Positions 1-64,000 of a stretch of 64,000 bases of DNA are shown here, piece by piece (within the stretch, counting starts at the first letter, position 1; each line of letters begins with the position of its first letter). The notes under the pieces are model-generated. The model had not been told where the DNA came from and ran no database searches. It worked only from the letters and a program-made list of their open reading frames with translations. This stretch comes from Aequorivita aurantiaca (lineage in GTDB: Bacteria; Bacteroidota; Bacteroidia; Flavobacteriales; Flavobacteriaceae). A program made the position numbers and the translations under genes. The DNA lies in contig NZ_JAUGQQ010000001.1 of the NCBI RefSeq assembly GCF_030410135.1, positions 434,001 through 498,000 of the forward strand. Reading direction: 5' to 3'.

Positions 1-3000
1 GCAAGCGCGAAAACTGGGGGAAACTATTGCCCAATCGCAACCAAATATTACTGTTTCAGGCCTTGTTGGGTCTTCGGTTTCGTTGGTTTTGGCTGAGGTT
101 TTTACCAATTCGGAATTGCCTTTTCTTTTAATTTTGAATGACAAAGAAGAAGCCGCCTATCATTTAAACGATCTCGAAAATTTATTGGGCGATCAAAATG
201 TGCTTTTCTATCCGGGAAGTTACCGCCGCCCGTATCAAATTGAAGAGACCGACAACGCGAATGTTTTGTTGCGAAGCGAGGTTTTAAACCGAATAAATTC
301 CCGAAAAAAACCGGCGCTAATTGTTACGTATCCGGAAGCACTTTTTGAAAAAGTGGTCACGCGAAAGGAATTGGAGCGAAACACTTTGAAAATAAAGGTG
401 AACGATCAACTTTCAATCGATTTTGTAAATGAGGTTTTGTTTGAATATCATTTCAAAAGAACTGATTTCGTTACCGAACCGGGCGAATTTTCAGTGCGTG
501 GGGGAATCTTGGATGTGTTCAGTTTCAGCAATGATGAACCTTATCGAATTGAATTTTTCGGCGATGAGGTTGACAGTATTCGCACCTTCGACGTAGAAAC
601 CCAGCTTTCGTTGGAACAGGTAAAAAAAATCGCCATTATTCCGAATGTTGAAAACAAAATGGTCGATGAAAACCGCGAAAGTTTTCTGAAATATATCAAT
701 TCCAAAACTGTGGTTTTTCTTAAAAATGAAGAACTTTTCAGCAGCGCGATCGACAATCTTTTCAAAAAAGCAACTGAAGCTTTCAATGCAATTGATTCAG
801 AAATAAAGCGAGCAAAGCCTTCGGAGTTGTTCTGTTCTTCGGAGTTGTTGAAAGAGCAATTGAAAGATTTTACAAAAGTTCAATTAAAGAATAACCCCAC
901 AAAAACTCCCCTCCCTTCGGAAGGGGCCGGGGGTGGGCTTTCTTTTACAACCAAACCGCAGCCGTCTTTCAACAAACAATTCAATTTACTGATTGAAAAC
1001 TTGAATGATAATTCAAAAAAAGGCTATAAAAACTATATTTTCTGCAGCAGCGCACAGCAGGCAAAACGTTTTCATGATATTTTTGAGGATGCGCAACAAA
1101 ATGTGGAACAGTTTGAAACCATTGTATTTCCGCTATTTCAAGGGTTTATTGATGACGATTTAAAACTTGTTTGCTACACTGATCATCAAATTTTTGAACG
1201 ATACCATAAATTTCAATTGAAAAATGGTTATGCCAAAAAACAGGCGATCACTTTAAAGGAAATTACCAATCTTGAAGTGGGCGATTACGTAACGCACATT
1301 GACCACGGAATTGGGAAATTTGGTGGTTTGCAAAAGATTGATGTAGAAGGAAAAATGCAGGAAGCCATCAAACTTTTTTATGGCGACCGCGATATTTTGT
1401 ACCTCAGCATCCATTCGCTTCACAAGATTTCAAAATTCAACGGCAAGGACGGAAAAGAGCCCAAAATCTACAAATTGGGCAGCGATGCATGGAAAAAATT
1501 AAAGCAAAAAACCAAGACGAGAGTAAAGGAAATTGCTTTCAATTTAATTGAATTGTACGCCAAACGCCGCACGCTGAAAGGTTTTGCTTTCGATCCGGAC
1601 AGTTATTTGCAAGCAGAATTGGAATCTTCCTTCATTTACGAAGACACGCCGGATCAAAGCACCGCAACGGAAGATGTAAAAAAAGATATGGAAAACGAGC
1701 GTCCCATGGACCGTTTGGTCTGCGGCGACGTAGGTTTTGGAAAGACGGAGGTTGCAATTCGAGCTGCTTTTAAAGCGGTGGACAATGGAAAACAGGTAGC
1801 TGTTTTGGTGCCGACAACAATTTTGGCATTTCAACATTTTAAAACTTTTACCGAACGACTTTCGGAAATGCCCGTAAAAGTTGATTATCTCAACCGTTTT
1901 CGAAACACAAAGGAGCGAAAAACCGTTTTGGAAGAATTGAAAAATGGCAAACTCGATATTGTTATTGGCACGCATCAATTGGTCAATAAATCGGTTGAAT
2001 TTAAGGATTTGGGTCTTTTGATAATTGACGAAGAACAGAAATTTGGAGTGGCCGTAAAAGATAAATTAAAGACAATCAAAGAAAATGTGGATACGCTCAC
2101 GCTAACGGCGACGCCCATTCCGCGTACGTTGCAGTTTAGTTTGATGGCTGCGCGCGATCTTTCGGTTATCACAACGCCGCCGCCAAATCGTTATCCGGTG
2201 GAAACGCATGTGATTCGTTTCGGGGAAGAAAGTATTCGGGATGCAATTCGTTATGAAATTTCGCGCGGCGGACAGGTTTTCTTTGTTCACAATAGAATTG
2301 AGAACATAAAGGAAGTCGCCGGCATGATTCAGCGTTTGGTACCTGATGCGAAAATTGGTATCGGTCACGGCCAAATGGACGGAAAAAAATTGGAAGATTT
2401 GATGCTTCGGTTTATGAATAATGAATTCGACGTTTTGGTTTCCACAACCATTATTGAAAGCGGTCTCGACGTGCCGAATGCGAATACGATATTCATCAAC
2501 AACGCCAATAATTTTGGACTTTCAGATTTGCACCAAATGCGCGGTCGTGTAGGCCGAAGCAATAAAAAAGCGTTCTGTTATTTCATAACTCCCGATTATT
2601 CCGCAATGACGGATGAAGCTCGAAAACGGATTACCGCATTGGAACAGTTTTCAGAACTGGGCAGCGGGATAAATATTGCGATGAAGGATTTGGAAATCCG
2701 CGGTGCGGGCGATTTGCTGGGCGGCGAACAGAGCGGATTCATAAACGAAATCGGTTTTGAAACCTATCAAAAAATTCTCGCGGAAGCTATTGAGGAATTA
2801 AAAGACAAAGAGTTCAAAAATCTATACGAAGAAACTGAAGGTCCGAAGAAAAATTTTGTAAAGGAAATGACAATCGACACCGATTTCGAATTGCTTTTCC
2901 CCGATGATTATGTGAACAATATTACGGAAAGGCTCAATCTGTACACCAAACTGAACGAGTTAAAAAATGAAGCCGAACTTCAAAAATTTGAAAGGGAATT

Positions 3001-3322
3001 GCTCGATCGTTTCGGCGAAATGCCAAAACAGGCAGAAGATTTGCTGAACAGCGTCCGCATAAAATGGATTGCAATTTCAATGGGCTTGGAACGCGTGGTA
3101 ATGAAGCAGAAAAAGTTGGTCGGCTATTTTGTAGCGGATCAACAGAGTGCTTTTTATCAGAGTCCCGCTTTTATAAAAGTACTTCAATACGTACAAACCC
3201 ACCCACAAAAAGTAACGATGAAGGAGAAGCAGACCCGCAACGGCCTGCGGTTGTTATTGACTTTTGAAGGCATTTCTTCCGTGGAAAAAGCGCTTCGGGC
3301 TTTGGAACCTTTTTCGGAATAA
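1..3322 (+). CDS. mfd: Transcription-repair coupling factor Mfd (5' partial)
   Basis: Mfd is an ATP-dependent translocase that removes RNA polymerase stalled at DNA lesions and recruits UvrA. The reading frame is open from base 2 of the window and reads Mfd-like N-terminal sequence (GLVGSSVSLVLAEVF) before the first in-window start-like codon (TTG at 83), so the true start lies outside. Counting from base 83, a UvrB-like N-terminal part is followed by the RNA-polymerase-interaction region (VGDYVTHIDHGIGKFGG, about residue 400), Walker A GDVGFGKT (about 547), the DEEQ box (about 648), helicase motif VI with QMRGRVGR, and the C-terminal TRCF domain. A 15-residue stretch encoded by bases 895-942 looks like an inserted repeat and is listed separately. 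Identification is secure. Confidence 0.97.
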   Translation, partial: QARKLGETIAQSQPNITVSGLVGSSVSLVLAEVFTNSELPFLLILNDKEEAAYHLNDLENLLGDQNVLFYPGSYRRPYQIEETDNANVLLRSEVLNRINSRKKPALIVTYPEALFEKVVTRKELERNTLKIKVNDQLSIDFVNEVLFEYHFKRTDFVTEPGEFSVRGGILDVFSFSNDEPYRIEFFGDEVDSIRTFDVETQLSLEQVKKIAIIPNVENKMVDENRESFLKYINSKTVVFLKNEELFSSAIDNLFKKATEAFNAIDSEIKRAKPSELFCSSELLKEQLKDFTKVQLKNNPTKTPLPSEGAGGGLSFTTKPQPSFNKQFNLLIENLNDNSKKGYKNYIFCSSAQQAKRFHDIFEDAQQNVEQFETIVFPLFQGFIDDDLKLVCYTDHQIFERYHKFQLKNGYAKKQAITLKEITNLEVGDYVTHIDHGIGKFGGLQKIDVEGKMQEAIKLFYGDRDILYLSIHSLHKISKFNGKDGKEPKIYKLGSDAWKKLKQKTKTRVKEIAFNLIELYAKRRTLKGFAFDPDSYLQAELESSFIYEDTPDQSTATEDVKKDMENERPMDRLVCGDVGFGKTEVAIRAAFKAVDNGKQVAVLVPTTILAFQHFKTFTERLSEMPVKVDYLNRFRNTKERKTVLEELKNGKLDIVIGTHQLVNKSVEFKDLGLLIIDEEQKFGVAVKDKLKTIKENVDTLTLTATPIPRTLQFSLMAARDLSVITTPPPNRYPVETHVIRFGEESIRDAIRYEISRGGQVFFVHNRIENIKEVAGMIQRLVPDAKIGIGHGQMDGKKLEDLMLRFMNNEFDVLVSTTIIESGLDVPNANTIFINNANNFGLSDLHQMRGRVGRSNKKAFCYFITPDYSAMTDEARKRITALEQFSELGSGINIAMKDLEIRGAGDLLGGEQSGFINEIGFETYQKILAEAIEELKDKEFKNLYEETEGPKKNFVKEMTIDTDFELLFPDDYVNNITERLNLYTKLNELKNEAELQKFERELLDRFGEMPKQAEDLLNSVRIKWIAISMGLERVVMKQKKLVGYFVADQQSAFYQSPAFIKVLQYVQTHPQKVTMKEKQTRNGLRLLLTFEGISSVEKALRALEPFSE
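895..942. repeat. Palindromic repeat-like insertion inside mfd
   Basis: A G+C-rich block with the arms CCCCTCCCTTC and GAAGGGGCCGGGGG can fold into a hairpin and stands out against the A+T-rich gene. It is read in frame as TPLPSEGAGGGL, low-complexity sequence that does not resemble Mfd and sits between LKNN and FTTKPQPSFNKQF. From memory, short palindromes of the CCCCTCCC...GGGGTGGG type are scattered between genes in flavobacterial genomes. That this is a copy which landed in a coding region is inference. Confidence 0.6.
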
Positions 3323-3339
3323 AAAAGCATTTCATTTTG

Positions 3340-3347
3340 TATATTTG
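3340..3347 (+). promoter_or_regulatory. -7 promoter element TATATTTG before the antitoxin gene
   Basis: TATATTTG matches the Bacteroidota -7 consensus TAnnTTTG and ends 4 bases before the ATG at 3352. No TTG is visible at the usual -33 distance. If used, it would give a leaderless or nearly leaderless transcript. Confidence 0.4.
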
Positions 3348-3351
3348 AGTT

Positions 3352-3588
3352 ATGTCCACAACAAATAATTTTACTGTTGAACAACTTGCCGAGGCTTTTC
3401 AGGAATTGACTATTTCTGAAAGGGCACAACTTGCATCACTTCTTCCAGAAAATTGGTTTAAAAATTCAAATGATTTGTCTGAAATTCAGAAACAAGCTTT
3501 GGATTTGGCATCAGAAAAAGAAAATGAAGGAAAAGCTCTTTTTCACACTTGGGAAGAAGTTGAAAATTATGTGAAACATCGCTCTTAA
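3352..3588 (+). CDS. Addiction-module antitoxin-like protein
   Basis: A 78-residue acidic protein with no membrane segment. Its composition and layout (a short N-terminal helical part, LTISERAQLASLLP, then a charged C-terminal tail ending WEEVENYVKHRS) resemble the small unstable antitoxins of ParE/RelE-type modules (addiction module component family). Antitoxins of this class bind and neutralise the partner toxin and often repress their own operon. Its stop codon overlaps the start of the next gene (TAATG), the usual arrangement for such pairs, but that toxin gene is interrupted by a stop codon. The antitoxin itself looks complete. Assignment rests on gene pairing and general resemblance. 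Confidence 0.7.
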   Translation: MSTTNNFTVEQLAEAFQELTISERAQLASLLPENWFKNSNDLSEIQKQALDLASEKENEGKALFHTWEEVENYVKHRS

Positions 3589-3893
3589 TGAGTATCTATC
3601 GTATTTTGACAGAATAAGATGCTAAGTTTGACATCGCTGAAGGATATGATTGGTATTCAAAAATTTCAGAAAAAATAAGCGCTTCATTTCTTTTCGAAAT
3701 AAAGAAAACATTCAATTTCTTGGCAGAAAATCCTTTTCTTTTTCAATTGGTTTATAAAGATTTTAGACAAGTTCCTGTCAAAAAATTTCCTTTCGTTATT
3801 CTATATAAAATTGACGTGGATAACGTAAAAGTGTATCGAGTTTTTCCAACAAATATGAATCCTAAAAGTAAATTTACAATTCTTCGAAAATAA
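3588..3893 (+). pseudogene. ParE/RelE-family toxin, broken by an in-frame stop
   Basis: Starting from the ATG that overlaps the antitoxin stop, the frame reads MSIYRILTE, then TAA at 3615-3617, then continues open with typical ParE-type sequence: DAKFDIAEGYDWYSKI, then NPFLFQLVYKDFRQVPVKKF, PFVILYKID and KVYRVFPT, to a stop at 3891-3893. The arrangement (beta strand, two helices with a WY motif, conserved FPF/Y strand) is that of the RelE/ParE fold. One base change in codon 10 (GAA, AAA or CAA to TAA) would explain the break. No in-frame ATG follows early enough to restore the N-terminal strand. Full length would be about 101 residues, normal for the family. Confidence 0.8.
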
Positions 3894-3914
3894 AGCAATT
3901 CCTTTAAAATCAAT

Positions 3915-3935
3915 AAATGTCGGGCAAATGTCGGG
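3915..3935 (+). promoter_or_regulatory. Direct repeat, candidate operator for the HTH gene
   Basis: The 10-mer AAATGTCGGG occurs twice with one base between (3915-3924 and 3926-3935), a period of 11, so both copies face the same side of the helix. It lies about 70 bases before the start of the HTH-membrane regulator. Autoregulation by that protein is inferred. Confidence 0.45.
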
Positions 3936-4005
3936 TGAAATTCCCTCCAAAATATTGCACTATATTTACTGCCATCGTACTATTGCTTCATAAATTTTTA
4001 TAAAA

Positions 4006-4806
4006 ATGAAACAACCGGAACTCGGCCGAAAAATTTTGGAACTCAGAAAGCAAAAAGGCTTTACGCAGGAGGAACTTGTGGAGCAGTGCAATATAAATGT
4101 GCGAACCATTCAGCGGATTGAAGCGGGGGAAGTGACCCCGCGCAGTTTTACGTTGAAAACCATTTTGGATGCGTTGGGCGAAGATTTAGCAAATCTGAAA
4201 GAAACAGAAGCCAATCCTTTTGCAAATTTCAATTTAAAGGAAATGGCATTCTCCGCATTTTATATAAAACTTGCGTGGATTTGCGGAATCATTTATTTCC
4301 TTTCAGGTTTTGTGGAATTTGCTGTGGATTATGCCCGATTCTATGAAAATGAACTTATAATTTCGAATGGTGCCTACATCAGTATGAAATTTATTGTGAT
4401 GCTGAGTTATATTTATTTTTTATGGGGATTTGTTTTAAGCGGGAAAATATTCAATAATTATTTACTGAAAATCGGTGCGTTCTTTTTAATCGGAACGACT
4501 ATTTTATTTTATGGGTATGATATGCTTTCGCTTTATTTTGAGCCATTTTACACCGAATACGTTTTAGTAACGCAATCTATTTTCTGCGGGATTGGAAGCT
4601 TTATTTTCGGTTTTGCAATTTTAAGATTGGACAAACCAATGGGTGTAATCGCCAAAGTTGCGGGGGGATTGGAAATCGTGTGCGGCGTGTTTTTTATCCT
4701 GGTTTTTATGGCTTGGTTGGGACTTATGTTTTTAATTCCCGCTGTATTTTTACAAATTATTCTCCTTTATAAAATTGGGGAATTAGCGAAAAAGGAAACT
4801 GCCTAA
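4006..4806 (+). CDS. HTH (XRE/Cro-CI type) membrane-anchored regulator
   Basis: A 266-residue protein with an N-terminal XRE-type helix-turn-helix at about residues 7-62 (GRKILELRKQKGFTQEELV then NVRTIQRIEAGEVTPR). From about residue 85 follow five or six hydrophobic membrane segments rich in Phe, Ile and Tyr. The DNA-binding domain would therefore sit on the cytoplasmic side of the inner membrane. The ligand or signal is unknown; the membrane part resembles no enzyme I recognise. The upstream 11-bp-period direct repeat is a candidate binding site. The gene converges on and overlaps yraN by 4 bases. Fold assignment of the HTH is firm; the physiological role is not known. Confidence 0.8.
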   Translation: MKQPELGRKILELRKQKGFTQEELVEQCNINVRTIQRIEAGEVTPRSFTLKTILDALGEDLANLKETEANPFANFNLKEMAFSAFYIKLAWICGIIYFLSGFVEFAVDYARFYENELIISNGAYISMKFIVMLSYIYFLWGFVLSGKIFNNYLLKIGAFFLIGTTILFYGYDMLSLYFEPFYTEYVLVTQSIFCGIGSFIFGFAILRLDKPMGVIAKVAGGLEIVCGVFFILVFMAWLGLMFLIPAVFLQIILLYKIGELAKKETA

Positions 4807-5165
4807 AAATGATAGAAGGCATTTTCGAAATGCTCCAGCTTTTCCATTTTTTGATTTTTTAAAACGGAAATAATATCGAATCGAACTTCAACATTCAGTT
4901 CGTTTGAAACAATATATTCATTGGCGGCTTTCACCAAAAGCTTGATTTTATTCTTAGTTACAAATTCTTGCGGATCGCCGAAAAACGCACTGTTTCGGGT
5001 TTTTACCTCTACCATTACAATTGTATTTTCTTCTTTTTGGGCGATGATATCGATCTCTGCCTTATCGAAAAAGAAATTTCTGCGAAGTATTTTATAGCCG
5101 TTTCGCAGCAAATATTGTTCTGCTATTTCTTCCCCAATTTTCCCGAGTTCGTTATGACTTGCCAT
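4803..5165 (-). CDS. yraN: YraN family protein (UPF0102)
   Basis: A 120-residue protein with the hallmarks of the YraN/UPF0102 family, which adopts a restriction-endonuclease-like (Holliday-junction-resolvase-like) fold. Visible features are GKIGEEIAEQYLLRNGYKIL at the N-terminus, then EIDIIA and MVEVKTR, which carry the Asp, Glu and Lys of the PD-(D/E)xK nuclease core. Length is normal. Nuclease activity is suggested by the fold only. It is the last gene of a minus-strand run lipoprotein, LD-carboxypeptidase, yraN, 19 bases after the carboxypeptidase. Confidence 0.88.
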   Translation of the reverse strand: MASHNELGKIGEEIAEQYLLRNGYKILRRNFFFDKAEIDIIAQKEENTIVMVEVKTRNSAFFGDPQEFVTKNKIKLLVKAANEYIVSNELNVEVRFDIISVLKNQKMEKLEHFENAFYHF

Positions 5166-5184
5166 TTTTCAAAAAGTGAAAAGC

Positions 5185-6087
5185 TTACGGCTTAAAGCTT
5201 AAAGCAATTTTGTTTTCTGTTATATCTAATTCAATTTTTCTTCCGAAAATTAAAGCCCTATTATCGTCAATATGTCCCGCGGGAAAGTTGAAACAAACGG
5301 GGTAATTATATTCTGAAACTATTTCGAAAACAATCTCTTCCGCAGTTTTTCCGAAAGGAATTTTACTGTCGTGCATATCCGTCATCCCACCCACAATCAA
5401 GCCTGCGAGATTTTTCAGCATTCCGTTGCGTTTCAAATTCATCATCATTCTATCAATGTGGTACAGATATTCGTCTAAATCTTCAATAAATAGAATTTTG
5501 TCATCTGTTTTAATCGCAGAATTACTTCCGCAAAGTGAATATAAAAGTGACAGATTTCCGCCCACCAAATGGCCTTTTCCGGTTCCCGGCCTATTTAATA
5601 TTTCATTGTTTGCAACCTCGATTTCGTAACTGTTTCCAAATAGAATTCCTTTAATTGAAGCTGAAGTTTCCTCTGATTTATTTTCAAGATTTTGCAGGAT
5701 TTGTGCGTGCAAAGTTTCAATCTCCAAAGTGTGAATGTGTGAATGCAGCGCTGTTACGTCGCTATAACCGATAACCCATTTCGGGGTTTTTTTAAATGCT
5801 GAAAAATTCAATTTGTCCAAAATCCGTACGGTTCCGTAACCCCCTTTGGCGCACCAAATGGCCTTTATTTTTGGATTATCCATCATTTGTTGAAAATCTT
5901 TCGCCCGCACAACGTCACTTCCCGCAAATTGATTTTCCTCAGCGCCGATGGTTTTTCCCAATACATATTTTAAACCCCATTTTTCCAATAATTGAAGCCC
6001 ACCTTCAATTTCTTCTTTTGAAATTTTTCGCGCTGTGGAGACGACACCCACCAAATCACCTTTTTTTAAATATTCGGGAGCAATCAA
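5185..6087 (-). CDS. LD-carboxypeptidase (peptidase S66)
   Basis: A 300-residue serine peptidase of family S66, the LdcA type that removes the terminal D-Ala from murein tetrapeptides during peptidoglycan recycling in the cytoplasm. The expected nucleophile elbow is GYSDVTALH (Ser109), the acid is in FIEDLDEYLYHIDRM (Glu202), and the base is in FPAGHIDDNRAL (His272), giving the Ser-Glu-His triad known for LdcA. No signal peptide is visible. It overlaps the upstream lipoprotein gene by 4 bases, which suggests translational coupling. Microcin-immunity-type S66 members look similar, but nothing nearby supports that role. Confidence 0.9.
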   Translation of the reverse strand: MIAPEYLKKGDLVGVVSTARKISKEEIEGGLQLLEKWGLKYVLGKTIGAEENQFAGSDVVRAKDFQQMMDNPKIKAIWCAKGGYGTVRILDKLNFSAFKKTPKWVIGYSDVTALHSHIHTLEIETLHAQILQNLENKSEETSASIKGILFGNSYEIEVANNEILNRPGTGKGHLVGGNLSLLYSLCGSNSAIKTDDKILFIEDLDEYLYHIDRMMMNLKRNGMLKNLAGLIVGGMTDMHDSKIPFGKTAEEIVFEIVSEYNYPVCFNFPAGHIDDNRALIFGRKIELDITENKIALSFKP

Positions 6088-6740
6088 AGTTTGGTGGATT
6101 TTGATGGTTCAAAAATTATTTTGTGAACGTAAAGCTCCAGTTTTGCTGCTTTTGCTTCCTCGAAAGTGTGGGGCGTGTCACCTATAAATTGATTGCCGTA
6201 ATTTTTATCGGTTTTTACATAAACGCGGATTTTTTCGTTTTCCAATTGTCCATTATTAAATTTTACGGCACCACTAAAATCCCACTCAAAACCATAAAAA
6301 TCCACAGGTTTTCTGTTTGCTGAATTCAGCTCATCTATCGTCATTCCTAATTTTACTCCCGTTTCGGAATGAAATTTATTTGCTTTTCCTTCCACCGCAA
6401 CACGAAAAACTTTAGTGGAATCCTTTGGCATAAAATCAATTCGAACCTCATTTTGGGTATTTCGGTTTAGCCAAATTACTTTCACGCGGTCCATTCCTTC
6501 ATTGATTGAAGCGATTTCCATTTCAATCTCCGAATTTGAAAATTCGTCGGAAAGATGCCCGCTATTGGCGAGTTGGGCTATTTTTTCAATGGTTGGGAAT
6601 TCCTCTTTTTCAAGATCTTCGGAAGTTTCGTTCTCTACATTTTCAACTTCGGAACCTGGCTCCGTTATCTTTTTCATTTGATCGTTACAGCTCGAAAAAA
6701 CACTGAGAACCAGCAAAATTAAAAGTGAATTTACTCTCAT
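6084..6740 (-). CDS. Hypothetical lipoprotein
   Basis: A 218-residue protein with a lipoprotein signal: a short basic start, hydrophobic stretch LLILLVLSVF and lipobox SSC, so Cys18 would be lipidated after cleavage. The mature part starts with an acidic linker (ENVENETSEDLEKEEF) and continues as mixed alpha/beta sequence without a family I recognise. It overlaps the LD-carboxypeptidase start by 4 bases and is probably the first gene of that operon, so an envelope role is plausible. A function cannot be assigned. Confidence 0.75.
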   Translation of the reverse strand: MRVNSLLILLVLSVFSSCNDQMKKITEPGSEVENVENETSEDLEKEEFPTIEKIAQLANSGHLSDEFSNSEIEMEIASINEGMDRVKVIWLNRNTQNEVRIDFMPKDSTKVFRVAVEGKANKFHSETGVKLGMTIDELNSANRKPVDFYGFEWDFSGAVKFNNGQLENEKIRVYVKTDKNYGNQFIGDTPHTFEEAKAAKLELYVHKIIFEPSKSTKL

Positions 6741-6816
6741 AATTTTTATTTTTTTTAAAGATATAAATCTTCGCTCTTTACCGAAACCCGATTTAAAAAT
6801 TTCTTTCTGAAAACAG

Positions 6817-6824
6817 TACCTTTG
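6817..6824 (+). promoter_or_regulatory. -7 promoter element TACCTTTG before metG
   Basis: TACCTTTG fits TAnnTTTG and lies 17 bases before the metG ATG. The -33 region is A/T-rich without a clear TTG, so support is moderate. Confidence 0.45.
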
Positions 6825-6841
6825 CGCTTTAAAATTCTATT

Positions 6842-8932
6842 ATGAATTCACCCGAAAGATATACTATTACCGCCGCATTGCCCTACACAAACGGCCCGGT
6901 TCACATTGGCCATTTAGCGGGTGTTTACGTGCCGGCAGATATTTATGCGCGTTACCAACGACTTCAAAACACAGATGTTGCCTTTATCTGCGGAAGCGAT
7001 GAACACGGCGTTGCCATTACATTGAAGGCAAAAAAGGAAGGAATTTCACCCCAGGAAGTGGTCGATAAATATCACGCGATCATCAAAAAAAGTTTTGAGG
7101 ATTTCGGGATTTCCTTTGATAATTATTCGCGCACTTCGGCCGAAATTCATCATAAAACGGCTTCCGAATTTTTCAAGAAAATGTACGATGCCGGTCAGTT
7201 TATTGAAGAAGTCACCGAGCAGTTGTTTGATGAAGAAGCCAATCAATTTTTAGCCGATCGTTTTGTTGTGGGAACGTGTCCAAAATGTGGTTTTGAGGAA
7301 GCTTATGGTGACCAATGTGAAAAATGTGGGTCCAGTTTAAACGCAACCGATTTGATAAACCCCCGTAGCGTGATTTCTGGGAATAAACCTGTGATGAAAG
7401 AAACAAAACATTGGTTTTTGCCATTGGATCGGTACGAAGATTTTTTAAGGGAATGGATTCTCGTTGACCATAAAAAAGATTGGAAAACCAATGTGCTCGG
7501 CCAATGCAAAAGCTGGATTGACGATGGTTTACGGCCACGCGCCGTTACCCGCGATTTGGATTGGGGCATTCCCGTACCCGTAAAAGGTGCGGACGGAAAA
7601 GTGCTTTACGTGTGGTTTGATGCGCCCATCGGTTATATCTCTTCAACTAAGGAATGGGCGGAGCGAGAAGGTAAAAATTGGGAGGATTATTGGAAGGACG
7701 AAAACACCAAACTCCTTCATTTTATTGGAAAGGACAACATTGTTTTCCATTGCATTATTTTTCCGGCGATGTTGAAAGCGGAGGGAAGCTATATACTGCC
7801 GAACAACGTTCCCGCAAACGAATTTTTAAATCTTGAAGGAAATAAAATTTCAACAAGCAAAAATTGGGCGGTGTGGTTACACGAATATTTGGAGGATTTT
7901 CCAAACCAGCAAGACGTTTTGCGTTACGCGCTAACGGCAAACGCACCGGAAACAAAGGATAACGATTTTACGTGGGCAGATTTTCAAGCCCGGAATAATA
8001 ATGAATTGGTAGCAATTTTCGGAAATTTCATAAACCGAGTAATGGTTTTGACCGCTAAATATTACGAAGGAATTATTCCCGAACCAGCAACTTTTTCAGA
8101 AATTGATGAACAGGTTTTAAGCGAATTGAAAGCATATCCGGCCGTAATCGCAAGTTCATTGGAGCGTTACCGTTTCCGTGAAGCGCAGGCAGAATTAATG
8201 AACGTCGCCCGTTTGGGAAACAAATATTTAGCCGACGAAGAACCGTGGAAAACAATTAAAACCGATGAAGCGCGCACCAAAACTGTGATGTATGTTGCAT
8301 TGCAGATCGCTTCAGCTTTGGCTATTTTAAGCGAACCGTTTTTGCCTTTTACAAGTCAAAAGCTAAAGCAAATGCTCGGTCACGCTGAGCTTGTCGAAGC
8401 GCTTTCTTGGAACGACGCTTCTTCAAAATCCGAATTGCTGAAACCCGGACATAAAGTAAATACCGCGGAATTGCTTTTCAGCAAAATTGAGGATGAACAA
8501 ATTGAAAACCAATTGAATAAATTGAAACAAACTAAAATGGATAATACAGAAAATAAAGAGCAGATTGCTTCGGCGGAAGCCTCGCAATTAACTCCGCAGA
8601 AAGAAACCATTCAATACGACGATTTTGCAAAACTTGATATGCGCGTGGGAACAATTTTGGAAGCTGAAAAAATGCCGAAAGCCGATAAACTTTTGGTGTT
8701 AAAAATTGATACGGGAATTGACATTCGTACCATAGTTTCGGGCATCGCCGAAAGTTTCAAACCTGAGGAAATTATCGGCAAAAAAGTAACCGTTTTGGCA
8801 AATCTTGCGCCGCGGGCGCTTCGGGGCGTGGAAAGTCAGGGAATGATTTTGATGACTGAAAATGCCGACGGGAAACTTGTTTTTGTGAATCCGGATACTG
8901 ATGGGGTTGAAAATGGGGTGACGATAAATTAA
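6842..8932 (+). CDS. metG: Methionyl-tRNA synthetase
   Basis: Charges tRNA-Met with methionine using ATP in the cytoplasm. The 696-residue protein has the class I HIGH-type motif HIGHLAGVY near residue 17, a zinc-binding knuckle with [18 protein letters not shown] around residues 146-163, and the KMSKS-type motif [10 protein letters not shown] near residue 335. An anticodon-binding helical domain and a C-terminal Trbp111-like tRNA-binding domain follow ([20 protein letters not shown] from about 597). Length is normal for the long, dimeric form. In the linker after the anticodon-binding domain, [10 protein letters not shown] is encoded by a sequence resembling a dispersed repeat, listed separately. 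A -7 element lies just upstream. The gene stands alone. Confidence 0.97.
8378..8402. repeat. Dispersed-repeat-like segment inside metG
   Basis: The segment contains CTGAGCTTGTCGAAG flanked by GGTCACG and CGC. From memory, this string (or its complement, CTTCGACAAGCTCAG) is a common short intergenic repeat in Bacteroidota. Here it is translated in frame as [10 protein letters not shown] within the linker between the anticodon-binding helices and the C-terminal extension of MetG, where length variation should be tolerated. The ends CGCT and AGCG can pair. Origin as an inserted repeat is inferred. Confidence 0.6.
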
Positions 8933-8948
8933 TTCTTTTTTATAATTA

Positions 8949-8999
8949 TAAATCCTTCGAGTTTGAGCAAATTTTGCAAAATCGAGGGATTTAATTTTT
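8949..8999 (+). terminator. Stem-loop terminator after metG
   Basis: AAATCCTTCGA and TCGAGGGATTT pair over 11 positions (one G-U). The inner segment GCAAATTTTGC forms a second stem, and AATTTTTC follows. It lies just before the tex ATG at 9006, so it could end metG transcription on the plus strand. Confidence 0.6.
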
Positions 9000-9005
9000 C
9001 TGCCA

Positions 9006-11147
9006 ATGGATGCTATTTTAAAATACATAACCGCCCAAACCCAACTCCCCCAAAAAAGTGTTGAAAACACGGTGAAACTTTTGAATGAAGACTGCACCAT
9101 TCCTTTCATTTCCCGCTATCGGAAGGAATTGACGGGAAATCTGGATGAGGTTCAAATTGGTGAAATCGTAAAATTCAAAGAGCAATTCGAAGCCTTGGAA
9201 AAGCGGAAAATTACCATTCTAAAATCTTTGGAAGAGCAGGAAGTTTTGACGTCGGAACTACGGAAAAAAATTGAGGAAACTACCGATTTATTCGCTTTGG
9301 AAGATTTGTATTTGCCGTACAAAAAGAAGCGAAAAACAAAGGCAGATACAGCTCGTGAAAACGGTTTGGAACCATTGGCGAAAATTATTATGGCGCAGTC
9401 CCGAAGTATGTCCAGTTCAGAAATATCTTCACTTGCTTCAAAATATATCAAAGGCGACGTGAATTCCGAAGAGGAAGCTTTGGAAGGCGCGCGCCACATT
9501 ATTGCCGATTGGATCAACGAACGCACCGATATCCGAAATATGCTGCGAAATCAATTGGAGCGTTTTGCCATGATTTCAACTAAGGTTGTAAAAAAGTTCG
9601 AAGACGACGAAAAAGCACAGAAATTCCGGGATTATTTTGATTGGAATGAGGCATTGAATAAAATTCCTTCGCATAGATTATTGGCAATTCTTCGGGCAAC
9701 TACGGAGGGATTTATTCGCCAAAAGATTGAAATTGATGATGAAAAAGCTCTTTTTAAAATTGAAGAACGCATCATAAAATCATTCGATTCCGCTTCAACA
9801 CAAATAAAACTTGCTATTGAAGATAGTTACAAACGTCTTTTGTTTCCGGCCCTTTCAAATGAAACACTTTCCGCAGCAAAGGAGAAAGCTGATGAGACCG
9901 CAATACATGTTTTCGCAAAAAATTTGAAACAGCTTTTGCTTGGTTCGCCATTGGGCGAAAAGCGCGTTTTGGCAATTGACCCAGGTTTTAGAAGCGGTTG
10001 CAAAGTTGTTTGCCTCGATGCCCAAGGAAATTTGCAACACAATGAAACCATTTATCCGCACGCCCCAAAAAACGATACGAAAGGGGCGATGAAAAAAATA
10101 AGTTCGCTCGCCGATGCCCATAAAATTGAGGCTATTGCGATTGGAAACGGAACGGCTTCCCGCGAAACGGAACAGTTTATAAAACGAATCCAGTTTAAAA
10201 ATTCAATTCAGGTTTTTGTGGTCAGCGAGGCTGGCGCATCTATTTATTCGGCTTCAAAAATTGCACGCGATGAATTCCCAAATTATGATGTTACCGTTCG
10301 TGGCGCGGTTTCCATCGGTCGCCGTTTGCAGGATCCGTTGGCGGAATTGGTAAAAATTGATGCAAAATCCATCGGTGTTGGGCAATATCAGCACGATGTT
10401 GATCAAACGAAATTGAAAAGTTCGCTGGACACTTCGGTGGAATTGTGTGTGAATTCCGTGGGCGTAAATATAAATACCGCAAGCGTTCCGCTGTTGAGTT
10501 ATGTTTCCGGAATCGGTCCAAAATTGGCTGAAAATGTCGTAAACTATCGCGAGGAAAACGGTGCTTTTTCTTCACGGGAAGCAATAAAAAAAGTCCCACG
10601 TTTGGGTGGAAAGGCTTTTGAACAGGCAGCTGGATTTTTAAGAATTAAAAACGGTGAAAATCCGCTTGACGATTCTTCGGTGCATCCGGAAAGTTATGCG
10701 GTTGTTTCAAAAATGGCTAAGGATGAAAAAGTAAAAGTTTCGGAATTGATTGGAAATAAACCACTTCTTCAAAAAATAAATCTGGAAAATTACATTTCGG
10801 AAAAGATTGGGCTTCCAACTTTACAGGATATTTTAAAGGAATTGGAAAAACCGGGATTGGACATTCGCGAAGCCGCTAAAGTTTTCACATTCAATCAAAA
10901 TATCAAAACCATTGCTGATTTACAGGAAGGCCAACTGCTGCCCGGCATTGTCAATAATATTACCAATTTTGGCGCTTTTGTGGATATTGGAATTAAGGAA
11001 AGTGGATTGATTCACGTTTCAAATCTTTCCGATTCGTTTGTTTCAGATGTTAATGAGTACGTGCATCTTCATCAACAAATTGTTGTAAAAGTTTTGGACG
11101 TGGATGTACCTCGGAAGCGTATTCAACTGAAGCTTCATAAACTGTAG
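9006..11147 (+). CDS. tex: Tex-family S1 RNA-binding protein
   Basis: Tex (YhgF) is a cytoplasmic nucleic-acid-binding protein linked to transcription and RNA turnover. The 713-residue protein shows the full order: a helical N-terminal Tex domain, a YqgF/RNase H-like domain (RVLAIDPGFRSGCKVVCLD, about residues 322-340), tandem helix-hairpin-helix motifs (VSGIGPKLAENVVNYREENG, then LGGKAFEQAAGFLRI), and a C-terminal S1 domain (GIVNNITNFGAFVDIGIKES to RIQLKLHKL). Length and order match the family. No operon partner is evident; the EamA gene follows after about 100 bases. Confidence 0.95.
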   Translation: MDAILKYITAQTQLPQKSVENTVKLLNEDCTIPFISRYRKELTGNLDEVQIGEIVKFKEQFEALEKRKITILKSLEEQEVLTSELRKKIEETTDLFALEDLYLPYKKKRKTKADTARENGLEPLAKIIMAQSRSMSSSEISSLASKYIKGDVNSEEEALEGARHIIADWINERTDIRNMLRNQLERFAMISTKVVKKFEDDEKAQKFRDYFDWNEALNKIPSHRLLAILRATTEGFIRQKIEIDDEKALFKIEERIIKSFDSASTQIKLAIEDSYKRLLFPALSNETLSAAKEKADETAIHVFAKNLKQLLLGSPLGEKRVLAIDPGFRSGCKVVCLDAQGNLQHNETIYPHAPKNDTKGAMKKISSLADAHKIEAIAIGNGTASRETEQFIKRIQFKNSIQVFVVSEAGASIYSASKIARDEFPNYDVTVRGAVSIGRRLQDPLAELVKIDAKSIGVGQYQHDVDQTKLKSSLDTSVELCVNSVGVNINTASVPLLSYVSGIGPKLAENVVNYREENGAFSSREAIKKVPRLGGKAFEQAAGFLRIKNGENPLDDSSVHPESYAVVSKMAKDEKVKVSELIGNKPLLQKINLENYISEKIGLPTLQDILKELEKPGLDIREAAKVFTFNQNIKTIADLQEGQLLPGIVNNITNFGAFVDIGIKESGLIHVSNLSDSFVSDVNEYVHLHQQIVVKVLDVDVPRKRIQLKLHKL

Positions 11148-11246
11148 CGCACGTTAATTATTTCCAAATGTTGCAATTTGTAATCGGCCAACGATTATTA
11201 AAGCCTAATTTCGCGGTTTTATTTTAATCTGCTCAATTTCAGTTTT

Positions 11247-12140
11247 ATGACAAAGCCCAGAATTGCCCTTGTCATTGGAATAATTTGTATTTCCATTTTC
11301 CCAATTTTAGTAAAACTCAACTTGTCGCCGGGTGTTATTTCGGCATTTTATAGAATGGCGATTGCGGCGGCGTTGCTGGTTCCATTCACAGTTTTGGCTG
11401 GAAAACTGAAAATTCCATCTTTAAAAATCTTACTGCTCACAATTTTGTGCGGTGCCATTTTCGCGGGTGATGTTGCTGTTTGGAATATATCAATTCAGGA
11501 ATCTACAGCTACGCAAGCAACATTACTTACCAACCTTTCACCCGTTTGGGTTGGGGTTGGCGCGTTTTTATTTTTAAAAAATAAACCTACTCTTAATTTT
11601 TGGATTGGTACTGCAATTGCCATTTTTGGAATGATTATGCTAGTAGGTTTTCACTTTTTTATGGAATTGGATTTCGACCTCGCCTTTGTGTTTGCAATAC
11701 TTTCGGGTATTTTTTACGCTATTTATATGCTGTTGAGCAAATACGTGCTTTACGATGTTGAGGTGCTTCCATTTATAACAGTTAGCACCCTTTCTTCGGC
11801 TTTCTTTTTAGCGATTTTGAGTTATTTTCTTGGGGAACCTTTTTCGGGTTTTAGCGATATGGGGTGGATTGTTTTGGTTATTCAAGGCGTTGTTTGCCAA
11901 TTATTGGCGTGGCTGCTTTTGGGGTATGCAACCAAACACATGCGGGCAACGAGGGTTTCCGTTAGTTTGTTGGGACAAGCCGTTTTGACAGCTATTTTGG
12001 CGTGGCTTTTTATTGGGGAAGAAATAAGTTTGCAGATGATTTTGGGTGGGGTAATTCTCTTATTCGGAATTCGAATTACTTTTTATTCGAAGAAATTGGG
12101 GTTTAATGCACTATTTAAAAAGCTGCCAAATTCTCAATGA
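11247..12140 (+). CDS. EamA/DMT-family transporter
   Basis: A 297-residue inner-membrane protein with about ten hydrophobic segments arranged as two EamA (drug/metabolite transporter) repeats: residues about 5-138, with the typical NLSPVWVGVGAFLF, and about 149-287, ending ILAWLFIGEEISLQMILGG. Members export small metabolites or amino acids; substrate cannot be told from sequence. The start is the first ATG after a roughly 100-base gap. The last codons overlap the next small gene by 4 bases (ATGA), suggesting co-translation. Confidence 0.88.
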   Translation: MTKPRIALVIGIICISIFPILVKLNLSPGVISAFYRMAIAAALLVPFTVLAGKLKIPSLKILLLTILCGAIFAGDVAVWNISIQESTATQATLLTNLSPVWVGVGAFLFLKNKPTLNFWIGTAIAIFGMIMLVGFHFFMELDFDLAFVFAILSGIFYAIYMLLSKYVLYDVEVLPFITVSTLSSAFFLAILSYFLGEPFSGFSDMGWIVLVIQGVVCQLLAWLLLGYATKHMRATRVSVSLLGQAVLTAILAWLFIGEEISLQMILGGVILLFGIRITFYSKKLGFNALFKKLPNSQ

Positions 12141-12319
12141 GTAAAAATAAAAAAGAAAAGTCGGAAAAGAAGAAACACTTTAAAACCGAATGCTGCGAAA
12201 AATATCTGAAAAAAGGAGAACACAAACGTTGCAAGCGTTGCCCGTCATTTGATCTTTCGGAAGCAATACGGTTGCAGCGACTTCAAAAACTGCAGCTTGA
12301 TATCAATACCGACGATTAA
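12137..12319 (+). CDS. Small basic Cys-containing protein
   Basis: A 60-residue protein that starts with a Lys-rich stretch (KNKKEKSEKKKHFK) and then carries four cysteines as TECCEKYL and RCKRCPSF, a pattern that could bind zinc. The C-terminal third is helical and ends DINTDD. It overlaps the transporter gene by 4 bases and ends 3 bases before recQ, which converges on it. The tight coupling and coding-like composition argue it is real. I do not recognise the family; an RNA- or DNA-binding role would be speculation. Confidence 0.65.
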   Translation: MSKNKKEKSEKKKHFKTECCEKYLKKGEHKRCKRCPSFDLSEAIRLQRLQKLQLDINTDD

Positions 12320-12322
12320 AAA

Positions 12323-14401
12323 TTAAAGATAAAGTCCCAATTTAATTTTCCAATACGGAATTTTCCCGTCAAAATATTCGAAATAGGGTTTGAGCGCTTC
12401 CGGTTTCTCAAGGGTTTTTTCGGCCTTTTTTACTTGCTGAATTTCTTCGGAAGTAATGAATTGTGAAAAGTCGAAATCACTTCCCAATTGATGCATTTTG
12501 ATGAAATGCCCATAAACTGAATCTTCGGAAAGTCCACGTTTTTCAGCAATTTCTAAAGGGGAATAGTTTTCTTCAACAAACATTCTAAAGCTTCTTTCGT
12601 GAGTGGGAATATTGGTATCCAAGCTATCCAAATGCCGATTGATTACTTTTAGAAAATCATCGGCATATTTTTCAAGCTTTGCTGCACCAACACCCGAAAT
12701 AGCTGCAAACTCCTCTCGGGTTCGCGGTTGTTTATGTTCCATGTCCTCCAGAGTTGCATCGCTGAAAACCACAAATGCGGGCTTATTTATTTCCTGTGCA
12801 AGTTTTAAGCGAAGTTGCCGAAGTTTATGAAAAAGTTCGGCCCGTTTTCTTTTTACTTTTTCTATAGCGGGCTGTTCTTTTTCCTGAAGTAGATTTGCAA
12901 GCCTTACTTTTTTTTCTTCAAATAAAACTTTTTTTGCAAGTGGCGTGAGCAGTAGCCTGCCGTTTTCGTGAAAATAGATTTGCAAAACGCCTTGGTTTAA
13001 AAGTTGGATAGCATATTGTTGAAGGTCCCGCCACGGAATATCCTTCGCTGCGCCAAAGGTTTTGAGACGCTGATATCCTTTGTCAAAAACCTGCGCATTT
13101 TGCGAACCGCGGAGCACGTCCAACACCATCCCCAAAGCTTCCTGTTCCTGTAATCGGGCTACGGCAGAGCAAACTTTTTGGGCGATTAGTGTGCCGTCAA
13201 AATATTTGGGCGGGGTTTTGCAGATGTCACAATTGCCGCAGTCTTCGGTTATGTGTTCGCCAAAATATCCAAGCAGGGCTTTTCGGCGGCAACTCAATGC
13301 TTCGGCATATTGCTGCATACGTTCCAATTTCGCCAATTGATAAGTTTCGGTTTCGGAACCTTCAGCAAATTTCCGAAGCATAATTACATCGGCAAAACTG
13401 TAGAAGAGAATAGTGTCCGCCGGCGAACCGTCGCGACCGCTTCGGCCAATTTCTTGATAATATCCGTCAATATTTTTCGGCATATTATAATGGATCACCC
13501 AGCGAACATTGCTCTTGTCAATCCCCATCCCAAACGCAATAGTAGCAACGATTATAGGAGTGCTATCATTGAGGAAATTTTCTTGTATTTGGGTTCGCTC
13601 TTCGGAAGTCAATCCGGCGTGATAGGCTTCAGTTCTATATCCGTTTGCGGAAAGGGTCGCCGCAAGTTTTTCCGTGCTTTTTCGGCTCAGACAATAAATG
13701 ATTCCATTTTCGTCGCGATGTCTTTTTAGAAAATCAAGTATCTGTTTATTGCGGTTTTGTCCGGGGCGAACATCCAAATATAAATTTGGGCGATCAAAGG
13801 AAGCAATGAAAATTTTTGCGTTTGGAATTGTAAGTTGGTTGGCAATATCTTCACGGGTGGCCCTATCTGCCGTAGCCGTCAAAGCGATTAAAGGAATCTT
13901 TGGAAATTGCTCTTTTAAACTTTTCAGTTGCGTATAGGCAGGGCGAAAATCGTGTCCCCAAGTGGAAATGCAATGCGCTTCATCAATGGCAAAAAGGCTG
14001 ATTTTTATTGAATTCAGAATAAAATTCAATTGCGGTAGGCTTTCGGGCGCGACGTACAAAAGTTTTAATTCCCCGTTTTGAAGATTTTTTAAAATCTGTT
14101 GTTGTGCCTCGTAAGGTTGTGAACTATTGAAAAATGCAGCTGAAATTCCGTTGGCCTTCAATGCATCCACTTGATCTTTCATTAAAGCGATGAGTGGTGA
14201 AATAACAATCGCGGTTCCATCCAACGCCAAGGCTGGCAATTGATAACACAACGATTTTCCACCGCCTGTGGGCATAATGGCAATGGTGTCTTTTTGGTCT
14301 AATACATTATTTATTATTTCTTCCTGGTTTGGAAGAAATTGGTCGTAACCGAAATGCGTTTTAAGCAAATCGAAAATAGGGTGCTGGGTAGTTGTTTCCA
14401 T
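12323..14401 (-). CDS. recQ: ATP-dependent DNA helicase RecQ
   Basis: A 3'-5' DNA helicase of recombination and replication-fork repair. The 692-residue protein has the expected order: RecA-like domain 1 with Walker A MPTGGGKS (Lys49) and DEAH box DEAHCISTWGHDFRP (about 138), RecA-like domain 2 with IGRSGRDGSPA, a zinc-binding region with CRRKALLGYFGE and CGNCDIC, a winged-helix RQC domain, an HRDC domain (about 525-605) and a C-terminal helix-turn-helix (YSPLEIAEKRGLSEDSVYGH). This C-terminal extension is usual for Bacteroidota RecQ. It is separated from ssb upstream by a terminator, so it likely has its own promoter within the short gap. Confidence 0.96.
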   Translation of the reverse strand: METTTQHPIFDLLKTHFGYDQFLPNQEEIINNVLDQKDTIAIMPTGGGKSLCYQLPALALDGTAIVISPLIALMKDQVDALKANGISAAFFNSSQPYEAQQQILKNLQNGELKLLYVAPESLPQLNFILNSIKISLFAIDEAHCISTWGHDFRPAYTQLKSLKEQFPKIPLIALTATADRATREDIANQLTIPNAKIFIASFDRPNLYLDVRPGQNRNKQILDFLKRHRDENGIIYCLSRKSTEKLAATLSANGYRTEAYHAGLTSEERTQIQENFLNDSTPIIVATIAFGMGIDKSNVRWVIHYNMPKNIDGYYQEIGRSGRDGSPADTILFYSFADVIMLRKFAEGSETETYQLAKLERMQQYAEALSCRRKALLGYFGEHITEDCGNCDICKTPPKYFDGTLIAQKVCSAVARLQEQEALGMVLDVLRGSQNAQVFDKGYQRLKTFGAAKDIPWRDLQQYAIQLLNQGVLQIYFHENGRLLLTPLAKKVLFEEKKVRLANLLQEKEQPAIEKVKRKRAELFHKLRQLRLKLAQEINKPAFVVFSDATLEDMEHKQPRTREEFAAISGVGAAKLEKYADDFLKVINRHLDSLDTNIPTHERSFRMFVEENYSPLEIAEKRGLSEDSVYGHFIKMHQLGSDFDFSQFITSEEIQQVKKAEKTLEKPEALKPYFEYFDGKIPYWKIKLGLYL

Positions 14402-14435
14402 TTTTGTAAAAATAACGATTCAAACTATAAATAAA

Positions 14436-14466
14436 ATAAACCCCCGCCAAAAGCGGGGGTTTGGTT
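14436..14466 (-). terminator. Rho-independent terminator after ssb
   Basis: AACCCCCGC-CAAAA-GCGGGGGTT forms a strong G+C stem. Read on the minus strand it is followed by TTTTATTTTA. It sits between ssb and recQ, both minus strand, and so ends ssb transcription. Confidence 0.88.
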
Positions 14467-14476
14467 GGCCAGTCAT

Positions 14477-14812
14477 TTATTTACTCCCCAGCATGACTAG
14501 CTCATTGCATACTACCTCGGTTATATATCTTTTATTTCCGTCTTTGTCATCATAGGAACGCGAAGTTAGTTTTCCTTCCACTGCCACTTCTTTTCCTTTG
14601 GTTACATAATTTTCAATAATTTCTGCGGTTTTCCCCCAGGCCACGATATTGTGCCATTGGGTATCCGTAACCTTTTCACCTTTTTGGTTTTTGTAGGTTT
14701 CATTTGTGGCGATGCTGAACTTTGCAAGTTTTCTCCCGCCATCAAGATTTGTAATTTCAGGATCCTTTCCTAAGTTTCCAATCAACTGTACTTTGTTTCT
14801 AAGTGTGCTCAT
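14477..14812 (-). CDS. ssb: Single-stranded DNA-binding protein, short form
   Basis: An OB-fold protein that coats single-stranded DNA. The 111 residues cover only the DNA-binding fold: LRNKVQLIGNLGKDPEI at the start, FSIATNETYKN, the DTQWHNIVAWGKTAEI core, and GKLTSRSYDDKDGNKRYITEV. The protein ends at ELVMLGSK, without the Gly/Pro-rich linker and the acidic DDDIPF-type tip that bacterial SSBs use to recruit partner proteins. Short SSBs like this occur in Bacteroidota, usually alongside a longer copy elsewhere. It has its own terminator. A TAAGTTTG element (minus strand, 14873-14880) is a possible -7. Confidence 0.92.
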   Translation of the reverse strand: MSTLRNKVQLIGNLGKDPEITNLDGGRKLAKFSIATNETYKNQKGEKVTDTQWHNIVAWGKTAEIIENYVTKGKEVAVEGKLTSRSYDDKDGNKRYITEVVCNELVMLGSK

Positions 14813-15034
14813 GATTTCTAAATTTTACTGTTAAACAATTGATACTATCGAACTTCAAATTATTCGACAGGGCAAACTTACTTACAGCTTTAAATTTTAA
14901 TCGGTAGTTACTTATTTACTTTCGTTTATAGTTGTTTGTAACCGTTTGTAAATAAATAAATGTCTGGAAATCAAAGTATAAAATTTATTCTTTTTAGGAT
15001 TTGAAAATGGAAAATATTATCAATTGAAATAAAA
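14813..15034. other. Intergenic region upstream of ssb
   Basis: A+T-rich with no gene visible on either strand. It must hold the ssb promoter; the best candidate is TAAGTTTG on the minus strand at 14873-14880, about 60 bases before the start. No convincing -33 element and no clear palindrome were found. Confidence 0.4.
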
Positions 15035-15060
15035 AAATCCCGGCTTTACCGGGATTTTGT
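15033..15060 (-). terminator. Rho-independent terminator after ferritin-like genes
   Basis: AAAATCCCGG-CTTTA-CCGGGATTTT pairs over ten bases. Read on the minus strand it is followed by a run of T residues. It lies 26 bases past the stop of the second ferritin-like gene. Confidence 0.88.
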
Positions 15061-15085
15061 AAAATAATAATTGAAATAATTTGAT

Positions 15086-15901
15086 TTAAGACACAATAAA
15101 AACGCCGGCAATGGCATTAACTTCAGCCATGGTTAATGGCTCATCGAACGCTTCAGTTACGGCATTATCTCCGCCGGCACTTCCAAACAACCCGGCAAGA
15201 TCTACCCCACCTTGGATGAGATTTTGTTCCCCAGCGTAAATTCCGCTAAACGCATCGGGTAATGTGTTATTATTACGGGTAATCCAGCCCTTTTCTCCTC
15301 TCATTCTTCTTACCTGTGAAGCATGCCGTGCTTCCACGGAATGGATTTGAAGTGCATAGGTCAATAAGGTATTGTCATTTGCAAGTGCTCCGGCCTGTCC
15401 TTTGTAAGCGCGAACTCCGGTATCCTCAAAGCCTTGGGCAAGGGCCATAAAAGTTGGATAATCGTTGAAAGGGTCGAGCGACAATCCGCCGGGGGTGCCC
15501 GTAAAATCGAAATTTGGTTTATCAATGGCATCATCACCCAATGCGGCCAATAAAAATTGCACATGTGAATCCTCATGTTTTGAAATGGTGCTAAAAACTG
15601 TTTGATCTGCAGGGTCAATCACGCCGCTATCGAGACCCAATTGATAAAATTCCTGTTCCAAATATTCCAACGTAAGTGCAAAATTCAATACATCAATGTT
15701 TGAGGCTTGAAATGCCGCACCGGCCATAGTAGTGGTTGCAGCTTTTGTCTTTGAGCTTGTGGCCGCCAATCCGAAAGGAATTGAGGCCAAGGCTACTCCC
15801 TTTCCAACAGTTTTAAATTGTTGAAAGGAATCTCTTCGGGATCCTTTTTCATTTAAAAGATCCTTATTCGAAAGTATATCTAAGATTTTTATAAAATTCA
15901 T
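15086..15901 (-). CDS. Exported ferritin-like (Ferritin_2) protein
   Basis: A 271-residue protein whose N-terminus carries a twin-arginine-like motif (GSRRDSFQQF) before a hydrophobic stretch ending near ATSSKTKAA, so Tat export to the periplasm is likely. The mature part is a four-helix ferritin-like domain with repeated Glu and His ligands: LTLEYLEQEFYQLG, KHEDSHVQFLLAALG, FEDTGVRAYKG and HSVEARHASQVRR. This matches the Ferritin_2 family related to plant desiccation protein PCC13-62; substrate and activity are not established. It follows the paralogous gene by 26 bases and the two probably form an operon ending at the terminator at 15033. Confidence 0.85.
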   Translation of the reverse strand: MNFIKILDILSNKDLLNEKGSRRDSFQQFKTVGKGVALASIPFGLAATSSKTKAATTTMAGAAFQASNIDVLNFALTLEYLEQEFYQLGLDSGVIDPADQTVFSTISKHEDSHVQFLLAALGDDAIDKPNFDFTGTPGGLSLDPFNDYPTFMALAQGFEDTGVRAYKGQAGALANDNTLLTYALQIHSVEARHASQVRRMRGEKGWITRNNNTLPDAFSGIYAGEQNLIQGGVDLAGLFGSAGGDNAVTEAFDEPLTMAEVNAIAGVFIVS

Positions 15902-15927
15902 GATTATGTTTTTTAGTTGATAATTAA

Positions 15928-16689
15928 TTATTCAGTCGGCAAATTGTTGGCAGTGAATGGGGTTACCACAAAACCGGTTGCAATAACTGCAGCCAAGATT
16001 TCGGGCGGAAGTTGTGCTTTGTCATATGCTTTTTGCGTACCTCCGAGGCCGACTAGAATATCGTCACCTGCGAAATCCATGGAACCGGGATTTAATAAAT
16101 CTCTAATTGCCGAGGCATGTCTGGCCTCAACCGAAACAATTTTACCCGCAAGTCCTAAATAGGTTAGACCCGCAGCGTCACCCACGTTTATCAACTGGCC
16201 AGCACCGTTATAAGCGCTTACGCCGGTATCTTCCAAAACTTTTGAAATTCCAAGTACGGAAGCTCTATCATCAAAATTTACGGAGGAGAAATCAAATTCT
16301 AGGGTGGGGAGCACCTGACTTGCATCAACAACAGAGCTGATTGCTGTTTTGAAAAATTCTCTGTGAATGACCTCGTGGTTATATAAATCCAACATTATTT
16401 GTTTTTCATTGGCGTTCGCCCCTGCATAATATCCACCGTCAAGAACCCTGGTATAAAAAGCCGCCTCAAGCTGCTCAAGCGCGTAGGCATAATTAAGAAT
16501 TCCTAAATTTCCCGAACCCAGATCAAATACATCCGGATTTGGTTCAAAACCTGGGCCGTCGTCGTCATCACTACATCCGGTCATAAATAAAAGCCCGGAA
16601 CCAACGATAGCCGCGCCACTTAGTTTAAGGAATCTTCTTCGATCATTATTGATCAAAGTTTGTAAATTGTTCTGTTTTAATTTTTTCAT
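15928..16689 (-). CDS. Tat-exported ferritin-like lipoprotein
   Basis: A 253-residue paralogue of the next gene. The N-terminus has a clear twin-arginine motif, NNDRRRFLKLSG, followed by a hydrophobic segment and a lipobox (FMTGC), so it is probably exported folded and anchored by a lipid at Cys39. An acidic SDDDDGPG linker follows. The ferritin-like domain shows the same ligand spacing: YALEQLEAAFYTRV, NHEVIHREFFKTA, LEDTGVSAYNG and VSVEARHASAIRDL. As first gene of the pair it is preceded by an 18-base inverted repeat at 16715, a possible operator. Confidence 0.87.
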   Translation of the reverse strand: MKKLKQNNLQTLINNDRRRFLKLSGAAIVGSGLLFMTGCSDDDDGPGFEPNPDVFDLGSGNLGILNYAYALEQLEAAFYTRVLDGGYYAGANANEKQIMLDLYNHEVIHREFFKTAISSVVDASQVLPTLEFDFSSVNFDDRASVLGISKVLEDTGVSAYNGAGQLINVGDAAGLTYLGLAGKIVSVEARHASAIRDLLNPGSMDFAGDDILVGLGGTQKAYDKAQLPPEILAAVIATGFVVTPFTANNLPTE

Positions 16690-16714
16690 AGCGGGTTTTT
16701 TATGGGTTAATTAT

Positions 16715-16732
16715 CAATATTTACGAATATTG
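16715..16732. promoter_or_regulatory. Inverted repeat upstream of the ferritin-like operon
   Basis: CAATATT-TACG-AATATTG is a perfect 7+7 dyad, 26 bases upstream of the first ferritin-like start and about 175 bases before the divergent TMEM175 gene. Position and symmetry suit a repressor site for the minus-strand operon. The binding protein is unknown. Confidence 0.4.
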
Positions 16733-16907
16733 GTGCGAACCGGTTTTTAATGAAAAGTTAAAGTTTTGTTAGTAGTTTTGAGAAAGTAATAAGAACAAAG
16801 CTTTTGATATGAAGAAAATTGAATTTTAGTTTTATTAGTTAGCGAAAACTATATTTGACATTATTCGTTTTAAATTTATTGTCGAGAATCTATACTCTAA
16901 AAATTTA

Positions 16908-17495
16908 ATGATTATGAACAGTAACAGATTGGAAGCATTTAGTGATGGTGTTCTTGCCATTATTATTACTATAATGGTTTTGGAACTAAAAATTCCACAC
17001 GGCACCGATATTGAATCGCTTTTGCCGGTGTTGCCTGTTTTCCTCAGCTATATTCTAAGTTTTATTTATGTGGGGATTTATTGGAACAACCACCACCACA
17101 TGATGCACACCGTCAACACGGTGAGTGGCGGGATGCTTTGGGCGAATTTACATCTGTTGTTTTGGCTTTCTCTGATACCTTTTGTTACTGGTTGGATAGG
17201 CGAAAACCATTTCGCTGAACTGCCCATGGCAATGTACGGCGGAGTACTATTGATGGCTGCCATTGCTTACTTTATTTTGCAGAATAGAATTTTAGCAACG
17301 CAAGCAAAAGATTCACTGTTGGCAAAGGCTGTGGGAAAGGATTTGAAAGGAAAGGTTTCTCCAATTATTTATAGCGTGGCAATCTTATTCGCCTTTTACA
17401 GTCCGTTAGTTGCAGGTTCGCTTTATATTTTGGTGGCCTTGATGTGGTTAATACCCGACAAAAGAATTGAAATAATATTAAAATCAAAGGAATAA
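16908..17495 (+). CDS. TMEM175-family potassium channel-like protein
   Basis: A 195-residue membrane protein with the family signature RLEAFSDGVLAI at residues 7-18: the FSD motif on the first helix that lines the pore in bacterial TMEM175 channels. About five to six membrane segments are visible, with HHHMMHTV after the second. Bacterial members are potassium channels built from shorter subunits than the human protein; the length fits. The gene converges on the CBS-domain gene with no spacing. An ATG two codons further in (16914) is an equally good start. Confidence 0.87.
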   Translation: MIMNSNRLEAFSDGVLAIIITIMVLELKIPHGTDIESLLPVLPVFLSYILSFIYVGIYWNNHHHMMHTVNTVSGGMLWANLHLLFWLSLIPFVTGWIGENHFAELPMAMYGGVLLMAAIAYFILQNRILATQAKDSLLAKAVGKDLKGKVSPIIYSVAILFAFYSPLVAGSLYILVALMWLIPDKRIEIILKSKE

Positions 17496-17966
17496 CTACC
17501 AGGTTTGGCCCTTCAACTTCATTGCAGCACGCAAAACGTCACTTTGACTGATTTGCCCTACCAATTTTCCTTTTTCCAATATAGGAAAACGGCGGTGTTT
17601 TGATTCCAGAAATTTATTGGCAGCGTCCAATACGTTCATATCCCCATCAATAGTATCAACGTTCCTTATCATATGGTGCTCCACCTTTACATCTTCCATG
17701 GGATGATTGTGGTAGCGGGAGTCACTGAGTTGTTTCATACAGTCCCCCTCGGAAATAATCCCGACCAATTCATTTTTTTCATTTATAACGGGTCCACCTG
17801 AAATTCTCTTTTGCAAGAGTACTTCCATAACCTCCAAAATGGACTGTTCCGGCCTAAAGGTTATAAGTTTACGGGTCATATAATCTGAAACCTTTATTTT
17901 TTCCGAAGAACCTTTTTTGGGCTTCGCCCTTCTGCCAATAAAACTTTTAATTCCCATAGTTTCCAA
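17496..17966 (-). CDS. CBS-domain pair protein
   Basis: A 156-residue soluble protein made of two CBS domains: about residues 28-85 (VSDYMTRKLITFRPEQSIL to ELVGIISEGD) and 95-150 (HHMIRNVDTIDGDMNVLDA to GKLVGQISQSDVLRAA). CBS pairs bind adenosine nucleotides and usually regulate a partner; here the protein is free-standing. A basic N-terminal tail (RRAKPKKGSSEK) precedes. It converges on the TMEM175 channel gene. CBS domains often gate channels, but convergent genes are not co-transcribed, so a link is speculative. Confidence 0.88.
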   Translation of the reverse strand: METMGIKSFIGRRAKPKKGSSEKIKVSDYMTRKLITFRPEQSILEVMEVLLQKRISGGPVINEKNELVGIISEGDCMKQLSDSRYHNHPMEDVKVEHHMIRNVDTIDGDMNVLDAANKFLESKHRRFPILEKGKLVGQISQSDVLRAAMKLKGQTW

Positions 17967-18126
17967 TTTTTGCGAACTTCTAATATAAACATTTTTATCA
18001 AATTAAAATCCTCGGCCTCCCACCTTCTTGGATTTAAGGGCTTGGCAAATGTTTTCTCCTATATTCAAAAAGCACCTAGCATTACTCAATTTATATTGTA
18101 TTTTTAAACCCCTAAACTTTCCAACC

Positions 18127-20496
18127 ATGAATAAATTCGGCGGTATTCTTTCGCTCTTGGTTATAGTTGCTATAATTTTTTACAGTTTTCACAGCTTGAC
18201 TCCCCATTATGATGAGGATGAAACTGTACCTACCACAAAGTTTTCCGTTGAAAGAGCATTAAAGCCATTAATTGAAATTTCTAAAAGGCCGCATTATCTG
18301 GGTTCGCAAGGGCACGAAGAAGTAAGAAATTTTTTAATATCGGAATTACGAAATTTAGGCCTCAATCCACATATTCAAGAAGGCTTCAGCATAAATCCCG
18401 AATCCAAAACATTAACGAAGCCTATCAATATTATAGGACGCATAAAGGGTTCAGGTAATGGAAAAGCGCTATTGCTGCTCGCTCATTATGATAGTGCCCT
18501 TGTGCCTTCTTTTGGCGCGAGTGATGCCGGAAGTGGATTGGTCAGCATTCTTGAAAGCGTTCGCGCCTTTCGCGAATCCAAAAAAATACCGAAAAACGAT
18601 ATTATCATTCTCTTTTCCGATGCCGAAGAAATTGGGCTGGACGGGGCAAAACTATTTGTGAACGAACATCCGTGGGCAAAAAATGTTGGATTGGTTCTAA
18701 ATTTTGAAGCACGTGGCACCAGCGGTCCCAGCAATATGATTCTCGAAACCAATGGCGGGAACGCAAATTTGGTAAGGGAATTCATCAACGCCAACCCAGA
18801 TTTTCCGGTGGCGTCCTCGTTGATGTACAGCGTTTACAAAATGTTGCCGAACGATACCGATTCCACTGTTTTTAGGGAAGATGGCGATATCCCCAGTTTT
18901 TTCTTCGCCTTTATTGACAGCCATTTCAACTATCACACCGCCAACGACACTTATGAAAATTTAAGCCGAAACAGTCTTGCCCATCAAGGAAGTTATCTGC
19001 TTCCGCTGCTTCATTATTTTGCGAATGCTGATCTTTCAGATTTGAAGGCCGAAACAGACGATGTGTATGTAAATTTTCCGCTCTTAAAAATGATAAGCTA
19101 TCCATTTTCGTGGATTTTGCCAATGCTGGTTTTAGCCGTATTGTTATTGATGGCGCTAATTGTTTATGGACTTTACCGAAGTAAATTAAATGGTAAAGCT
19201 ATGGCTTTGGGTTTTGTTCCTTTTTTATTATCGCTTATTATTAGTGGCCTATTTGGTTTTTTTGGTTGGAAATTGCTTCTTACCCTGTATCCGCAATACG
19301 TCGAAATTCATCAAGGATTCACTTATAATGGTCATTGGTACATTGCTTTTTTCGTGTTGCTATCCTTGGCCATTACCTTTGGGATTTACAAAAAATTTTC
19401 AAAAAAATTCAGCGAGCCATCCTTTTATGTGGCACCGTTGGTATTTTGGCTATTGCTGAATACCGCTGTTTTTGTAGTGTTGAAGGGCGCGGCTTTCTTT
19501 ATAGTTCCGGTATTTTTTGGATTAATTTCCTTTTTTATAATGCTTCGGCAGGAAAAACCGAATCTTTTGGCGATGGCACTTTTGGCAGCGCCTGCATTAT
19601 TTCTTTGCGCCCCACTAATTCAGTTTTTTCCCGTTGGGCTTGGCTTAAAGATGTTGGTGATTAGTTGTGTTTTTGCGGTTATACTTTTTGCCCTACTCTG
19701 GCCAGTTTTTGGGTTTTATAAGAAAAAGGGGTTGCTTTCAGCTTTGTGTTTGCTGTTGGCAATTTTCTGCTTCATTCGGGCCCATTCAAAAAGTGATTTT
19801 TCAGAAGAAAGAAGAAAACCTAATAGTTTGGTTTATTACAAGGATGCGGATGCCAACAAGACCTATTGGCTGACCTATGATAAAAAAATTGATGAATGGA
19901 CACAGCTTTATTTGGACAAGAATCCCGAGGTCGCTTCCAATGTTTTGGGTGATGCCGCCTATAATAAATATGGAGCCAATTTTAGTTTTGCCCAAGCTGC
20001 ACCGGAAATAAATATCCCAGATTTTGAAGTTATCCTTGAAATGGACACCATAATTGAACCATATAGAAAAGTGAAGTTTACTATTGTTCCGAAAAGAAGC
20101 GTAAACAAAATAGATCTATACAACTTAGAAGAAACCAATTTTAAATATCTGGAATTTAATGGAAAGAATGCTTCAGGTTTGGATACGATTAAAGGCTATA
20201 GAGGCACCAAAAATAATGCGCTCATAAATTATTATGTCTCTAAAAATGACTCTCTTAAGGTGTATTTCACTGTTCAAAAGGACGCCCCCGTAACCTTTAA
20301 AGTGATGGAATATTCCTTTGATTTATTGAGCAATAATCATTTTGAAGTTAAAAGAAGACCGGCATACACCATGCCCAAACCTTTTGTGATTACTGATGCT
20401 GTTGCCGTAAAACGAACTTTTTCATTAGATTCGCTTAATATTAGAAAACAAGACACTTTAGAAGTCAATCCTCAAATTCCTCAAAAAAATGAATAA
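18127..20496 (+). CDS. M28-family zinc metallopeptidase with membrane domain
   Basis: A 789-residue protein related to the M28 aminopeptidases of the Fxna/ER metallopeptidase 1 type. An N-terminal membrane anchor (residues about 5-22) is followed by the peptidase domain with zinc ligands in LLAHYDSA (His120, Asp122 region), GASDAGSG, the FSDAEEIGLDG acid (Glu167/168), and HFNYHTANDT. About eight to nine hydrophobic segments follow (residues about 325-590), then a C-terminal beta-rich domain. The catalytic domain should face the periplasm. The frame is open upstream to a TTG at 18028, but the ATG at 18127 directly precedes the membrane anchor and is the better start. The stop overlaps the next gene by 8 bases. 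Confidence 0.88.
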   Translation: MNKFGGILSLLVIVAIIFYSFHSLTPHYDEDETVPTTKFSVERALKPLIEISKRPHYLGSQGHEEVRNFLISELRNLGLNPHIQEGFSINPESKTLTKPINIIGRIKGSGNGKALLLLAHYDSALVPSFGASDAGSGLVSILESVRAFRESKKIPKNDIIILFSDAEEIGLDGAKLFVNEHPWAKNVGLVLNFEARGTSGPSNMILETNGGNANLVREFINANPDFPVASSLMYSVYKMLPNDTDSTVFREDGDIPSFFFAFIDSHFNYHTANDTYENLSRNSLAHQGSYLLPLLHYFANADLSDLKAETDDVYVNFPLLKMISYPFSWILPMLVLAVLLLMALIVYGLYRSKLNGKAMALGFVPFLLSLIISGLFGFFGWKLLLTLYPQYVEIHQGFTYNGHWYIAFFVLLSLAITFGIYKKFSKKFSEPSFYVAPLVFWLLLNTAVFVVLKGAAFFIVPVFFGLISFFIMLRQEKPNLLAMALLAAPALFLCAPLIQFFPVGLGLKMLVISCVFAVILFALLWPVFGFYKKKGLLSALCLLLAIFCFIRAHSKSDFSEERRKPNSLVYYKDADANKTYWLTYDKKIDEWTQLYLDKNPEVASNVLGDAAYNKYGANFSFAQAAPEINIPDFEVILEMDTIIEPYRKVKFTIVPKRSVNKIDLYNLEETNFKYLEFNGKNASGLDTIKGYRGTKNNALINYYVSKNDSLKVYFTVQKDAPVTFKVMEYSFDLLSNNHFEVKRRPAYTMPKPFVITDAVAVKRTFSLDSLNIRKQDTLEVNPQIPQKNE

Positions 20497-21295
20497 AACT
20501 ATCGCCATTGCTGGCTTGGGCTGGCTTGGCCAACCATTGGCGTATCGTTTGGCATCTATGGGTTATATTGTTAAAGGTTCCGTCACAACAGTGGACAAGG
20601 CAACCTTATTGCAACAAAGCGGTTTTGATGCCTATCCTGTGGAAATATCTGAAAACGGAATAGCTGGTGAATACAAATCGCTGCTTAACAATACGGATTA
20701 TTTAATTATAATGATACCACCCGGCCTTCGCAAAAACACCGGCGCAGATTACGTTTTAAAAATGGCGCATTTACTTATGGCTATAACCGAGTCCGATGTT
20801 TCGAAAATAATTTTGGTGAGCAGTACATCAGTTTACGATGATCTGCAGGGAAGAGTGACTGAAATGGACGATCCAAAACCGGCAACCATTGCGGGTAAAC
20901 AATTGCGGCAAGTGGAAGAATTATTTATGAACTCTGATGAAATTGAGACCACCATTGTGCGTTTTGGAGGCTTGATGGGTGGCAATCGAAATCCTGCAAA
21001 ATATTTAGCAGGCAGAAATGATTTGGCGGATGGCAATGCAGCTGTGAATCTTATTCACAGGGACGATTGCATCCAAATTTTGATTGAAATAATAAAACAG
21101 AATGCCTTCGGAAAAGTGTTCAATGCGGTAAATCCGAACCATCCCAAAAAAGCACCTTACTATATTCAAAAGGCAAAGGAACTTGGATTAAAGCCCCCAA
21201 CATTTGCAGCGGCAAATCCGAACGAAACTTTCAAACAGGTTGATTCTGAGAATTTGGAATCGATATTAAAATATTCCTTTAAAACTTCCATATAA
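20489..21295 (+). CDS. NAD(P)-dependent epimerase/dehydratase-like protein
   Basis: A 268-residue Rossmann-fold protein with the nucleotide-binding motif AGLGWLGQPLA at residues 8-18 and the extended-SDR features ILVSSTSVYDD and VRFGGLMGG. It resembles the YeeZ/NAD-binding oxidoreductase group, in which the usual YxxxK catalytic pair is not obvious; here no clear YxxxK is seen, so enzymatic activity is uncertain. It overlaps the M28 peptidase gene by 8 bases and is likely co-translated with it. A strong terminator follows. Confidence 0.82.
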   Translation: MNKTIAIAGLGWLGQPLAYRLASMGYIVKGSVTTVDKATLLQQSGFDAYPVEISENGIAGEYKSLLNNTDYLIIMIPPGLRKNTGADYVLKMAHLLMAITESDVSKIILVSSTSVYDDLQGRVTEMDDPKPATIAGKQLRQVEELFMNSDEIETTIVRFGGLMGGNRNPAKYLAGRNDLADGNAAVNLIHRDDCIQILIEIIKQNAFGKVFNAVNPNHPKKAPYYIQKAKELGLKPPTFAAANPNETFKQVDSENLESILKYSFKTSI

Positions 21296-21330
21296 AAAAA
21301 AGGAGCTGTTAAAAGCTCCTTTTTCTTTTT
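21294..21330. terminator. Bidirectional Rho-independent terminator
   Basis: AGGAGCT-GTTAAA-AGCTCCT has a perfect 7-bp stem flanked by an A-run before and a T-run after, extending the pairing. It lies between the plus-strand epimerase gene and the minus-strand M13 peptidase gene and can serve both. Confidence 0.9.
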
Positions 21331-21345
21331 ATACAATAGAGTTCA

Positions 21346-23412
21346 CTACCAAATACGAACCCTGTCCTCAGGAGCTAAATACATTGGGTCACCCTCTTTA
21401 ATGTCAAAAGCTTCATAAAATGCATCAACATTCAATAATGGCTGTGTGGCACGTACCATTCCCGGGGAATGGGGATCCGTTTTCACTTGGTTGCGCAAGG
21501 CTTCGTCGCGTGATTTGGTGCGCCAAACTGTAGCCCAACTCATAAAAAATCTTTGTTCCGGTGTAAAACCGTCAATGTTTTCTGGGCGGCCATTTTCTTT
21601 GTAAAAACGTTGCAGTCCATCATATGCGCCAAGTAAGCCGCCAAGGTCGCCTATATTTTCGCCAAGAGTAAATTTCCCATTGATGAAAACGCTATCTAAA
21701 ACTTCAACTTTACTGTATTGCTCTGCCAGTTTATTGCCGCGCTCTGTAAAGTTTTTAAGATCAGTCTCTGTCCACCAATTTACCAAATTTCCGTTGGCGT
21801 CAAATCGCGAACCACTGTCATCAAAAGCGTGGGAGATCTCGTGGCCGATCACGGCACCAATTCCGCCATAGTTTACTGCTTCATCTGCTTTGTAATCATA
21901 AAATGGGGGTTGGAGAATGGCCGCAGGGAAAACTATTTCATTATTGAACGGGTTGAAATAGGCATTTACCGTTTGCGGGCTCATGCCCCATTCTGTGCGG
22001 TCCACAGGTTCATCTATTTTTGAAAGATTGTCGTTAAAATTCCAGGTTTGTACTGCCACCATATTGTCATAAAATGTATTGCCAGACTTAACTTCCATTG
22101 CGGAATAGTCCTTCCATTTGTCTGGATAGCCAACCTTTACGGTAAACTTATCCAATTTTTCAATGGCTTTCACTTTGGTGCTGTCGCTCATCCATTCCAA
22201 CGCATTTATACGGTCCTTATAGGCTGCGATAACGTTGGCAATCATTTTTTCGGCTTTTTGCTTTGCTTCCGGTGGAAACATTTCATCAACATACAATTTT
22301 CCCAAAGCTTCCCCAAGACTACCGTTAACAGTGGCAAGGGCTCGTTCATTTGCGGGTTTTTGTTTTTTGGTTCCGTTCAAGGTTTGACTGTAAAAATCCC
22401 AATTTGCTTTGTCAATTTCAGTAGTCAACATACTTGAGGAATTGTTTAAGGTGGACCAACGCATAACGGTTTTCCAGGTTTCAAAATCTGGCTTTGCAAA
22501 CATCTGGTTTAAGGTTGCCATGTATTTTGGCTGCATCACGATAACGGTATCCATTTTTTTGGTAACGCCCATATCTTTAAATGTTGCTTCCCAATCTAGC
22601 TGTGGAAGCATTTTCTGTAATTCGTCAATGCTGCGTGGATTGTTGAAATTTCTAAAATCTCGGCTCGCAACTTTGTCCAATCTTGGGGTGGCAAGTTTTG
22701 TTTCGAATGCCAAAATAGTCTCGGCCTGTTTTCTGGCAGATTCCTCCGAATCGCCTAAAAACTGCAACATCCGTGCAATATGATCTACATATTGTTGTCT
22801 GATTTTTACAGAAGCCGGATCGGTATTAGTATAGAAATCGCGATCAGGAAGGCCCAAACCACCGGGTGTAATGTAAGCGGAATTGATTGCACTATTGTTG
22901 GGGTTGGAAAATGCTGCAAGGCCCAAAAAGGGTTGGGAAACGGCCACCGCGTCCTCGGAAAGAAGTTTTTGAAAGTCCTCCATGGAATTCATGGCTGCAA
23001 TTTTCTCAAGTGTTGGTTTCAATGGGTCAATCCCTGCCTTATTTCTTGCAACAGTATCCATTTTGGATTCATAAATCATTAAAGCCTTGGCTTGATCTGT
23101 TTCGGGAGCGTATTTACCGTTTTCCTTGGCTTTTGCCAAAATGTTCAACATATCGGCATCGGTCTTTTTTCGTAAAATGGTGAATCCGGCCCAACTGGTT
23201 TGATCATCCGGAATTTCATTATTTTTCATCCAATTCCCGTTCACATAGTTGTAAAAATCTACTTTTGGACTAACTGTCGTGTCCATGTTTGCAAGAATAA
23301 TCCCGTGGGGTTCGGTGTCCGCTACGGCCAAATCTGTTTTTTCCTTACAAGCGTTTGCCGCTACTACGATAACTGCTAGGGCCAACGCAGGTTTTAAAAA
23401 ATTAGTTTTCAT
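21346..23412 (-). CDS. M13-family metallopeptidase (neprilysin/PepO type), lipoprotein
   Basis: A 688-residue zinc endopeptidase. The N-terminus has a signal with lipobox ANAC (Cys22), so it is likely an outer- or inner-membrane lipoprotein facing the periplasm. The N-terminal M13 domain (PKVDFYNYVNGNWMKNNEIP) precedes the catalytic domain with VIGHEISHAFDDSG (HExxH, about residue 523) and the downstream Glu ligand in GENIGDLGGL. The tail ends with WRTKSRDEALRNQ and RVRIW, where M13 enzymes usually end in a CxxW form. Length is typical. It probably degrades or processes oligopeptides. It is transcribed alone. Confidence 0.94.
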   Translation of the reverse strand: MKTNFLKPALALAVIVVAANACKEKTDLAVADTEPHGIILANMDTTVSPKVDFYNYVNGNWMKNNEIPDDQTSWAGFTILRKKTDADMLNILAKAKENGKYAPETDQAKALMIYESKMDTVARNKAGIDPLKPTLEKIAAMNSMEDFQKLLSEDAVAVSQPFLGLAAFSNPNNSAINSAYITPGGLGLPDRDFYTNTDPASVKIRQQYVDHIARMLQFLGDSEESARKQAETILAFETKLATPRLDKVASRDFRNFNNPRSIDELQKMLPQLDWEATFKDMGVTKKMDTVIVMQPKYMATLNQMFAKPDFETWKTVMRWSTLNNSSSMLTTEIDKANWDFYSQTLNGTKKQKPANERALATVNGSLGEALGKLYVDEMFPPEAKQKAEKMIANVIAAYKDRINALEWMSDSTKVKAIEKLDKFTVKVGYPDKWKDYSAMEVKSGNTFYDNMVAVQTWNFNDNLSKIDEPVDRTEWGMSPQTVNAYFNPFNNEIVFPAAILQPPFYDYKADEAVNYGGIGAVIGHEISHAFDDSGSRFDANGNLVNWWTETDLKNFTERGNKLAEQYSKVEVLDSVFINGKFTLGENIGDLGGLLGAYDGLQRFYKENGRPENIDGFTPEQRFFMSWATVWRTKSRDEALRNQVKTDPHSPGMVRATQPLLNVDAFYEAFDIKEGDPMYLAPEDRVRIW

Positions 23413-23489
23413 TATAAAAGTGATTGTTTAAGGTAATTATTTTGTGAAGTTTGTTTTGAATACTATAAGTTGTTCGTTCCAGTAATTTG

Positions 23490-24080
23490 TTACACTTTTT
23501 TGTTCTTTTTGTCCTGAAGTTCCAAGTTCAAAATGGAATCTTTATATCGCTGCTGATTTTTCAGTTCGTTTTGCTCATCTTCCTTTCTCAAAAAATCAAT
23601 ATTGTCCTTTTGGAATTTCTCGTTCAATTGAACAATTAAATTGGTTACGGCAAGATTCAATTCATCCATAGAATTTTGAACTTTCGAAGAATCAATACTC
23701 GGAAGATGCGCGGCCTGAAACAATAATGCAGAACGGGTTTTAAGAACCAAAAGGCGGCTATTTATGGGTTTGGTGTCCAACGTATCTGGAATGTTTTTGG
23801 TGAGCGAGTCGGAATATTGCTTGAGCAGTTCCGATCGGTTTCGTAAATCTTGATAGTTGCTTCCGTTCAAATTTTTAGCTTCAGATAAAAAATCCTCCAA
23901 AACACCCCAATGTACAGCTTGTTCCTTTGCCGGCGGGGAAAGAGGGGGAAATTGGTAATCTTCGCTACCAAAAATAATGGAGGAGTCAATGGAAGATGCA
24001 GGTTTTTGGTTTTCTTCGGAAGATTCTCCGCACGAAAAAGTGAAACCAATAATTATTATAACGGGAATTACAAATTTCAT
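23490..24080 (-). CDS. Hypothetical lipoprotein with helical repeat-like region
   Basis: A 196-residue protein beginning MKFVIPVIIIIGFTFSCG: a signal peptide with lipobox FSC at Cys17. A longer frame begins at 24131, but the ATG at 24080 starts the signal peptide and is preferred. The mature protein is highly charged and predicted helical, with Ser-rich linker SSEENQKPASSIDSS near the N-terminus and a Lys/Glu/Gln-rich coiled-coil tail (QLNEKFQKDNIDFLRKE). I do not recognise a family. It lies alone between the M13 peptidase and the threonine dehydrogenase. Confidence 0.7.
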   Translation of the reverse strand: MKFVIPVIIIIGFTFSCGESSEENQKPASSIDSSIIFGSEDYQFPPLSPPAKEQAVHWGVLEDFLSEAKNLNGSNYQDLRNRSELLKQYSDSLTKNIPDTLDTKPINSRLLVLKTRSALLFQAAHLPSIDSSKVQNSMDELNLAVTNLIVQLNEKFQKDNIDFLRKEDEQNELKNQQRYKDSILNLELQDKKNKKV

Positions 24081-24197
24081 AAAAATCAAAAGTGGCACAA
24101 AGATACTGGTAATTAAACAAATGATGCACAAAATTTTTAGGCGCCCAAAGAACGCATAATATGTATATTTACACTTCCTTTTTGAAAAAACAAACGA

Positions 24198-25145
24198 ATG
24201 AAAAAGCGGATTTTAATTATTGGTGCTTGCGGGCAAATTGGCACAGAATTGACAGTTTACTTACGGAACAAATTCGGGAAAACCAAAGTGATAGCGAGTG
24301 ATATTCGCGAAGGCGATGATGCGCTTATGGCCAGCGGCCCTTTTGAAATTTTGGATGCAACAGATTATAATGCCGTAGAAGAAGTGGTGATGCGCCACGA
24401 AATTACGGATGTATATTTAATGGCGGCAATGCTTTCCGCAACGGCGGAAAAATTCCCCATGAAGGGGTGGAACCTCAATATGGATTCCTTATTTCATGTT
24501 TTGAATTTGGCAAAGGATAAAAAAATAGATAAAGTTTTCTGGCCTTCAAGCATTGCCGTTTTTGGCCCTTCAACCCCTAAAGTTGATACGCCGCAGCGAA
24601 CCGTTATGGAGCCAAGTACGGTTTATGGAATTAGTAAACAAACAGGAGAACGGTGGTGCGAATATTATTACAACCGTTATGGGGTGGATGTTCGCAGCGT
24701 TCGCTATCCTGGGCTCATAAGCTATAAAACCCTTCCCGGCGGCGGCACTACGGACTATGCCGTGGATATTTACCATAAGGCCTTAAAGCATAAAAAATAT
24801 ATTTGTTTTTTAAAAGCCGAAACAACTTTACCCATGATGTTTATGGATGATGCCATTCAAGCCACCGTAAGCATTATGGAATCTGAAAGTGAAAAGATAA
24901 AAATTCGCAATTCCTATAATCTATCGGCAATTAGTTTCAATCCGAAGGAAATTACGGCAAGTATCCAAAAACATATACCGGAATTTACAATCAGTTATGA
25001 ACCGGACTTTAGACAAGCCATTGCCGATAGCTGGCCGCAGAGCATTGATGATAGCGAAGCCCAAACCGATTGGGGCTGGAAAAGTAAAATATCACTGGAT
25101 GAAATGACGAAAATAATGCTTGATAATCTACGAGATAAATATTGA
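24198..25145 (+). CDS. NAD-dependent L-threonine 3-dehydrogenase (SDR type)
   Basis: A 315-residue extended short-chain dehydrogenase. It has the NAD-binding motif IIGACGQIGTEL at residues 6-17, the DATDYNAVEE segment, VFWPSSIAVFGP, the catalytic YGISK pair (STVYGISKQTGERW), and GGGTTDYAVDIYHKAL, which are characteristic of the SDR-type L-threonine dehydrogenases that make 2-amino-3-oxobutyrate for glycine formation. It lacks the zinc site of E. coli Tdh. Other nucleotide-sugar epimerases share the fold, but the TTDYAV and CFLKAETTLPMMFMDDA patterns favour threonine dehydrogenase. Confidence 0.85.
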   Translation: MKKRILIIGACGQIGTELTVYLRNKFGKTKVIASDIREGDDALMASGPFEILDATDYNAVEEVVMRHEITDVYLMAAMLSATAEKFPMKGWNLNMDSLFHVLNLAKDKKIDKVFWPSSIAVFGPSTPKVDTPQRTVMEPSTVYGISKQTGERWCEYYYNRYGVDVRSVRYPGLISYKTLPGGGTTDYAVDIYHKALKHKKYICFLKAETTLPMMFMDDAIQATVSIMESESEKIKIRNSYNLSAISFNPKEITASIQKHIPEFTISYEPDFRQAIADSWPQSIDDSEAQTDWGWKSKISLDEMTKIMLDNLRDKY

Positions 25146-25173
25146 TTATAAGGGAACTTCTTAATTTGCTCAG

Positions 25174-25245
25174 TAGCCTCACCAAGAATCGAACTTGGAT
25201 CTAAAGTTTAGGAAACTTCTATTCTATCCATTGAACTATGAGGCC
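25174..25245 (-). tRNA. tRNA-Arg (anticodon CCT)
   Basis: Read on the minus strand: acceptor GGCCTCA pairs with TGAGGCT (G1-U72 wobble) and discriminator A follows; D arm GTTC/GAAT; anticodon stem GAAGT/ACTTT with loop TTCCTAA, giving anticodon CCT for codon AGG; T arm CCAAG-TTCGATT-CTTGG. Length is 72 bases and CCA is not encoded. TAAATTTG on the minus strand at 25259-25266 is a likely -7 element. Confidence 0.93.
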
Positions 25246-25258
25246 TTATTAACTGGGC

Positions 25259-25266
25259 CAAATTTA
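25259..25266 (-). promoter_or_regulatory. -7 promoter element for tRNA-Arg
   Basis: TAAATTTG (minus strand) fits TAnnTTTG and lies 13 bases before the first base of the tRNA, a spacing suitable for a start a few bases before it. No -33 TTG is evident. Confidence 0.45.
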
Positions 25267-25324
25267 AATATTTTTGAAGTTTTAAATAATTTTCTAAAGG
25301 AATATATTGATTAGAACGAAACGA

Positions 25325-25372
25325 AAAAAAAGGATAGGCGCCAATTTTCTCTTGGGTCTATCCTTTTTTTGT
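25325..25372 (-). terminator. Terminator after nrdA
   Basis: AAAAAAAGGATAG and CTATCCTTTTTTT are perfectly complementary arms around a loop that can pair further (CCAA with TTGG). Because of the flanking A and T runs it could work in both directions; on the minus strand it lies about 40 bases past the nrdA stop. Confidence 0.85.
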
Positions 25373-25410
25373 TTTGAATATCGTTGCTTTAATACAGTGT
25401 GATTCCGCAT

Positions 25411-27201
25411 TTATGCCTCACAACTTGCACAGTCCTTTTTCTGCGCAAATTTTTGGGCCGCATTCATGCTATGCTGATAATAAAGCGATTTTAATCCGAG
25501 TTTCCACGCGGTCACATGTATTTTATTTATTTCTTTAACAGGCATTTCCGGATGCACGATAATATTTACCGATTGCCCTTGATCAATATGGTTTTGGCGA
25601 TTTGCTGCCTGATAGATTAAATCTATTTGGTCTATTTCAGAATAGGTTTTAAAAACATCCTTTTCTTCATCGGTTAAAAAATCCAAATGTTGTACAGACC
25701 CGTCATAATCGCGAATATTTCGCCAAACCTCTAAAGTGTTCATTCCTTTCTCTTCCAGCAGTTGCTCTAAAAAAGGATTTTTTATGGTAGTTTTTATTTT
25801 CGCAATATCCTTTACGTAAACATTGGACCAAATAGGTTCAATTCCTTGCGAAACCTGCCCTAAAATAAAGGCTGATGAGGTGGTGGGGGCAATGGCATTT
25901 AGGGTCGCATTGCGCCTACCGTAGCCTTTCAATACAGCGGGTTCGCCAAATATCGAAGCTAATTCTTCCGAAGCTTTATAGGATTTCTCTTTTATTACCC
26001 TAAAAATCTCACTATTTAAGTCGTAGGCCTTTTGGCTGTTCAATGGTAGCATTTTGGACTGCAATAATGAATGCCATCCTAAAACCCCTAGTCCTAAAGC
26101 GCGATTTTCCTTCGCAAAGTTGTACGCTCTTTCCATAAACAAAAAGGTTTGGCGGTCCTCTCTACTTTCTGAATCACGATAAGCTTCCAGTTTTTCAATA
26201 AATTCTGTAATTACTGCATCCAGAAAATATACCATGGTTTCTACTGCATCGGTATCCTTCCATTTGTCATAATGAAGTAGGTTTACTGAAGAAAGCACAC
26301 AAACGAAGGACCAATTGTCATTGGAAGGTAGCATAATTTCGGTACAAAGATTACTTGCGTGGATGGGTAGGTTTTTATCTTTATATACATCTGCCGCGAA
26401 GTTATTGGCATTGTCCTTAAAGAATATATATGGGTAGCCCATTTCGCCTCGGCGCTGGAGCACTTTTGCCCAGATGGCCCGTTTTTCTTCGTCGCCATCA
26501 ACCATTTGCTGCATCCATTGGTTAGTTACCGTTACTCCGTGCGTCAATTCCTGAATTGGGTTTCCTTCGGTTCCAATCTCCAAAAACTCCATAATATCCG
26601 GGTGTTCAACTGGCAAATATGGAGAGAAACGTCCCCGCCTAACGGAGCCTTGGCTCACCACATCAACCATGGATTCAAACAATTGCATTATATGTACTGC
26701 GCCCGAAGCTTGACCATTGTTTTTAACCTCTGCGCCGCGATGCCTTATTTTTCCGAAATATCCAGAAGTACCGCCGCCAAGCTTGGACATCATTCCCACC
26801 TCGGACTGGGTGTAAAGAATATTCCCCATGTCATCGGCTATATGGGAGCCAAAACAGCTTATGGGAAGTCCTCTTTTCTTTCCGAAATTGGACCATACCG
26901 GCGATGCCAATGAGAAAAAACCATCGGACATATATTGGTAGAATTTGTCGGAATATCCAGGAATATCAAGAATTTCCTCAGCTCTATTTGCAATTTCCCG
27001 AATTCGTTCTTCCGCTGTGACCCCGGGAGCAATGTATCCGGAGGCTAAAAAGTTGCGACTGTGCTCTGTGAGCCATTCAAATCCTTGTTTTTCTTTTTCG
27101 CCGTTTTGGTGTAGCGCTTCCTTTCGGGCATTTACAAGATTATTGGTTTCAATTTTGGCTTTTGGAAGCTGGGTCTGGAGATTTAGGTCTTGGTTGTTCA
27201 T
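25411..27201 (-). CDS. nrdA: Ribonucleoside-diphosphate reductase alpha subunit, no ATP-cone
   Basis: Catalytic subunit of class I ribonucleotide reductase, which reduces ribonucleotides to deoxyribonucleotides. The 596 residues include the active-site triad in SNLCTEI (Asn284, Cys286, Glu288), the redox cysteines Cys116 (GLPISCFGSH) and Cys301 (FVCVLSSVN), the substrate-loop region KLGGGTSGYFG, and a C-terminal thiol relay pair (DCASCEA, Cys591/Cys594). E. coli NrdA is about 760 residues and begins with an ATP-cone; this one starts directly before the catalytic domain (TEHSRNFLASGYIAPG), and the cone is found on NrdB instead. It immediately follows nrdB with no gap. Confidence 0.96.
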   Translation of the reverse strand: MNNQDLNLQTQLPKAKIETNNLVNARKEALHQNGEKEKQGFEWLTEHSRNFLASGYIAPGVTAEERIREIANRAEEILDIPGYSDKFYQYMSDGFFSLASPVWSNFGKKRGLPISCFGSHIADDMGNILYTQSEVGMMSKLGGGTSGYFGKIRHRGAEVKNNGQASGAVHIMQLFESMVDVVSQGSVRRGRFSPYLPVEHPDIMEFLEIGTEGNPIQELTHGVTVTNQWMQQMVDGDEEKRAIWAKVLQRRGEMGYPYIFFKDNANNFAADVYKDKNLPIHASNLCTEIMLPSNDNWSFVCVLSSVNLLHYDKWKDTDAVETMVYFLDAVITEFIEKLEAYRDSESREDRQTFLFMERAYNFAKENRALGLGVLGWHSLLQSKMLPLNSQKAYDLNSEIFRVIKEKSYKASEELASIFGEPAVLKGYGRRNATLNAIAPTTSSAFILGQVSQGIEPIWSNVYVKDIAKIKTTIKNPFLEQLLEEKGMNTLEVWRNIRDYDGSVQHLDFLTDEEKDVFKTYSEIDQIDLIYQAANRQNHIDQGQSVNIIVHPEMPVKEINKIHVTAWKLGLKSLYYQHSMNAAQKFAQKKDCASCEA

Positions 27202-28476
27202 TTAAAAAAGGTCATCACTGGTTATACTTTGGGTTCTTTTGCTGTAATTGATTGATCGTTTTACGAAAAAATCGCCGTGTTTGGTGCCGATAATTTCATC
27301 ATCAAACCATTCGGTTTGCATTAAAAGATTTTGGTCAATCTCGAAGATTTTTTCTATTCCTATGCTTTCAAGGGATTTATTGAACCGGTTTTTTATAAAT
27401 TCATTTACCACTTTCTTCGGCAGAAATTCCAATTCGCCATCCTCAAAAATCCAGTCCACAATTCTGCTTTCTGCGGTGTAGGCTTCTTTACATATTTCTT
27501 GGATCATACTGTTGTAGCCTTCATCAAACCATTCGGGGTTCTCCTGTTTTATAATCTTGATTACGTCAATTCCGAAATCACCATGTATTTGCTCTTCTTT
27601 TGAAGTGGCTTCCACAACATTTGAAATTCCCTTGAGCATATTCTTGTGCTTGTTGAAGGCCATGATTATTAGGAATTGTGAGAACAGCGAAACGTGTTCA
27701 ATAAAAAGGGAGAATAATAGGATTGACTCGGCGTATTCCTTGTTGTCTTCACTTTTGGCATTTTTAAGGGCAGTTTCCAAATAGTGGACGCGCATCATGA
27801 TAACAGGTTTTTTCTTCAGGTTCTGAAATTCCTCATTTAGGCCCAAAATTTCTAGCAAATGGGAATATGCGTCGTGATGGCGTACCTCACTTTCAGCGAA
27901 GGTGGCGCCCACCGAACCTATTTCCGGTTTTGGCATACGGTGGTAAAGATCGCCCCAGAAATTCTTTACCGCCACCTCAATTTGGGAAATGGCGAGCATA
28001 GTGTTTTTAATGGCAGTTTGCTCTACGGGAGAAAGACGGGTTTTGAAATCCTGAACGTCGCTGGTAAAGTTGAATTCCGTATGAATCCAATAGGAATGGC
28101 GGATGGCCGGCACATATTCGTAAAGCGCCGGATATTCATAGGGCTTTAAATTTATACGTTTTTCGAAGATATTTAATTTGCGTTTTTGGGACTGCTGGTT
28201 TCGATATAGAATGTAGCGCTTGGCCACATCAAAAAATCCGCTTTCCATCAATTTAGTTTCCACGAAATCCTGAACTTCCTCTACTGTGGGAATATATTTT
28301 TCATCGCTTTTCTTTCTGTCCAAAAGAGCGCTATAAACATTTTCAGAAATATGTTGCGCATTTTCTGGCCCACCTTGTTCTGCGGCGTTCATGGCTTTTA
28401 AAATGGCGTCTGTAATTTTTTGTAAATGAAAGGGTTTGGTGGTAAAATCTCTTTTAATAACGTGGGTAATTTCCAT
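27202..28476 (-). CDS. nrdB: Ribonucleotide reductase beta subunit with N-terminal ATP-cone
   Basis: Radical-generating subunit of class I ribonucleotide reductase. The 424-residue protein has an N-terminal ATP-cone at about residues 3-98 (VIKRDFTTKPFHLQKI, then TVEEVQDFVETKLMESGFFDVAKRYILYR), a domain normally found on NrdA. The ferritin-like core follows with metal ligands Glu167, Glu197, His200, Glu260, Glu295 and His298; Tyr204, at the spacing of the E. coli radical tyrosine, is present. Allosteric control through an NrdB cone has been described for another flavobacterium, Leeuwenhoekiella blandensis. The metal type (Fe or Mn) cannot be told here. The gene is directly upstream of nrdA. 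Confidence 0.95.
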   Translation of the reverse strand: MEITHVIKRDFTTKPFHLQKITDAILKAMNAAEQGGPENAQHISENVYSALLDRKKSDEKYIPTVEEVQDFVETKLMESGFFDVAKRYILYRNQQSQKRKLNIFEKRINLKPYEYPALYEYVPAIRHSYWIHTEFNFTSDVQDFKTRLSPVEQTAIKNTMLAISQIEVAVKNFWGDLYHRMPKPEIGSVGATFAESEVRHHDAYSHLLEILGLNEEFQNLKKKPVIMMRVHYLETALKNAKSEDNKEYAESILLFSLFIEHVSLFSQFLIIMAFNKHKNMLKGISNVVEATSKEEQIHGDFGIDVIKIIKQENPEWFDEGYNSMIQEICKEAYTAESRIVDWIFEDGELEFLPKKVVNEFIKNRFNKSLESIGIEKIFEIDQNLLMQTEWFDDEIIGTKHGDFFVKRSINYSKRTQSITSDDLF

Positions 28477-28784
28477 GGCAACGGGACTAAATATTTAGAA
28501 TAAATTAGAAGTATAAATATGAAAATATAATCGACATTAATAAACGGGAAGCTAAAATTGTTGTCCAATGTTTATCAACAATTTTTTAAAATGGGATGAA
28601 AACCGAAAATTGCAGGTAATGCAAATATTCCTGGGGAATTATTCAAAAAAATGGGATGCAACAAAAAAAGCAGGAGCAGATTTTTAGGCGAATTATCCCT
28701 AAAGACAGCATTATAAAGTAAGGGGATCATTTAGAATGAACTATTTTGGGTGTTATTTCCCTTTTTGGAAATGTGTCTATTCTA
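28477..28784. other. Intergenic region between topoisomerase IB and nrdB
   Basis: About 308 bases without a gene that I can support. It contains the perfect inverted repeat at 28555-28584 and two copies of AAATGGGATG (near 28589 and 28646). No NrdR-box pair and no TAnnTTTG element for nrdB was found by eye. The short open frame on the plus strand near its end runs into the antisense of the topoisomerase gene and is not credible. Confidence 0.5.
28555..28584. promoter_or_regulatory. Perfect 9-bp inverted repeat upstream of nrdB
   Basis: AAATTGTTG and CAACAATTT flank a 12-base centre. It lies about 80 bases upstream of the nrdB start. It could be an operator, a leader hairpin of the nrdB mRNA, or, on the plus strand where TTT follows, a weak terminator. 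Confidence 0.4.
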
Positions 28785-29774
28785 TTATTTTTTATTTAAA
28801 CGATTGCGAAGCAAACACAAAACACCTATTTCTTCCTTTGATAAATTTTCCGCGGTTTTCAATATTTGTGTTATTTCTTTCTCAAAATATTGGAGGGTGC
28901 GGCCATTTGTATAATCATCAATAATTCTTGGGTCTATGTATGAACTTCTGGCCACTGAGGGGGTGTTTCCGAGTAGTTCAGAAACTTTGTTTACGGCTTC
29001 TTTAATGTTTTTGTCCAATTTGGCTTGTTCCTTTTTATCCACAACTCCAAGTTCGTCCAGCGCAATTGCGGCAATCATGGTGCCGGCCCAGGTTCGAAAG
29101 TCCTTTACAGAAAATTCTTCTCCCATTATTTCGTGGATGTAGGCATTAAGATCGTCACTTTTTACATCTACTACGTTGTCGTTTTCATCCAAATATTTAA
29201 AGATTTCATAGCCGGGCATTTGATCTATTTCCCGAACAATCTTGGCTAATTTTTTATCTACAATATGCTTTTCCTGTTCTTGTCCGGATTTGCCATTATA
29301 TGAAAATATGAGTTCATCACCATTTATCGTCAAATGTTTGCTGCGCATTGTGGTAAGACCATAAGTGGCGTTTTCTTTTGAATATGCTTCATTGCCGGGT
29401 CTGAAAAAAGCCGATTCCAAAAGGCGAACCATGGTTGCCATAACTTTCTCACGGGTAAGTTTTCTTTTGCGCAGATGCTGTCCCGTAACCCGCCGCATAT
29501 GTTCCAGCTTGTCCGCAAATTCAATAATCCTATTAAATTTTTTTGAATTCTGCCTTTCCACATATTTTGGATGATATATATATTGTTTTCGGCCCTTGGC
29601 GTCCCTTCCGGTTACCAAAAGATCTTTTTTTCTGCTTTCGCTAATTTCCACCTCCGTCCATGCGGGAGGAATAACGAGTGACTTTATCCATTCCTTGATT
29701 TCTTTATCCCTTATTGTTTTTCCATTTTCATCTTTATATGAAAAACCTTTTCCGTGTTTCTTTCGGTAGTACAT
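28785..29774 (-). CDS. DNA topoisomerase IB (poxvirus-like)
   Basis: A 329-residue type IB topoisomerase that relaxes supercoils through a 3'-phosphotyrosyl intermediate. The N-terminal beta domain (GFSYKDENGKTIRD, LVIPPAWTEVEIS, GRDAKGRKQYIYHP) precedes the catalytic domain with the active-site residues in AFFRPGNEAY (Arg125), TTMRSKHL (Lys146 region), VKDFRTWAGT (Arg227) and the nucleophile Tyr279 in VARSSYIDPR. Length agrees with bacterial topoisomerase IB rather than the longer eukaryotic enzyme. It lies about 300 bases downstream, in coordinate terms, of nrdB and on the same strand, but probably as a separate unit. Identification is firm. Confidence 0.94.
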   Translation of the reverse strand: MYYRKKHGKGFSYKDENGKTIRDKEIKEWIKSLVIPPAWTEVEISESRKKDLLVTGRDAKGRKQYIYHPKYVERQNSKKFNRIIEFADKLEHMRRVTGQHLRKRKLTREKVMATMVRLLESAFFRPGNEAYSKENATYGLTTMRSKHLTINGDELIFSYNGKSGQEQEKHIVDKKLAKIVREIDQMPGYEIFKYLDENDNVVDVKSDDLNAYIHEIMGEEFSVKDFRTWAGTMIAAIALDELGVVDKKEQAKLDKNIKEAVNKVSELLGNTPSVARSSYIDPRIIDDYTNGRTLQYFEKEITQILKTAENLSKEEIGVLCLLRNRLNKK

Positions 29775-29902
29775 AGCTTTTTTGTATTAAAAATAGAACA
29801 AATTTAATTCTTGAAACGAGACTGGTGTATAGCAATGAAGATTTAATGCATTTGTCTCTTTATTTGGCAAATATTTGATACCGTAGAAGTCACCAAAAAG
29901 AG

Positions 29903-29936
29903 AAAAGCCTTTACATTTCTGTAAAGGCTTTCTCTA
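29903..29936 (-). terminator. Terminator after tRNA-Asn
   Basis: GAAAAGCCTTTAC-ATTTCT-GTAAAGGCTTTCTC forms a long stem. Read on the minus strand it is followed by TCTTTTTGG. It lies 7 bases past the end of tRNA-Asn. Confidence 0.88.
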
Positions 29937-29942
29937 ACTAAG

Positions 29943-30016
29943 CTCCTCCTCTTGGGCTCGAACCAAGGACCCTCTGATTAACAGTCAGATGCTCTAACCA
30001 ACTGAGCTAAGGAGGA
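29943..30016 (-). tRNA. tRNA-Asn (anticodon GTT)
   Basis: Read on the minus strand: acceptor TCCTCCT/AGGAGGA with discriminator G, D arm GCTC-AGTTGGTTA-GAGC, anticodon stem TCTGA/TCAGA with loop CTGTTAA (anticodon GTT), variable GGGTC and T arm CTTGG-TTCGAGC-CCAAG. Length 74 bases; CCA is not encoded. It is flanked by a near-consensus promoter and a strong terminator, so it is a single-gene unit. Confidence 0.96.
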
Positions 30017-30080
30017 ATTTATTTTTTGCCCTTCCAATGATTTGCCATCGGAAGCTAACGTTAATTAGCGAAGGCGGGTG

Positions 30081-30111
30081 CAAATATACCTATTTTTTAA
30101 TTTCATCAAAA
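30081..30111 (-). promoter_or_regulatory. Promoter of tRNA-Asn
   Basis: On the minus strand, TTTTG (30107-30111), an 18-base spacer and TATATTTG (30081-30088) form a close match to the Bacteroidota housekeeping promoter (-33 TTG, -7 TAnnTTTG). It is the best such promoter in the window and starts about 60 bases upstream of the tRNA. Confidence 0.75.
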
Positions 30112-30175
30112 TAAAAAATAAAACTTTCTCATTTTCTTTTTTGGATGGTTGTGGAACATAATTGCCTTCAATATA

Positions 30176-30910
30176 TTATAGGGCATTTATTTCCTTGAGC
30201 AGTACCAAATTAGCGGGAGAATTACTTTTTGAAAGTACCTGTTTTGCCGCGTCTATCCTGTCTTCTTTCAAAAGCGCCAGTGCAAGATAATATTGAGCAT
30301 CATCATAAAATGCACTTTCTGGCTTGTCCTGTGTTGCTTGTAGATATTTTCTTGCCTGTCGGGCATTGCCATTTGCCAAATTCGCAACACCTAGAAAATA
30401 AACCACGGTGTCATTCTCAGGATTAGCGGCATACAAGGTTTCCCAGCGTAAAATAGCTTCGTTATATTCTTCACGTTTATAATTCACCATACCATAATAA
30501 AATTCATAGTTGGAGGTGGTGCTCATAGTGGTAGGTAATCCTGGATCCGGTTTAAAATGTGTCGCAAAAACTTTTTGGGGGGAATTCCCACTGCTCAAAA
30601 TGGCCCAAGTGCTAACTGAAATGAGGATTAAAAATGAGGCGGCTAATGCCAACCAGCCTGCAGATAGCCAATTTTTTTCTGGCACCGATATTATTTGGGA
30701 ATGGAAACTGTCCATTTCTCTTTTTAGGGCTTGTTCCTCAACGGCAACTATTAATGCTTTTTGTTCATGAACCATTTCACGAAAATCTGGAAAAAGCTTC
30801 ATTTGTTGCTCAAAATCTGCACGGGCGTTCGAGTCCAGTCTATCTAGAAGATAATCATCAATAAGCTCTTGCTTTTTTTGATGTTCCTGAATATTTTTAT
30901 TTGAATCCAT
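30176..30910 (-). CDS. Probable anti-sigma factor with TPR domain
   Basis: A 244-residue single-pass membrane protein. The cytoplasmic N-terminal part (residues 1-80, helical, ELIDDYLLDRLDSNARADFEQQM) resembles the zinc-free anti-sigma region that holds ECF sigma factors. A membrane segment spans about 84-105 (WLALAASFLILISVSTWAIL). The periplasmic part, about 135-240, shows TPR-like helical pairs (EYNEAILRWETLYAANPEN, GNARQARKYLQ, DDAQYYLALALLKEDRIDAAK). It overlaps the sigma factor gene by 14 bases, the usual arrangement for a sigma/anti-sigma pair. The TPR part may sense or bind an envelope partner. The role is inferred from context. Confidence 0.75.
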   Translation of the reverse strand: MDSNKNIQEHQKKQELIDDYLLDRLDSNARADFEQQMKLFPDFREMVHEQKALIVAVEEQALKREMDSFHSQIISVPEKNWLSAGWLALAASFLILISVSTWAILSSGNSPQKVFATHFKPDPGLPTTMSTTSNYEFYYGMVNYKREEYNEAILRWETLYAANPENDTVVYFLGVANLANGNARQARKYLQATQDKPESAFYDDAQYYLALALLKEDRIDAAKQVLSKSNSPANLVLLKEINAL

Positions 30911-31484
30911 GGGGGATAGTTTGAGTCAATTTCCTTAGTTGTTCCTGGCAGCGGTATTTTGCATTTCTCGCCGAAGCTTCATCCATCGTCATTATTTCTG
31001 CTATTTCCTTAAAGGATTTTCTTTCATAGTAGAAAAGTTTCATCAGTAGCTGACAACGATCACCAAGTTGGCTTATAGAATCCAAAATGATTTTTATTTT
31101 TTGGTTTTTTGTTTCGTTCTCATCAACATCGGGCTGTTCATATTCAATATCCCGATTGATGAAGGTGGTATTTTTATATTTTACGGACCGAACATGGTCC
31201 AGCCATTTGTATTTGGCGATCTTAAAAAGATATCCATGGATAGCGGTTTCGCTTTCCGAAGAAAATTTATTTTCCTTTATATTTCGCCACATTGTCACAA
31301 ATGCTTCTTGATAAACATCCTTTGCCTGCTGTTCGTCGCCGCTGTTTTTCAATACGTAGCGTTTCACCTTAACAAAGTTCGTTTGGTATAAATCCTCAAG
31401 GGTAGTCGCATCATTTTGTTTAATGAGCTCCACCGTATTGTTCAATGGCAAATGGTTATCATTTTTGTTGCTGATTTTGTGCAT
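30897..31484 (-). CDS. ECF-type RNA polymerase sigma factor
   Basis: A 195-residue sigma-70 family protein lacking regions 1 and 3, as in ECF sigma factors. Region 2 spans about residues 30-95 (LYQTNFVKVKRYVLKN, AKDVYQEAFVTMWRNI) and region 4 about 130-185 (ISQLGDRCQLLMKLFYYERKS, FKEIAEIMTMDEASARN). It would direct RNA polymerase to a small regulon, probably including its own operon. The downstream overlapping membrane protein is its likely anti-sigma factor. No SusC/SusD-type transport genes follow, so it is not an obvious iron- or glycan-uptake sigma. Confidence 0.92.
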   Translation of the reverse strand: MHKISNKNDNHLPLNNTVELIKQNDATTLEDLYQTNFVKVKRYVLKNSGDEQQAKDVYQEAFVTMWRNIKENKFSSESETAIHGYLFKIAKYKWLDHVRSVKYKNTTFINRDIEYEQPDVDENETKNQKIKIILDSISQLGDRCQLLMKLFYYERKSFKEIAEIMTMDEASARNAKYRCQEQLRKLTQTIPHGFK

Positions 31485-31685
31485 GGGATTTTAAAACAAT
31501 ATAGAAAGATACAATTTATCCTCCACGGTTTTAAAATTTTTGAACAACTTCGAGTAAAGTGAAATGATTTTTTGTTTAATTCAAACTCTGTCAATCCTTA
31601 TTTTGTTGTTCCCATTGCCGGAAAAATTAGCTTCGCCATTTTTACAACATCGGAATGCAAGTGGAAGTATCATCACTTTGAAAAA

Positions 31686-31718
31686 AAATACTCGGGTTTT
31701 GGGCCCGAGTATTTTCTG
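31686..31718 (-). terminator. Terminator after rseP
   Basis: AATACTCGGG-TTTTGG-CCCGAGTATT forms a strong stem with a T-run on the minus-strand side. It lies about 15 bases past the rseP stop and also separates it from the ECF sigma gene. Confidence 0.88.
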
Positions 31719-31732
31719 ATACATATTTTATG

Positions 31733-33064
31733 CTATTGAAATAGCCATCGGTAAATGTCGTTTCCGTTTGCGAACAGAACAAGGGCTATCAAAATGAAGA
31801 ATCCTACCATTTGGGCATATTCCATAAATTTATCGTTCGGTTTTCTTCCCGTTATCATTTCATATAAAAGAAACATTACGTGCCCACCGTCCAAGGCTGG
31901 TATGGGAAGGATGTTCATAAAGGCTAGAATAATTGAAATTAAGGCCGTGGTGGCCCAAAAACTCTGCCAGTCCCAAACGTCGGGAAAAAGATTTCCGATA
32001 GCGCCAAAACCACCAACCTGGGTCGCGCCTTTTTTGGTGAAAACGTATTTAAATTGCTTAACATAATCTTTCAGTGTATTGAAACCGAAGCCAATGCCGC
32101 CAACAATACTTTCGCCAAGGGAATAGGTTATTTCAGTTTGCCCCAACTGGGAAATAACTTCTTCCTTTGAAAAAGTGATTCCGAATGTTCCTTTTTCATC
32201 GGGCGTCAGTTTTAAGGTGTCCCTTTGATTGCCTCTTTCAATAATCAATGTATTTTCCTTGTCCTTATTGGCTTTTGCTATTCTTTCGAATTCATCTAAA
32301 TATTGTACGTTTTGGCCATTCACAGCCACTATTTTATCTGACTTTTGCAATCCTGCTTTTTGGGCAGGGAAATTTTCCCAAACGGAGTCCAAAACAATGG
32401 TTTGTCTTGGAACAAAAGGAAAATGAGAATCATTCTGAAACATTTTTGTGCCCGCATCCTCGGGAACTGAAATAGTTTCAACCGTCCCGTCACCACGTTT
32501 CACTGTTACTTTTGATACATCGCGCAGCAATATATAGCGGTTGATGTCCATCACATCCTCCAGGGGTTCCCCGTTTACGCTCAATATGAGGTCGCCGTCC
32601 CGAAAACCATACTCCCTAAATTGTTCTGTTACTGCAAAACCTTGTGGAATGTCCTCATTGGAAGTAATATCTCTTCCATAGAAATAGAGGATGCCCATAT
32701 AAATTACGAACCCCACAATAATATTCACAGTAACCCCACCAAGCATAATAATAAGACGCTGCCAGGCCGGCTTGCTTCGGAATTCCCAAGGCTGCGGTGG
32801 TCCCGCCATTTGTTCCTTGTCCATGCTTTCATCTATCATTCCGGCTATTTTTACGTAACCGCCCAATGGCAACCACCCAATTCCATAAACGGTTTCGCCT
32901 ATTTTCTTTTTGAACAGGGAAAATTTCACGTCAAAGAAGAGATAGAATTTTTCAACCCGGGTCTTAAATAGTTTGGCAGGTATAAAATGTCCCAATTCGT
33001 GGAGCACAATAAGTAGGGAAAGGCTTAATAGAAGTTGTATAGCTTTAACAGCGAATGGTGTCAT
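31733..33064 (-). CDS. rseP: RIP metalloprotease RseP (site-2 protease)
   Basis: An inner-membrane zinc protease that cuts membrane-embedded proteins such as anti-sigma factors. In the 443-residue protein, the zinc-binding HELGH lies at residues 22-26 in the first membrane segment; two PDZ domains follow (AVTEQFREYGFRDGDLILSVNG and NFPAQKAGLQKSDKIVAVNG), then the second catalytic motif PALDGGHVMF near the C-terminus and a final membrane segment. The length and order match RseP. An ECF sigma/membrane anti-sigma pair lies next to it on the same strand, and RseP-type cleavage of that anti-sigma factor is possible, but a terminator separates the two units. Confidence 0.94.
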   Translation of the reverse strand: MTPFAVKAIQLLLSLSLLIVLHELGHFIPAKLFKTRVEKFYLFFDVKFSLFKKKIGETVYGIGWLPLGGYVKIAGMIDESMDKEQMAGPPQPWEFRSKPAWQRLIIMLGGVTVNIIVGFVIYMGILYFYGRDITSNEDIPQGFAVTEQFREYGFRDGDLILSVNGEPLEDVMDINRYILLRDVSKVTVKRGDGTVETISVPEDAGTKMFQNDSHFPFVPRQTIVLDSVWENFPAQKAGLQKSDKIVAVNGQNVQYLDEFERIAKANKDKENTLIIERGNQRDTLKLTPDEKGTFGITFSKEEVISQLGQTEITYSLGESIVGGIGFGFNTLKDYVKQFKYVFTKKGATQVGGFGAIGNLFPDVWDWQSFWATTALISIILAFMNILPIPALDGGHVMFLLYEMITGRKPNDKFMEYAQMVGFFILIALVLFANGNDIYRWLFQ

Positions 33065-33274
33065 AGGTTTTATGGTTATTTTTTAATAGTCTCGATATTA
33101 AATGGCTTGTTACTGAAATCGAGGCGAAATTGAATGATTGCCGTTTCTGTTTTTGGCAAAAAAATCGCACAAAAGTAACCTTTTAGGCCGTGCAAAAAAA
33201 ATAAGCCGAAAAGTATATGCCCCAAAAGGACAATTTTTTAGAGTGTTTGAGTTTCGTTTAAATTAATTAGGGGC

Positions 33275-33282
33275 TATTTTTG
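33275..33282 (+). promoter_or_regulatory. -7 promoter element TATTTTTG before the SCO1 gene
   Basis: TATTTTTG fits TAnnTTTG and ends 14 bases before the ATG at 33297. GTTTCG about 20 bases upstream may serve as a weak -33 element. Confidence 0.45.
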
Positions 33283-33296
33283 CGAAAAAATTCATC

Positions 33297-33962
33297 ATGA
33301 TAGATTTCTTTAGGAAATATAAATTCTTTGCAATTTTCCTTTTAATCCTTTCTGCAATTATAATTACAGTTATTTATCAAATAATGATTCCGAAAAAATT
33401 CTTGAAAATCTACCAACCTGCAGATGTTTCGGCTGAATTGGTTGATACTACCCTTCACTACGTAAAAAAATATCATACCATAGCGGACTTCAATCTCACC
33501 AATCAAAATGGGAAATTCATAACTCAGGAAAACTATCGGGACAAAATTTATGTTGCGGATTTCTTCTTTACAACCTGTCAGACCATTTGCCCCATAATGA
33601 CGGATAATATGGCCCAATTGCAGAAAAACTTGAAAGATGACGATGAGGTTTTGCTCCTTTCCCATACAGTAACTCCCGAAATTGACTCCGTTGCGCAACT
33701 TAAAAAATATGCACTAGAGAAAGGGGTAAACGACGCAAAATGGAATTTGGTAACGGGCGATAAAAAGGAAATTTATGATTTGGCGCGAAAATCATATCTG
33801 GTCGCGAAGGATGTGCCATACTCAGAAAATGATTTAGTGCATACCGAAAATTTTGTACTTGTTGACAAAAAAAAGCGAATTCGTGGCTTTTATGATGGAA
33901 CCGATTCTGCAGCCATAGAAAAATTGTTGGAGGATATCCAAATCCTTAAAATGGAAGAATAG
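33297..33962 (+). CDS. SCO1/SenC-family copper chaperone-like protein
   Basis: A 221-residue membrane-anchored thioredoxin-fold protein. The N-terminal segment (about residues 10-30) anchors it; the domain outside carries the copper-binding CxxxC as FTTCQTICP (Cys94, Cys98) and the distal His in DLVHTENF (His182). SCO proteins deliver copper to the CuA site of cytochrome oxidase or reduce its cysteines. The family normally places these three ligands exactly so. It lies divergent from rseP and upstream of feoA, from which it is separated by a terminator. Confidence 0.92.
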   Translation: MIDFFRKYKFFAIFLLILSAIIITVIYQIMIPKKFLKIYQPADVSAELVDTTLHYVKKYHTIADFNLTNQNGKFITQENYRDKIYVADFFFTTCQTICPIMTDNMAQLQKNLKDDDEVLLLSHTVTPEIDSVAQLKKYALEKGVNDAKWNLVTGDKKEIYDLARKSYLVAKDVPYSENDLVHTENFVLVDKKKRIRGFYDGTDSAAIEKLLEDIQILKMEE

Positions 33963-34004
33963 CTTGCGTCAGTTCCAAAATTCGGTGATAATCGAAATAT
34001 TTTG

Positions 34005-34033
34005 AAAGGACTTTTCCCACGTCCTTTTTTTCC
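34005..34033 (+). terminator. Terminator after the SCO1 gene
   Basis: AAAGGAC-TTTTCCCAC-GTCCTTT followed by TTTT is a typical intrinsic terminator on the plus strand, about 40 bases past the SCO1 stop and before feoA. Confidence 0.8.
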
Positions 34034-34035
34034 TT

Positions 34036-34043
34036 TACTTTTG
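34036..34043 (+). promoter_or_regulatory. -7 promoter element TACTTTTG before feoA
   Basis: TACTTTTG matches TAnnTTTG directly after the SCO1 terminator. It sits 29 bases before the feoA ATG at 34073 and just in front of the upstream TTG at 34046, which argues against that TTG as the start. Confidence 0.45.
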
Positions 34044-34072
34044 CGTTGTTTAAAATCAATCTAAATAAAAAG

Positions 34073-34297
34073 ATGGTTACAATTGCCTCCTTGAAAAAAG
34101 GGCAGCGCGGCATTATAAAGGAATTCTCCGTAGATGTTGTGCCCTTAAAACTTTTGGAAATGGGTTGCCTCCCGGGCAATGAGGTTTCGTTGGTGCAGAT
34201 AGCGCCATTCAACGATCCGTTATATTTAAATATTAATGGCAGCCACCTTGCAATCAGAAAAGAAACTGCAAGTATGATTGAAATTGAAATAATTTAA
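34073..34297 (+). CDS. feoA: Ferrous iron transport protein FeoA
   Basis: A 74-residue SH3-like cytoplasmic protein that assists FeoB. It reads VTIASLKKGQRGIIKEFSVD, then LKLLEMGCLPGNEVSLVQIAP and LNINGSHLAIRKETASMIEIE, the typical FeoA pattern (LxxMGLxPG and LAIRKxxA). The frame is open from a TTG at 34046, but a -7 promoter element ends three bases before it, so the ATG at 34073 is the better start. feoB follows after 84 bases on the same strand. Confidence 0.94.
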   Translation: MVTIASLKKGQRGIIKEFSVDVVPLKLLEMGCLPGNEVSLVQIAPFNDPLYLNINGSHLAIRKETASMIEIEII

Positions 34298-34381
34298 TAA
34301 TAATATTTCCAATTATTGAAGTCTTCTAAAGCTTCAATACTTCTGGAACCGAAATCGCCGGTTATTGAGCGAAGCCTAAAT

Positions 34382-36481
34382 ATGGCAAAACATATTAATG
34401 TCGCACTTATTGGAAACCCCAACACCGGAAAAACCTCAGTGTTTAACCGACTTACGGGGATGAACCAAAAGGTGGGAAACTATCCCGGAATTACTGTTGA
34501 AAAAAAACAGGGCGTCTTCAAGTTTGGCCGAGCCTCCAAAGTACATCTACTTGATTTACCAGGTACTTACAGTTTGAACGCATCATCCATTGATGAGAAT
34601 GTTGTGATTGAACTTCTTTTGAATAAAAATGACAAGGATTTTCCCGATGTTGCCGTTGTCGTGGCGGATATTGAAAACCTGAAACGCAATTTACTCCTCT
34701 TCACCCAGATTAAAGATTTGGGAATACCCACAATTCTGGCAATTAACATGGCAGATAGAATGAAGCGTAAAGCCATTTCGCTGGACGTTGAGTTACTTGA
34801 GGAAAAACTCAATACCAAAATTGCATTAATTAGTTCCAGAAAAAATGTGGGATTTGATTATTTAAAGCAATTGATAGAGGATTACAAACATCTTTCCACA
34901 AAACCAAGTTTGAACGCCTCAAACATTTCCCCTGAATATTTTGACAGGCTGAGAAAGGCGTTCCCAAACCAAGATCTTTACAAGCTTTGGCTGGTGATAA
35001 CACAGGACGTAAATTTCGGGAAGTTGGACCGGAAGGAATTGAAAGGAGTAGCGTCTTTCCAAACGGAATCGGTCAGTAATCTTAAACGTCTTCAGCAGAA
35101 GGAAACTGTGGCCCGCTATCAATTTATCAATGAAACCTTAAAAGAAACCCTTCACATTGACAGTGCAAATGCCAAGGATTTGAGAAGTCGACTTGATAGG
35201 GTTTTAACCCACAAAATTTGGGGATACGTGATTTTTTTCGGCATATTGCTTTTGATTTTTCAGGCAATATTTGATTGGAGTGCCTATCCAATGGATTTTA
35301 TTGACAGCACTTTTGCCTCCATGAGCGAATGGGCCAAAAATACCCTTCCGCCAGGTGATTTTTCTAACTTGATAGCTGAAGGAATAATTCCCGGCTTGGG
35401 CGGGATTGTTATTTTCATTCCTCAGATTGCCTTTCTTTTCCTTTTCATTTCAATTCTCGAGGAAACGGGATATATGAGTCGGGTGGTTTTTCTGATGGAC
35501 CGTATTATGCGCAGGTTCGGGCTGAGCGGCAAAAGTATTGTGCCATTAGTGGCCGGTACCGCATGTGCCATTCCAGCAATTATGGCAACGCGCAACATTG
35601 AAAACTGGAAGGAGCGGTTGATTACTATTCTCGTTACCCCTTTCACAACGTGTTCTGCGCGTTTGCCGGTTTACTTAATAATTATTTCATTGGTAATTCC
35701 CGATGATCGGGTTTTAGGAATTTTCAGTTTACAAGGGCTTACCTTAATGTTTATGTATATTTTGGGGTTCGCTGCCGCTATTCTTTCAGCATATCTTTTG
35801 GATAAAATTTTGAAAATACGCTCCAAAAGTTTTTTTGTGGTGGAAATGCCAAATTATAAAATTCCACTTCCAAAAAATGTTTTGATAACCGTTGTAGAGA
35901 AGACCAAAGCCTTCGTTTATGGTGCAGGGAAAATAATTTTGGCCATCTCGGTTATTCTTTGGGTCTTGGCATCCTACGGCCCAGGTGATTTTAATAATGC
36001 CGAAACAATTGTGCAGGAAAGATATGCACAACAAAACCTGTCCGATGAAGAGTTTGAAATGCACGTTGATTCCTATAAATTGGAAAATTCCTATATCGGC
36101 CATGTGGGCCACGCCATTGAACCAGCGGTAAGGCCTTTAGGCTACGATTGGAAAATAGGCATCGCATTGATCAGTTCCTTTGCCGCGCGTGAAGTTTTTG
36201 TAGGAACCCTAGCCACCATTTATAGCGTGGGGAGCGAAGATGAGCAAACCATAAAAAGCAGAATGGCCGCAGAACGCAATCCTATTTTGGGAGGACCGCT
36301 CTTTAATTTTGCGAGTGGCGTTTCATTACTGTTGTTTTATGCTTTTGCAATGCAATGCATGAGTACGTTGGCTATCGTAAAAAGAGAAACCAACAGTTGG
36401 AAATGGCCCTTATGGCAATTGGTGGTTATGAGCGCTATTGCTTATGTGGTTGCCTTGGCGGCCTATCAATTATTGAAATAA
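34382..36481 (+). CDS. feoB: Ferrous iron transporter FeoB
   Basis: An inner-membrane Fe(II) importer with a cytoplasmic G domain. In the 699-residue protein the G1 motif GNPNTGKTSVFNRLTG is near residue 11, followed by VGNYPGITVEKK (switch I), DLPGTYSL (G3), NMAD (G4) and ISSRKN (G5). The membrane domain has the two Gate repeats, with MSRVVFLMDRIMRRFGLSG, VPLVAGTACAIPAIMATR, and FAAREVFVGTLATIY. A frame upstream begins at a TTG (34316), but the ATG at 34382 directly precedes the G-domain start and is preferred. Two FeoB-associated microproteins follow. Confidence 0.96.
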   Translation: MAKHINVALIGNPNTGKTSVFNRLTGMNQKVGNYPGITVEKKQGVFKFGRASKVHLLDLPGTYSLNASSIDENVVIELLLNKNDKDFPDVAVVVADIENLKRNLLLFTQIKDLGIPTILAINMADRMKRKAISLDVELLEEKLNTKIALISSRKNVGFDYLKQLIEDYKHLSTKPSLNASNISPEYFDRLRKAFPNQDLYKLWLVITQDVNFGKLDRKELKGVASFQTESVSNLKRLQQKETVARYQFINETLKETLHIDSANAKDLRSRLDRVLTHKIWGYVIFFGILLLIFQAIFDWSAYPMDFIDSTFASMSEWAKNTLPPGDFSNLIAEGIIPGLGGIVIFIPQIAFLFLFISILEETGYMSRVVFLMDRIMRRFGLSGKSIVPLVAGTACAIPAIMATRNIENWKERLITILVTPFTTCSARLPVYLIIISLVIPDDRVLGIFSLQGLTLMFMYILGFAAAILSAYLLDKILKIRSKSFFVVEMPNYKIPLPKNVLITVVEKTKAFVYGAGKIILAISVILWVLASYGPGDFNNAETIVQERYAQQNLSDEEFEMHVDSYKLENSYIGHVGHAIEPAVRPLGYDWKIGIALISSFAAREVFVGTLATIYSVGSEDEQTIKSRMAAERNPILGGPLFNFASGVSLLLFYAFAMQCMSTLAIVKRETNSWKWPLWQLVVMSAIAYVVALAAYQLLK

Positions 36482-36501
36482 GAACATATACAATCAATTT
36501 T

Positions 36502-36651
36502 ATGCAATCTATATTAGTATTAATAACATTCGTTTGTGCAGTGGGATTTTTGATCACGAAATTTGTTTGGAATCCATTTAAAGGAAATAAAAAACGGATA
36601 GGATCTAAAGTTAACGACCACTCGGACTGTGGTAAATGTAGCCTTCATTAA
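36502..36651 (+). CDS. FeoB-associated Cys-rich membrane microprotein, copy 1
   Basis: A 49-residue protein with one N-terminal membrane segment (QSILVLITFVCAVGFLITKFVW), a basic linker (NPFKGNKKR) and a C-terminal DCGKCSLH tail with a CxxC-type pair. This layout is that of the small FeoB-associated Cys-rich membrane proteins that follow feoB in many bacteria; FeoC itself is different. It starts 20 bases after the feoB stop and is probably co-transcribed. Function is not established; iron handling at the FeoB exit is a reasonable guess. Confidence 0.8.
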   Translation: MQSILVLITFVCAVGFLITKFVWNPFKGNKKRIGSKVNDHSDCGKCSLH

Positions 36652-36696
36652 AAATTGAAAGGACTCCATCATTACTTTTTTGAAGCCTAAATTCAT

Positions 36697-36727
36697 TTGT
36701 GGTATGAAGGCGTTTTGAGTACCTTTG
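36697..36727 (+). promoter_or_regulatory. Promoter before microprotein copy 2
   Basis: TTG at 36697-36699, a 20-base spacer and TACCTTTG at 36720-36727 form a good Bacteroidota promoter. The ATG is only four bases past it, so the transcript would be nearly leaderless and independent of feoB. Confidence 0.55.
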
Positions 36728-36731
36728 TCTT

Positions 36732-36890
36732 ATGCAAACAATATTGGTTTTAGTAACGTTTTTGTTGGCCGCAGGCTTTTTGCTTAAAAAGTTTGTCTGG
36801 AATCCTATTTTTGAATCGCGCAGAACCTCAATGGGTACCTTGGATGGTGAAAAAACCAAATGTGGCAAAAAAGATTGTGGCTGCCATTGA
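36732..36890 (+). CDS. FeoB-associated Cys-rich membrane microprotein, copy 2
   Basis: A 52-residue paralogue of the preceding microprotein: the membrane segment QTILVLVTFLLAAGFLLKKF and the FVWNP motif are shared, followed by a linker and a more Cys-rich tail, KCGKKDCGCH, with three cysteines and a final His. The two copies are 81 bases apart. This second copy has its own predicted promoter with a -7 element four bases before the ATG. Its stop codon abuts the stop of the convergent secreted-protein gene. Tandem duplication and divergence of the tail are seen directly; the role is inferred from position. Confidence 0.78.
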   Translation: MQTILVLVTFLLAAGFLLKKFVWNPIFESRRTSMGTLDGEKTKCGKKDCGCH

Positions 36891-37307
36891 TTATTTATTT
36901 TGCTCCTCGCAAACCAATAACACATAATCTTTTATTTTTCCCGCTGTCTTTGAATTAGGGTACGGTTTTAAAGACAAGCCATTTATGGCGAAAACATTGG
37001 AACTATAAAGATTGGTGTTTTTTTCTTCTCCGGGCCTAATTTCTCCAAAGGTTAAAAGTTTTTCCTCAGTTTTTCCATTCGCGGTTACTTTCGTCTTAAC
37101 AATGGCACGGCCTGCCCAGATACAGTCCACACCTTCCGGACACCTGGAATCTTCCACTACTTCCATAAATGTTATGGAAACATCTTTTAAAATAATAGTT
37201 TCCCCTTTAGGGATTTTAACTGCAATTTTGGGAGTTTCGGCGGAATCCTTTTGCCCGAAAGCAAATGAAGAAAAAAGAATGAGCAGTGTTACGAGAGAAT
37301 ATTTCAT
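36891..37307 (-). CDS. Hypothetical secreted protein with a CxxGxxC motif
   Basis: A 138-residue protein with a Sec signal peptide (KYSLVTLLILFSSFAFGQ, cleaved after about residue 18). The mature part is beta-rich and contains the motif DSRCPEGVDCIWAGRA, with cysteines at about 60 and 66 that could form a disulfide, and later SLKPYPNSKTAG and VLLVCEEQ. The SRCPxGVxCIWAG pattern recurs in small secreted proteins of Bacteroidota of unknown function. It converges on the FeoB-associated microprotein gene with no gap. Confidence 0.75.
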   Translation of the reverse strand: MKYSLVTLLILFSSFAFGQKDSAETPKIAVKIPKGETIILKDVSITFMEVVEDSRCPEGVDCIWAGRAIVKTKVTANGKTEEKLLTFGEIRPGEEKNTNLYSSNVFAINGLSLKPYPNSKTAGKIKDYVLLVCEEQNK

Positions 37308-37397
37308 TGGAAAGTTTTTTTCAATTTTAAAGATACTATAAAATTTAGTGTCATAAAAAAGTAATTAACAATCGTCCTCTAATAATGGTATATTCCA

Positions 37398-38558
37398 TTA
37401 CCCTCGAAAAAGAAAGAAATCCTCTTTCATGGGTTCTATTTTTTCATCTTTATTGCTTAGGATGTATTGAAGCGATTTTTCAGTAAAGAGCAAGCCTTTT
37501 GGCGTAAGTAGAACTATGTTGTTCCTAATTTCCACAAGATTATTTTTTTCGGCCAAATCCAATACTGTTTTGGCGCGTACCGCATGCCAATTTATATGTT
37601 CCTGTAAGTGATTTATGTGTCTTTCACTTTCTTCTTCATGTCGGTTTAAGTGTAGCAATAAAGTAATTAATGAAACTTCAACACGTTGTTGCTTTTGCCT
37701 ATAAAGTACTGAAATGAGGCCTTTTTTGGGTGCGAAAAGGTAGACGAACAAAAATATAGCCCCCAAGGTTGTAGCGATGGATCCCGAAATGGATGCATCT
37801 AAGAGGTTCGCGACCCAATAACCTGATATTGCTGAAAGAACGCCAAATAATAAAGATAGCAATATCATTTTTTTTAAATCTTCCGTAAGCATATAGGCTG
37901 TTGCCGCAGGAGCGATCATTAAGGCTACAACCAAAATTGCGCCCACGGCATCAAAGGCACCCACTACCGTTATGGAAGAAACTGACATTAGTCCATAATG
38001 CATCACCACAGGTGAGATACCCAAAACTGATGAAAGGCCGGCATCAAAAGTGCTGATTTTTAATTCCTTAAAAAACAGCAATAGTAGAATAATGGTAGCC
38101 AAAAGGATACTTCCCATTACCCAGAGCGATTTGGGTCCTAAATCTGTCCCGTTCATCATCAATCTATCAAATGGTGCAAAGGCCAGTTCGCCGAGCAATA
38201 CGGCATCAACATCCAAATGCACATCATTCGCATTTTTTGAAATTAATATAACCCCAATACTAAATAATGCGGGAAAAACCAAACCTATGGCTGTGTCTTC
38301 TTTCACCAAGCCCGTTTTTTGTATGAACTCGACCAGCACAACCGTAATTACTCCCGTAAATGCGGCCAAAAGAATGAGCAGCGGAGAGTTTAAATCTTGG
38401 GTAAGGAAAAACCCCAAAACAATTCCCGGAAGTATGGAATGGCTTATGGCATCACTGATAAGCGCCATTTTCCGAAGTACTAAAAATACCCCAGGAATAG
38501 CGCAGGCCATTGCTACAATAGCCGCAATTAATTGTATTTCAATTTGCGGATGGCTCAT
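37398..38558 (-). CDS. Metal ABC transporter permease 2 with C-terminal winged-helix-like domain
   Basis: A 386-residue protein. Residues about 1-280 form the eight- or nine-segment membrane domain of ABC-3 family permeases for Mn, Zn or Fe (QIEIQLIAAIVAMACAIPG, SHSILPGIVLGFFLT, VGAFDAVGAILVVALMIAP). Residues about 295-375 are soluble (LITLLLHLNRHEEE, NHLQEHINWHAVRAKTVLD, LLTPKGLLFTEKSLQYIL) and look like the winged-helix domain of DtxR-type regulators. Permease-regulator fusion is known from chlamydial YtgCR. It overlaps the first permease gene by 4 bases and is the last gene of the five-gene metal operon. Confidence 0.88.
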   Translation of the reverse strand: MSHPQIEIQLIAAIVAMACAIPGVFLVLRKMALISDAISHSILPGIVLGFFLTQDLNSPLLILLAAFTGVITVVLVEFIQKTGLVKEDTAIGLVFPALFSIGVILISKNANDVHLDVDAVLLGELAFAPFDRLMMNGTDLGPKSLWVMGSILLATIILLLLFFKELKISTFDAGLSSVLGISPVVMHYGLMSVSSITVVGAFDAVGAILVVALMIAPAATAYMLTEDLKKMILLSLLFGVLSAISGYWVANLLDASISGSIATTLGAIFLFVYLFAPKKGLISVLYRQKQQRVEVSLITLLLHLNRHEEESERHINHLQEHINWHAVRAKTVLDLAEKNNLVEIRNNIVLLTPKGLLFTEKSLQYILSNKDEKIEPMKEDFFLFRG

Positions 38559-39676
38559 TGACTGCTTTTTTGGTTATAGATTTCCTGCGCCTGTTTATAG
38601 CCTTTTGCTGTCATGGCCCATTGTTGCCCCTGTATAGTTATCCATCCCTCATTTTCCAGTTTTTGCAGCGATCCTCGGGTGTAGCCCTGAAAATTATTGA
38701 GAATTCGAATGGCGTGTGGATGTGAAATATTTTCGTGTTCCAGCGCTATTCCGTACATAAACTGTAGGGTCTTGAACAATTTCATATCGGCACGATTTTT
38801 TCGCAAGCGGATTTCCCGAAAAAGGATGCCTCTTGTTGGTGAAAATATAAATGAGAATAAAACAAAAACTCCAGCCACTAAAACTATCACCGGTCCGGTG
38901 GAAAGGTTATTTTGGCTCGCGCTGATTGCTGTTCCCAATACCCCTGAAACTGCACCAATTATGGCAGCAAGTAAAATCATTATGCTCAAATTGTTTGTCC
39001 ATTGGCGTGCGGCTGCGGCAGGCGCCAGCAAAATTGCGCTCATTAGCACTACACCCACAGTTTGTAAGCCTAAAACAATGGCCAAAACAATCAGGAATGT
39101 AATTAGCACATCAATAAATTTTGTATTGAATCCAAGGGTTTTGGTATATTCTGCATCAAAAAGTAGAATTTTGAATTCCTTCCAAAAAAGCAACATTACG
39201 AAAAGGGAAATAGCTGTTATTATGATCATCAATAAAACATCACTTTCCAAAAGAGTAGCTGCCTGACCAAAAAGATATTTATCCAGTCCAGCTTGGTTGG
39301 CATTAGGTTGTTTTTGGATAAAGGTGAGCAGCAACATTCCGAAGCCGAAAAAAACAGAAAGAATCAACCCCAGTGCGGTATCACTTTTTAAATGTGTTTT
39401 GTTTGTAATTCCTCTAATCCAAAAAGTTCCTACTAAACCGCTCACCAAAGCCCCCATTAAAAGAACGCCGGAATCTTTGGCGCCGGTAATCAGAAATGCC
39501 AAAGCAATACCGGGAAGCGCCGCGTGGGAAATAGCATCGCCCAACAAACTTTGTTTCCGCAAAACTGCGAAACTTCCGAGCATTCCACAGATAGCGCCAA
39601 GAACCGCTGTTCCTAGGGTTATTGTGCGCAGCGTATAATCTGTCCACAGTAAGTTGAAATATTCCGTTATTGACAT
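38555..39676 (-). CDS. Metal ABC transporter permease 1 with C-terminal winged-helix-like domain
   Basis: A 373-residue paralogue of the neighbouring permease. The membrane part (about residues 15-290) has LGAICGMLGSFAVLRKQSLL, DAISHAALPGIALAFLI and GLQTVGVVLMSAILLAPAAAA. After a basic hinge (REIRLRKNRADM), residues about 305-370 form a soluble domain with FMYGIALEHENISHPH, FQGYTRGSLQKLENEGW and AMTAKGYKQAQEIY, resembling a DtxR-type winged helix. The two permeases probably form a heterodimer. They follow the ATPase gene after 59 bases. Whether the soluble domain binds DNA or only controls transport is open. Confidence 0.88.
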   Translation of the reverse strand: MSITEYFNLLWTDYTLRTITLGTAVLGAICGMLGSFAVLRKQSLLGDAISHAALPGIALAFLITGAKDSGVLLMGALVSGLVGTFWIRGITNKTHLKSDTALGLILSVFFGFGMLLLTFIQKQPNANQAGLDKYLFGQAATLLESDVLLMIIITAISLFVMLLFWKEFKILLFDAEYTKTLGFNTKFIDVLITFLIVLAIVLGLQTVGVVLMSAILLAPAAAARQWTNNLSIMILLAAIIGAVSGVLGTAISASQNNLSTGPVIVLVAGVFVLFSFIFSPTRGILFREIRLRKNRADMKLFKTLQFMYGIALEHENISHPHAIRILNNFQGYTRGSLQKLENEGWITIQGQQWAMTAKGYKQAQEIYNQKSSQ

Positions 39677-39735
39677 AATGCTAATTTGATTTCAATTGAT
39701 AAAGTATTGGGGGAATGGATTTTCGCCTCTGCACA

Positions 39736-40473
39736 TTATTTATTCACGGCTACTTTATAATTAATGCCATAAGTTTGGGTTAGGTTATCATCATTAAAAA
39801 TTTCTTTAACAGGTCCAGTTGCAATTTTCTTCACATTTAGAAACGTTACCCAGTCAAAATATTCGGGTACCGTTTGCAAATCATGATGAACAACAATTAC
39901 GGTTTTGCCGGATTTTCGCAGTTCCTTCAAAATATTAATGATTGCAATTTCAGTAGTGGCATCCACACCTTGAAGCGGTTCGTCCATAAAATATATAGAA
40001 GCATCCTGGGCCAACGCTCGTGCCAGGAAAACCCTTTGTTGCTGCCCTCCGCTCAATTGGCTAATTTGCCGTGCTTTGTATGCTAACATCCCCACTTTTT
40101 CCATTGCCTCCAGTGCAATTTTCTTTTCCTTTTGTCCCGGACGCCTTATCCAGCCCAAACTACCATAAGTGCCCATCATTACAACATCTAGCGCTGTTGT
40201 GGGAAAATCCCAATCCACACTGCCTTTTTGAGGTACGTAGGCAACCAATTTGCGCTGCTTGGAATATGCTTCTCCATAAATTGATACCGATCCGGCAATT
40301 GGTTTTATAATGCCTAAAATTGTTTTTATGAGGGTAGATTTTCCGGCCCCATTTGGTCCTACGATTGCCATCAAAACACCTTCTGGCACTGTTAAATCTA
40401 TATCCCATAAAACAGGTTTGTAATTATATGCCACCGTTAGGTCATCTATCTGTACTGCTATTTTTTGCTCCAT
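39736..40473 (-). CDS. Metal ABC transporter ATP-binding protein
   Basis: A 245-residue ABC ATPase that powers the two permeases. Walker A is [10 protein letters not shown] (about residues 38-47), the Q-loop lies in [15 protein letters not shown], the signature is [19 protein letters not shown], Walker B is [13 protein letters not shown], and the H-loop is VVHHDLQ. The [10 protein letters not shown] region is typical of the Mn/Zn/Fe chelate importer class (TroB/MntB/ZnuC-like). It lies between the solute-binding protein gene (17 bases upstream) and the first permease gene. Confidence 0.93.
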
Positions 40474-40490
40474 CGGTTTTTTTGATAGTA

Positions 40491-41396
40491 TTATTTTAAT
40501 GCATTTACGATAGTATTTACATTGTGTCTAAACATTCCGATATAAGTTCCTTCCTCTGTTCCCGGGTTTCCCAAGGCATCGCTATAAAGAGAACCGCCAA
40601 TTTCCACATTAAAGTTTTTCGCACGCACCGCTTGTTGAAGTGCTTCAATTGTGCGTTTTGGAACGGAACTTTCAACAAAAATGGCTTTAATGTTATTTTT
40701 TATAATAAACTCTGATAAATTTTGAACGTCTTTAACTCCAGCTTCAGTTGCGGTGGATATGCCTTGCAAGCCCACAACTTTAAAACCATATGCCTTGCCA
40801 AAGTAACTGAATGCGTCGTGAGCCGTTACCAATATCCGCTTTTCTTTCGGGAGGGTTTCAATGATGGATTTAATTTCAGATTCAAGAGAATCTAATTTTT
40901 GCTGATATTTTAGATTATTTTCAGAATAAATTTGATCATTTTCGGGGTCTGCCTTTGAAAGTTCATCCGTTACTATCTGTGCAAACTGCTTAAAATACTG
41001 AACGTTGAACCAAACGTGAGGGTCAAAATTTGAAGCAAAATATTCAGAAGAAATCAGGTCTTCTTTTGGCAACATGTCTCCTAATGAAACAGTAGTTTTT
41101 TCACCCTCCATTTTTTCAAAAATTTCTACCAATTTTCCTTCCAAATGCAGACCTCCGTAGAAAATAATATCTGCCTCATAAAGTTTGGAAACATCTCCTT
41201 CGCTGGCTTTGTAAAGGTGTGGATCTACGCCGGCACCCATTAAGCCTTGTAGTGAAATATGGTCGCCCCCAATTTCGGAAACCAAGTCGGTAAGCATGGT
41301 AGTGGTGGTTACTACCTTAAGCTTGCCATCGTTTTTCTCCGCATTTTTACAACTTAATGTGAGGATAAAAAGGCCTATAATTAATACTTTGTTCAT
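40491..41396 (-). CDS. Metal ABC transporter substrate-binding lipoprotein
   Basis: A 301-residue cluster A-I metal-binding protein of the TroA/MntC/ZnuA family. The signal peptide [15 protein letters not shown] ends in a lipobox, so Cys16 is lipidated. The four metal ligands are in [10 protein letters not shown] (His), DPHVWFNVQ (His), [10 protein letters not shown] (Glu) and [10 protein letters not shown] (Asp), the set used for Mn or Fe. The His-rich loop of ZnuA is absent, which argues against zinc. The frame is open to 41450, but the ATG at 41396 starts the signal peptide. A TTTGC-N5-GCAAA dyad lies just upstream. Confidence 0.92.
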
Positions 41397-41414
41397 AGAG
41401 TTTTGGATGTTAAA

Positions 41415-41429
41415 TTTGCCTTCAGCAAA
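41415..41429. promoter_or_regulatory. TTTGC-N5-GCAAA dyad before the substrate-binding gene
   Basis: TTTGCCTTCAGCAAA lies in the 56-base gap between the DtxR-family gene and the substrate-binding protein gene, 18 bases before the latter's ATG. It looks like the MntR box known from Bacillus subtilis (TTTGCCTTAAGG type). It may provide internal metal control of the operon. Confidence 0.4.
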
Positions 41430-41452
41430 AAGCGTTGCGTTTTTTTCCATTA

Positions 41453-42109
41453 TTAAACAGTTTGCACATATAGGTTTTCCGCAATTTTGTGTGAAATAAA
41501 AAATTGTTCACTGCCAACCTGAATTATCATTGAGCCATCAAAGAATTCCTTTCCCAGCACGGTTATTTTTGTACCGATGCTAATTTTTTTCTTATCTAAA
41601 TATTGAAGAAATTCTGCGCTGCTTTCCTTTACGCCCACACATACGCCTTGATGGTTTTTTTCAATTTCTGCTAGTAATTTTTTCTCGGTTCGTTTTAATA
41701 CTCCATGTTTATCTGGAATTGGATCGCCGTGTGGATCAAAATCTGGACTGCCTAGAAATTGGTCGAGCCTCGTTATTAATTCTTCGGACTGAATGTGCTC
41801 TAACTGTTCGGCTATTTCATGCACTTCATCCCAATGAAAATTCAATTTTTCAACCAAAAAAACTTCCCAAAGTCGGTGCTTCCGTATAACACCGGCGGCA
41901 ATTTTCCTTCCGGATTCTGTTAGTTGCGCGCCTTTGTAACGTTTATAGACCAACATTTTTTTCTCTGCAAGTTTTTGAACCATATCTGTAACCGAGGAAG
42001 GTTTTGTTTCCATGCTTTCCGCAATGGCGTTGGTGCTTACTTCCCCGGCGCTTTCCAATTCTAAATGAAAAATGGCCTTTAAATAGTTTTCTTCCGCAAG
42101 GGTCATCAT
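41453..42109 (-). CDS. DtxR-family metal-dependent repressor
   Basis: A 218-residue regulator with the full three-domain DtxR/IdeR layout: an N-terminal winged helix (TLAEENYLKAIFHLE, IAESMETKPSSVTDMVQKL, LTESGRKIA), a metal-binding dimerisation domain with VIRKHRLWEVFLVE, HEIAEQLEHI and DFDPHGDPIP, and a C-terminal FeoA/SH3-like domain (from about 150). It probably senses Mn(II) or Fe(II) and represses the importer. A -7 promoter element lies at 42125-42132, upstream of this start, so the in-frame ATG at 42127 cannot be used; 42109 or 42106 is the start. It heads the operon and is divergent from the TonB receptor. Confidence 0.93.
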   Translation of the reverse strand: MMTLAEENYLKAIFHLELESAGEVSTNAIAESMETKPSSVTDMVQKLAEKKMLVYKRYKGAQLTESGRKIAAGVIRKHRLWEVFLVEKLNFHWDEVHEIAEQLEHIQSEELITRLDQFLGSPDFDPHGDPIPDKHGVLKRTEKKLLAEIEKNHQGVCVGVKESSAEFLQYLDKKKISIGTKITVLGKEFFDGSMIIQVGSEQFFISHKIAENLYVQTV

Positions 42110-42124
42110 AAATTTAAGTTTATA

Positions 42125-42154
42125 CAAAGATATATTTTTTTGTATTAAAACAAA
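42125..42154 (-). promoter_or_regulatory. Promoter of the metal-uptake operon
   Basis: On the minus strand TTTG (42151-42154), an 18-base spacer and TATCTTTG (42125-42132) fit the Bacteroidota promoter consensus. Transcription would begin around 42118, a few bases before the regulator's start at 42109. The TTTAG-N6-CTAAA dyad lies two bases upstream of its -33 element. Confidence 0.65.
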
Positions 42155-42166
42155 TATTTAGCTTTG
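42140..42166 (+). promoter_or_regulatory. Promoter of the TonB receptor
   Basis: TTG at 42140-42142, a 16-base spacer and TAGCTTTG at 42159-42166 form a plus-strand promoter, about 40 bases before the receptor's ATG. Its -7 element lies inside the candidate DtxR-type operator, so bound repressor would block RNA polymerase. Confidence 0.55.
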
Positions 42167-42172
42167 CCTAAA
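42157..42172. promoter_or_regulatory. Candidate DtxR-type operator TTTAG-N6-CTAAA
   Basis: TTTAGCTTTGCCTAAA has perfect 5-base arms, and outer A-T pairs extend the symmetry. DtxR, TroR and related regulators bind palindromes with TTAG and CTAA cores. It overlaps the receptor's -7 element and touches the -33 side of the divergent operon promoter, so one site could control both. Binding is inferred. Confidence 0.55.
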
Positions 42173-42209
42173 AATAATATTACCCTTAACTAATTAAATC
42201 CATTTTTAT

Positions 42210-44516
42210 ATGAAATCCTTTATTATTTTATTTTTATTAGTCGTTCCAATTGCTACGGCACAGAATTCAAAAGTGAAAATTATGGGAACGGTTTCGGCTA
42301 ACGGAAATCCAGTTCCATACGCAAGTGTCTATATAAAAGACGGGAGCGATGGCACCAATGCAGATGCCAACGGCAATTTTGAATTTGAAACCGCGGCGGG
42401 CATTCTTATTGTTATTGTACAATCCCAAGGTTTTAAAGCGCAAAATATTACTGTGGATACTTCAAATGAAGAAATTATATTATTGAATTTTGTCTTGGAA
42501 GAAAGCGATGAGGAATTGGAGCAAGTTGTAATAACCGGCACCCGAACCAAAAAGAGACGCATTGACTCTCCTGTTATAGTGAATTTAATAAATAGCGAAA
42601 CATTGGAAAACGTTGTAGCCACTGATCTTTCTGAAGGGCTTCGGTTCCAGCCCGGGCTGCGTGTTGAAAAGGACTGCCAAACCTGCAATTACACTCAAAT
42701 TAGATTGAATGGATTGCAGGGCGGTTATTCGCAAGTGCTGATCAACGGGCGGCCAATATTTAGTCCGTTAACCGGATTGTATGGTCTCGAACAGATTCCC
42801 GTGAATATGATTGAGCGAATTGAAGTGGTTCGCGGTGGCATTTCAGCATTGTACGGTTCTAGCGCTATCGGGGGTACGGTAAACGTAATCACTAAAATTC
42901 CTAAACAAAATAATTACAGTTTGGCCTATACTTATGAAAATATTGATGGCAATGCAGATCAAAATATAATAAATGGAAATGCTACGGTTGTAAGCAAAAA
43001 CTATAATGCCGGCGCGAATTTCTTCGTCAGTAACAGACAACGAAAAGCCTATGATGCGAACGACGACAATTTTTCGGAAATGCCCGAACTAAAGGATAAT
43101 TCCTTCGGAATGAATGCTTTTTATCTTCCTTCGGAAAATTCAAAGCTGGAATTTAATTTTAGCAGTCTGTACGAATATCGGTTTGGAGGTGAAATGGTAG
43201 AAAAACCGGCTTATTTGGCACAACAGGCCGAAGAACGCACCCACAATATTTTAATGGGAGGTGTGGATTATCAAATAAATTTTAATGAAAACAAAAGCTC
43301 ATTTATTCTTTATTACGGCGGGCAGCGCACAAATCGTGACCATTACACGGGAATTATTCCTGATACTTCCGCTGATCAGCAAGAATTTTTTGCCGCACCT
43401 CCTTATGGAATTTCCAAGGTTTATACCCACCAAGGCGGTGCGCAGTTTAACAACCGGTTTGATGAATTTTTTACCGGAACAACTGTATTAACCGGAGGGA
43501 TAGAATATACTTTCGATGATGTTTTTGACCAAATCCTATCCTATAATTACCTGATTGATCAAACCACAAAAAACCTCGGCGCTTTTGTGCAGAATGATTG
43601 GAACATCACGGAAAATCTAAATTTTCTTTCGGGCTTTAGAATAGATAAGCATAATTTATTGAACCATGCCATTTTCAGCCCAAGGCTTTCCTTGCTTTAT
43701 AAAATGAAAGAAACCACACAGTTCCGTCTGGGTTGGGGAACAGGCTTTCGGGCACCACAGGCTTTTGATACCGATTTGCACATAGCATTCGCCGGAGGCG
43801 GCGTATCCAGAATTTCATTGGCTAATGGTTTAATGGAAGAAAAATCCAACAGTTTTACGGCCTCGGTCAATTATGATAAAGCCTCGGAGCATTTTATCGG
43901 CGGTTTTACCTTGGAAGGTTTTTATACCCATTTAGATAACGCATTTTATTTATTTCCAATTGGGGAGGACGAATTCGGAGATCTTTTTGAAAAACGGAAT
44001 GGAAGTGGAGCAACGGTAAGTGGCATAACGGTGGAAGCGAGAGCGAATTTTGACTATTTGGTAGAAGTAGATGCAGGGTTTACCTTTCAAAAAAGCCTAT
44101 TTGACGAAGCCATAGAAAACATAAACGGACTGCCACTGAAACGGGAATTTTTGCGAACTCCCAATCATTACGGTTACGCAACTTTAACGTACGCACCCAC
44201 TAAAAAATTCGGGATAAGTGCGAATCTAGTTTTCACCGGACCTATGGACATTCTACACCTTGCGGGCGAAAATACTGGGCAAGAAGTGGATGAATATTAC
44301 AAAACAAAAAGTTTCACTGAAATTAGTTTTAGAATGGGCTACACTTTTTCCATTCCAAAAGTAAGCACCGGACTGGAACTTTTCGGAGGCATTAAAAACA
44401 TCACGAACAGCTACCAGAATGATTTCGATATTGGAAAAAATCGAGATAGCAATTATGTTTACGGACCGGGTTCGCCTAGGGCAGTATTTTTCGGTCTAAA
44501 AATTCAATCTCTTTAA
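42210..44516 (+). CDS. TonB-dependent outer-membrane receptor
   Basis: A 768-residue receptor. A signal peptide (residues 1-18, cleaved after IATAQ) is followed by a carboxypeptidase-regulatory-like domain (about 22-97), a TonB box-like VVITGTRTKKR, and a plug domain (SEGLRFQPGLRVEK, QIRLNGLQGGYSQVLINGR, IERIEVVRGGISALYGSSA). The plug contains DCQTCNY, with Cys156 and Cys159 as a CxxC. The 22-strand barrel follows, ending in VFFGLKIQSL with a terminal aromatic pattern. Its divergent position to a DtxR/ABC operon and the shared operator suggest uptake of Mn, Fe or a chelate. The substrate cannot be fixed from sequence. Confidence 0.93.
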   Translation: MKSFIILFLLVVPIATAQNSKVKIMGTVSANGNPVPYASVYIKDGSDGTNADANGNFEFETAAGILIVIVQSQGFKAQNITVDTSNEEIILLNFVLEESDEELEQVVITGTRTKKRRIDSPVIVNLINSETLENVVATDLSEGLRFQPGLRVEKDCQTCNYTQIRLNGLQGGYSQVLINGRPIFSPLTGLYGLEQIPVNMIERIEVVRGGISALYGSSAIGGTVNVITKIPKQNNYSLAYTYENIDGNADQNIINGNATVVSKNYNAGANFFVSNRQRKAYDANDDNFSEMPELKDNSFGMNAFYLPSENSKLEFNFSSLYEYRFGGEMVEKPAYLAQQAEERTHNILMGGVDYQINFNENKSSFILYYGGQRTNRDHYTGIIPDTSADQQEFFAAPPYGISKVYTHQGGAQFNNRFDEFFTGTTVLTGGIEYTFDDVFDQILSYNYLIDQTTKNLGAFVQNDWNITENLNFLSGFRIDKHNLLNHAIFSPRLSLLYKMKETTQFRLGWGTGFRAPQAFDTDLHIAFAGGGVSRISLANGLMEEKSNSFTASVNYDKASEHFIGGFTLEGFYTHLDNAFYLFPIGEDEFGDLFEKRNGSGATVSGITVEARANFDYLVEVDAGFTFQKSLFDEAIENINGLPLKREFLRTPNHYGYATLTYAPTKKFGISANLVFTGPMDILHLAGENTGQEVDEYYKTKSFTEISFRMGYTFSIPKVSTGLELFGGIKNITNSYQNDFDIGKNRDSNYVYGPGSPRAVFFGLKIQSL

Positions 44517-44517
44517 A

Positions 44518-44991
44518 ATGAAAATGGTTCTTGGTTTCCAAATTTCAATTCTATTTCTAAGTACCGCATTATTTTCACAGCCGTCCGTGCGTTGGCTAAA
44601 ATTTGAACAGTTGGATGATTCGCTTCAAATGAATCCGAAAAAGGTATTTATTGATTTTTATGCAGATTGGTGCGCGCCGTGCCTGAAAATGCAACGTGAC
44701 GTTTTTACAGATGACAAAATCATCAAAATTTTAAATGAAAATTATTACGCCGTAAAACTGAACGTGGAAAGCACGGACACCATTCATTTCGGCAATCAAT
44801 TTTTTATAAATGAAAGAATGCATCGGCCGAACCCGATCCATCAAATTCCGCTCTTAATGGCAAGTCAAAAAAACAAGCCATTTTCGTTACCGGCAATTGT
44901 GATTTTAGATGAAAAATTTCAAGCGCGCGCTCGCTATTTCCAATATTTGAATGTTGAACAGTTAAATAAAATTCTAAATTCCTACCCTTGA
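44518..44991 (+). CDS. Secreted thioredoxin-like protein
   Basis: A 157-residue protein with a signal peptide (MKMVLGFQISILFLSTALFSQ) and a thioredoxin fold carrying the active site FYADWCAPCLKMQ (Cys52, Cys55). The fold continues with TDDKIIKILNENYYAVKLNVES and LPAIVILDEKF; the cis-Pro is in the LPAIVI stretch. It starts one base after the TonB receptor stop, so the two are translationally coupled. A role in reducing the plug's CxxC or a disulfide in the same envelope pathway is possible but not shown. Confidence 0.87.
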   Translation: MKMVLGFQISILFLSTALFSQPSVRWLKFEQLDDSLQMNPKKVFIDFYADWCAPCLKMQRDVFTDDKIIKILNENYYAVKLNVESTDTIHFGNQFFINERMHRPNPIHQIPLLMASQKNKPFSLPAIVILDEKFQARARYFQYLNVEQLNKILNSYP

Positions 44992-45021
44992 AATTATGAT
45001 TTCAGTTTAAATGGATTAGGT

Positions 45022-45786
45022 TTAAAACCCTCGTTCCTTTTGAAGCTGTTCATACGCTTCCTGCACTTTTCTAAATTTCTCCTCGGCACCTTTTTGGTAG
45101 GCTTCATCCATATGCTGAAGTTTGTCCGGATGGTATTTTTTCGCCATCGTTCGATAGGCAGATTTTATTTCTGAAACCGTTGCGCTTCGCTCAATTTCCA
45201 AAATTTTGTAAGCACTGTCCGGATTTTTGAAAAACATGGCTTTGATACTTTCAAAATCACGGGCATAAATTCCCAAGAAATTTGAAATCTTGTTTATTTC
45301 ATTCACTTCGGGCGTGGAAACGCTGCCATCTGCATTCGCAATGCTGAAAAGAAAATGGATAATCTGCAAACGGCTTTCATAACGCGTACGCTGGCGCAGC
45401 AAATTGCAAATATTCTGTGCAGAAATTTCACGTTTTTTAATTACTTCATTAAAAACCTTAAACGTAGCATTGGCGCGCTCCCGGCCATAGGCCTGTACAA
45501 AATATTGCCGCACGTAATCAAGCTCCGTTTGGTTCACATTTCCATCGGCTTTAATTACCAATGAAGCCAATGACAACAAATTCAATTCAAAATCTGCGTG
45601 GGAAACCTCTTGCCGATTTGGCCCAAATGACGTTTGGAAAGTTTTGTTCCGGGAAGCGAAGTTATCGATGAGACTTCCCAACAGAAAACCCATAATGGCA
45701 CCGGGAAAACGATACAGCATAAAACCTATTACAGCGAAAACCAGTCGGAACATAGTTGAGGGATTTTTCTTTTTTTGAGCGGACAA
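45022..45786 (-). CDS. TerB/DnaJ-domain co-chaperone (DjlA-like)
   Basis: A 254-residue protein with an N-terminal membrane segment (residues about 12-38, LVFAVIGFMLYRFPGAIMGF), a TerB-like helical domain (about 60-180, LLSLASLVIKADGNVNQTELD, FLFSIANADGSVSTPEVNE, whose paired acidic DG motifs resemble TerB metal sites) and a C-terminal J domain (about 195-250) with the HPD motif in KKYHPDKLQ. The order is that of DjlA, a membrane-bound DnaJ-type co-chaperone of DnaK. It has no operon partner. Confidence 0.9.
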   Translation of the reverse strand: MSAQKKKNPSTMFRLVFAVIGFMLYRFPGAIMGFLLGSLIDNFASRNKTFQTSFGPNRQEVSHADFELNLLSLASLVIKADGNVNQTELDYVRQYFVQAYGRERANATFKVFNEVIKKREISAQNICNLLRQRTRYESRLQIIHFLFSIANADGSVSTPEVNEINKISNFLGIYARDFESIKAMFFKNPDSAYKILEIERSATVSEIKSAYRTMAKKYHPDKLQHMDEAYQKGAEEKFRKVQEAYEQLQKERGF

Positions 45787-45936
45787 AGGTAAGGTTTAAA
45801 GCATCAAATTTCAAAATAGAAAAGATGCGGAAGCACCAAACATCATATTGCCAATTCCAAAAAAAGAAATGTTTTTTCACATTGTAATTTGGTACTTGTA
45901 ATTCGGAAATTCAAACTTTTTCATTTTCAGAATTTG

Positions 45937-45944
45937 TATCTTTG
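45937..45944 (+). promoter_or_regulatory. -7 promoter element before the bacilliredoxin gene
   Basis: TATCTTTG fits TAnnTTTG and precedes the ATG at 45980 by 35 bases. The region about 20 bases upstream is T-rich (CTTTTTC) but lacks TTG. Confidence 0.45.
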
Positions 45945-45979
45945 AAAACTCATTATAATACACTTTAAATTTAGAAATT

Positions 45980-46390
45980 ATGTACCCACCCGATTTAGTG
46001 AAACCGATGCGTGAAGACCTGACCAGAGTAGGTTTTTCAGAATTACATACTGCAGACCAAGTTGAGGATGCTTTGAAAAAAGATGGAACTACGTTGGTAG
46101 TTGTGAATTCCGTCTGCGGATGCGCTGCCGCAAATGCTCGACCCGGAGCTGCAATATCACTTCAAAATGATAAAAAACCTGACCATTTGGTAACTGTTTT
46201 TGCAGGCGTGGACCGCGAAGCCGTTGATGCCGCGCGTGCAAATATGGTTCCATTCCCACCCAGTTCGCCCTCTATGGCGCTCTTTAAAAATGGCGAATTG
46301 GTGCACATGTTGGAGCGCCACCACATTGAAGGCCGCCCCGCGCAGATGATTGCTGAAAATTTGAAAGGTGCCTACAACGAATTCTGCTAA
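45980..46390 (+). CDS. BrxA/BrxB-family bacilliredoxin-like protein
   Basis: A 136-residue thioredoxin-fold protein with the characteristic CGC motif in NSVCGCAAANARPG (Cys46, Cys48), plus HLVTVFAGVDREA and MVPFPPSSPSMALFKNG. In bacillithiol-making bacteria such proteins remove bacillithiol from protein disulfides. Several Bacteroidota carry the family; whether this organism makes bacillithiol is not visible in the window. Length is normal for the family. A small membrane protein gene follows. Confidence 0.9.
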   Translation: MYPPDLVKPMREDLTRVGFSELHTADQVEDALKKDGTTLVVVNSVCGCAAANARPGAAISLQNDKKPDHLVTVFAGVDREAVDAARANMVPFPPSSPSMALFKNGELVHMLERHHIEGRPAQMIAENLKGAYNEFC

Positions 46391-46405
46391 ATTACCAATC
46401 GCGTT

Positions 46406-46630
46406 TTGATACAGCTCAATAAACCGCTAACCGTGGTAATTGGAATTCTTGCACTGGGAGCGCTCGTTTATAATATTTATGACAACCCAAAAGTTTCGCA
46501 CCTCTTTGGAAGAGAAATAAATGATTGGCTCTATAGGGCATTTTGGCTGGTAATCTTTGCAATTTGCGTTTACAATTATATTTATTTGGACCGAAATATG
46601 TTGAAGAATAAATCAAAAATAAAGCGTTGA
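46406..46630 (+). CDS. Small two-segment membrane protein
   Basis: A 74-residue protein with two hydrophobic segments (about 8-24, LTVVIGILALGALVYNIY, and 43-61, AFWLVIFAICVYNYIYL) and a basic tail (KNKSKIKR). No ATG is available; a TTG at 46406 gives the longest form, and a GTG at 46433 would remove the first 9 residues. It follows the bacilliredoxin gene by 15 bases and ends before a strong terminator, so it is probably the second gene of that operon. I do not recognise the family. Confidence 0.55.
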   Translation: MIQLNKPLTVVIGILALGALVYNIYDNPKVSHLFGREINDWLYRAFWLVIFAICVYNYIYLDRNMLKNKSKIKR

Positions 46631-46660
46631 CTTCAATTTTATAAACAGAAACAAGCAAAC

Positions 46661-46692
46661 AGGAAAACCGTCTTTTTTAAGACGGTTTTCTT
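46661..46692 (+). terminator. Terminator before plsC
   Basis: GAAAACCGTCTT-TTTT-AAGACGGTTTTC is a perfect 12-bp stem with T-rich flanks. It ends the bacilliredoxin operon. TACTTTTG at 46692-46699 right after it may be the -7 element for plsC. Confidence 0.9.
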
Positions 46693-46706
46693 ACTTTTGA
46701 ATAGCA

Positions 46707-47450
46707 ATGGCAACACTCTTAAAAATTATTAGCTATCCTTTTTCAATATTGTTTTACCTGCTTTTTGGTATAACGATCATCGTTTTTCATCCTATACAAT
46801 GGATTTGTTTTAATTGGATTGGCTATCACGCCCACAAAAAAAGCGTGGATTATTTGAATTGGACCCTGCTTCGCTGCCTAAATGTTTTGGGAACAACATT
46901 TCATGTGGACATAAACACCAGTATTCCCAACAATGTGCCAATTATAATAGTTTCAAACCATCAAAGCATGTGGGACATTTCACCCATTGTTTGGTACCTG
47001 CGGAAATATCACCCAAAATTTATTTCGAAAGTGGAATTGGGAAAAGGAATTCCGTCAATTTCATACAATCTACGCCACGGCGGAAGCATTTTAATTGACC
47101 GAAAAAACCCGCGGCAAGCAATCGTTGAAATGGTGAAGTTTTCAAAATATCTTCAAAAATTCAACCGAAGCGGGGTCATCTTTCCCGAAGGAACGCGCAG
47201 CAAAACTGGAGTTCCAAAGCCTTTCCGAAGAAACGGGTTGCAAACGTTGTTCAAAAAAGTTCCCAATGGCTATGTGCTTCCCGTTACCATAAACAATTCC
47301 TGGAAACTGCAGCGATGGGGAATGTTTCCCATTCAAATGGGCGTTCGTTTGGAAATGACCGCGCATCCCGCCATTAAAATTGAAGGATCCGATGTTGAGG
47401 CACTTATTGATAAAGTGGAGGAAACCGTTACTTCAAAAATCCATAAATAA
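46707..47450 (+). CDS. plsC: 1-acyl-sn-glycerol-3-phosphate acyltransferase
   Basis: A 247-residue membrane-associated acyltransferase that makes phosphatidic acid from lysophosphatidic acid. After an N-terminal membrane segment (about 10-28) the protein has the catalytic NHQSMWD motif (His85, Asp90), the IDRKNP stretch, FPEGTRSKTG (about 155-164, the glycerol-phosphate site) and a PVTINNSW segment. Length and motif spacing match PlsC. A -7-like TACTTTTG lies 8 bases upstream. Its stop codon overlaps the next gene's start by one base. Confidence 0.93.
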   Translation: MATLLKIISYPFSILFYLLFGITIIVFHPIQWICFNWIGYHAHKKSVDYLNWTLLRCLNVLGTTFHVDINTSIPNNVPIIIVSNHQSMWDISPIVWYLRKYHPKFISKVELGKGIPSISYNLRHGGSILIDRKNPRQAIVEMVKFSKYLQKFNRSGVIFPEGTRSKTGVPKPFRRNGLQTLFKKVPNGYVLPVTINNSWKLQRWGMFPIQMGVRLEMTAHPAIKIEGSDVEALIDKVEETVTSKIHK

Positions 47451-48112
47451 TGGCATTGTTTTCTTCGGAAGAAATTATACAGAGTACCGTCAATTTCGTA
47501 AAAATTGAATTGAAAGACGCCGAAGGGGGCCACGATTGGTTTCACATTGAGCGCGTTTATAGGAATGCAATCCTTATTTCCGAAAATGAAAATGTGGATA
47601 AAATTGTTGTGAAATTGGCTGCGTTGCTGCACGACATTGCGGATTATAAATTTACCGGAGGTGATGAAAAAGTGGGACCCGCAAAGGCCCGTGAATTTCT
47701 TTCTTCTGAAAATATTCCGGAGGAAACTATTGAGCATGTCATAAAAATAATCGAGAGCGTTTCCTTTAAAGGTGGAAATGTTGAAGGAAAATTCCATTCA
47801 AGGGAATTGGAAGTAGTGCAGGATGCGGACCGGTTGGATGCGATGGGAGCCATCGGGATTGCCCGTACGTTTAATTACGGCGGTTTCAAGAACCGAAAGC
47901 TCTACGATCCCGAAATTGCACCGAATTTACATATGACGCCCGAAGAATATAAAATTTCAGATGCGCCAACAATCAATCATTTTTATGAAAAACTGTTGCT
48001 TCTAAAGGATCGGATGAATACTGAAACCGGACGAAGGATTGCTGAAGAAAGACACCTTTTTATGGAAAGTTTTCTACGGCAATTTTATGATGAATGGAAA
48101 GGAAAAAAATAA
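47450..48112 (+). CDS. HD-domain phosphohydrolase
   Basis: A 220-residue metal-dependent hydrolase of the HD superfamily. It shows the ligands in GGHDWFHIERVYRNA (His), LAALLHDIADY (HD) and QDADRLDAMGAIGIAR (Asp), the pattern of the YedJ/uncharacterised HD-hydrolase group. The substrate is probably a nucleotide or phosphate ester, not known. It is coupled to plsC (1-base overlap), and the pair ends close to the convergent radical SAM gene with only a weak hairpin between. Confidence 0.9.
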   Translation: MALFSSEEIIQSTVNFVKIELKDAEGGHDWFHIERVYRNAILISENENVDKIVVKLAALLHDIADYKFTGGDEKVGPAKAREFLSSENIPEETIEHVIKIIESVSFKGGNVEGKFHSRELEVVQDADRLDAMGAIGIARTFNYGGFKNRKLYDPEIAPNLHMTPEEYKISDAPTINHFYEKLLLLKDRMNTETGRRIAEERHLFMESFLRQFYDEWKGKK

Positions 48113-48193
48113 GTTCCCCATGAACCTCTTCGTTACTTCGAGGAATAATTTTCACATAGTGGCTCAGAGAGTCACGGAATTTTTAGGAATAAT

Positions 48194-49264
48194 TTAAAAA
48201 AGTTTCATCTGCGGGTTTTTAAGCTGAAGAAAATGGGAAGCGTCCAAGGGTTCAGTTTTTCTATCTTTTAAATATTTATTTTTTGCGATTGCCATGGTGC
48301 TTTTTACCTGTTCGCTGATGGTTCCTTCACCTTTCATCCGCCTTCCCCAATTGCTGTCGTTGAGTTTTCCGCCATGGCACTCAGCAATTTGGTTTAAAAT
48401 CCGTTCTGCTTTATCGGGTATTGTTTTGTGCGCCCAATCCTTAAAGATTTCTGCAATTTGTCCATTCAATCGAACAATGGTATAACCAACCTCCTGCGCG
48501 CCGAGCTCCGCAACTTTTTTTACCAACGGAAGAATTTCGTGGCTGTTTAATGAAGGAATAATGGGCGCCATCATGACTCGAACAGGAATGCCATTGGCCG
48601 CAAGTGTTTCCACAGTTTTTAAGCGCTGTTTTATACTAGCGGTGCGAGGTTCCAGCAATCTTCGGGTATTTTCAGAAAGCGAAGTGATTGAAATATTTGT
48701 TGAAATAATATTCAGCTTAGCCATTTCTTTCAAAATATCTAAATCCCGAAGTATCAATGAATTTTTTGTGATAATGCCAGTGGGGTGCTTCCATTTCAGC
48801 ATTACTTCAAGACATTTTCGAGTAATTTCCAACTTTCGTTCCAGCGGTTGATAACAATCGGTATTTCCTGAAAATACGATAGTATTGCCCTGCCAATTCT
48901 TCGAAGTTATTTTTTCTTCCAAAAGCTGTGGCGCATTTTTTTTGAAAAGAATATTTCGTTCAAAATCCAACCCTGCTCCGTAACCCCAATATTCGTGGCT
49001 GTTTCGGGCATAACAATACACGCAGCCATGCTCACAGCCTTGGTATGGATTTGCTGAAAAGCCCATTCCCACGTCCGGACTTTCCACTTTGTTTACAAAG
49101 GTTTTTGGAAAAACTTTTATGTAATTTGTTTTGTTATTGCCGGCTTCCTCGCCTTCAATTTCACAATAATTCAAATAATCGTCCAGCACTTCGTGGCTGT
49201 TTTCAAAAAAACGATTGTGTACATTTTTCTGTGCGCCCCGTCCTTTTCGACCATTCTTCAACAT
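48194..49264 (-). CDS. PA0069-family radical SAM protein
   Basis: A 356-residue radical SAM enzyme. The [4Fe-4S] cysteines are in QGCEHGCVYCYAR (Cys77, Cys81, Cys84; CxxxCxxC), preceded by NPYQ and followed by GAGLDFERNILFKKNA, TIVFSGNTDCYQPLE and ITSLSENTRRLLEPRTAS. This arrangement is that of the PA0069 group, related to the spore photoproduct lyase-like proteins, whose reaction is not established. The frame is open to 49285, but the ATG at 49264 is the natural start (LKNGRKGRGAQ). It has no visible partner. Confidence 0.9.
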   Translation of the reverse strand: MLKNGRKGRGAQKNVHNRFFENSHEVLDDYLNYCEIEGEEAGNNKTNYIKVFPKTFVNKVESPDVGMGFSANPYQGCEHGCVYCYARNSHEYWGYGAGLDFERNILFKKNAPQLLEEKITSKNWQGNTIVFSGNTDCYQPLERKLEITRKCLEVMLKWKHPTGIITKNSLILRDLDILKEMAKLNIISTNISITSLSENTRRLLEPRTASIKQRLKTVETLAANGIPVRVMMAPIIPSLNSHEILPLVKKVAELGAQEVGYTIVRLNGQIAEIFKDWAHKTIPDKAERILNQIAECHGGKLNDSNWGRRMKGEGTISEQVKSTMAIAKNKYLKDRKTEPLDASHFLQLKNPQMKLF

Positions 49265-49365
49265 ATAAATTATTTTCAAAAACAAAGATAAGTGCGAATA
49301 GGAAATATTCCAAACGTAATTGGAATAAATCCTAAATATTATATTATATTATCGAATGGGTGAAT

Positions 49366-49394
49366 AGAAAAAGGGCTCGACTGAGCCCTTTTTC
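49366..49394 (-). terminator. Terminator after hsp20
   Basis: AAAAAGGGCTC-GACT-GAGCCCTTTTT is a perfect stem with flanking A and T runs, 16 bases past the hsp20 stop. Confidence 0.92.
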
Positions 49395-49409
49395 TTGGAT
49401 ATAAATATG

Positions 49410-49889
49410 TTATGTGATTTTAATATTTCTTGGAGGCTTTTGTTTTGCCTCTTCTTTCTTAGGGAGGTGGATGCTTAATATCCCTTCGTTATAGTTGGCC
49501 TTTATATTATTTTCATCCACCGTTTCGGGAAGGTTGAAGCTTCGTTTAAAGGAAGAATAACCAAATTCCCTACGGGTATAATTTTCCTCCTTTTCTTCAT
49601 TTTTTTCTTCCACCTGTGTGGAGATGGAAAGCACCTGGTTTTCCAAATCTATTCGGAAATCAGATTTTTTTAAACCTGGCACAGCCATTTCTACATAGTA
49701 GGCATCGGAGGTTTCTTTAATGTTTACCTTTGGAAGGCTCATTCCCGTATTAAAATTTTGGGAAAAAATTCCGGTCAAGTCTCTATTGAAAAAATCATCA
49801 ATCAAAGAAGACCAATTGGGGAGGTGGTTAGAACTGTTGCTTGTTCGTGATAAACCTCCATTTTTAGGAACATTCATTAGTGCGTTCAT
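49410..49889 (-). CDS. Hsp20/alpha-crystallin small heat-shock protein
   Basis: A 159-residue ATP-independent holdase that binds unfolding proteins. The N-terminal arm (residues 1-50, LPNWSSLIDDFFNRDL) is followed by the alpha-crystallin domain (about 52-145) with KVNIKETSDAYYVEMAVPGLKK, EEKNEEKEENYTRREFGYSSFKRSF shortened around loop L57, and the conserved ANYNEGILSIHLPK. The C-terminal extension has KPPRNIKI with an I-x-I-like tail. Length is typical. Palindromes lie between this gene and the upstream enoyl-CoA hydratase gene. Confidence 0.94.
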   Translation of the reverse strand: MNALMNVPKNGGLSRTSNSSNHLPNWSSLIDDFFNRDLTGIFSQNFNTGMSLPKVNIKETSDAYYVEMAVPGLKKSDFRIDLENQVLSISTQVEEKNEEKEENYTRREFGYSSFKRSFNLPETVDENNIKANYNEGILSIHLPKKEEAKQKPPRNIKIT

Positions 49890-49968
49890 AATAATTAAGA
49901 TTTAAGTTAAACAATATTTTTTAACCACTTTAGGCAAAAAAAATGCCATCACGATGAATGTGTACGAT

Positions 49969-50051
49969 TTTTAGATTTTTTTAAAAAATCAAAAATCATT
50001 TGATGCATTTTTAATCGATTTTCAATGTCATTTTGACATTTCGAAATGTCA
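49969..50051. promoter_or_regulatory. Stacked palindromes between enoyl-CoA hydratase and hsp20
   Basis: Three inverted repeats follow one another. 49969-50000 holds an A/T-rich dyad (GATTTTT...AAAAATC). 50024-50040 is AATGTCA-TTT-TGACATT. 50034-50051 is TGACATTTCGAAATGTCA, a perfect 18-bp palindrome sharing its TGACATT half with the previous one. They lie 80-160 bases upstream of hsp20 and just past the hydratase stop. They may be an operator, a terminator for the hydratase, or both. Confidence 0.5.
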
Positions 50052-50072
50052 TTTTTTCCCAGTGAGTATAGC

Positions 50073-50855
50073 TTAAAGTCCTGGGAAATTCGCTTTTCGT
50101 TTTTGAAGAAAAGCCTGTGTTCCTTCTTTAAAATCTTGAGTGCCGAAACTTTTTCCAAATTCTTCAATTTCAGTGTCAAAACCGTTTTCGCCATCTTCAT
50201 AATTCGCGTTAATTGCTCGGATTGCGGAAGCGATAGCCACAGAGGAATTCTTCATAATTTTTGTGGCAAGTTTTTCGGCAAATTCCAATAATTCCTCGGC
50301 GGTGGTTACATGGTTTACCAAACCGTATTGCAATGCTTGGTCTGCGTCAATCATACCAGCAGTCATAATCATTTCCATTGCACGACCTTTGCCCACCAAT
50401 TGTGGCAAGCGTTGCGTACCGCCGTAACCGGGGATTACGCCCAATGAAACTTCTGGCAAGCCCATTTTGGCATTTTCCGAAGCAATTCGGAAATGTGCCG
50501 CCATCGCCAATTCGAGTCCGCCGCCAAGTGCAAATCCATTTATGGCAGCGATTACCGGCGTGGAAAGATTTGCGACGAAATCAAACAATAATTCTTGTCC
50601 TTTTGCCGCTAAATTTCTGCCTTCTTCCACAGAAAAATCTGCGAATTCGCTAATATCTGCGCCGGCAACAAATGCTTTTTCGCCACTTCCGGTAAGGATA
50701 ATAACCTTAGTTTTTGTTGAATTGTTTGCTTTTTCAAATGCATCGTGCAATTCGTTGATTGTTCCACGATTTAGCGCATTCAATTTTGAAGGACGATTTA
50801 TTGTAATTGTTGAAATTCCGTTCGTGGTTTCTGAAAGTATGTTTTGATAATTCAT
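50073..50855 (-). CDS. Enoyl-CoA hydratase/isomerase (crotonase family)
   Basis: A 260-residue crotonase-fold enzyme that hydrates trans-2-enoyl-CoA in fatty-acid degradation. It has the N-terminal GISTITINRPSKLNALN, the oxyanion segments KAFVAGADISE and AAINGFALGGGLELAMA, and the two catalytic Glu regions in NAKMGLPEVSLGVIPGYGGTQRL. Length is normal. No other beta-oxidation gene is adjacent. Related crotonases catalyse other reactions, so the specific substrate is not certain. Confidence 0.93.
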   Translation of the reverse strand: MNYQNILSETTNGISTITINRPSKLNALNRGTINELHDAFEKANNSTKTKVIILTGSGEKAFVAGADISEFADFSVEEGRNLAAKGQELLFDFVANLSTPVIAAINGFALGGGLELAMAAHFRIASENAKMGLPEVSLGVIPGYGGTQRLPQLVGKGRAMEMIMTAGMIDADQALQYGLVNHVTTAEELLEFAEKLATKIMKNSSVAIASAIRAINANYEDGENGFDTEIEEFGKSFGTQDFKEGTQAFLQKRKANFPGL

Positions 50856-50933
50856 TTTATACGTTTAGAGTTGAAGGTTTAAAGTTGAAAGCCTTTAACT
50901 TTAATCCCAATAGTTACAAAGCTACTAAAATCC

Positions 50934-52391
50934 TTATACCATTGCGGGAAATGAAACCTGAAAAATAGTTTTTTCTTCGGTGGATTGTAGGGTTATATTT
51001 CCGCCGTAGGTTTCCACAATATTTTTTACCATTCCTAAGCCAAGACCCATCCCGCTGGTTTTGGTGGTGAACTGAGGTTCAAAAATGAAATCTCTGTTTT
51101 TTTCGGGAACGCCAACGCCATTGTCAATTACTGAAATGCTTACCACATTTTCGTGATGTTCAACAATAACATCAATTCGAGGCTCGTCAGGATTTTTTTG
51201 TTCTATGGATTGAATGCTGTTTTTTACCAAATTGGTAACCACACGAATCAATTGTGTTCGGTCAAACCGCGCACGAACTTCATCTTTTTCCGAAAAGAAA
51301 TAAATATAATCTTCATTAAAAATATCCAACGCCAACTTACTTATTTTCACCACATTCAACGTTTCGTCTTGTTGCGCCGGCATTTTGGCGTAGGTCGAAA
51401 AGGCTGATGAAATGGAGCTTAGCGTATCGATTTGCTGTATAAGCGTATTGGTATATTCGGTTACTTTCTGGTCCACCGCGGGATCGTTACAGTCAAATTT
51501 TCGCTGGAAGCTTTGCACCGTCAATCGCATTGGCGTAAGCGGATTTTTAATTTCGTGCGCCACTTGTTTGGCCATTTCGCGCCAAGCAGTTTCCCGTTCA
51601 CTGGCGGCAAGTTGGGCGGCACTTTTTTCGAGCTCGTCAATCATTCCGTTATATGAATTTACGAGTGTCGCAATTTCCTGTGGCGTATCGCTGAGGTGAA
51701 TTTTTTTGTTGCGGGTGTCAAAACGGGTGCCGGAAAGCTTATCGCTAATTTCCTTTAGTGAACGAGTAATGTATTTTGATAGAAAATAGGCCAGCGCTAT
51801 TGCCGCCAAGAGCATGAAGAAATAGGCCATTCCAAGCCTGTAAAGATATTCGGTAAGTTCTTTTGTAATAAAACCGTCATCTTCAATATATGGCAAGTTT
51901 AATATTGCTAAGGGTTTAAAATAATTATCGGTGATATAAGTATAGGAGGATTGATATTTCTGGCCGCCTTCCTCAAATTCCTTAATATAATTTTTTGTGG
52001 GAGAATTTTGCAGCATTTCCAGAGCATATTCGGGCATTTTCGGCGAAGCGGTATCTTTAAAGAAGGAAGGTTTTGAAGATTTTAAAAGATTGCCCTCAAG
52101 ATCGTAAAGAAAAATTTCGAGACTGTGAATATCCTTTATTTCATAAATTTTATCCTTAAATATCAAGGGAATTTGCGCCGTCTCAACCGGATAGGTTGTT
52201 GTTTTCAAAATGTAGTTTATGTTTTCCCTGATTGCCGCCTCCTTTCTCAATAGCCTGTCGCGGTGATAATCCTGCGCCTCTTCCTTATATTGAAAAACAG
52301 TAACAATTGCAATAAGTACCGATGCTCCCAAAACTAAGAGGATCATTGAAAGAAAAATGCGAGTGCGGAGGGATTTTTTGTAAAAGTACAT
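50934..52391 (-). CDS. Sensor histidine kinase (NtrY-like)
   Basis: A 485-residue two-component sensor. A membrane segment at about residues 11-32 is followed by a periplasmic sensor of about 150 residues, a second segment at about 190-210, a HAMP linker (LSKYITRSLKEISDKLSGT), the dimerisation/phosphoacceptor helix with His in MAKQVAHEIKNPLTPMRLTVQSF (about residue 278), and the ATP-binding domain with the N box (LVKNSIQSIEQK), G1 (DNGVGVPE) and G2 (GMGLGLGMVKNIVE). It is an orphan: no response regulator gene is next to it. Its ligand is unknown. Confidence 0.93.
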   Translation of the reverse strand: MYFYKKSLRTRIFLSMILLVLGASVLIAIVTVFQYKEEAQDYHRDRLLRKEAAIRENINYILKTTTYPVETAQIPLIFKDKIYEIKDIHSLEIFLYDLEGNLLKSSKPSFFKDTASPKMPEYALEMLQNSPTKNYIKEFEEGGQKYQSSYTYITDNYFKPLAILNLPYIEDDGFITKELTEYLYRLGMAYFFMLLAAIALAYFLSKYITRSLKEISDKLSGTRFDTRNKKIHLSDTPQEIATLVNSYNGMIDELEKSAAQLAASERETAWREMAKQVAHEIKNPLTPMRLTVQSFQRKFDCNDPAVDQKVTEYTNTLIQQIDTLSSISSAFSTYAKMPAQQDETLNVVKISKLALDIFNEDYIYFFSEKDEVRARFDRTQLIRVVTNLVKNSIQSIEQKNPDEPRIDVIVEHHENVVSISVIDNGVGVPEKNRDFIFEPQFTTKTSGMGLGLGMVKNIVETYGGNITLQSTEEKTIFQVSFPAMV

Positions 52392-52481
52392 TTACCTTTT
52401 TTTGAAAAAAGAAAGATAGCAATAATTAAACCGTAAACGGAAAATCATAAAATCCAAAAACCAAGTTCCAAAATGGAAAGA

Positions 52482-53024
52482 TTATTTCTCGCGAATCCGT
52501 TTGTAAATTTTATACCCCATCATCAGCAATATTGCAAAAACTATAATCCCAACGGTGCCGTAAATCCAATTAACGCCATCCTTCAAAATAACCAGAAAAA
52601 CTACTGAAAATAATATAATTGTGGGCGCTTCGTTGAAAAGACGCATAAAATTAGAGGAGTATTTCACAACTCCATTCTGAAGTTGTTTGAAAATCTTTTG
52701 GCATTTTAAATGGTAAAGAATCAAAAGAAAAACAAATGCCAGCTTCACTTGCATCCACGCATCTGCCAAAAAAAACGTACGCATTAAAAGAAGCCAAATC
52801 CCGAAGAAAAGCGCTAAAACCATGGACGGCCATGTGATAATATTCCATAATCTTGAAGCCATGACTTTTAGCTGTTTCTCTAAAATTTCCTTTTCGGGGG
52901 AAGGTTTTTGTGAAGCTTCAATTTGGTAAACGAACAGGCGCACTATATAGAAAAGACCTGAAAACCAAGTAATAATAAAGATGAGGTGAAGGGATTTTAT
53001 GTACGGGAAATATTGCTCCATCAA
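52482..53024 (-). CDS. hemJ: Protoporphyrinogen oxidase HemJ
   Basis: A 180-residue membrane protein with four or five hydrophobic segments. It begins PYIKSLHLIFIITWFSGLFYIVRLF, where His13 and the WF-GLFY-RLF pattern are the signature of HemJ, the heme-containing enzyme that oxidises protoporphyrinogen IX to protoporphyrin IX in bacteria without HemG or HemY. Other conserved residues are in KVMASRLWNIITWPSM and MQVKLAFVFLLILYHLKCQ. Bacteria with HemJ usually lack the other oxidases. It lies about 4 kb from hemH and 6 kb from hemA. Confidence 0.9.
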   Translation of the reverse strand: MMEQYFPYIKSLHLIFIITWFSGLFYIVRLFVYQIEASQKPSPEKEILEKQLKVMASRLWNIITWPSMVLALFFGIWLLLMRTFFLADAWMQVKLAFVFLLILYHLKCQKIFKQLQNGVVKYSSNFMRLFNEAPTIILFSVVFLVILKDGVNWIYGTVGIIVFAILLMMGYKIYKRIREK

Positions 53025-53100
53025 CGGCTCGTGGCTTTAAAATTTTAGCGTAAAGATATTCAAATAATGCAATAGCGCTGGTGCTTGTTATTCTGGGCTA

Positions 53101-54198
53101 TCAATATTTAATGAATTTACGGGTAGTGTTTCCTTCAGAAGATTCAAGAGTTAAAAAATACATTCCTGCTTTTAAGCCTGAAACATCAATTTCACTTGAG
53201 GGATTTTCGTTTGAAATAATATTTCTTCCATTCAAATCGGTTATGGAACTTGAAGATATGGGAATTGTTGATTTTACAAATAATTTGTCCTGTGTTGGAT
53301 TTGGATAAATTGAAAAGGAATTTTTTTCTATATCGGGCACCGACAGAGGATAGTTGTAAAAATGAAAAAGGAAACCTGGAGCTTTTTCAAATATAAAATA
53401 TCCTTCTTCGGTAGAGGGATCTTCCGCAACTAGAAAATATAATATACCATCATTCTCAAATTGTGAAAAGTAATAATTTTCGAAATCAATATGAAAATCG
53501 CAAAGAGTGAGAGTTGCGTCAAAATTGTTGGGAATTAACATCGTACCGTTGCTTGGGGACTCTGTAAAATTAAAATTGCCCATAAATTCATTGCAGGAGC
53601 CAAAGCCCGTGAAGGATAAATCGGGATTAATGGTAATAGAAGGAGAAATAGACGGCGTGTATTCAGAGATAAAGACAGTGTCGCCAAGATCAAATTCCAT
53701 ATAGTGCAAATACCAAGTCTGGAATAAAACTTCATCTATCTCCTCCAAGGGCTGATCTGTAAAAGTGGCACGATTTCCATTTGCATCAGTAATGCGAAAT
53801 GTCTTTCTGCCATTGGATATAACTTGATAGTAATATGTAAAAGTCTTGTCATCTAAATTTTGATTGCTCAATAATTCATAAAAATATAAATCCTCAAAAT
53901 CGCAGTTTGCAGCAGTACAAACAGTTGATGAAACCGCTATTGAAGTAAACGCAATTTGGTCATTATTGAAGGTGGCATTTGCAGTAAATGTGTTCTCGAC
54001 ACCATTGGTACTTACCGTGTAGTTTGGATTGTTTCCGCCAAAATTAAGCTCAATGGCTTCACCGTCTGGAACGTAATGCCAAGTATCGTTAATCTGTATA
54101 TTTCTTAAATACCAAGTTTGTTGAACAATATCCTGAATTTGGGCAAAAAGGCTATTTCCTATAAAAAGAACACAAATAAAGAGTAGAAATTTTTTCAT
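53101..54198 (-). CDS. Type IX secretion (T9SS) cargo protein with duplicated domain
   Basis: A 365-residue secreted protein: a Sec signal peptide (KKFLLFICVLFIGNSLFAQ), two related beta-rich domains of about 120 residues each starting with QQTWYLRNIQINDTWHY and LFQTWYLHYMEFD, each followed by a lipocalin/META-like strand pattern, and a C-terminal T9SS type A sorting domain of about 75 residues (FSIYPNPTQDKLFVKST to TLESSEGNTTRKFIKY). T9SS cargo crosses the outer membrane and is released or attached to the surface. Function of the duplicated domain is unknown. Confidence 0.85.
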   Translation of the reverse strand: MKKFLLFICVLFIGNSLFAQIQDIVQQTWYLRNIQINDTWHYVPDGEAIELNFGGNNPNYTVSTNGVENTFTANATFNNDQIAFTSIAVSSTVCTAANCDFEDLYFYELLSNQNLDDKTFTYYYQVISNGRKTFRITDANGNRATFTDQPLEEIDEVLFQTWYLHYMEFDLGDTVFISEYTPSISPSITINPDLSFTGFGSCNEFMGNFNFTESPSNGTMLIPNNFDATLTLCDFHIDFENYYFSQFENDGILYFLVAEDPSTEEGYFIFEKAPGFLFHFYNYPLSVPDIEKNSFSIYPNPTQDKLFVKSTIPISSSSITDLNGRNIISNENPSSEIDVSGLKAGMYFLTLESSEGNTTRKFIKY

Positions 54199-54269
54199 AT
54201 TTGAATAGGTTAGATAATAAATATAGTGAAATGTTATATCAATAATTTGGAATATCGCATTAAAATAAT

Positions 54270-54302
54270 AAAAAAGGCATTGGAATTTTCCAATGCCTCT
54301 TT
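54270..54302 (-). terminator. Terminator after the duplicated-domain lipoprotein gene
   Basis: AGGCATTGGAA-TT-TTCCAATGCCT is a perfect 11-bp stem. Read on the minus strand it is followed by TTTTTTATTATTTTA. It lies about 20 bases past the lipoprotein stop. Confidence 0.92.
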
Positions 54303-54322
54303 AAACCTTAATATTACTATTT

Positions 54323-55231
54323 CTAAAATTCCGCAGAAAAACTTCCTTCGGTAATCTCGTAGGTTACATCCGGATCGTTCGGATCTAAACGCTTTGCTGT
54401 AAAACTGAAAGTGCCTTCAACCGTTCCTGCATTTATGTTGATTGCAGAGATGGTCAAAGTTCCCGTTTGTGCGGCATAATTGTTTGTGCCGCCACCCAAA
54501 CTTGGGTTGTACATGCCCACAAATTCTGAAGCGCTGTAAGTTCCTACAGTTATATCGCCAGGAAAACTTAAAGAAAGATTTTGGTTTGTGGAATTGTTGT
54601 TGGCCGTAATCGCAATTGTCGTATTCCCTCCAAAAGTTATCTCAAGAGCTGTCACGCTATCGGCGTTCAAATCACTTCCGTTTACCTTAGCTTGAAGTGT
54701 GCTATTCCCGCCGGCAATAGTGGTCGCAAGCGCAACATTGGTGAATGAACCCTCAGTGATTTCCACAGTTTCGGTAATGATATTGCCATTTGCATCAAGT
54801 GTTTGACGCACCGCGGTAAAGCTAAAAGTTCCACTAGCGATTTCGTTTTCCAAATCAAGTTTGGTAATTTTTATTTCGCCACTTCCGCCTTCACCCACAG
54901 AACCATAAGCGTCCTGGCCGCTTATCATATATACTGCGCCATTTTGGGCATTCGCATTAGGACCTAAATCGAAAGTTCCTTCTTCGGCGTTAGAAACTGT
55001 AATTACAATAGTTTCGCCGGTAGAAGGCTGGACAGCAGTAATATTGAAAGTTCCTGCATACAAGGTAGCGCCTACTTGGGTGGAAACCTTGAATTCATCG
55101 CCATCAACCTTTGCCACCAATTCGCCATCAGCCGCGCCATTGTTGTTATTTGAATCATCGTCTTTGTTACAGCCCACTGCAATTAAAGTTAAAAATGCAA
55201 TCAAGCCAAATTTCATAAATTGTTTTTTCAT
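54323..55231 (-). CDS. Hypothetical lipoprotein with two tandem repeat domains
   Basis: A 302-residue protein with a lipoprotein signal (FGLIAFLTLIAVGC, Cys21) and an acidic/Asn-rich linker (DDDSNNNNGAAD), then two similar domains of about 130 residues. The first begins LVAKVDGDEFKV and ends SGTFSFTAVRQ...VEITEGSF; the second begins LQAKVNGSDLNA and ends EGTFSFTAKRL...YEITEGSF. The repeats resemble the small beta-sandwich lipoproteins common in Flavobacteriaceae; function is unknown. An internal duplication is directly visible. Confidence 0.8.
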   Translation of the reverse strand: MKKQFMKFGLIAFLTLIAVGCNKDDDSNNNNGAADGELVAKVDGDEFKVSTQVGATLYAGTFNITAVQPSTGETIVITVSNAEEGTFDLGPNANAQNGAVYMISGQDAYGSVGEGGSGEIKITKLDLENEIASGTFSFTAVRQTLDANGNIITETVEITEGSFTNVALATTIAGGNSTLQAKVNGSDLNADSVTALEITFGGNTTIAITANNNSTNQNLSLSFPGDITVGTYSASEFVGMYNPSLGGGTNNYAAQTGTLTISAININAGTVEGTFSFTAKRLDPNDPDVTYEITEGSFSAEF

Positions 55232-55334
55232 CTGTTGTTTTTAAGTTTTTACAAGGCGGCAAATATATAATTTTAAATTAAATGTGAAGTTTTGCGAAAA
55301 AACCCTGCAAAATGATAATCGGAAAAGCGCAGAT

Positions 55335-56699
55335 TTATTTCAGCGTTTTTCGAATTTCCCGATTCAAAAAATAACCTGTCACAATTGTTGAAAGTACATC
55401 GGCAACAGGAAAGGAAATCCAGACCCCAAGCTCGCCAAAATAATGCGGAAGAATAAAAATAAGTGGGATAAAGAAAAATCCCTGCCTCGATAAAGTCAGC
55501 AGTAGCGCCGGAACCGCCTTCCCGATTGCCTGAAAATATGCCGAACCAATAAGCTGTATGGCTATAATGGGCGTGGCCGCGAAAACCCACCGCATATAGT
55601 GGGGCGTTTCTGTAAGTATTTCGGCATCATCCGTGAAAACAGAAACAATTGATTCCGGAAAAGCCATAATCAACGCAAAAATCAACAAACCCAACCCACC
55701 GGCATACATTATAGCTTTATTGATGCTTTCGCGAACGCGGGAAAATTTGTGCGCGCCGTAATTGAAACCAGCAATTGGTAAAAATCCTTGGGTGACACCC
55801 AACACTGGAAATAGCGCAAACATCAACATTCGCCCAATAATTCCGTAAGCGGCCACAGAAGCTTCGCCACCAATATTGAAAAGAATGTTATTCATTAATA
55901 AATAGGTAACACTAACTACGGCCTGTCGAGCCAATGTCACAAACCCGAGCGCGGACATTTCTTTTAAAATGGGAAAGTCGAGTCCAAAATGTGGCAAACG
56001 TATTTTTAATTCCGAATTTTTACTAAGGAAAAACCAAAGCACATAAAGAAAACAAAGCCCGTAAGAAATGGTCGTAGCCCACGCGGCGCCCGCCATTCCC
56101 ATATCCATCAAATAAATGAAAACGTAATCCAGAATAAGATTTCCCACGGAAGGGATAATCATTGCTACCATTGCAAATTTCGGCTTTCCCTCGGCGCGAA
56201 TCACGTTGTTGCCCATCATACAAAGCGCCAACAGTGGCACGCCGTACAGCACAATTCGATAATAAATTTTTGCGGGTTCAAAAATATCGCCCTTCCCTCC
56301 AAAAGCGGGGATAATTTCATTGATGTAAATAAGCCCAAAAATTACCATTGAAACGCTCAACAATAGCGTAAGCGTAATTTGATTTCCGACGGTTTTCAAT
56401 GCACGCGCTTTATTATTTGCGCCCAAAGCGCGCGAAATTATTGACGAACCACCAATGCCAATGGCCATTCCCAATGCGGCGATAAAAAAAGAAACCGGCA
56501 AAACCACATTTATGGCGGCGATGGCAATGGAGCCAATCCAATTTCCAACAAAAATGGTGTCCACCAAAATATTCAACGACATCACCAAAATACCGATGGA
56601 AGCCGGAACAGCCTGTTTTATCAATAAATTTCCAATGGAATCGGTGCCAAGCGCGGCGGAACTATTGTTCATTGATTTTATATTTTCAATATTTTTCAA
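55335..56699 (-). CDS. MATE-family efflux transporter
   Basis: A 454-residue inner-membrane protein with about twelve hydrophobic segments forming two homologous halves of the MATE fold (NLLIKQAVPASIGILVMS and ILKEMSALGFVTLARQAVVS are the starts of each half). Conserved Gly-rich loops such as AIGIGGSSIISRALGANN and PIAGFNYGAHKFSRV are present. MATE pumps export drugs or metabolites using Na+ or H+; the substrate is unknown. An ATG ten codons further (56672) is a possible alternative start. It lies upstream of no co-directional partner. Confidence 0.9.
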   Translation of the reverse strand: MKNIENIKSMNNSSAALGTDSIGNLLIKQAVPASIGILVMSLNILVDTIFVGNWIGSIAIAAINVVLPVSFFIAALGMAIGIGGSSIISRALGANNKARALKTVGNQITLTLLLSVSMVIFGLIYINEIIPAFGGKGDIFEPAKIYYRIVLYGVPLLALCMMGNNVIRAEGKPKFAMVAMIIPSVGNLILDYVFIYLMDMGMAGAAWATTISYGLCFLYVLWFFLSKNSELKIRLPHFGLDFPILKEMSALGFVTLARQAVVSVTYLLMNNILFNIGGEASVAAYGIIGRMLMFALFPVLGVTQGFLPIAGFNYGAHKFSRVRESINKAIMYAGGLGLLIFALIMAFPESIVSVFTDDAEILTETPHYMRWVFAATPIIAIQLIGSAYFQAIGKAVPALLLTLSRQGFFFIPLIFILPHYFGELGVWISFPVADVLSTIVTGYFLNREIRKTLK

Positions 56700-56789
56700 A
56701 TTCTACTCCGCTTAAACTTTAATGGTTTTCGCTAACCCAATAATTATAAGAAATGGCAATAAAAAATAATAATAGACAATTAAAAATAA

Positions 56790-57830
56790 TTAGGCAATCG
56801 CAGTTTTCGTGTCCACAATTCGCCAACGGTCAATCCAGCCTGTCAGGATTTCCGCCCAATCGTCGCGGTCGTTCAAGCAAGGAACTACGGTAAATTCCTT
56901 CCCTCCGGCTTCGTGGAAAATTTCCTGTCCTTCCATCGCAATTTCTTCCAAAGTTTCCAAACAGTCGCTTACAAATGCCGGCGTTACAATTGCCATTTTC
57001 TTTGTGCCTTCAAGGGCCAGTCGCTCTATTGTTCTATCGGTTGGCGGTTTTAACCACGGATCAAAACCCAATCGCGATTGAAAGGCATTGGAGTAAGTTC
57101 CGGGTTTTAAATTCAGTTTTTCCGCAACCAAAGCAGTTGTTTGCAAACATTGGTGCCGATAGCAGAATTGATGCGCAGGCGAAGGCGTCACACAACATGT
57201 ACCATCAATTTTGCAATGACTTTTGGTGACATCCCGTTTGTAAATATGCCTCTCCGGAACGCCGTGATAGCTAAATAGCAAATGTTCGTATTCTATATTT
57301 TTTAATTTTTCAGAAATACTTTTTGAAAGCACTTCTATGTATTCCGGTTTGTTGTAAAAAGCCGGCAGTGAAGCAATTTGAAGCTGCGGAAAAAATTCCT
57401 TTCGCAGTTCTTCAATTTTCACGTCAATAGTTTCCGTAGTGGCCATCGCAAATTGCGGATACAGTGGAATTACCAAAATATCGTCCACACCTTTATCCAC
57501 CAATTCCTGCAAGCCTTTTTTTAAGGTCATGCTTCCGTAGCGCATTGCCAGTGCAATGGGAGCTGTAGTTTTCTGTTGAATTTTTTTCTGAAGTCTTTCG
57601 GAAATAACTATCAACGGCGACCCTTCCTTCCACCAAATTTTTTCATACGCTTCAGCCGATTTTTTCGGACGCGTATTTAGAATAATTCCTCTAACTATAA
57701 AGGAACGTAGCCAAAACGGAACGTCAATTACCCTCGGGTCCATTAAAAACTCATCGAGGTATTTTTTTACGTCTTTTGGGTCAGTGCTGTCCGGCGAACC
57801 GAGGTTTACGAGGAGAACTCCTTTCTTCAT
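56790..57830 (-). CDS. hemH: Ferrochelatase, with Cys cluster
   Basis: Inserts Fe(II) into protoporphyrin IX, the last step of heme b synthesis. The 346-residue protein reads KKGVLLVNLGSPDSTDPKDV at the start, the catalytic FSYHGVPERH (His189 region), and NDRDDWAEIL at the end; length agrees with bacterial ferrochelatases. Between residues 206 and 228 lies the Cys-rich segment SHCKIDGTCCVTP...FCYRHQC with five cysteines, which may hold an iron-sulfur cluster of the internal type described for some bacterial ferrochelatases. That cluster is inferred. It is the only hem gene on the minus strand besides hemJ. Confidence 0.95.
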   Translation of the reverse strand: MKKGVLLVNLGSPDSTDPKDVKKYLDEFLMDPRVIDVPFWLRSFIVRGIILNTRPKKSAEAYEKIWWKEGSPLIVISERLQKKIQQKTTAPIALAMRYGSMTLKKGLQELVDKGVDDILVIPLYPQFAMATTETIDVKIEELRKEFFPQLQIASLPAFYNKPEYIEVLSKSISEKLKNIEYEHLLFSYHGVPERHIYKRDVTKSHCKIDGTCCVTPSPAHQFCYRHQCLQTTALVAEKLNLKPGTYSNAFQSRLGFDPWLKPPTDRTIERLALEGTKKMAIVTPAFVSDCLETLEEIAMEGQEIFHEAGGKEFTVVPCLNDRDDWAEILTGWIDRWRIVDTKTAIA

Positions 57831-57928
57831 TTTTAATAATTGATTTGCAAAGGTAGCAAGTGAATAATAAAAATCGCTAAATATTTAAATAAGTGAAGCA
57901 GTTTGCAATCATAGCAAATGCGCCTCTG

Positions 57929-58819
57929 TTATGCATTTAACCCCATCAAAAACTTTTTCGGCGTAGTGCCGAATTTCTTTTTGAACGCGGCAATAAAGTG
58001 GCTGGCAGTACTGTAGCCAACTTTTAGGCCTACTTCGTTCACGTTGTGTGAGCCAGTGGCCAAAAGTTGGCGCGCAACTTCCATTTTATAATCAAACAAA
58101 AAACTGAACACGGAGTCACCATAAACTTGTTTGAAACCTTCTTTCAATCGGTTTATGGGAAGGTTTATTTCATCCGCCAATTGCTGTAAAGTTGGGGGTT
58201 CCGCCATTCTTGCGACCATTATCTGCTTTGCTTTTTTTATTTTTGAAACGTTATCCTCATCCGCCAAAAAAGGGCATTGTTCAACATCCGCATCTGCGGG
58301 CCGGTTGAAATACAAACTCAATAATTCATAAGCCTTAGCCTTAAAATAGAGCGGTTTTATGGTTGGGTGCAGATTGTAATTCATCAATTGATTCAACACG
58401 ATTGCCATGGAGGGCGAAATTGGAGCATCCTTGTAATATTTTCGATCCTTATTTTCGTCACTCAAAAAAGTGATATAATTTGCTTCGGTTGAAAAAAGAC
58501 TGTGGAATTTTTTGATGGGAAGCAAAACTGAAATTACCCAAGAATGTTTCTGTAAAAAAAGGTCCAGCGGAAGATCGCGCTGCGGATTATACAGCAACAA
58601 TGAATTTCCTTCGTGAATGGGCAACTTATAATTTCCTTCATTAAATACAAAGGATGCCGAGCCTTTTATAGAAAAATGGAATTGAATGAAATTCGCGCTC
58701 ACTTCTCGTTTAAAGGTTTGGAAATCATCCGATTCATTGTTGAATTTTAGGATGAAGAAACCCGGTTCAATAACCGTTTCGTCATAGAAACTTTGAGCGA
58801 CATTTTTAAGTGGATCCAT
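57929..58819 (-). CDS. AraC-family transcriptional regulator
   Basis: A 296-residue regulator: an N-terminal ligand-binding-like region (about 1-175) rich in beta strands, and a C-terminal AraC/XylS HTH domain (about 195-292) with two helix-turn-helices, PTLQQLADEINLPINRLKEGF and NVNEVGLKVGYSTASHFIAAF, plus KKKFGTTPKKFL. Effector is unknown. It is divergent from hemA across a 190-base gap, so control of heme synthesis is a reasonable hypothesis, but AraC regulators of this type are common in Bacteroidota. Confidence 0.9.
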   Translation of the reverse strand: MDPLKNVAQSFYDETVIEPGFFILKFNNESDDFQTFKREVSANFIQFHFSIKGSASFVFNEGNYKLPIHEGNSLLLYNPQRDLPLDLFLQKHSWVISVLLPIKKFHSLFSTEANYITFLSDENKDRKYYKDAPISPSMAIVLNQLMNYNLHPTIKPLYFKAKAYELLSLYFNRPADADVEQCPFLADEDNVSKIKKAKQIMVARMAEPPTLQQLADEINLPINRLKEGFKQVYGDSVFSFLFDYKMEVARQLLATGSHNVNEVGLKVGYSTASHFIAAFKKKFGTTPKKFLMGLNA

Positions 58820-58991
58820 AGGCTTTTTAAAATCAATTTATTTAGAATAGTTCTAAATAAAATTTTCCATTGTTTCTTTGAAGACCGCGAATTTAGGGCT
58901 TAAAGTATGATAAATATCATAATTAATCCATTTTTAACACACATCGACATAAAAGATACCGCTGGCGTTATTTTTTAAAAAACAATGCCCT

Positions 58992-58999
58992 TACATTTG
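58992..58999 (+). promoter_or_regulatory. -7 promoter element TACATTTG that fixes the hemA start
   Basis: TACATTTG fits TAnnTTTG and lies 12 bases before the ATG at 59012. It overlaps an upstream in-frame ATG (58985), so that codon would not be on the transcript. Confidence 0.55.
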
Positions 59000-59011
59000 C
59001 CCTTGTTTTAT

Positions 59012-60271
59012 ATGGAAAATCTGAAAACATACGCTGGCCAATCCCTTGAAGGAAATTTTTATGCCATTGGCCTGAACTATAAAAAAGCTGACGCCCACAT
59101 CCGCGGCAACTTTAGTATTAGCGAAAATGCCAAGGAAGAAATTCTTTTACAGGCCAAAACGGATGGCATTCCCTCGCTCACTGTAATTTCCACCTGCAAC
59201 CGAACCGAACTATATGGCTTTGCTCAGCATCCATATCAAATCATCAAATTGCTTTGCGAGCATACCAATGGCACCATTGAAGACTTTGAAAAAGTAGCTT
59301 ATATATATAAAAATCACCAAGCGGTGGCCCATCTTTTTAATGTGGGCACCGGGCTAGACAGTCAAATTCTGGGCGATTTTGAAATTATTAGCCAATTGCG
59401 TCGTGCCTTTCGCGAATCCAAAAAACATGATATAATCAATCCGTTTATGGAGCGGTTGGCCAACGCTGTAATTCAGGCCAGTAAACGTATTAAAAACGAA
59501 ACAGGAATTTCATCCGGAGCTACCTCCGTCAGTTTTGCGGCGGTACAGTATATAATGGCCCGCGTTCCGAATATTTCTGAAAAAAATCTTTTGCTCTTTG
59601 GTACCGGTAAAATTGGAAGAAATACTTGTGAAAACCTTATAAAGCATACAAAAAATAACCACATTACATTAATCAACCGCACGAAGGAAAAAGCTGAAAA
59701 GGTGGCGGGTAAATTTAATTTGATCGTGAAGGATTACGCCGATATTCAAAGCGAAATTGCCCAGACCGATGTGTTGATTGTAGCAACCGGCGCCCAGCAA
59801 CCCACTATTTCCAAGGAACTTTTATATTTGAAAAGACCACTGTTAATTTTGGATCTTTCCATTCCGAAAAATGTCTCGGATGATGTTTTGGAAAATGAAA
59901 TGGTAACGCTAGTACACATGGATCAACTCTCTGCCGTTACTGACCAAACTTTGGAGCAGCGTTCCGCGCAACTTCCATTGGCGAAGAAAATTATTGCTGA
60001 AATAGAAAAGGAATTCAACCAATGGGCAGATAACAGAAAATTTGCGCCCACTATAAAAGCATTGAAAAATAAACTTGCCGAAATTAAAGCTGCAGAAATT
60101 GATAATCAGCGTAAAAAAATTGCCGATTTCAACGAAGTACAGGCCGAGATTTTAAGTGATCGGCTTATTCAAAAAATTACAACCCATTTCGCAAACCATC
60201 TTAAAGGCGAAGAAGGCTCCGCCGAAAGCATTGAACTCATTAGAAGGGTTTTTCAACTTGAAACCGCCTAA
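59012..60271 (+). CDS. hemA: Glutamyl-tRNA reductase
   Basis: Reduces glutamyl-tRNA to glutamate-1-semialdehyde, the committed step of the C5 heme pathway. The 419-residue protein has the catalytic STCNRTELYG (Cys62), the ILGDFEIISQLRRAF region, and the Rossmann NADPH site LLLFGTGKIGRNTCENL. Length agrees with GluTR. An in-frame ATG 27 bases upstream (58985) is unlikely because a predicted -7 promoter element overlaps it. It opens a plus-strand heme operon followed by hemC after 2 bases. Confidence 0.96.
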   Translation: MENLKTYAGQSLEGNFYAIGLNYKKADAHIRGNFSISENAKEEILLQAKTDGIPSLTVISTCNRTELYGFAQHPYQIIKLLCEHTNGTIEDFEKVAYIYKNHQAVAHLFNVGTGLDSQILGDFEIISQLRRAFRESKKHDIINPFMERLANAVIQASKRIKNETGISSGATSVSFAAVQYIMARVPNISEKNLLLFGTGKIGRNTCENLIKHTKNNHITLINRTKEKAEKVAGKFNLIVKDYADIQSEIAQTDVLIVATGAQQPTISKELLYLKRPLLILDLSIPKNVSDDVLENEMVTLVHMDQLSAVTDQTLEQRSAQLPLAKKIIAEIEKEFNQWADNRKFAPTIKALKNKLAEIKAAEIDNQRKKIADFNEVQAEILSDRLIQKITTHFANHLKGEEGSAESIELIRRVFQLETA

Positions 60272-60273
60272 TT

Positions 60274-61218
60274 TTGAAAAAAACAATCCGCATTGGAACC
60301 CGCGACAGTGAACTTGCGCTCTGGCAAGCGAACACCGTAAAATTACAGCTTGAAAGTTTAGGTTATACTACACAATTAGTGCCCGTTAAATCCGAAGGCG
60401 ATTTAATATTGGACAAACCGCTTTACGAAATGGGCATTACCGGAATTTTCACCAAAACCCTGGATATCGCAATGCTCAATGGCACCGTGGATATAGCTGT
60501 GCATAGTATGAAGGACGTGCCCACCCGGTTACCCTACGGAATAGTGCAGACCGCTGTTTTGGAACGAGCTACTTCGGAAGATATTTTGGTGTCAAATACT
60601 AAAATTGATTATGAAAAACCTTGCACGATCGCAACCGGAAGTTTACGAAGAAAAGCACAATGGCTACATCGATACCCTCACCACACGGTGGTGGATTTGC
60701 GCGGAAATGTAAATACGCGCCTTCAAAAGTTGAAGGACAACAATTGGGACGGGGCTATTTTCGCGAAAGCGGGAATGGAAAGATTGAATTTTATATTCGA
60801 AAACGAGATACAAAATCCCACATTTAAAGGAGTTTGGGAGCCATTAGATTGGATGATACCTGCGCCGGCCCAAGGAGCAATGGTGGTTGTGGCTTTGGAA
60901 AAGGATGAATTTTCAAAGGAAGCTACTTCAAATTTGAATCATGAAAATTCAGAAATCTGCACTTTTGTTGAACGCGAATTTTTAAGGATTTTGGAAGGCG
61001 GTTGCACCGCTCCAATTGGGGCATTCGCGGAAATTATTGGAGAAGAAATTCTTTTTAAAGGTTGTCTTTTTTCGCTAGACGGAAAAACGAAACTTGAAAT
61101 TGAAAAACGAGTTTTGATTACATCTTATAAGGGATTTGGAAAGGAATGTGCCACGTATATTTTGAAAAATGGCGGCTCGGAACTGATGAAAATAATCAAG
61201 GCCCAAACCAAATTGTGA
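60274..61218 (+). CDS. hemC: Porphobilinogen deaminase (hydroxymethylbilane synthase)
   Basis: Joins four porphobilinogens into hydroxymethylbilane using a covalent dipyrromethane cofactor. The 314-residue protein starts at TTG with KKTIRIGTRDSELALWQA and has the conserved VAVHSMKDVPTRLP, IATGSLRRKAQW, DLRGNVNTRLQKL and the cofactor-binding Cys244 in LEGGCTAPIGAF. It follows hemA with a 2-base gap. The TTG start (not ATG) may lower its translation relative to hemA; no ATG fits the N-terminus. Confidence 0.96.
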   Translation: MKKTIRIGTRDSELALWQANTVKLQLESLGYTTQLVPVKSEGDLILDKPLYEMGITGIFTKTLDIAMLNGTVDIAVHSMKDVPTRLPYGIVQTAVLERATSEDILVSNTKIDYEKPCTIATGSLRRKAQWLHRYPHHTVVDLRGNVNTRLQKLKDNNWDGAIFAKAGMERLNFIFENEIQNPTFKGVWEPLDWMIPAPAQGAMVVVALEKDEFSKEATSNLNHENSEICTFVEREFLRILEGGCTAPIGAFAEIIGEEILFKGCLFSLDGKTKLEIEKRVLITSYKGFGKECATYILKNGGSELMKIIKAQTKL

Positions 61219-61266
61219 AAAAATAAAACCTCATAAGTTTTAAAAATCCGGGAGTTTTAGCTGATA

Positions 61267-61917
61267 ATGAAAACCATTTTATCCACAAAAAAACTGAGTC
61301 TTTCGCAAATGGAACTGCTGTTGAATGCAGGAGTTTCGCTTGTAGAATATAACGCAATAAAAATTGAAACCGTTTCTTTTGAAGCTCCGCTGAAAATTGA
61401 GAACGCAATTTTTACGAGTCAAAATGGGATAAAAGCATTTTTTGAAAACGGTGTCCGTTCAAGCGCAGTCGAGAACTGCTTTTGTGTGGGTGAAAAGACA
61501 AAAATACTTTTAGAAAACAATGGGTTCCAAGTAATTAAAATGACGGAATATGCTTCAGAATTGGCCGATTATTTAGTGAAAAACCATAAATCGGAAGCAT
61601 TTCATTTTTTCTGCGGAAATATTCGAAGCGATGAAATTCCGACAAAACTGAATAAAAATAAAATTCCTTTGGAAGAAATTGAGGTTTACAAAACAACATT
61701 GAATCCAATGAAATTTAAGAGAAATTTTGACGCTGTTTTATTTTTTAGTCCCAGCGGCGTTCGAAGTTTTTTTACGGAAAATGAAGATATTGAAATGGCG
61801 GTTTGTATTGGGAAAACAACCGCTTCCGAAGCAAAAAATTATACCGATAAAGTAGTAATTTCGAATGCAACCACTGTGGAAAGTGTGATTGCGAAAGCGG
61901 TAAAAACTTTAAGATAA
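61267..61917 (+). CDS. hemD: Uroporphyrinogen-III synthase
   Basis: Closes and inverts hydroxymethylbilane to uroporphyrinogen III. The 216-residue protein shows the weakly conserved two-domain HemD fold: ILSTKKLSLSQMELLLNAG, NAIFTSQNGIKAFFENG, HFFCGNIRSDEIP and DAVLFFSPSGVRSFFTEN, ending with CIGKTTASEA. The family is poorly conserved in general, and position between hemC and hemE supports the call. The downstream gap contains a palindromic repeat. Confidence 0.9.
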   Translation: MKTILSTKKLSLSQMELLLNAGVSLVEYNAIKIETVSFEAPLKIENAIFTSQNGIKAFFENGVRSSAVENCFCVGEKTKILLENNGFQVIKMTEYASELADYLVKNHKSEAFHFFCGNIRSDEIPTKLNKNKIPLEEIEVYKTTLNPMKFKRNFDAVLFFSPSGVRSFFTENEDIEMAVCIGKTTASEAKNYTDKVVISNATTVESVIAKAVKTLR

Positions 61918-61938
61918 ATTTAGTTAAACAGTAAACAG

Positions 61939-61962
61939 ATTCCCGTCTACACGGGAATGACA
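61939..61962. repeat. Palindromic repeat-like element between hemD and hemE
   Basis: ATTCCCGT-CTAC-ACGGGAAT forms a perfect 8-bp hairpin, followed by GACA and then the hemE start. From memory, similar TTCCCG...CGGGAATGAC elements are dispersed in many bacterial genomes. Here it sits directly upstream of hemE, inside the presumed heme operon. Confidence 0.65.
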
Positions 61963-61964
61963 TT

Positions 61965-62993
61965 ATGATTAAAAATGACCTATTCTTAAAAGCTCTTCGC
62001 GGCGAAACTGTGGAACGGCCACCAGTTTGGATGATGCGCCAAGCCGGAAGATATTTGCCTGAATTTCAGGAAATAAAAGCGAAATACGACTTTTTCACCC
62101 GTTGTCAAACGCCTGAACTTGCCAGTGAAATTACGGTGCAACCTATCCGCAGATACGGAATGGACGCTGCGATTCTGTTCAGCGACATTTTAGTAATTCC
62201 GCAGGCGATGAACATTCACGTTGAAATGAAACCAAACATCGGCCCCTGGGTGCCAGAGCCCATTCGTTCCCAAAAGGATTTGGAGCGCGTAATCGTTGCC
62301 GATATAAGCGAAACTTTGGGTTACGTAATGGAAGCCATAAAAATGACCAAGGAAAAACTGAACAACGAAATTCCGTTGATAGGTTTTGCTGGCAGTCCGT
62401 GGACCATTTTGTGTTATTGCGTACAAGGGCAAGGCTCCAAAAATTTTGATAAAGCAAAGGAATTTTGCTTTACACAACCAAAAGCGGCGCACGAATTACT
62501 TCAGAAAATTACCGATACCACAATTTTATATTTAAAAGAAAAGGTAAAGGCAGGCGTTAATGCCGTGCAGGTTTTTGACAGTTGGGGCGGAATGCTTTCA
62601 CCCACTGACTATCAGGAATTTAGCTGGAAATATATGCAGCAAATTATTGACGCGCTGAAAGATGACACGCACGTAATCGCCTTCGGGAAGGGGTGTTGGT
62701 TCGCTTTGGACACGATGGCGAAAAGCGGTGCTTCGGCCTTGGGTGTGGATTGGACTTGCTCACCTAAAAACGCACGTTATTTAACGGGGGGCAAAATTAC
62801 TTTGCAGGGAAATTTTGACCCAACTCGACTTTTCAGCCCACCATCCGAAATTAAAAAAATGGTGAAGCAAATGATTGATGAATTTGGAAAAGACCGATAT
62901 ATCGTGAACCTCGGCCACGGAATTCTGCCTAATATTCCATTGGAAAATGCGGGTGCATTTATTGAAGCGGTAAAGGAATACAGGGCCATTTAA
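61965..62993 (+). CDS. hemE: Uroporphyrinogen decarboxylase
   Basis: Removes four carboxyl groups from uroporphyrinogen III to give coproporphyrinogen III. The 342-residue protein has the conserved [17 protein letters not shown] near residue 17, [43 protein letters not shown] and [11 protein letters not shown]. Length is normal. The start is 3 bases after a palindromic element. The stop overlaps the next gene by one base. Confidence 0.96.
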
Positions 62994-63478
62994 TGAGCAT
63001 TCTGTCGCGGATACGAGAGTTGAGTTTTTCGCGATTGTGGCGGCTTGGTTGGATTGGCATTCAAAATCCCTTAATGGTTTGGCCAACTTTTAAGGCGACA
63101 AAAAAAACGATGGAAATTTGTGATGCACTATTTGGAAAAGCCCATCACAGAAATAATAGCAGCAATTCTTTTCGGCATGCGCTGTGGAATATTTTGATTT
63201 GTAAAAACGCTTTTCAGGTTATGAATGATGGCGAAAAAGCAATTTCTTGGGCGGAAAAAATTACAAGTTTGCACGAAAAATTAATGCCGAACAATGCTTT
63301 GGAAGAAGCGATGGATCTTCATAATAATGAACTCGGAAGAATTTATTTTGGCGAACTTGAAAATACATCCGAAGAAGAAATTGTTCATTTTTTGAAATTA
63401 AAAATGGACGAGGCGATAAAAATTTCAGAAGTATCTGAAATTCAGAATCACAGACATAACTTAGTTTATATAGTATAA
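62993..63478 (+). CDS. Hypothetical protein coupled to hemE
   Basis: A 161-residue soluble protein with SNSFRHALWNILICKNAF and AMDLHNNELGRIYFGEL, two motifs with His, Asn and Glu residues that could form a metal site. It resembles the small uncharacterised proteins found next to hemE/hemF in Flavobacteriaceae (DUF6973-like, from memory). It is tightly packed: it overlaps both hemE and the next gene by one base. Function is unknown. Confidence 0.72.
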   Translation: MSILSRIRELSFSRLWRLGWIGIQNPLMVWPTFKATKKTMEICDALFGKAHHRNNSSNSFRHALWNILICKNAFQVMNDGEKAISWAEKITSLHEKLMPNNALEEAMDLHNNELGRIYFGELENTSEEEIVHFLKLKMDEAIKISEVSEIQNHRHNLVYIV

Positions 63479-64000
63479 TGCTCAAAAACATTCTAAACGC
63501 AATAAAAGCATACGGCGGAACTTTAGGGCTTATTAATAAACTTGGCCTTTGGAAGTATTTTGTAGTGCCAATGGCCATCAGTTTTTTCACGGCAGTTTTA
63601 ATTGGTTTTACTGCTTGGGGTTTGAGCGATAATTTGGGAAATTTCATTTCGAGAATTTGGTTTTGGGACTGGGGTGCGGAAACTTTTAGGATTATCAGCG
63701 ATTTCATCGGTGCACTTATCATTATCGCTTTGGGAATTATTCTCTACCGGCACATTGTTATGGCATTGAGCGCGCCTTTTATGAGCCCTGTTTCTGAAAA
63801 AATTGAAAGACATTTGTATGGCATCAGTCATTCACATCGCAACACTTCAAATGCAGAACAACTTTGGCGCGGAATTCGCATAAACGTTCGGAATTTGCTG
63901 TTGGAATTGCTCTTTACCCTTCCCATTTTGTTGCTGAGTTTAATTCCTATTCTTAATATTTTTACGACTGTTTTGCTGTATTTGGTGCAAAGTTATTACG
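63478..64000 (+). CDS. EI24/CysZ-like membrane protein (3' partial)
   Basis: The reading frame from the ATG at 63478 runs through to the window end without a stop. The first 174 residues contain four hydrophobic segments (for example YFVVPMAISFFTAVLIGFT and FIGALIIIALGIILY) and SAPFMSPVSEKIERHL between them, the usual pattern of the EI24-domain family, which includes the sulfate permease CysZ. It overlaps the previous gene by one base. A different substrate from sulfate is possible, and the gene is incomplete here. Confidence 0.8.
   Translation, partial: MLKNILNAIKAYGGTLGLINKLGLWKYFVVPMAISFFTAVLIGFTAWGLSDNLGNFISRIWFWDWGAETFRIISDFIGALIIIALGIILYRHIVMALSAPFMSPVSEKIERHLYGISHSHRNTSNAEQLWRGIRINVRNLLLELLFTLPILLLSLIPILNIFTTVLLYLVQSYY

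Follow-up and report, generated by a model that had tools for sequence, protein, structure and literature searches.

A metal importer operon with tailed permeases

We analyzed a 64,000-nucleotide stretch of the Aequorivita aurantiaca genome (hereafter, the window; contig NZ_JAUGQQ010000001.1, positions 434,001 to 498,000), which contains a minus-strand operon encoding, in gene order, an MntR/DtxR-FeoA regulator, a binding lipoprotein, an ATPase and two permeases, P1 and P2. The features considered here, in window coordinates, are:

42157..42173, minus strand: operator-like palindrome TTTTAG-N6-CTAAA ahead of the regulator gene, seen by eye in 14 of the 16 upstream regions aligned
41453..42127, minus strand: stand-alone MntR/DtxR-type regulator with FeoA domain (PF01325, PF02742, PF04023)
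40491..41450, minus strand: metal-binding lipoprotein, ZnuA/MntC-like (PF01297, E 8e-79)
39736..40473, minus strand: ATPase subunit, 245 aa (PF00005, E 4e-30)
38555..39676, minus strand: P1, ABC-3 family permease, 373 aa
38558..38827, minus strand: P1 tail, residues 284-373, predicted winged helix (AlphaFold2, Foldseek, profile comparison)
38714..38737, minus strand: P1 histidine cluster H314, H319, H321 (H-x4-HPH; tail conservation counts)
37398..38558, minus strand: P2, ABC-3 family permease, 386 aa
37401..37712, minus strand: P2 tail, residues 283-386, predicted winged helix (AlphaFold2, Foldseek, alignments)
37596..37652, minus strand: P2 histidine cluster H303, H307, H317, H321 (conservation counts; helix positions from AlphaFold2)

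The reading frames of P1 and P2, the sole ABC-3 permeases of the genome, overlap by 4 bases (38555-38558). Both proteins have an N-terminal ABC-3 domain (PF00950, E 1.7e-51 and 9.8e-73) with a DxxxH metal pair, at residues 47-51 of P1 and 36-40 of P2, and P1 is 89% identical to its counterpart in a relative from the same genus (G022). Among the 25 matches listed for the ATPase there were only P-loop families, and none of them pointed to a C-terminal regulatory domain in this 245-aa protein. The original prediction had placed a full DtxR regulator in the same operon, and the gene is indeed there, upstream in the row, with PF01325 (E 1.4e-14), PF02742 (E 9.6e-33) and a FeoA domain; it is the sole PF02742 match in the genome. 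The nearest families are Zn and Mn binding proteins for the lipoprotein and MntR for the regulator, all with scores under the curated cut-offs. The operon encodes a transition-metal ABC importer, the metal probably being Mn or Fe/Zn. Inspection of the lipoprotein frame by eye makes the second Met (about 41396), which opens a lipoprotein-like signal, the likelier start.

The importer is adjoined by a convergent plus-strand ORF (34316-36481) that by eye resembles a FeoB-type ferrous iron transporter, and on its other side lies an ORF for a TonB-type receptor, likewise recognized by eye (42210-44516).

Both tails are predicted to adopt a winged-helix fold

The ABC-3 match stops at residue 278 in P1 and 275 in P2, leaving approximately 95 and 110 residues beyond the domain, so that the soluble tail of about 80-100 residues originally proposed for each permease was borne out by the reading frames. 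AlphaFold2 models, built from alignments of the window tails with those of other loci (51 rows for P1, 15 of them from the fuller permease-DtxR fusions described below, and 42 rows for P2), predict the proposed winged helix for both. The P1 model (mean pLDDT 91.8, pTM 0.80) consists of helices 285-311, 323-328 and 334-342, two strands forming the wing, and a helix at 357-372; the P2 model (mean pLDDT 79.6, pTM 0.72, with confidence lower near the end) has the same order of elements, including the two-strand wing and the last helix. In the tail-only model of P1, the first helix is predicted to run continuously from the first post-membrane residues, and since it is unbroken after the membrane, the tail models display no flexible segment for release.

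Foldseek searches with either tail retrieved mostly winged-helix regulators, including MarR, CggR, MntR and DtxR; within the best 50 matches, MntR and DtxR were found for the P2 tail and DtxR for the P1 tail, and no match reached E <= 0.001 (best, 0.0087 for P2 and 0.011 for P1). Scanning the isolated tails against Pfam and NCBIfam yielded no model above cut-off, PF01325 and PF02742 included, and the weak sub-cut-off matches were partly to winged-helix families (HemN_C, BlaI). A PDB sequence search gave no match for the P1 tail and a single meaningless one (E 4.2) for the P2 tail. The C-terminal segment of P2, KIEPMKEDFFLFRG, is conserved in Flavobacteriia-type rows only, with FFLFRG at the end of P2 in all 12 Flavobacteriia-type representatives that possess this end.

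Relationship of the tails to DtxR

Profile comparison linked the P1 tail to DtxR directly with a probability of 38%, to the tail of YtgCR-like relatives, that is, the fuller fusions, with 97.7%, and the fuller-fusion tail to DtxR with 99.95%; the best of 20 control slices scored 0.13%, and one P1 row containing X was left out. By these sequence profiles, the P1 tail is kin to DtxR via the fuller fusions. The P2 tail matched the P1 tail at 75.7% and DtxR at 3.9%, so its DtxR origin is indirect.

A survey of 198 genomes of the phylum provided 29 best new loci, 14 with two short tails, 14 in which P1 is long (about 430 aa) and P2 lacks a tail, and one other. All five long P1 proteins tested contain PF02742 (E 1e-20 to 1e-25), and the one other locus (L061) encodes a permease that carries PF02742 (E 1e-27) and, just below cut-off, a FeoA-like end. 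In a tree of the P1 membrane parts (29 rows), 13 rows, namely 12 long-tail P1 and one tail-less protein, separated from 16 rows comprising the window's type together with single-tail and tail-less kin from Deinococcus, Halomonas, Paracoccus, Fusobacterium and Niallia. The split, with a support of 99/100, implies that the long-tail and short-tail forms are old, separate branches. Four loci (L025, L031, L032 and L061) were excluded from the alignments because of a split frame, an overlap or a single permease.

Two of these loci, L025 and L031, come from a member of the window's genus (G009) and have P1 broken into two frames, by either sequencing error or pseudogene formation. The L061 frame (1471-2955, plus strand) combines an ABC-3 permease with a near-complete DtxR, FeoA-like end included, and similar long frames occur in genomes G121 and G094.

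Invariant histidines in the tails

The most conserved positions of the short tails include several histidines. In the P1 tails, H314 and H321 are present in 133/133 rows and H319 in 118/133; in the P2 tails, H303 and H307 are present in 130/130, H321 in 127/130 and H317 in 124/130. These counts omit 11 loci of genomes already included as well as rows cut by locus ends, and at least six genomes are counted twice (e.g., L006/L083). Among representatives at 60% identity, H314 and H321 of P1 were each retained in 28 of 28 rows, and in the 19 rows for P2, H303, H307 and H321 were retained in all and H317 in 16. According to the model, the P2 histidines would form one HxxxH in helix 1 (H303/H307) and another in helix 2 (H317/H321). 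Other conserved residues are W353 in P1 (133/133) and W324 (130/130) and E312 (129/130) in P2, with the remainder of the tails being about 16-30% identical between lineages. Statistically, histidine is only modestly enriched in the most conserved columns (2 of 7, P = 0.034; 3 of 11, P = 0.034).

None of the 18 fuller fusions has a histidine at the P1 cluster positions, whereas all 18 carry the ligand motif of the DtxR C-domain, which is found in 0/115 P1 short tails and 0/114 P2 short tails. Given this exchange of motifs, the putative histidine site seems to replace the DtxR metal site. The unchanging histidines suggest, at the level of sequence, that the tail senses the metal being taken up and restrains the pump instead of acting as a gene switch; they may also have a structural role.

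Co-occurrence of the two tails

Among operons with a histidine-marked P1 tail, P2 was in view in 115, and 114 of these have a tailed P2. The exception, L150, has a tail-less P2 frame, and a frameshift is likely there because the ATPase and P2 frames are both shortened; one more locus with a P1 short tail (L091), in which P2 is cut by the locus end, stands outside the 115. The original prediction amounted to the arrangement known from Chlamydia in duplicate, and this is not supported: the 18 operons with long, YtgCR-like P1 tails, which keep the DtxR ligands, have a tail-less P2 in each of the 15 cases in view (P2 is out of view in the other 3), and the window's type is the opposite on both counts.

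Genome G387 (L228/L195) has a P1 that keeps H and HPH and a P2 that lacks a tail in all three frames, a natural tail loss. In Paracoccus, both tails are present and the histidines are partial (H-Y-A in P1, H-H-T-T-N in P2). Three Deinococcus plasmid operons encode a P2 tail lacking the histidines and a shortened P1 tail, two of the three P1 ends showing H-x5-H by eye, and a Halomonas plasmid encodes a P1 tail lacking histidines and a tail-less P2 split across two frames. We considered, on plasmids of other phyla, whether the P1 and P2 histidines make up one shared site that is lost jointly; this idea fits the Halomonas and Deinococcus operons but not G387 or the H-x5-H of the two Deinococcus P1 ends, and was rejected as unproven. 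The co-occurrence pattern is no more than suggestive.

Of 395 genomes sampled from the phylum, 40 gave a strong match to the P2 tail, and many marine genomes of the Flavobacteriia and Rhodothermia type encode tail-bearing importers; a search of plasmids with the P2 tail gave zero matches. Many of the ABC-3 permeases encountered are tail-less (e.g., L030, L186 and L189, the latter on a Fusobacterium plasmid). At three Kordia loci (L147, L157, L159), P2 is about 463 aa long, and in L147 the extra, partly hydrophobic stretch of about 75 residues lies ahead of the tail.

DNA reading and the separate regulator

The third helix of DtxR is the DNA-reading helix. The corresponding helices of the tails vary: position 328 of P2 is F, R, V, Q or H, and the P2 helix is hydrophobic in some lineages, while in P1, 18 of 28 representatives have R or K at position 335 and 17 of 28 have one of the two at position 343, which DNA binding would likewise explain. 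In the stand-alone regulator, M49 is kept in 19 of 19 representatives and S45, K51 and K52 in 16 of 19, and each of the five residues S45, T47, M49, K51 and K52 in 15-19 of 19. The mean net charge of the winged helices is +1.5 for P1, -1.0 for P2, +5.0 for the fuller fusions and +3.0 for the stand-alone regulator. From these sequence features, a DNA-binding role for the tails appears less likely.

A DtxR-like frame adjoins the importer in 62 of 81 loci of the named genome set (window included), some of these frames being only 30-45% identical, and the palindrome count given above covers loci whose regulator is at least 65% identical and that have sufficient DNA ahead of it. In a set of 20 operons, a stand-alone DtxR lies beside 15, namely 12 of 14 with fuller fusions, 2 of 5 with two tails and the one with a tail-less permease. 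The notion that the YtgCR-like forms do without a separate regulator is thus wrong. Across entire genomes, a PF02742 protein was present in 20 of 21 examined, in one case (G046) as the fused protein itself; the remaining genome, G191, has two tails and no such protein.

A possible metal-feedback brake on the importer

Our best reading, which we put forward tentatively and hold to be a little short of an even chance, is that the paired tails are cytosolic, metal-binding domains of DtxR descent that regulate transport by feedback, with transcription handled by the separate MntR/DtxR. A cytosolic location would follow from the basic stretch after the last membrane segment (six K/R vs two D/E at P1 residues 284-300). 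The two tails would sit side by side beneath the transporter and bind the imported metal through their histidines; at high cytosolic metal, they would reposition the ATPases or the final membrane-spanning helices, thereby slowing transport and leaving control of operon transcription to the separate regulator at the palindrome. In a study on Bacillus anthracis MntBC, removal of the cytosolic C-terminal helix left the permease in the membrane but completely inactive (PMC8487065), which ties the C-terminal end of such permeases to transport. By analogy, a metal-binding domain on the post-membrane helix of both permeases would be well placed to slow the pump. With still less assurance, we propose a possible evolutionary route in which a metal ABC permease acquired a DtxR-derived winged helix that later gave up DNA reading and its metal domain, came to occupy the partner permease as well and took on the histidine site, ending as a brake through which metal acts directly on both halves of the importer.

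Winged helices often dimerize, and the tails could instead be assembly parts that pair P1 with P2 or dock the ATPase, the histidines being structural (e.g., zinc-binding) or involved in packing. The matching tails on two different permeases, the invariant Trp next to the histidines in each and the methyltransferase dimer domains in the P1 Foldseek list fit this explanation, which we nevertheless consider unlikely, given close relatives with one tail (G387) or none (the Fusobacterium plasmid). Less probable again is that the tails pick up the incoming metal where it leaves the permease on the cytosolic side and deliver it to the ATPase side, a chaperone or the stand-alone MntR, aiding release instead of inhibiting transport. 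The invariant histidines, the position of the tails directly after the last transmembrane segment and the presence of an MntR/DtxR in the operon would accord with such a hand-off; however, the many tail-less permeases show that hand-off can do without a tail, and winged helices are not known to serve in hand-off.

The tails might also be transcription regulators of the YtgCR kind, present twice and either held by the permease or released from it. In Chlamydia, cleavage is reported to detach YtgR from YtgC, and YtgR acts as a repressor of its operon (PMC5599777, PMC7755916). The DtxR kinship of the P1 tail, the predicted fold, the basic positions retained in the P1 recognition helix and genome G191, with its two tails and no PF02742 protein, are in line with such a role. 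Against it stand the loss of the DtxR dimer and metal domain, the variable recognition helices together with the near-neutral P2 tail, the predicted helix unbroken into the domain, the separate regulator with its conserved operator in the window, and the near-universal presence of a PF02742 protein in the genomes examined; we consider this the least probable of the alternatives. Of the original prediction of a twofold YtgCR fusion, therefore, the winged helix, the DtxR/YtgCR kinship and the presence on both permeases stand, whereas the metal ligands and dimer domain have been lost and the recognition helices vary. Metal-dependent control, also suggested at the outset, persists as a possibility for transport, and is less likely for transcription.

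Comparison with known systems

The closest known counterpart is Chlamydia YtgCR (CT069), an ABC permease with a C-terminal DtxR-like repressor; YtgR is reported to keep the DtxR ligands and to be cleaved (PMC5599777). What the window shares with it is a metal-importer operon in which a DtxR-derived winged helix follows an ABC-3-type permease. Unlike YtgCR, the window's tails are without the metal/dimer domain, carry histidines, occur on both permeases and are accompanied by a separate MntR/DtxR. Chlamydia YtgCR was the only permease-DtxR fusion among the literature matches listed, in a search that covered subscription journals thinly, and we regard the window's tails as a new variant of this kind of fusion, differing from it. 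The Bacteroidota permease-DtxR fusions (P1 about 430 aa long, as in L050 and L055; also L061, with its FeoA-like end) resemble the window in operon order, permease family and the homologous tail, but keep PF02742 (E 1e-20 to 1e-27) with its ligands, lack the histidines and, where seen, are paired with a tail-less P2.

Metal ABC importers are usually discussed as transcriptionally controlled. A review describes substrate feedback on ABC importers for methionine and molybdate systems: MetNI and ModABC carry a fused cytosolic domain to which the substrate binds and which shuts transport off (PMC10710835). In our working model, the window's importer would by analogy have such a domain, here a putative one, although in those systems it resides on the ATPase and has another fold, whereas the window's tails sit on the permeases and have a putative ligand. 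The Mn importers PsaBC and MntBC have the same ABC-3 permease with a D-x3-H metal pair; in contrast to the window, their permease is homodimeric and has only a short cytosolic C-terminal helix (PMC11779740, PMC8487065).

If the feedback reading is correct, trans-inhibition would be sited on the permeases of the Mn/Fe/Zn importer family, and the paired histidine-marked domains would allow concrete and cheap testing of direct metal feedback. The series from a complete DtxR fusion to a histidine tail would then trace how a gene regulator turned into a part of a transporter.

Four other proteins of about 340 aa (L222, L223, L224 and L225), which matched the P2 tail weakly (E about 1e-4), appear by eye to consist of one N-terminal membrane helix followed by a DtxR with a winged helix, motifs of the metal domain and FeoA-like repeats, and are candidate membrane-tethered DtxR regulators of Bacteroidota.
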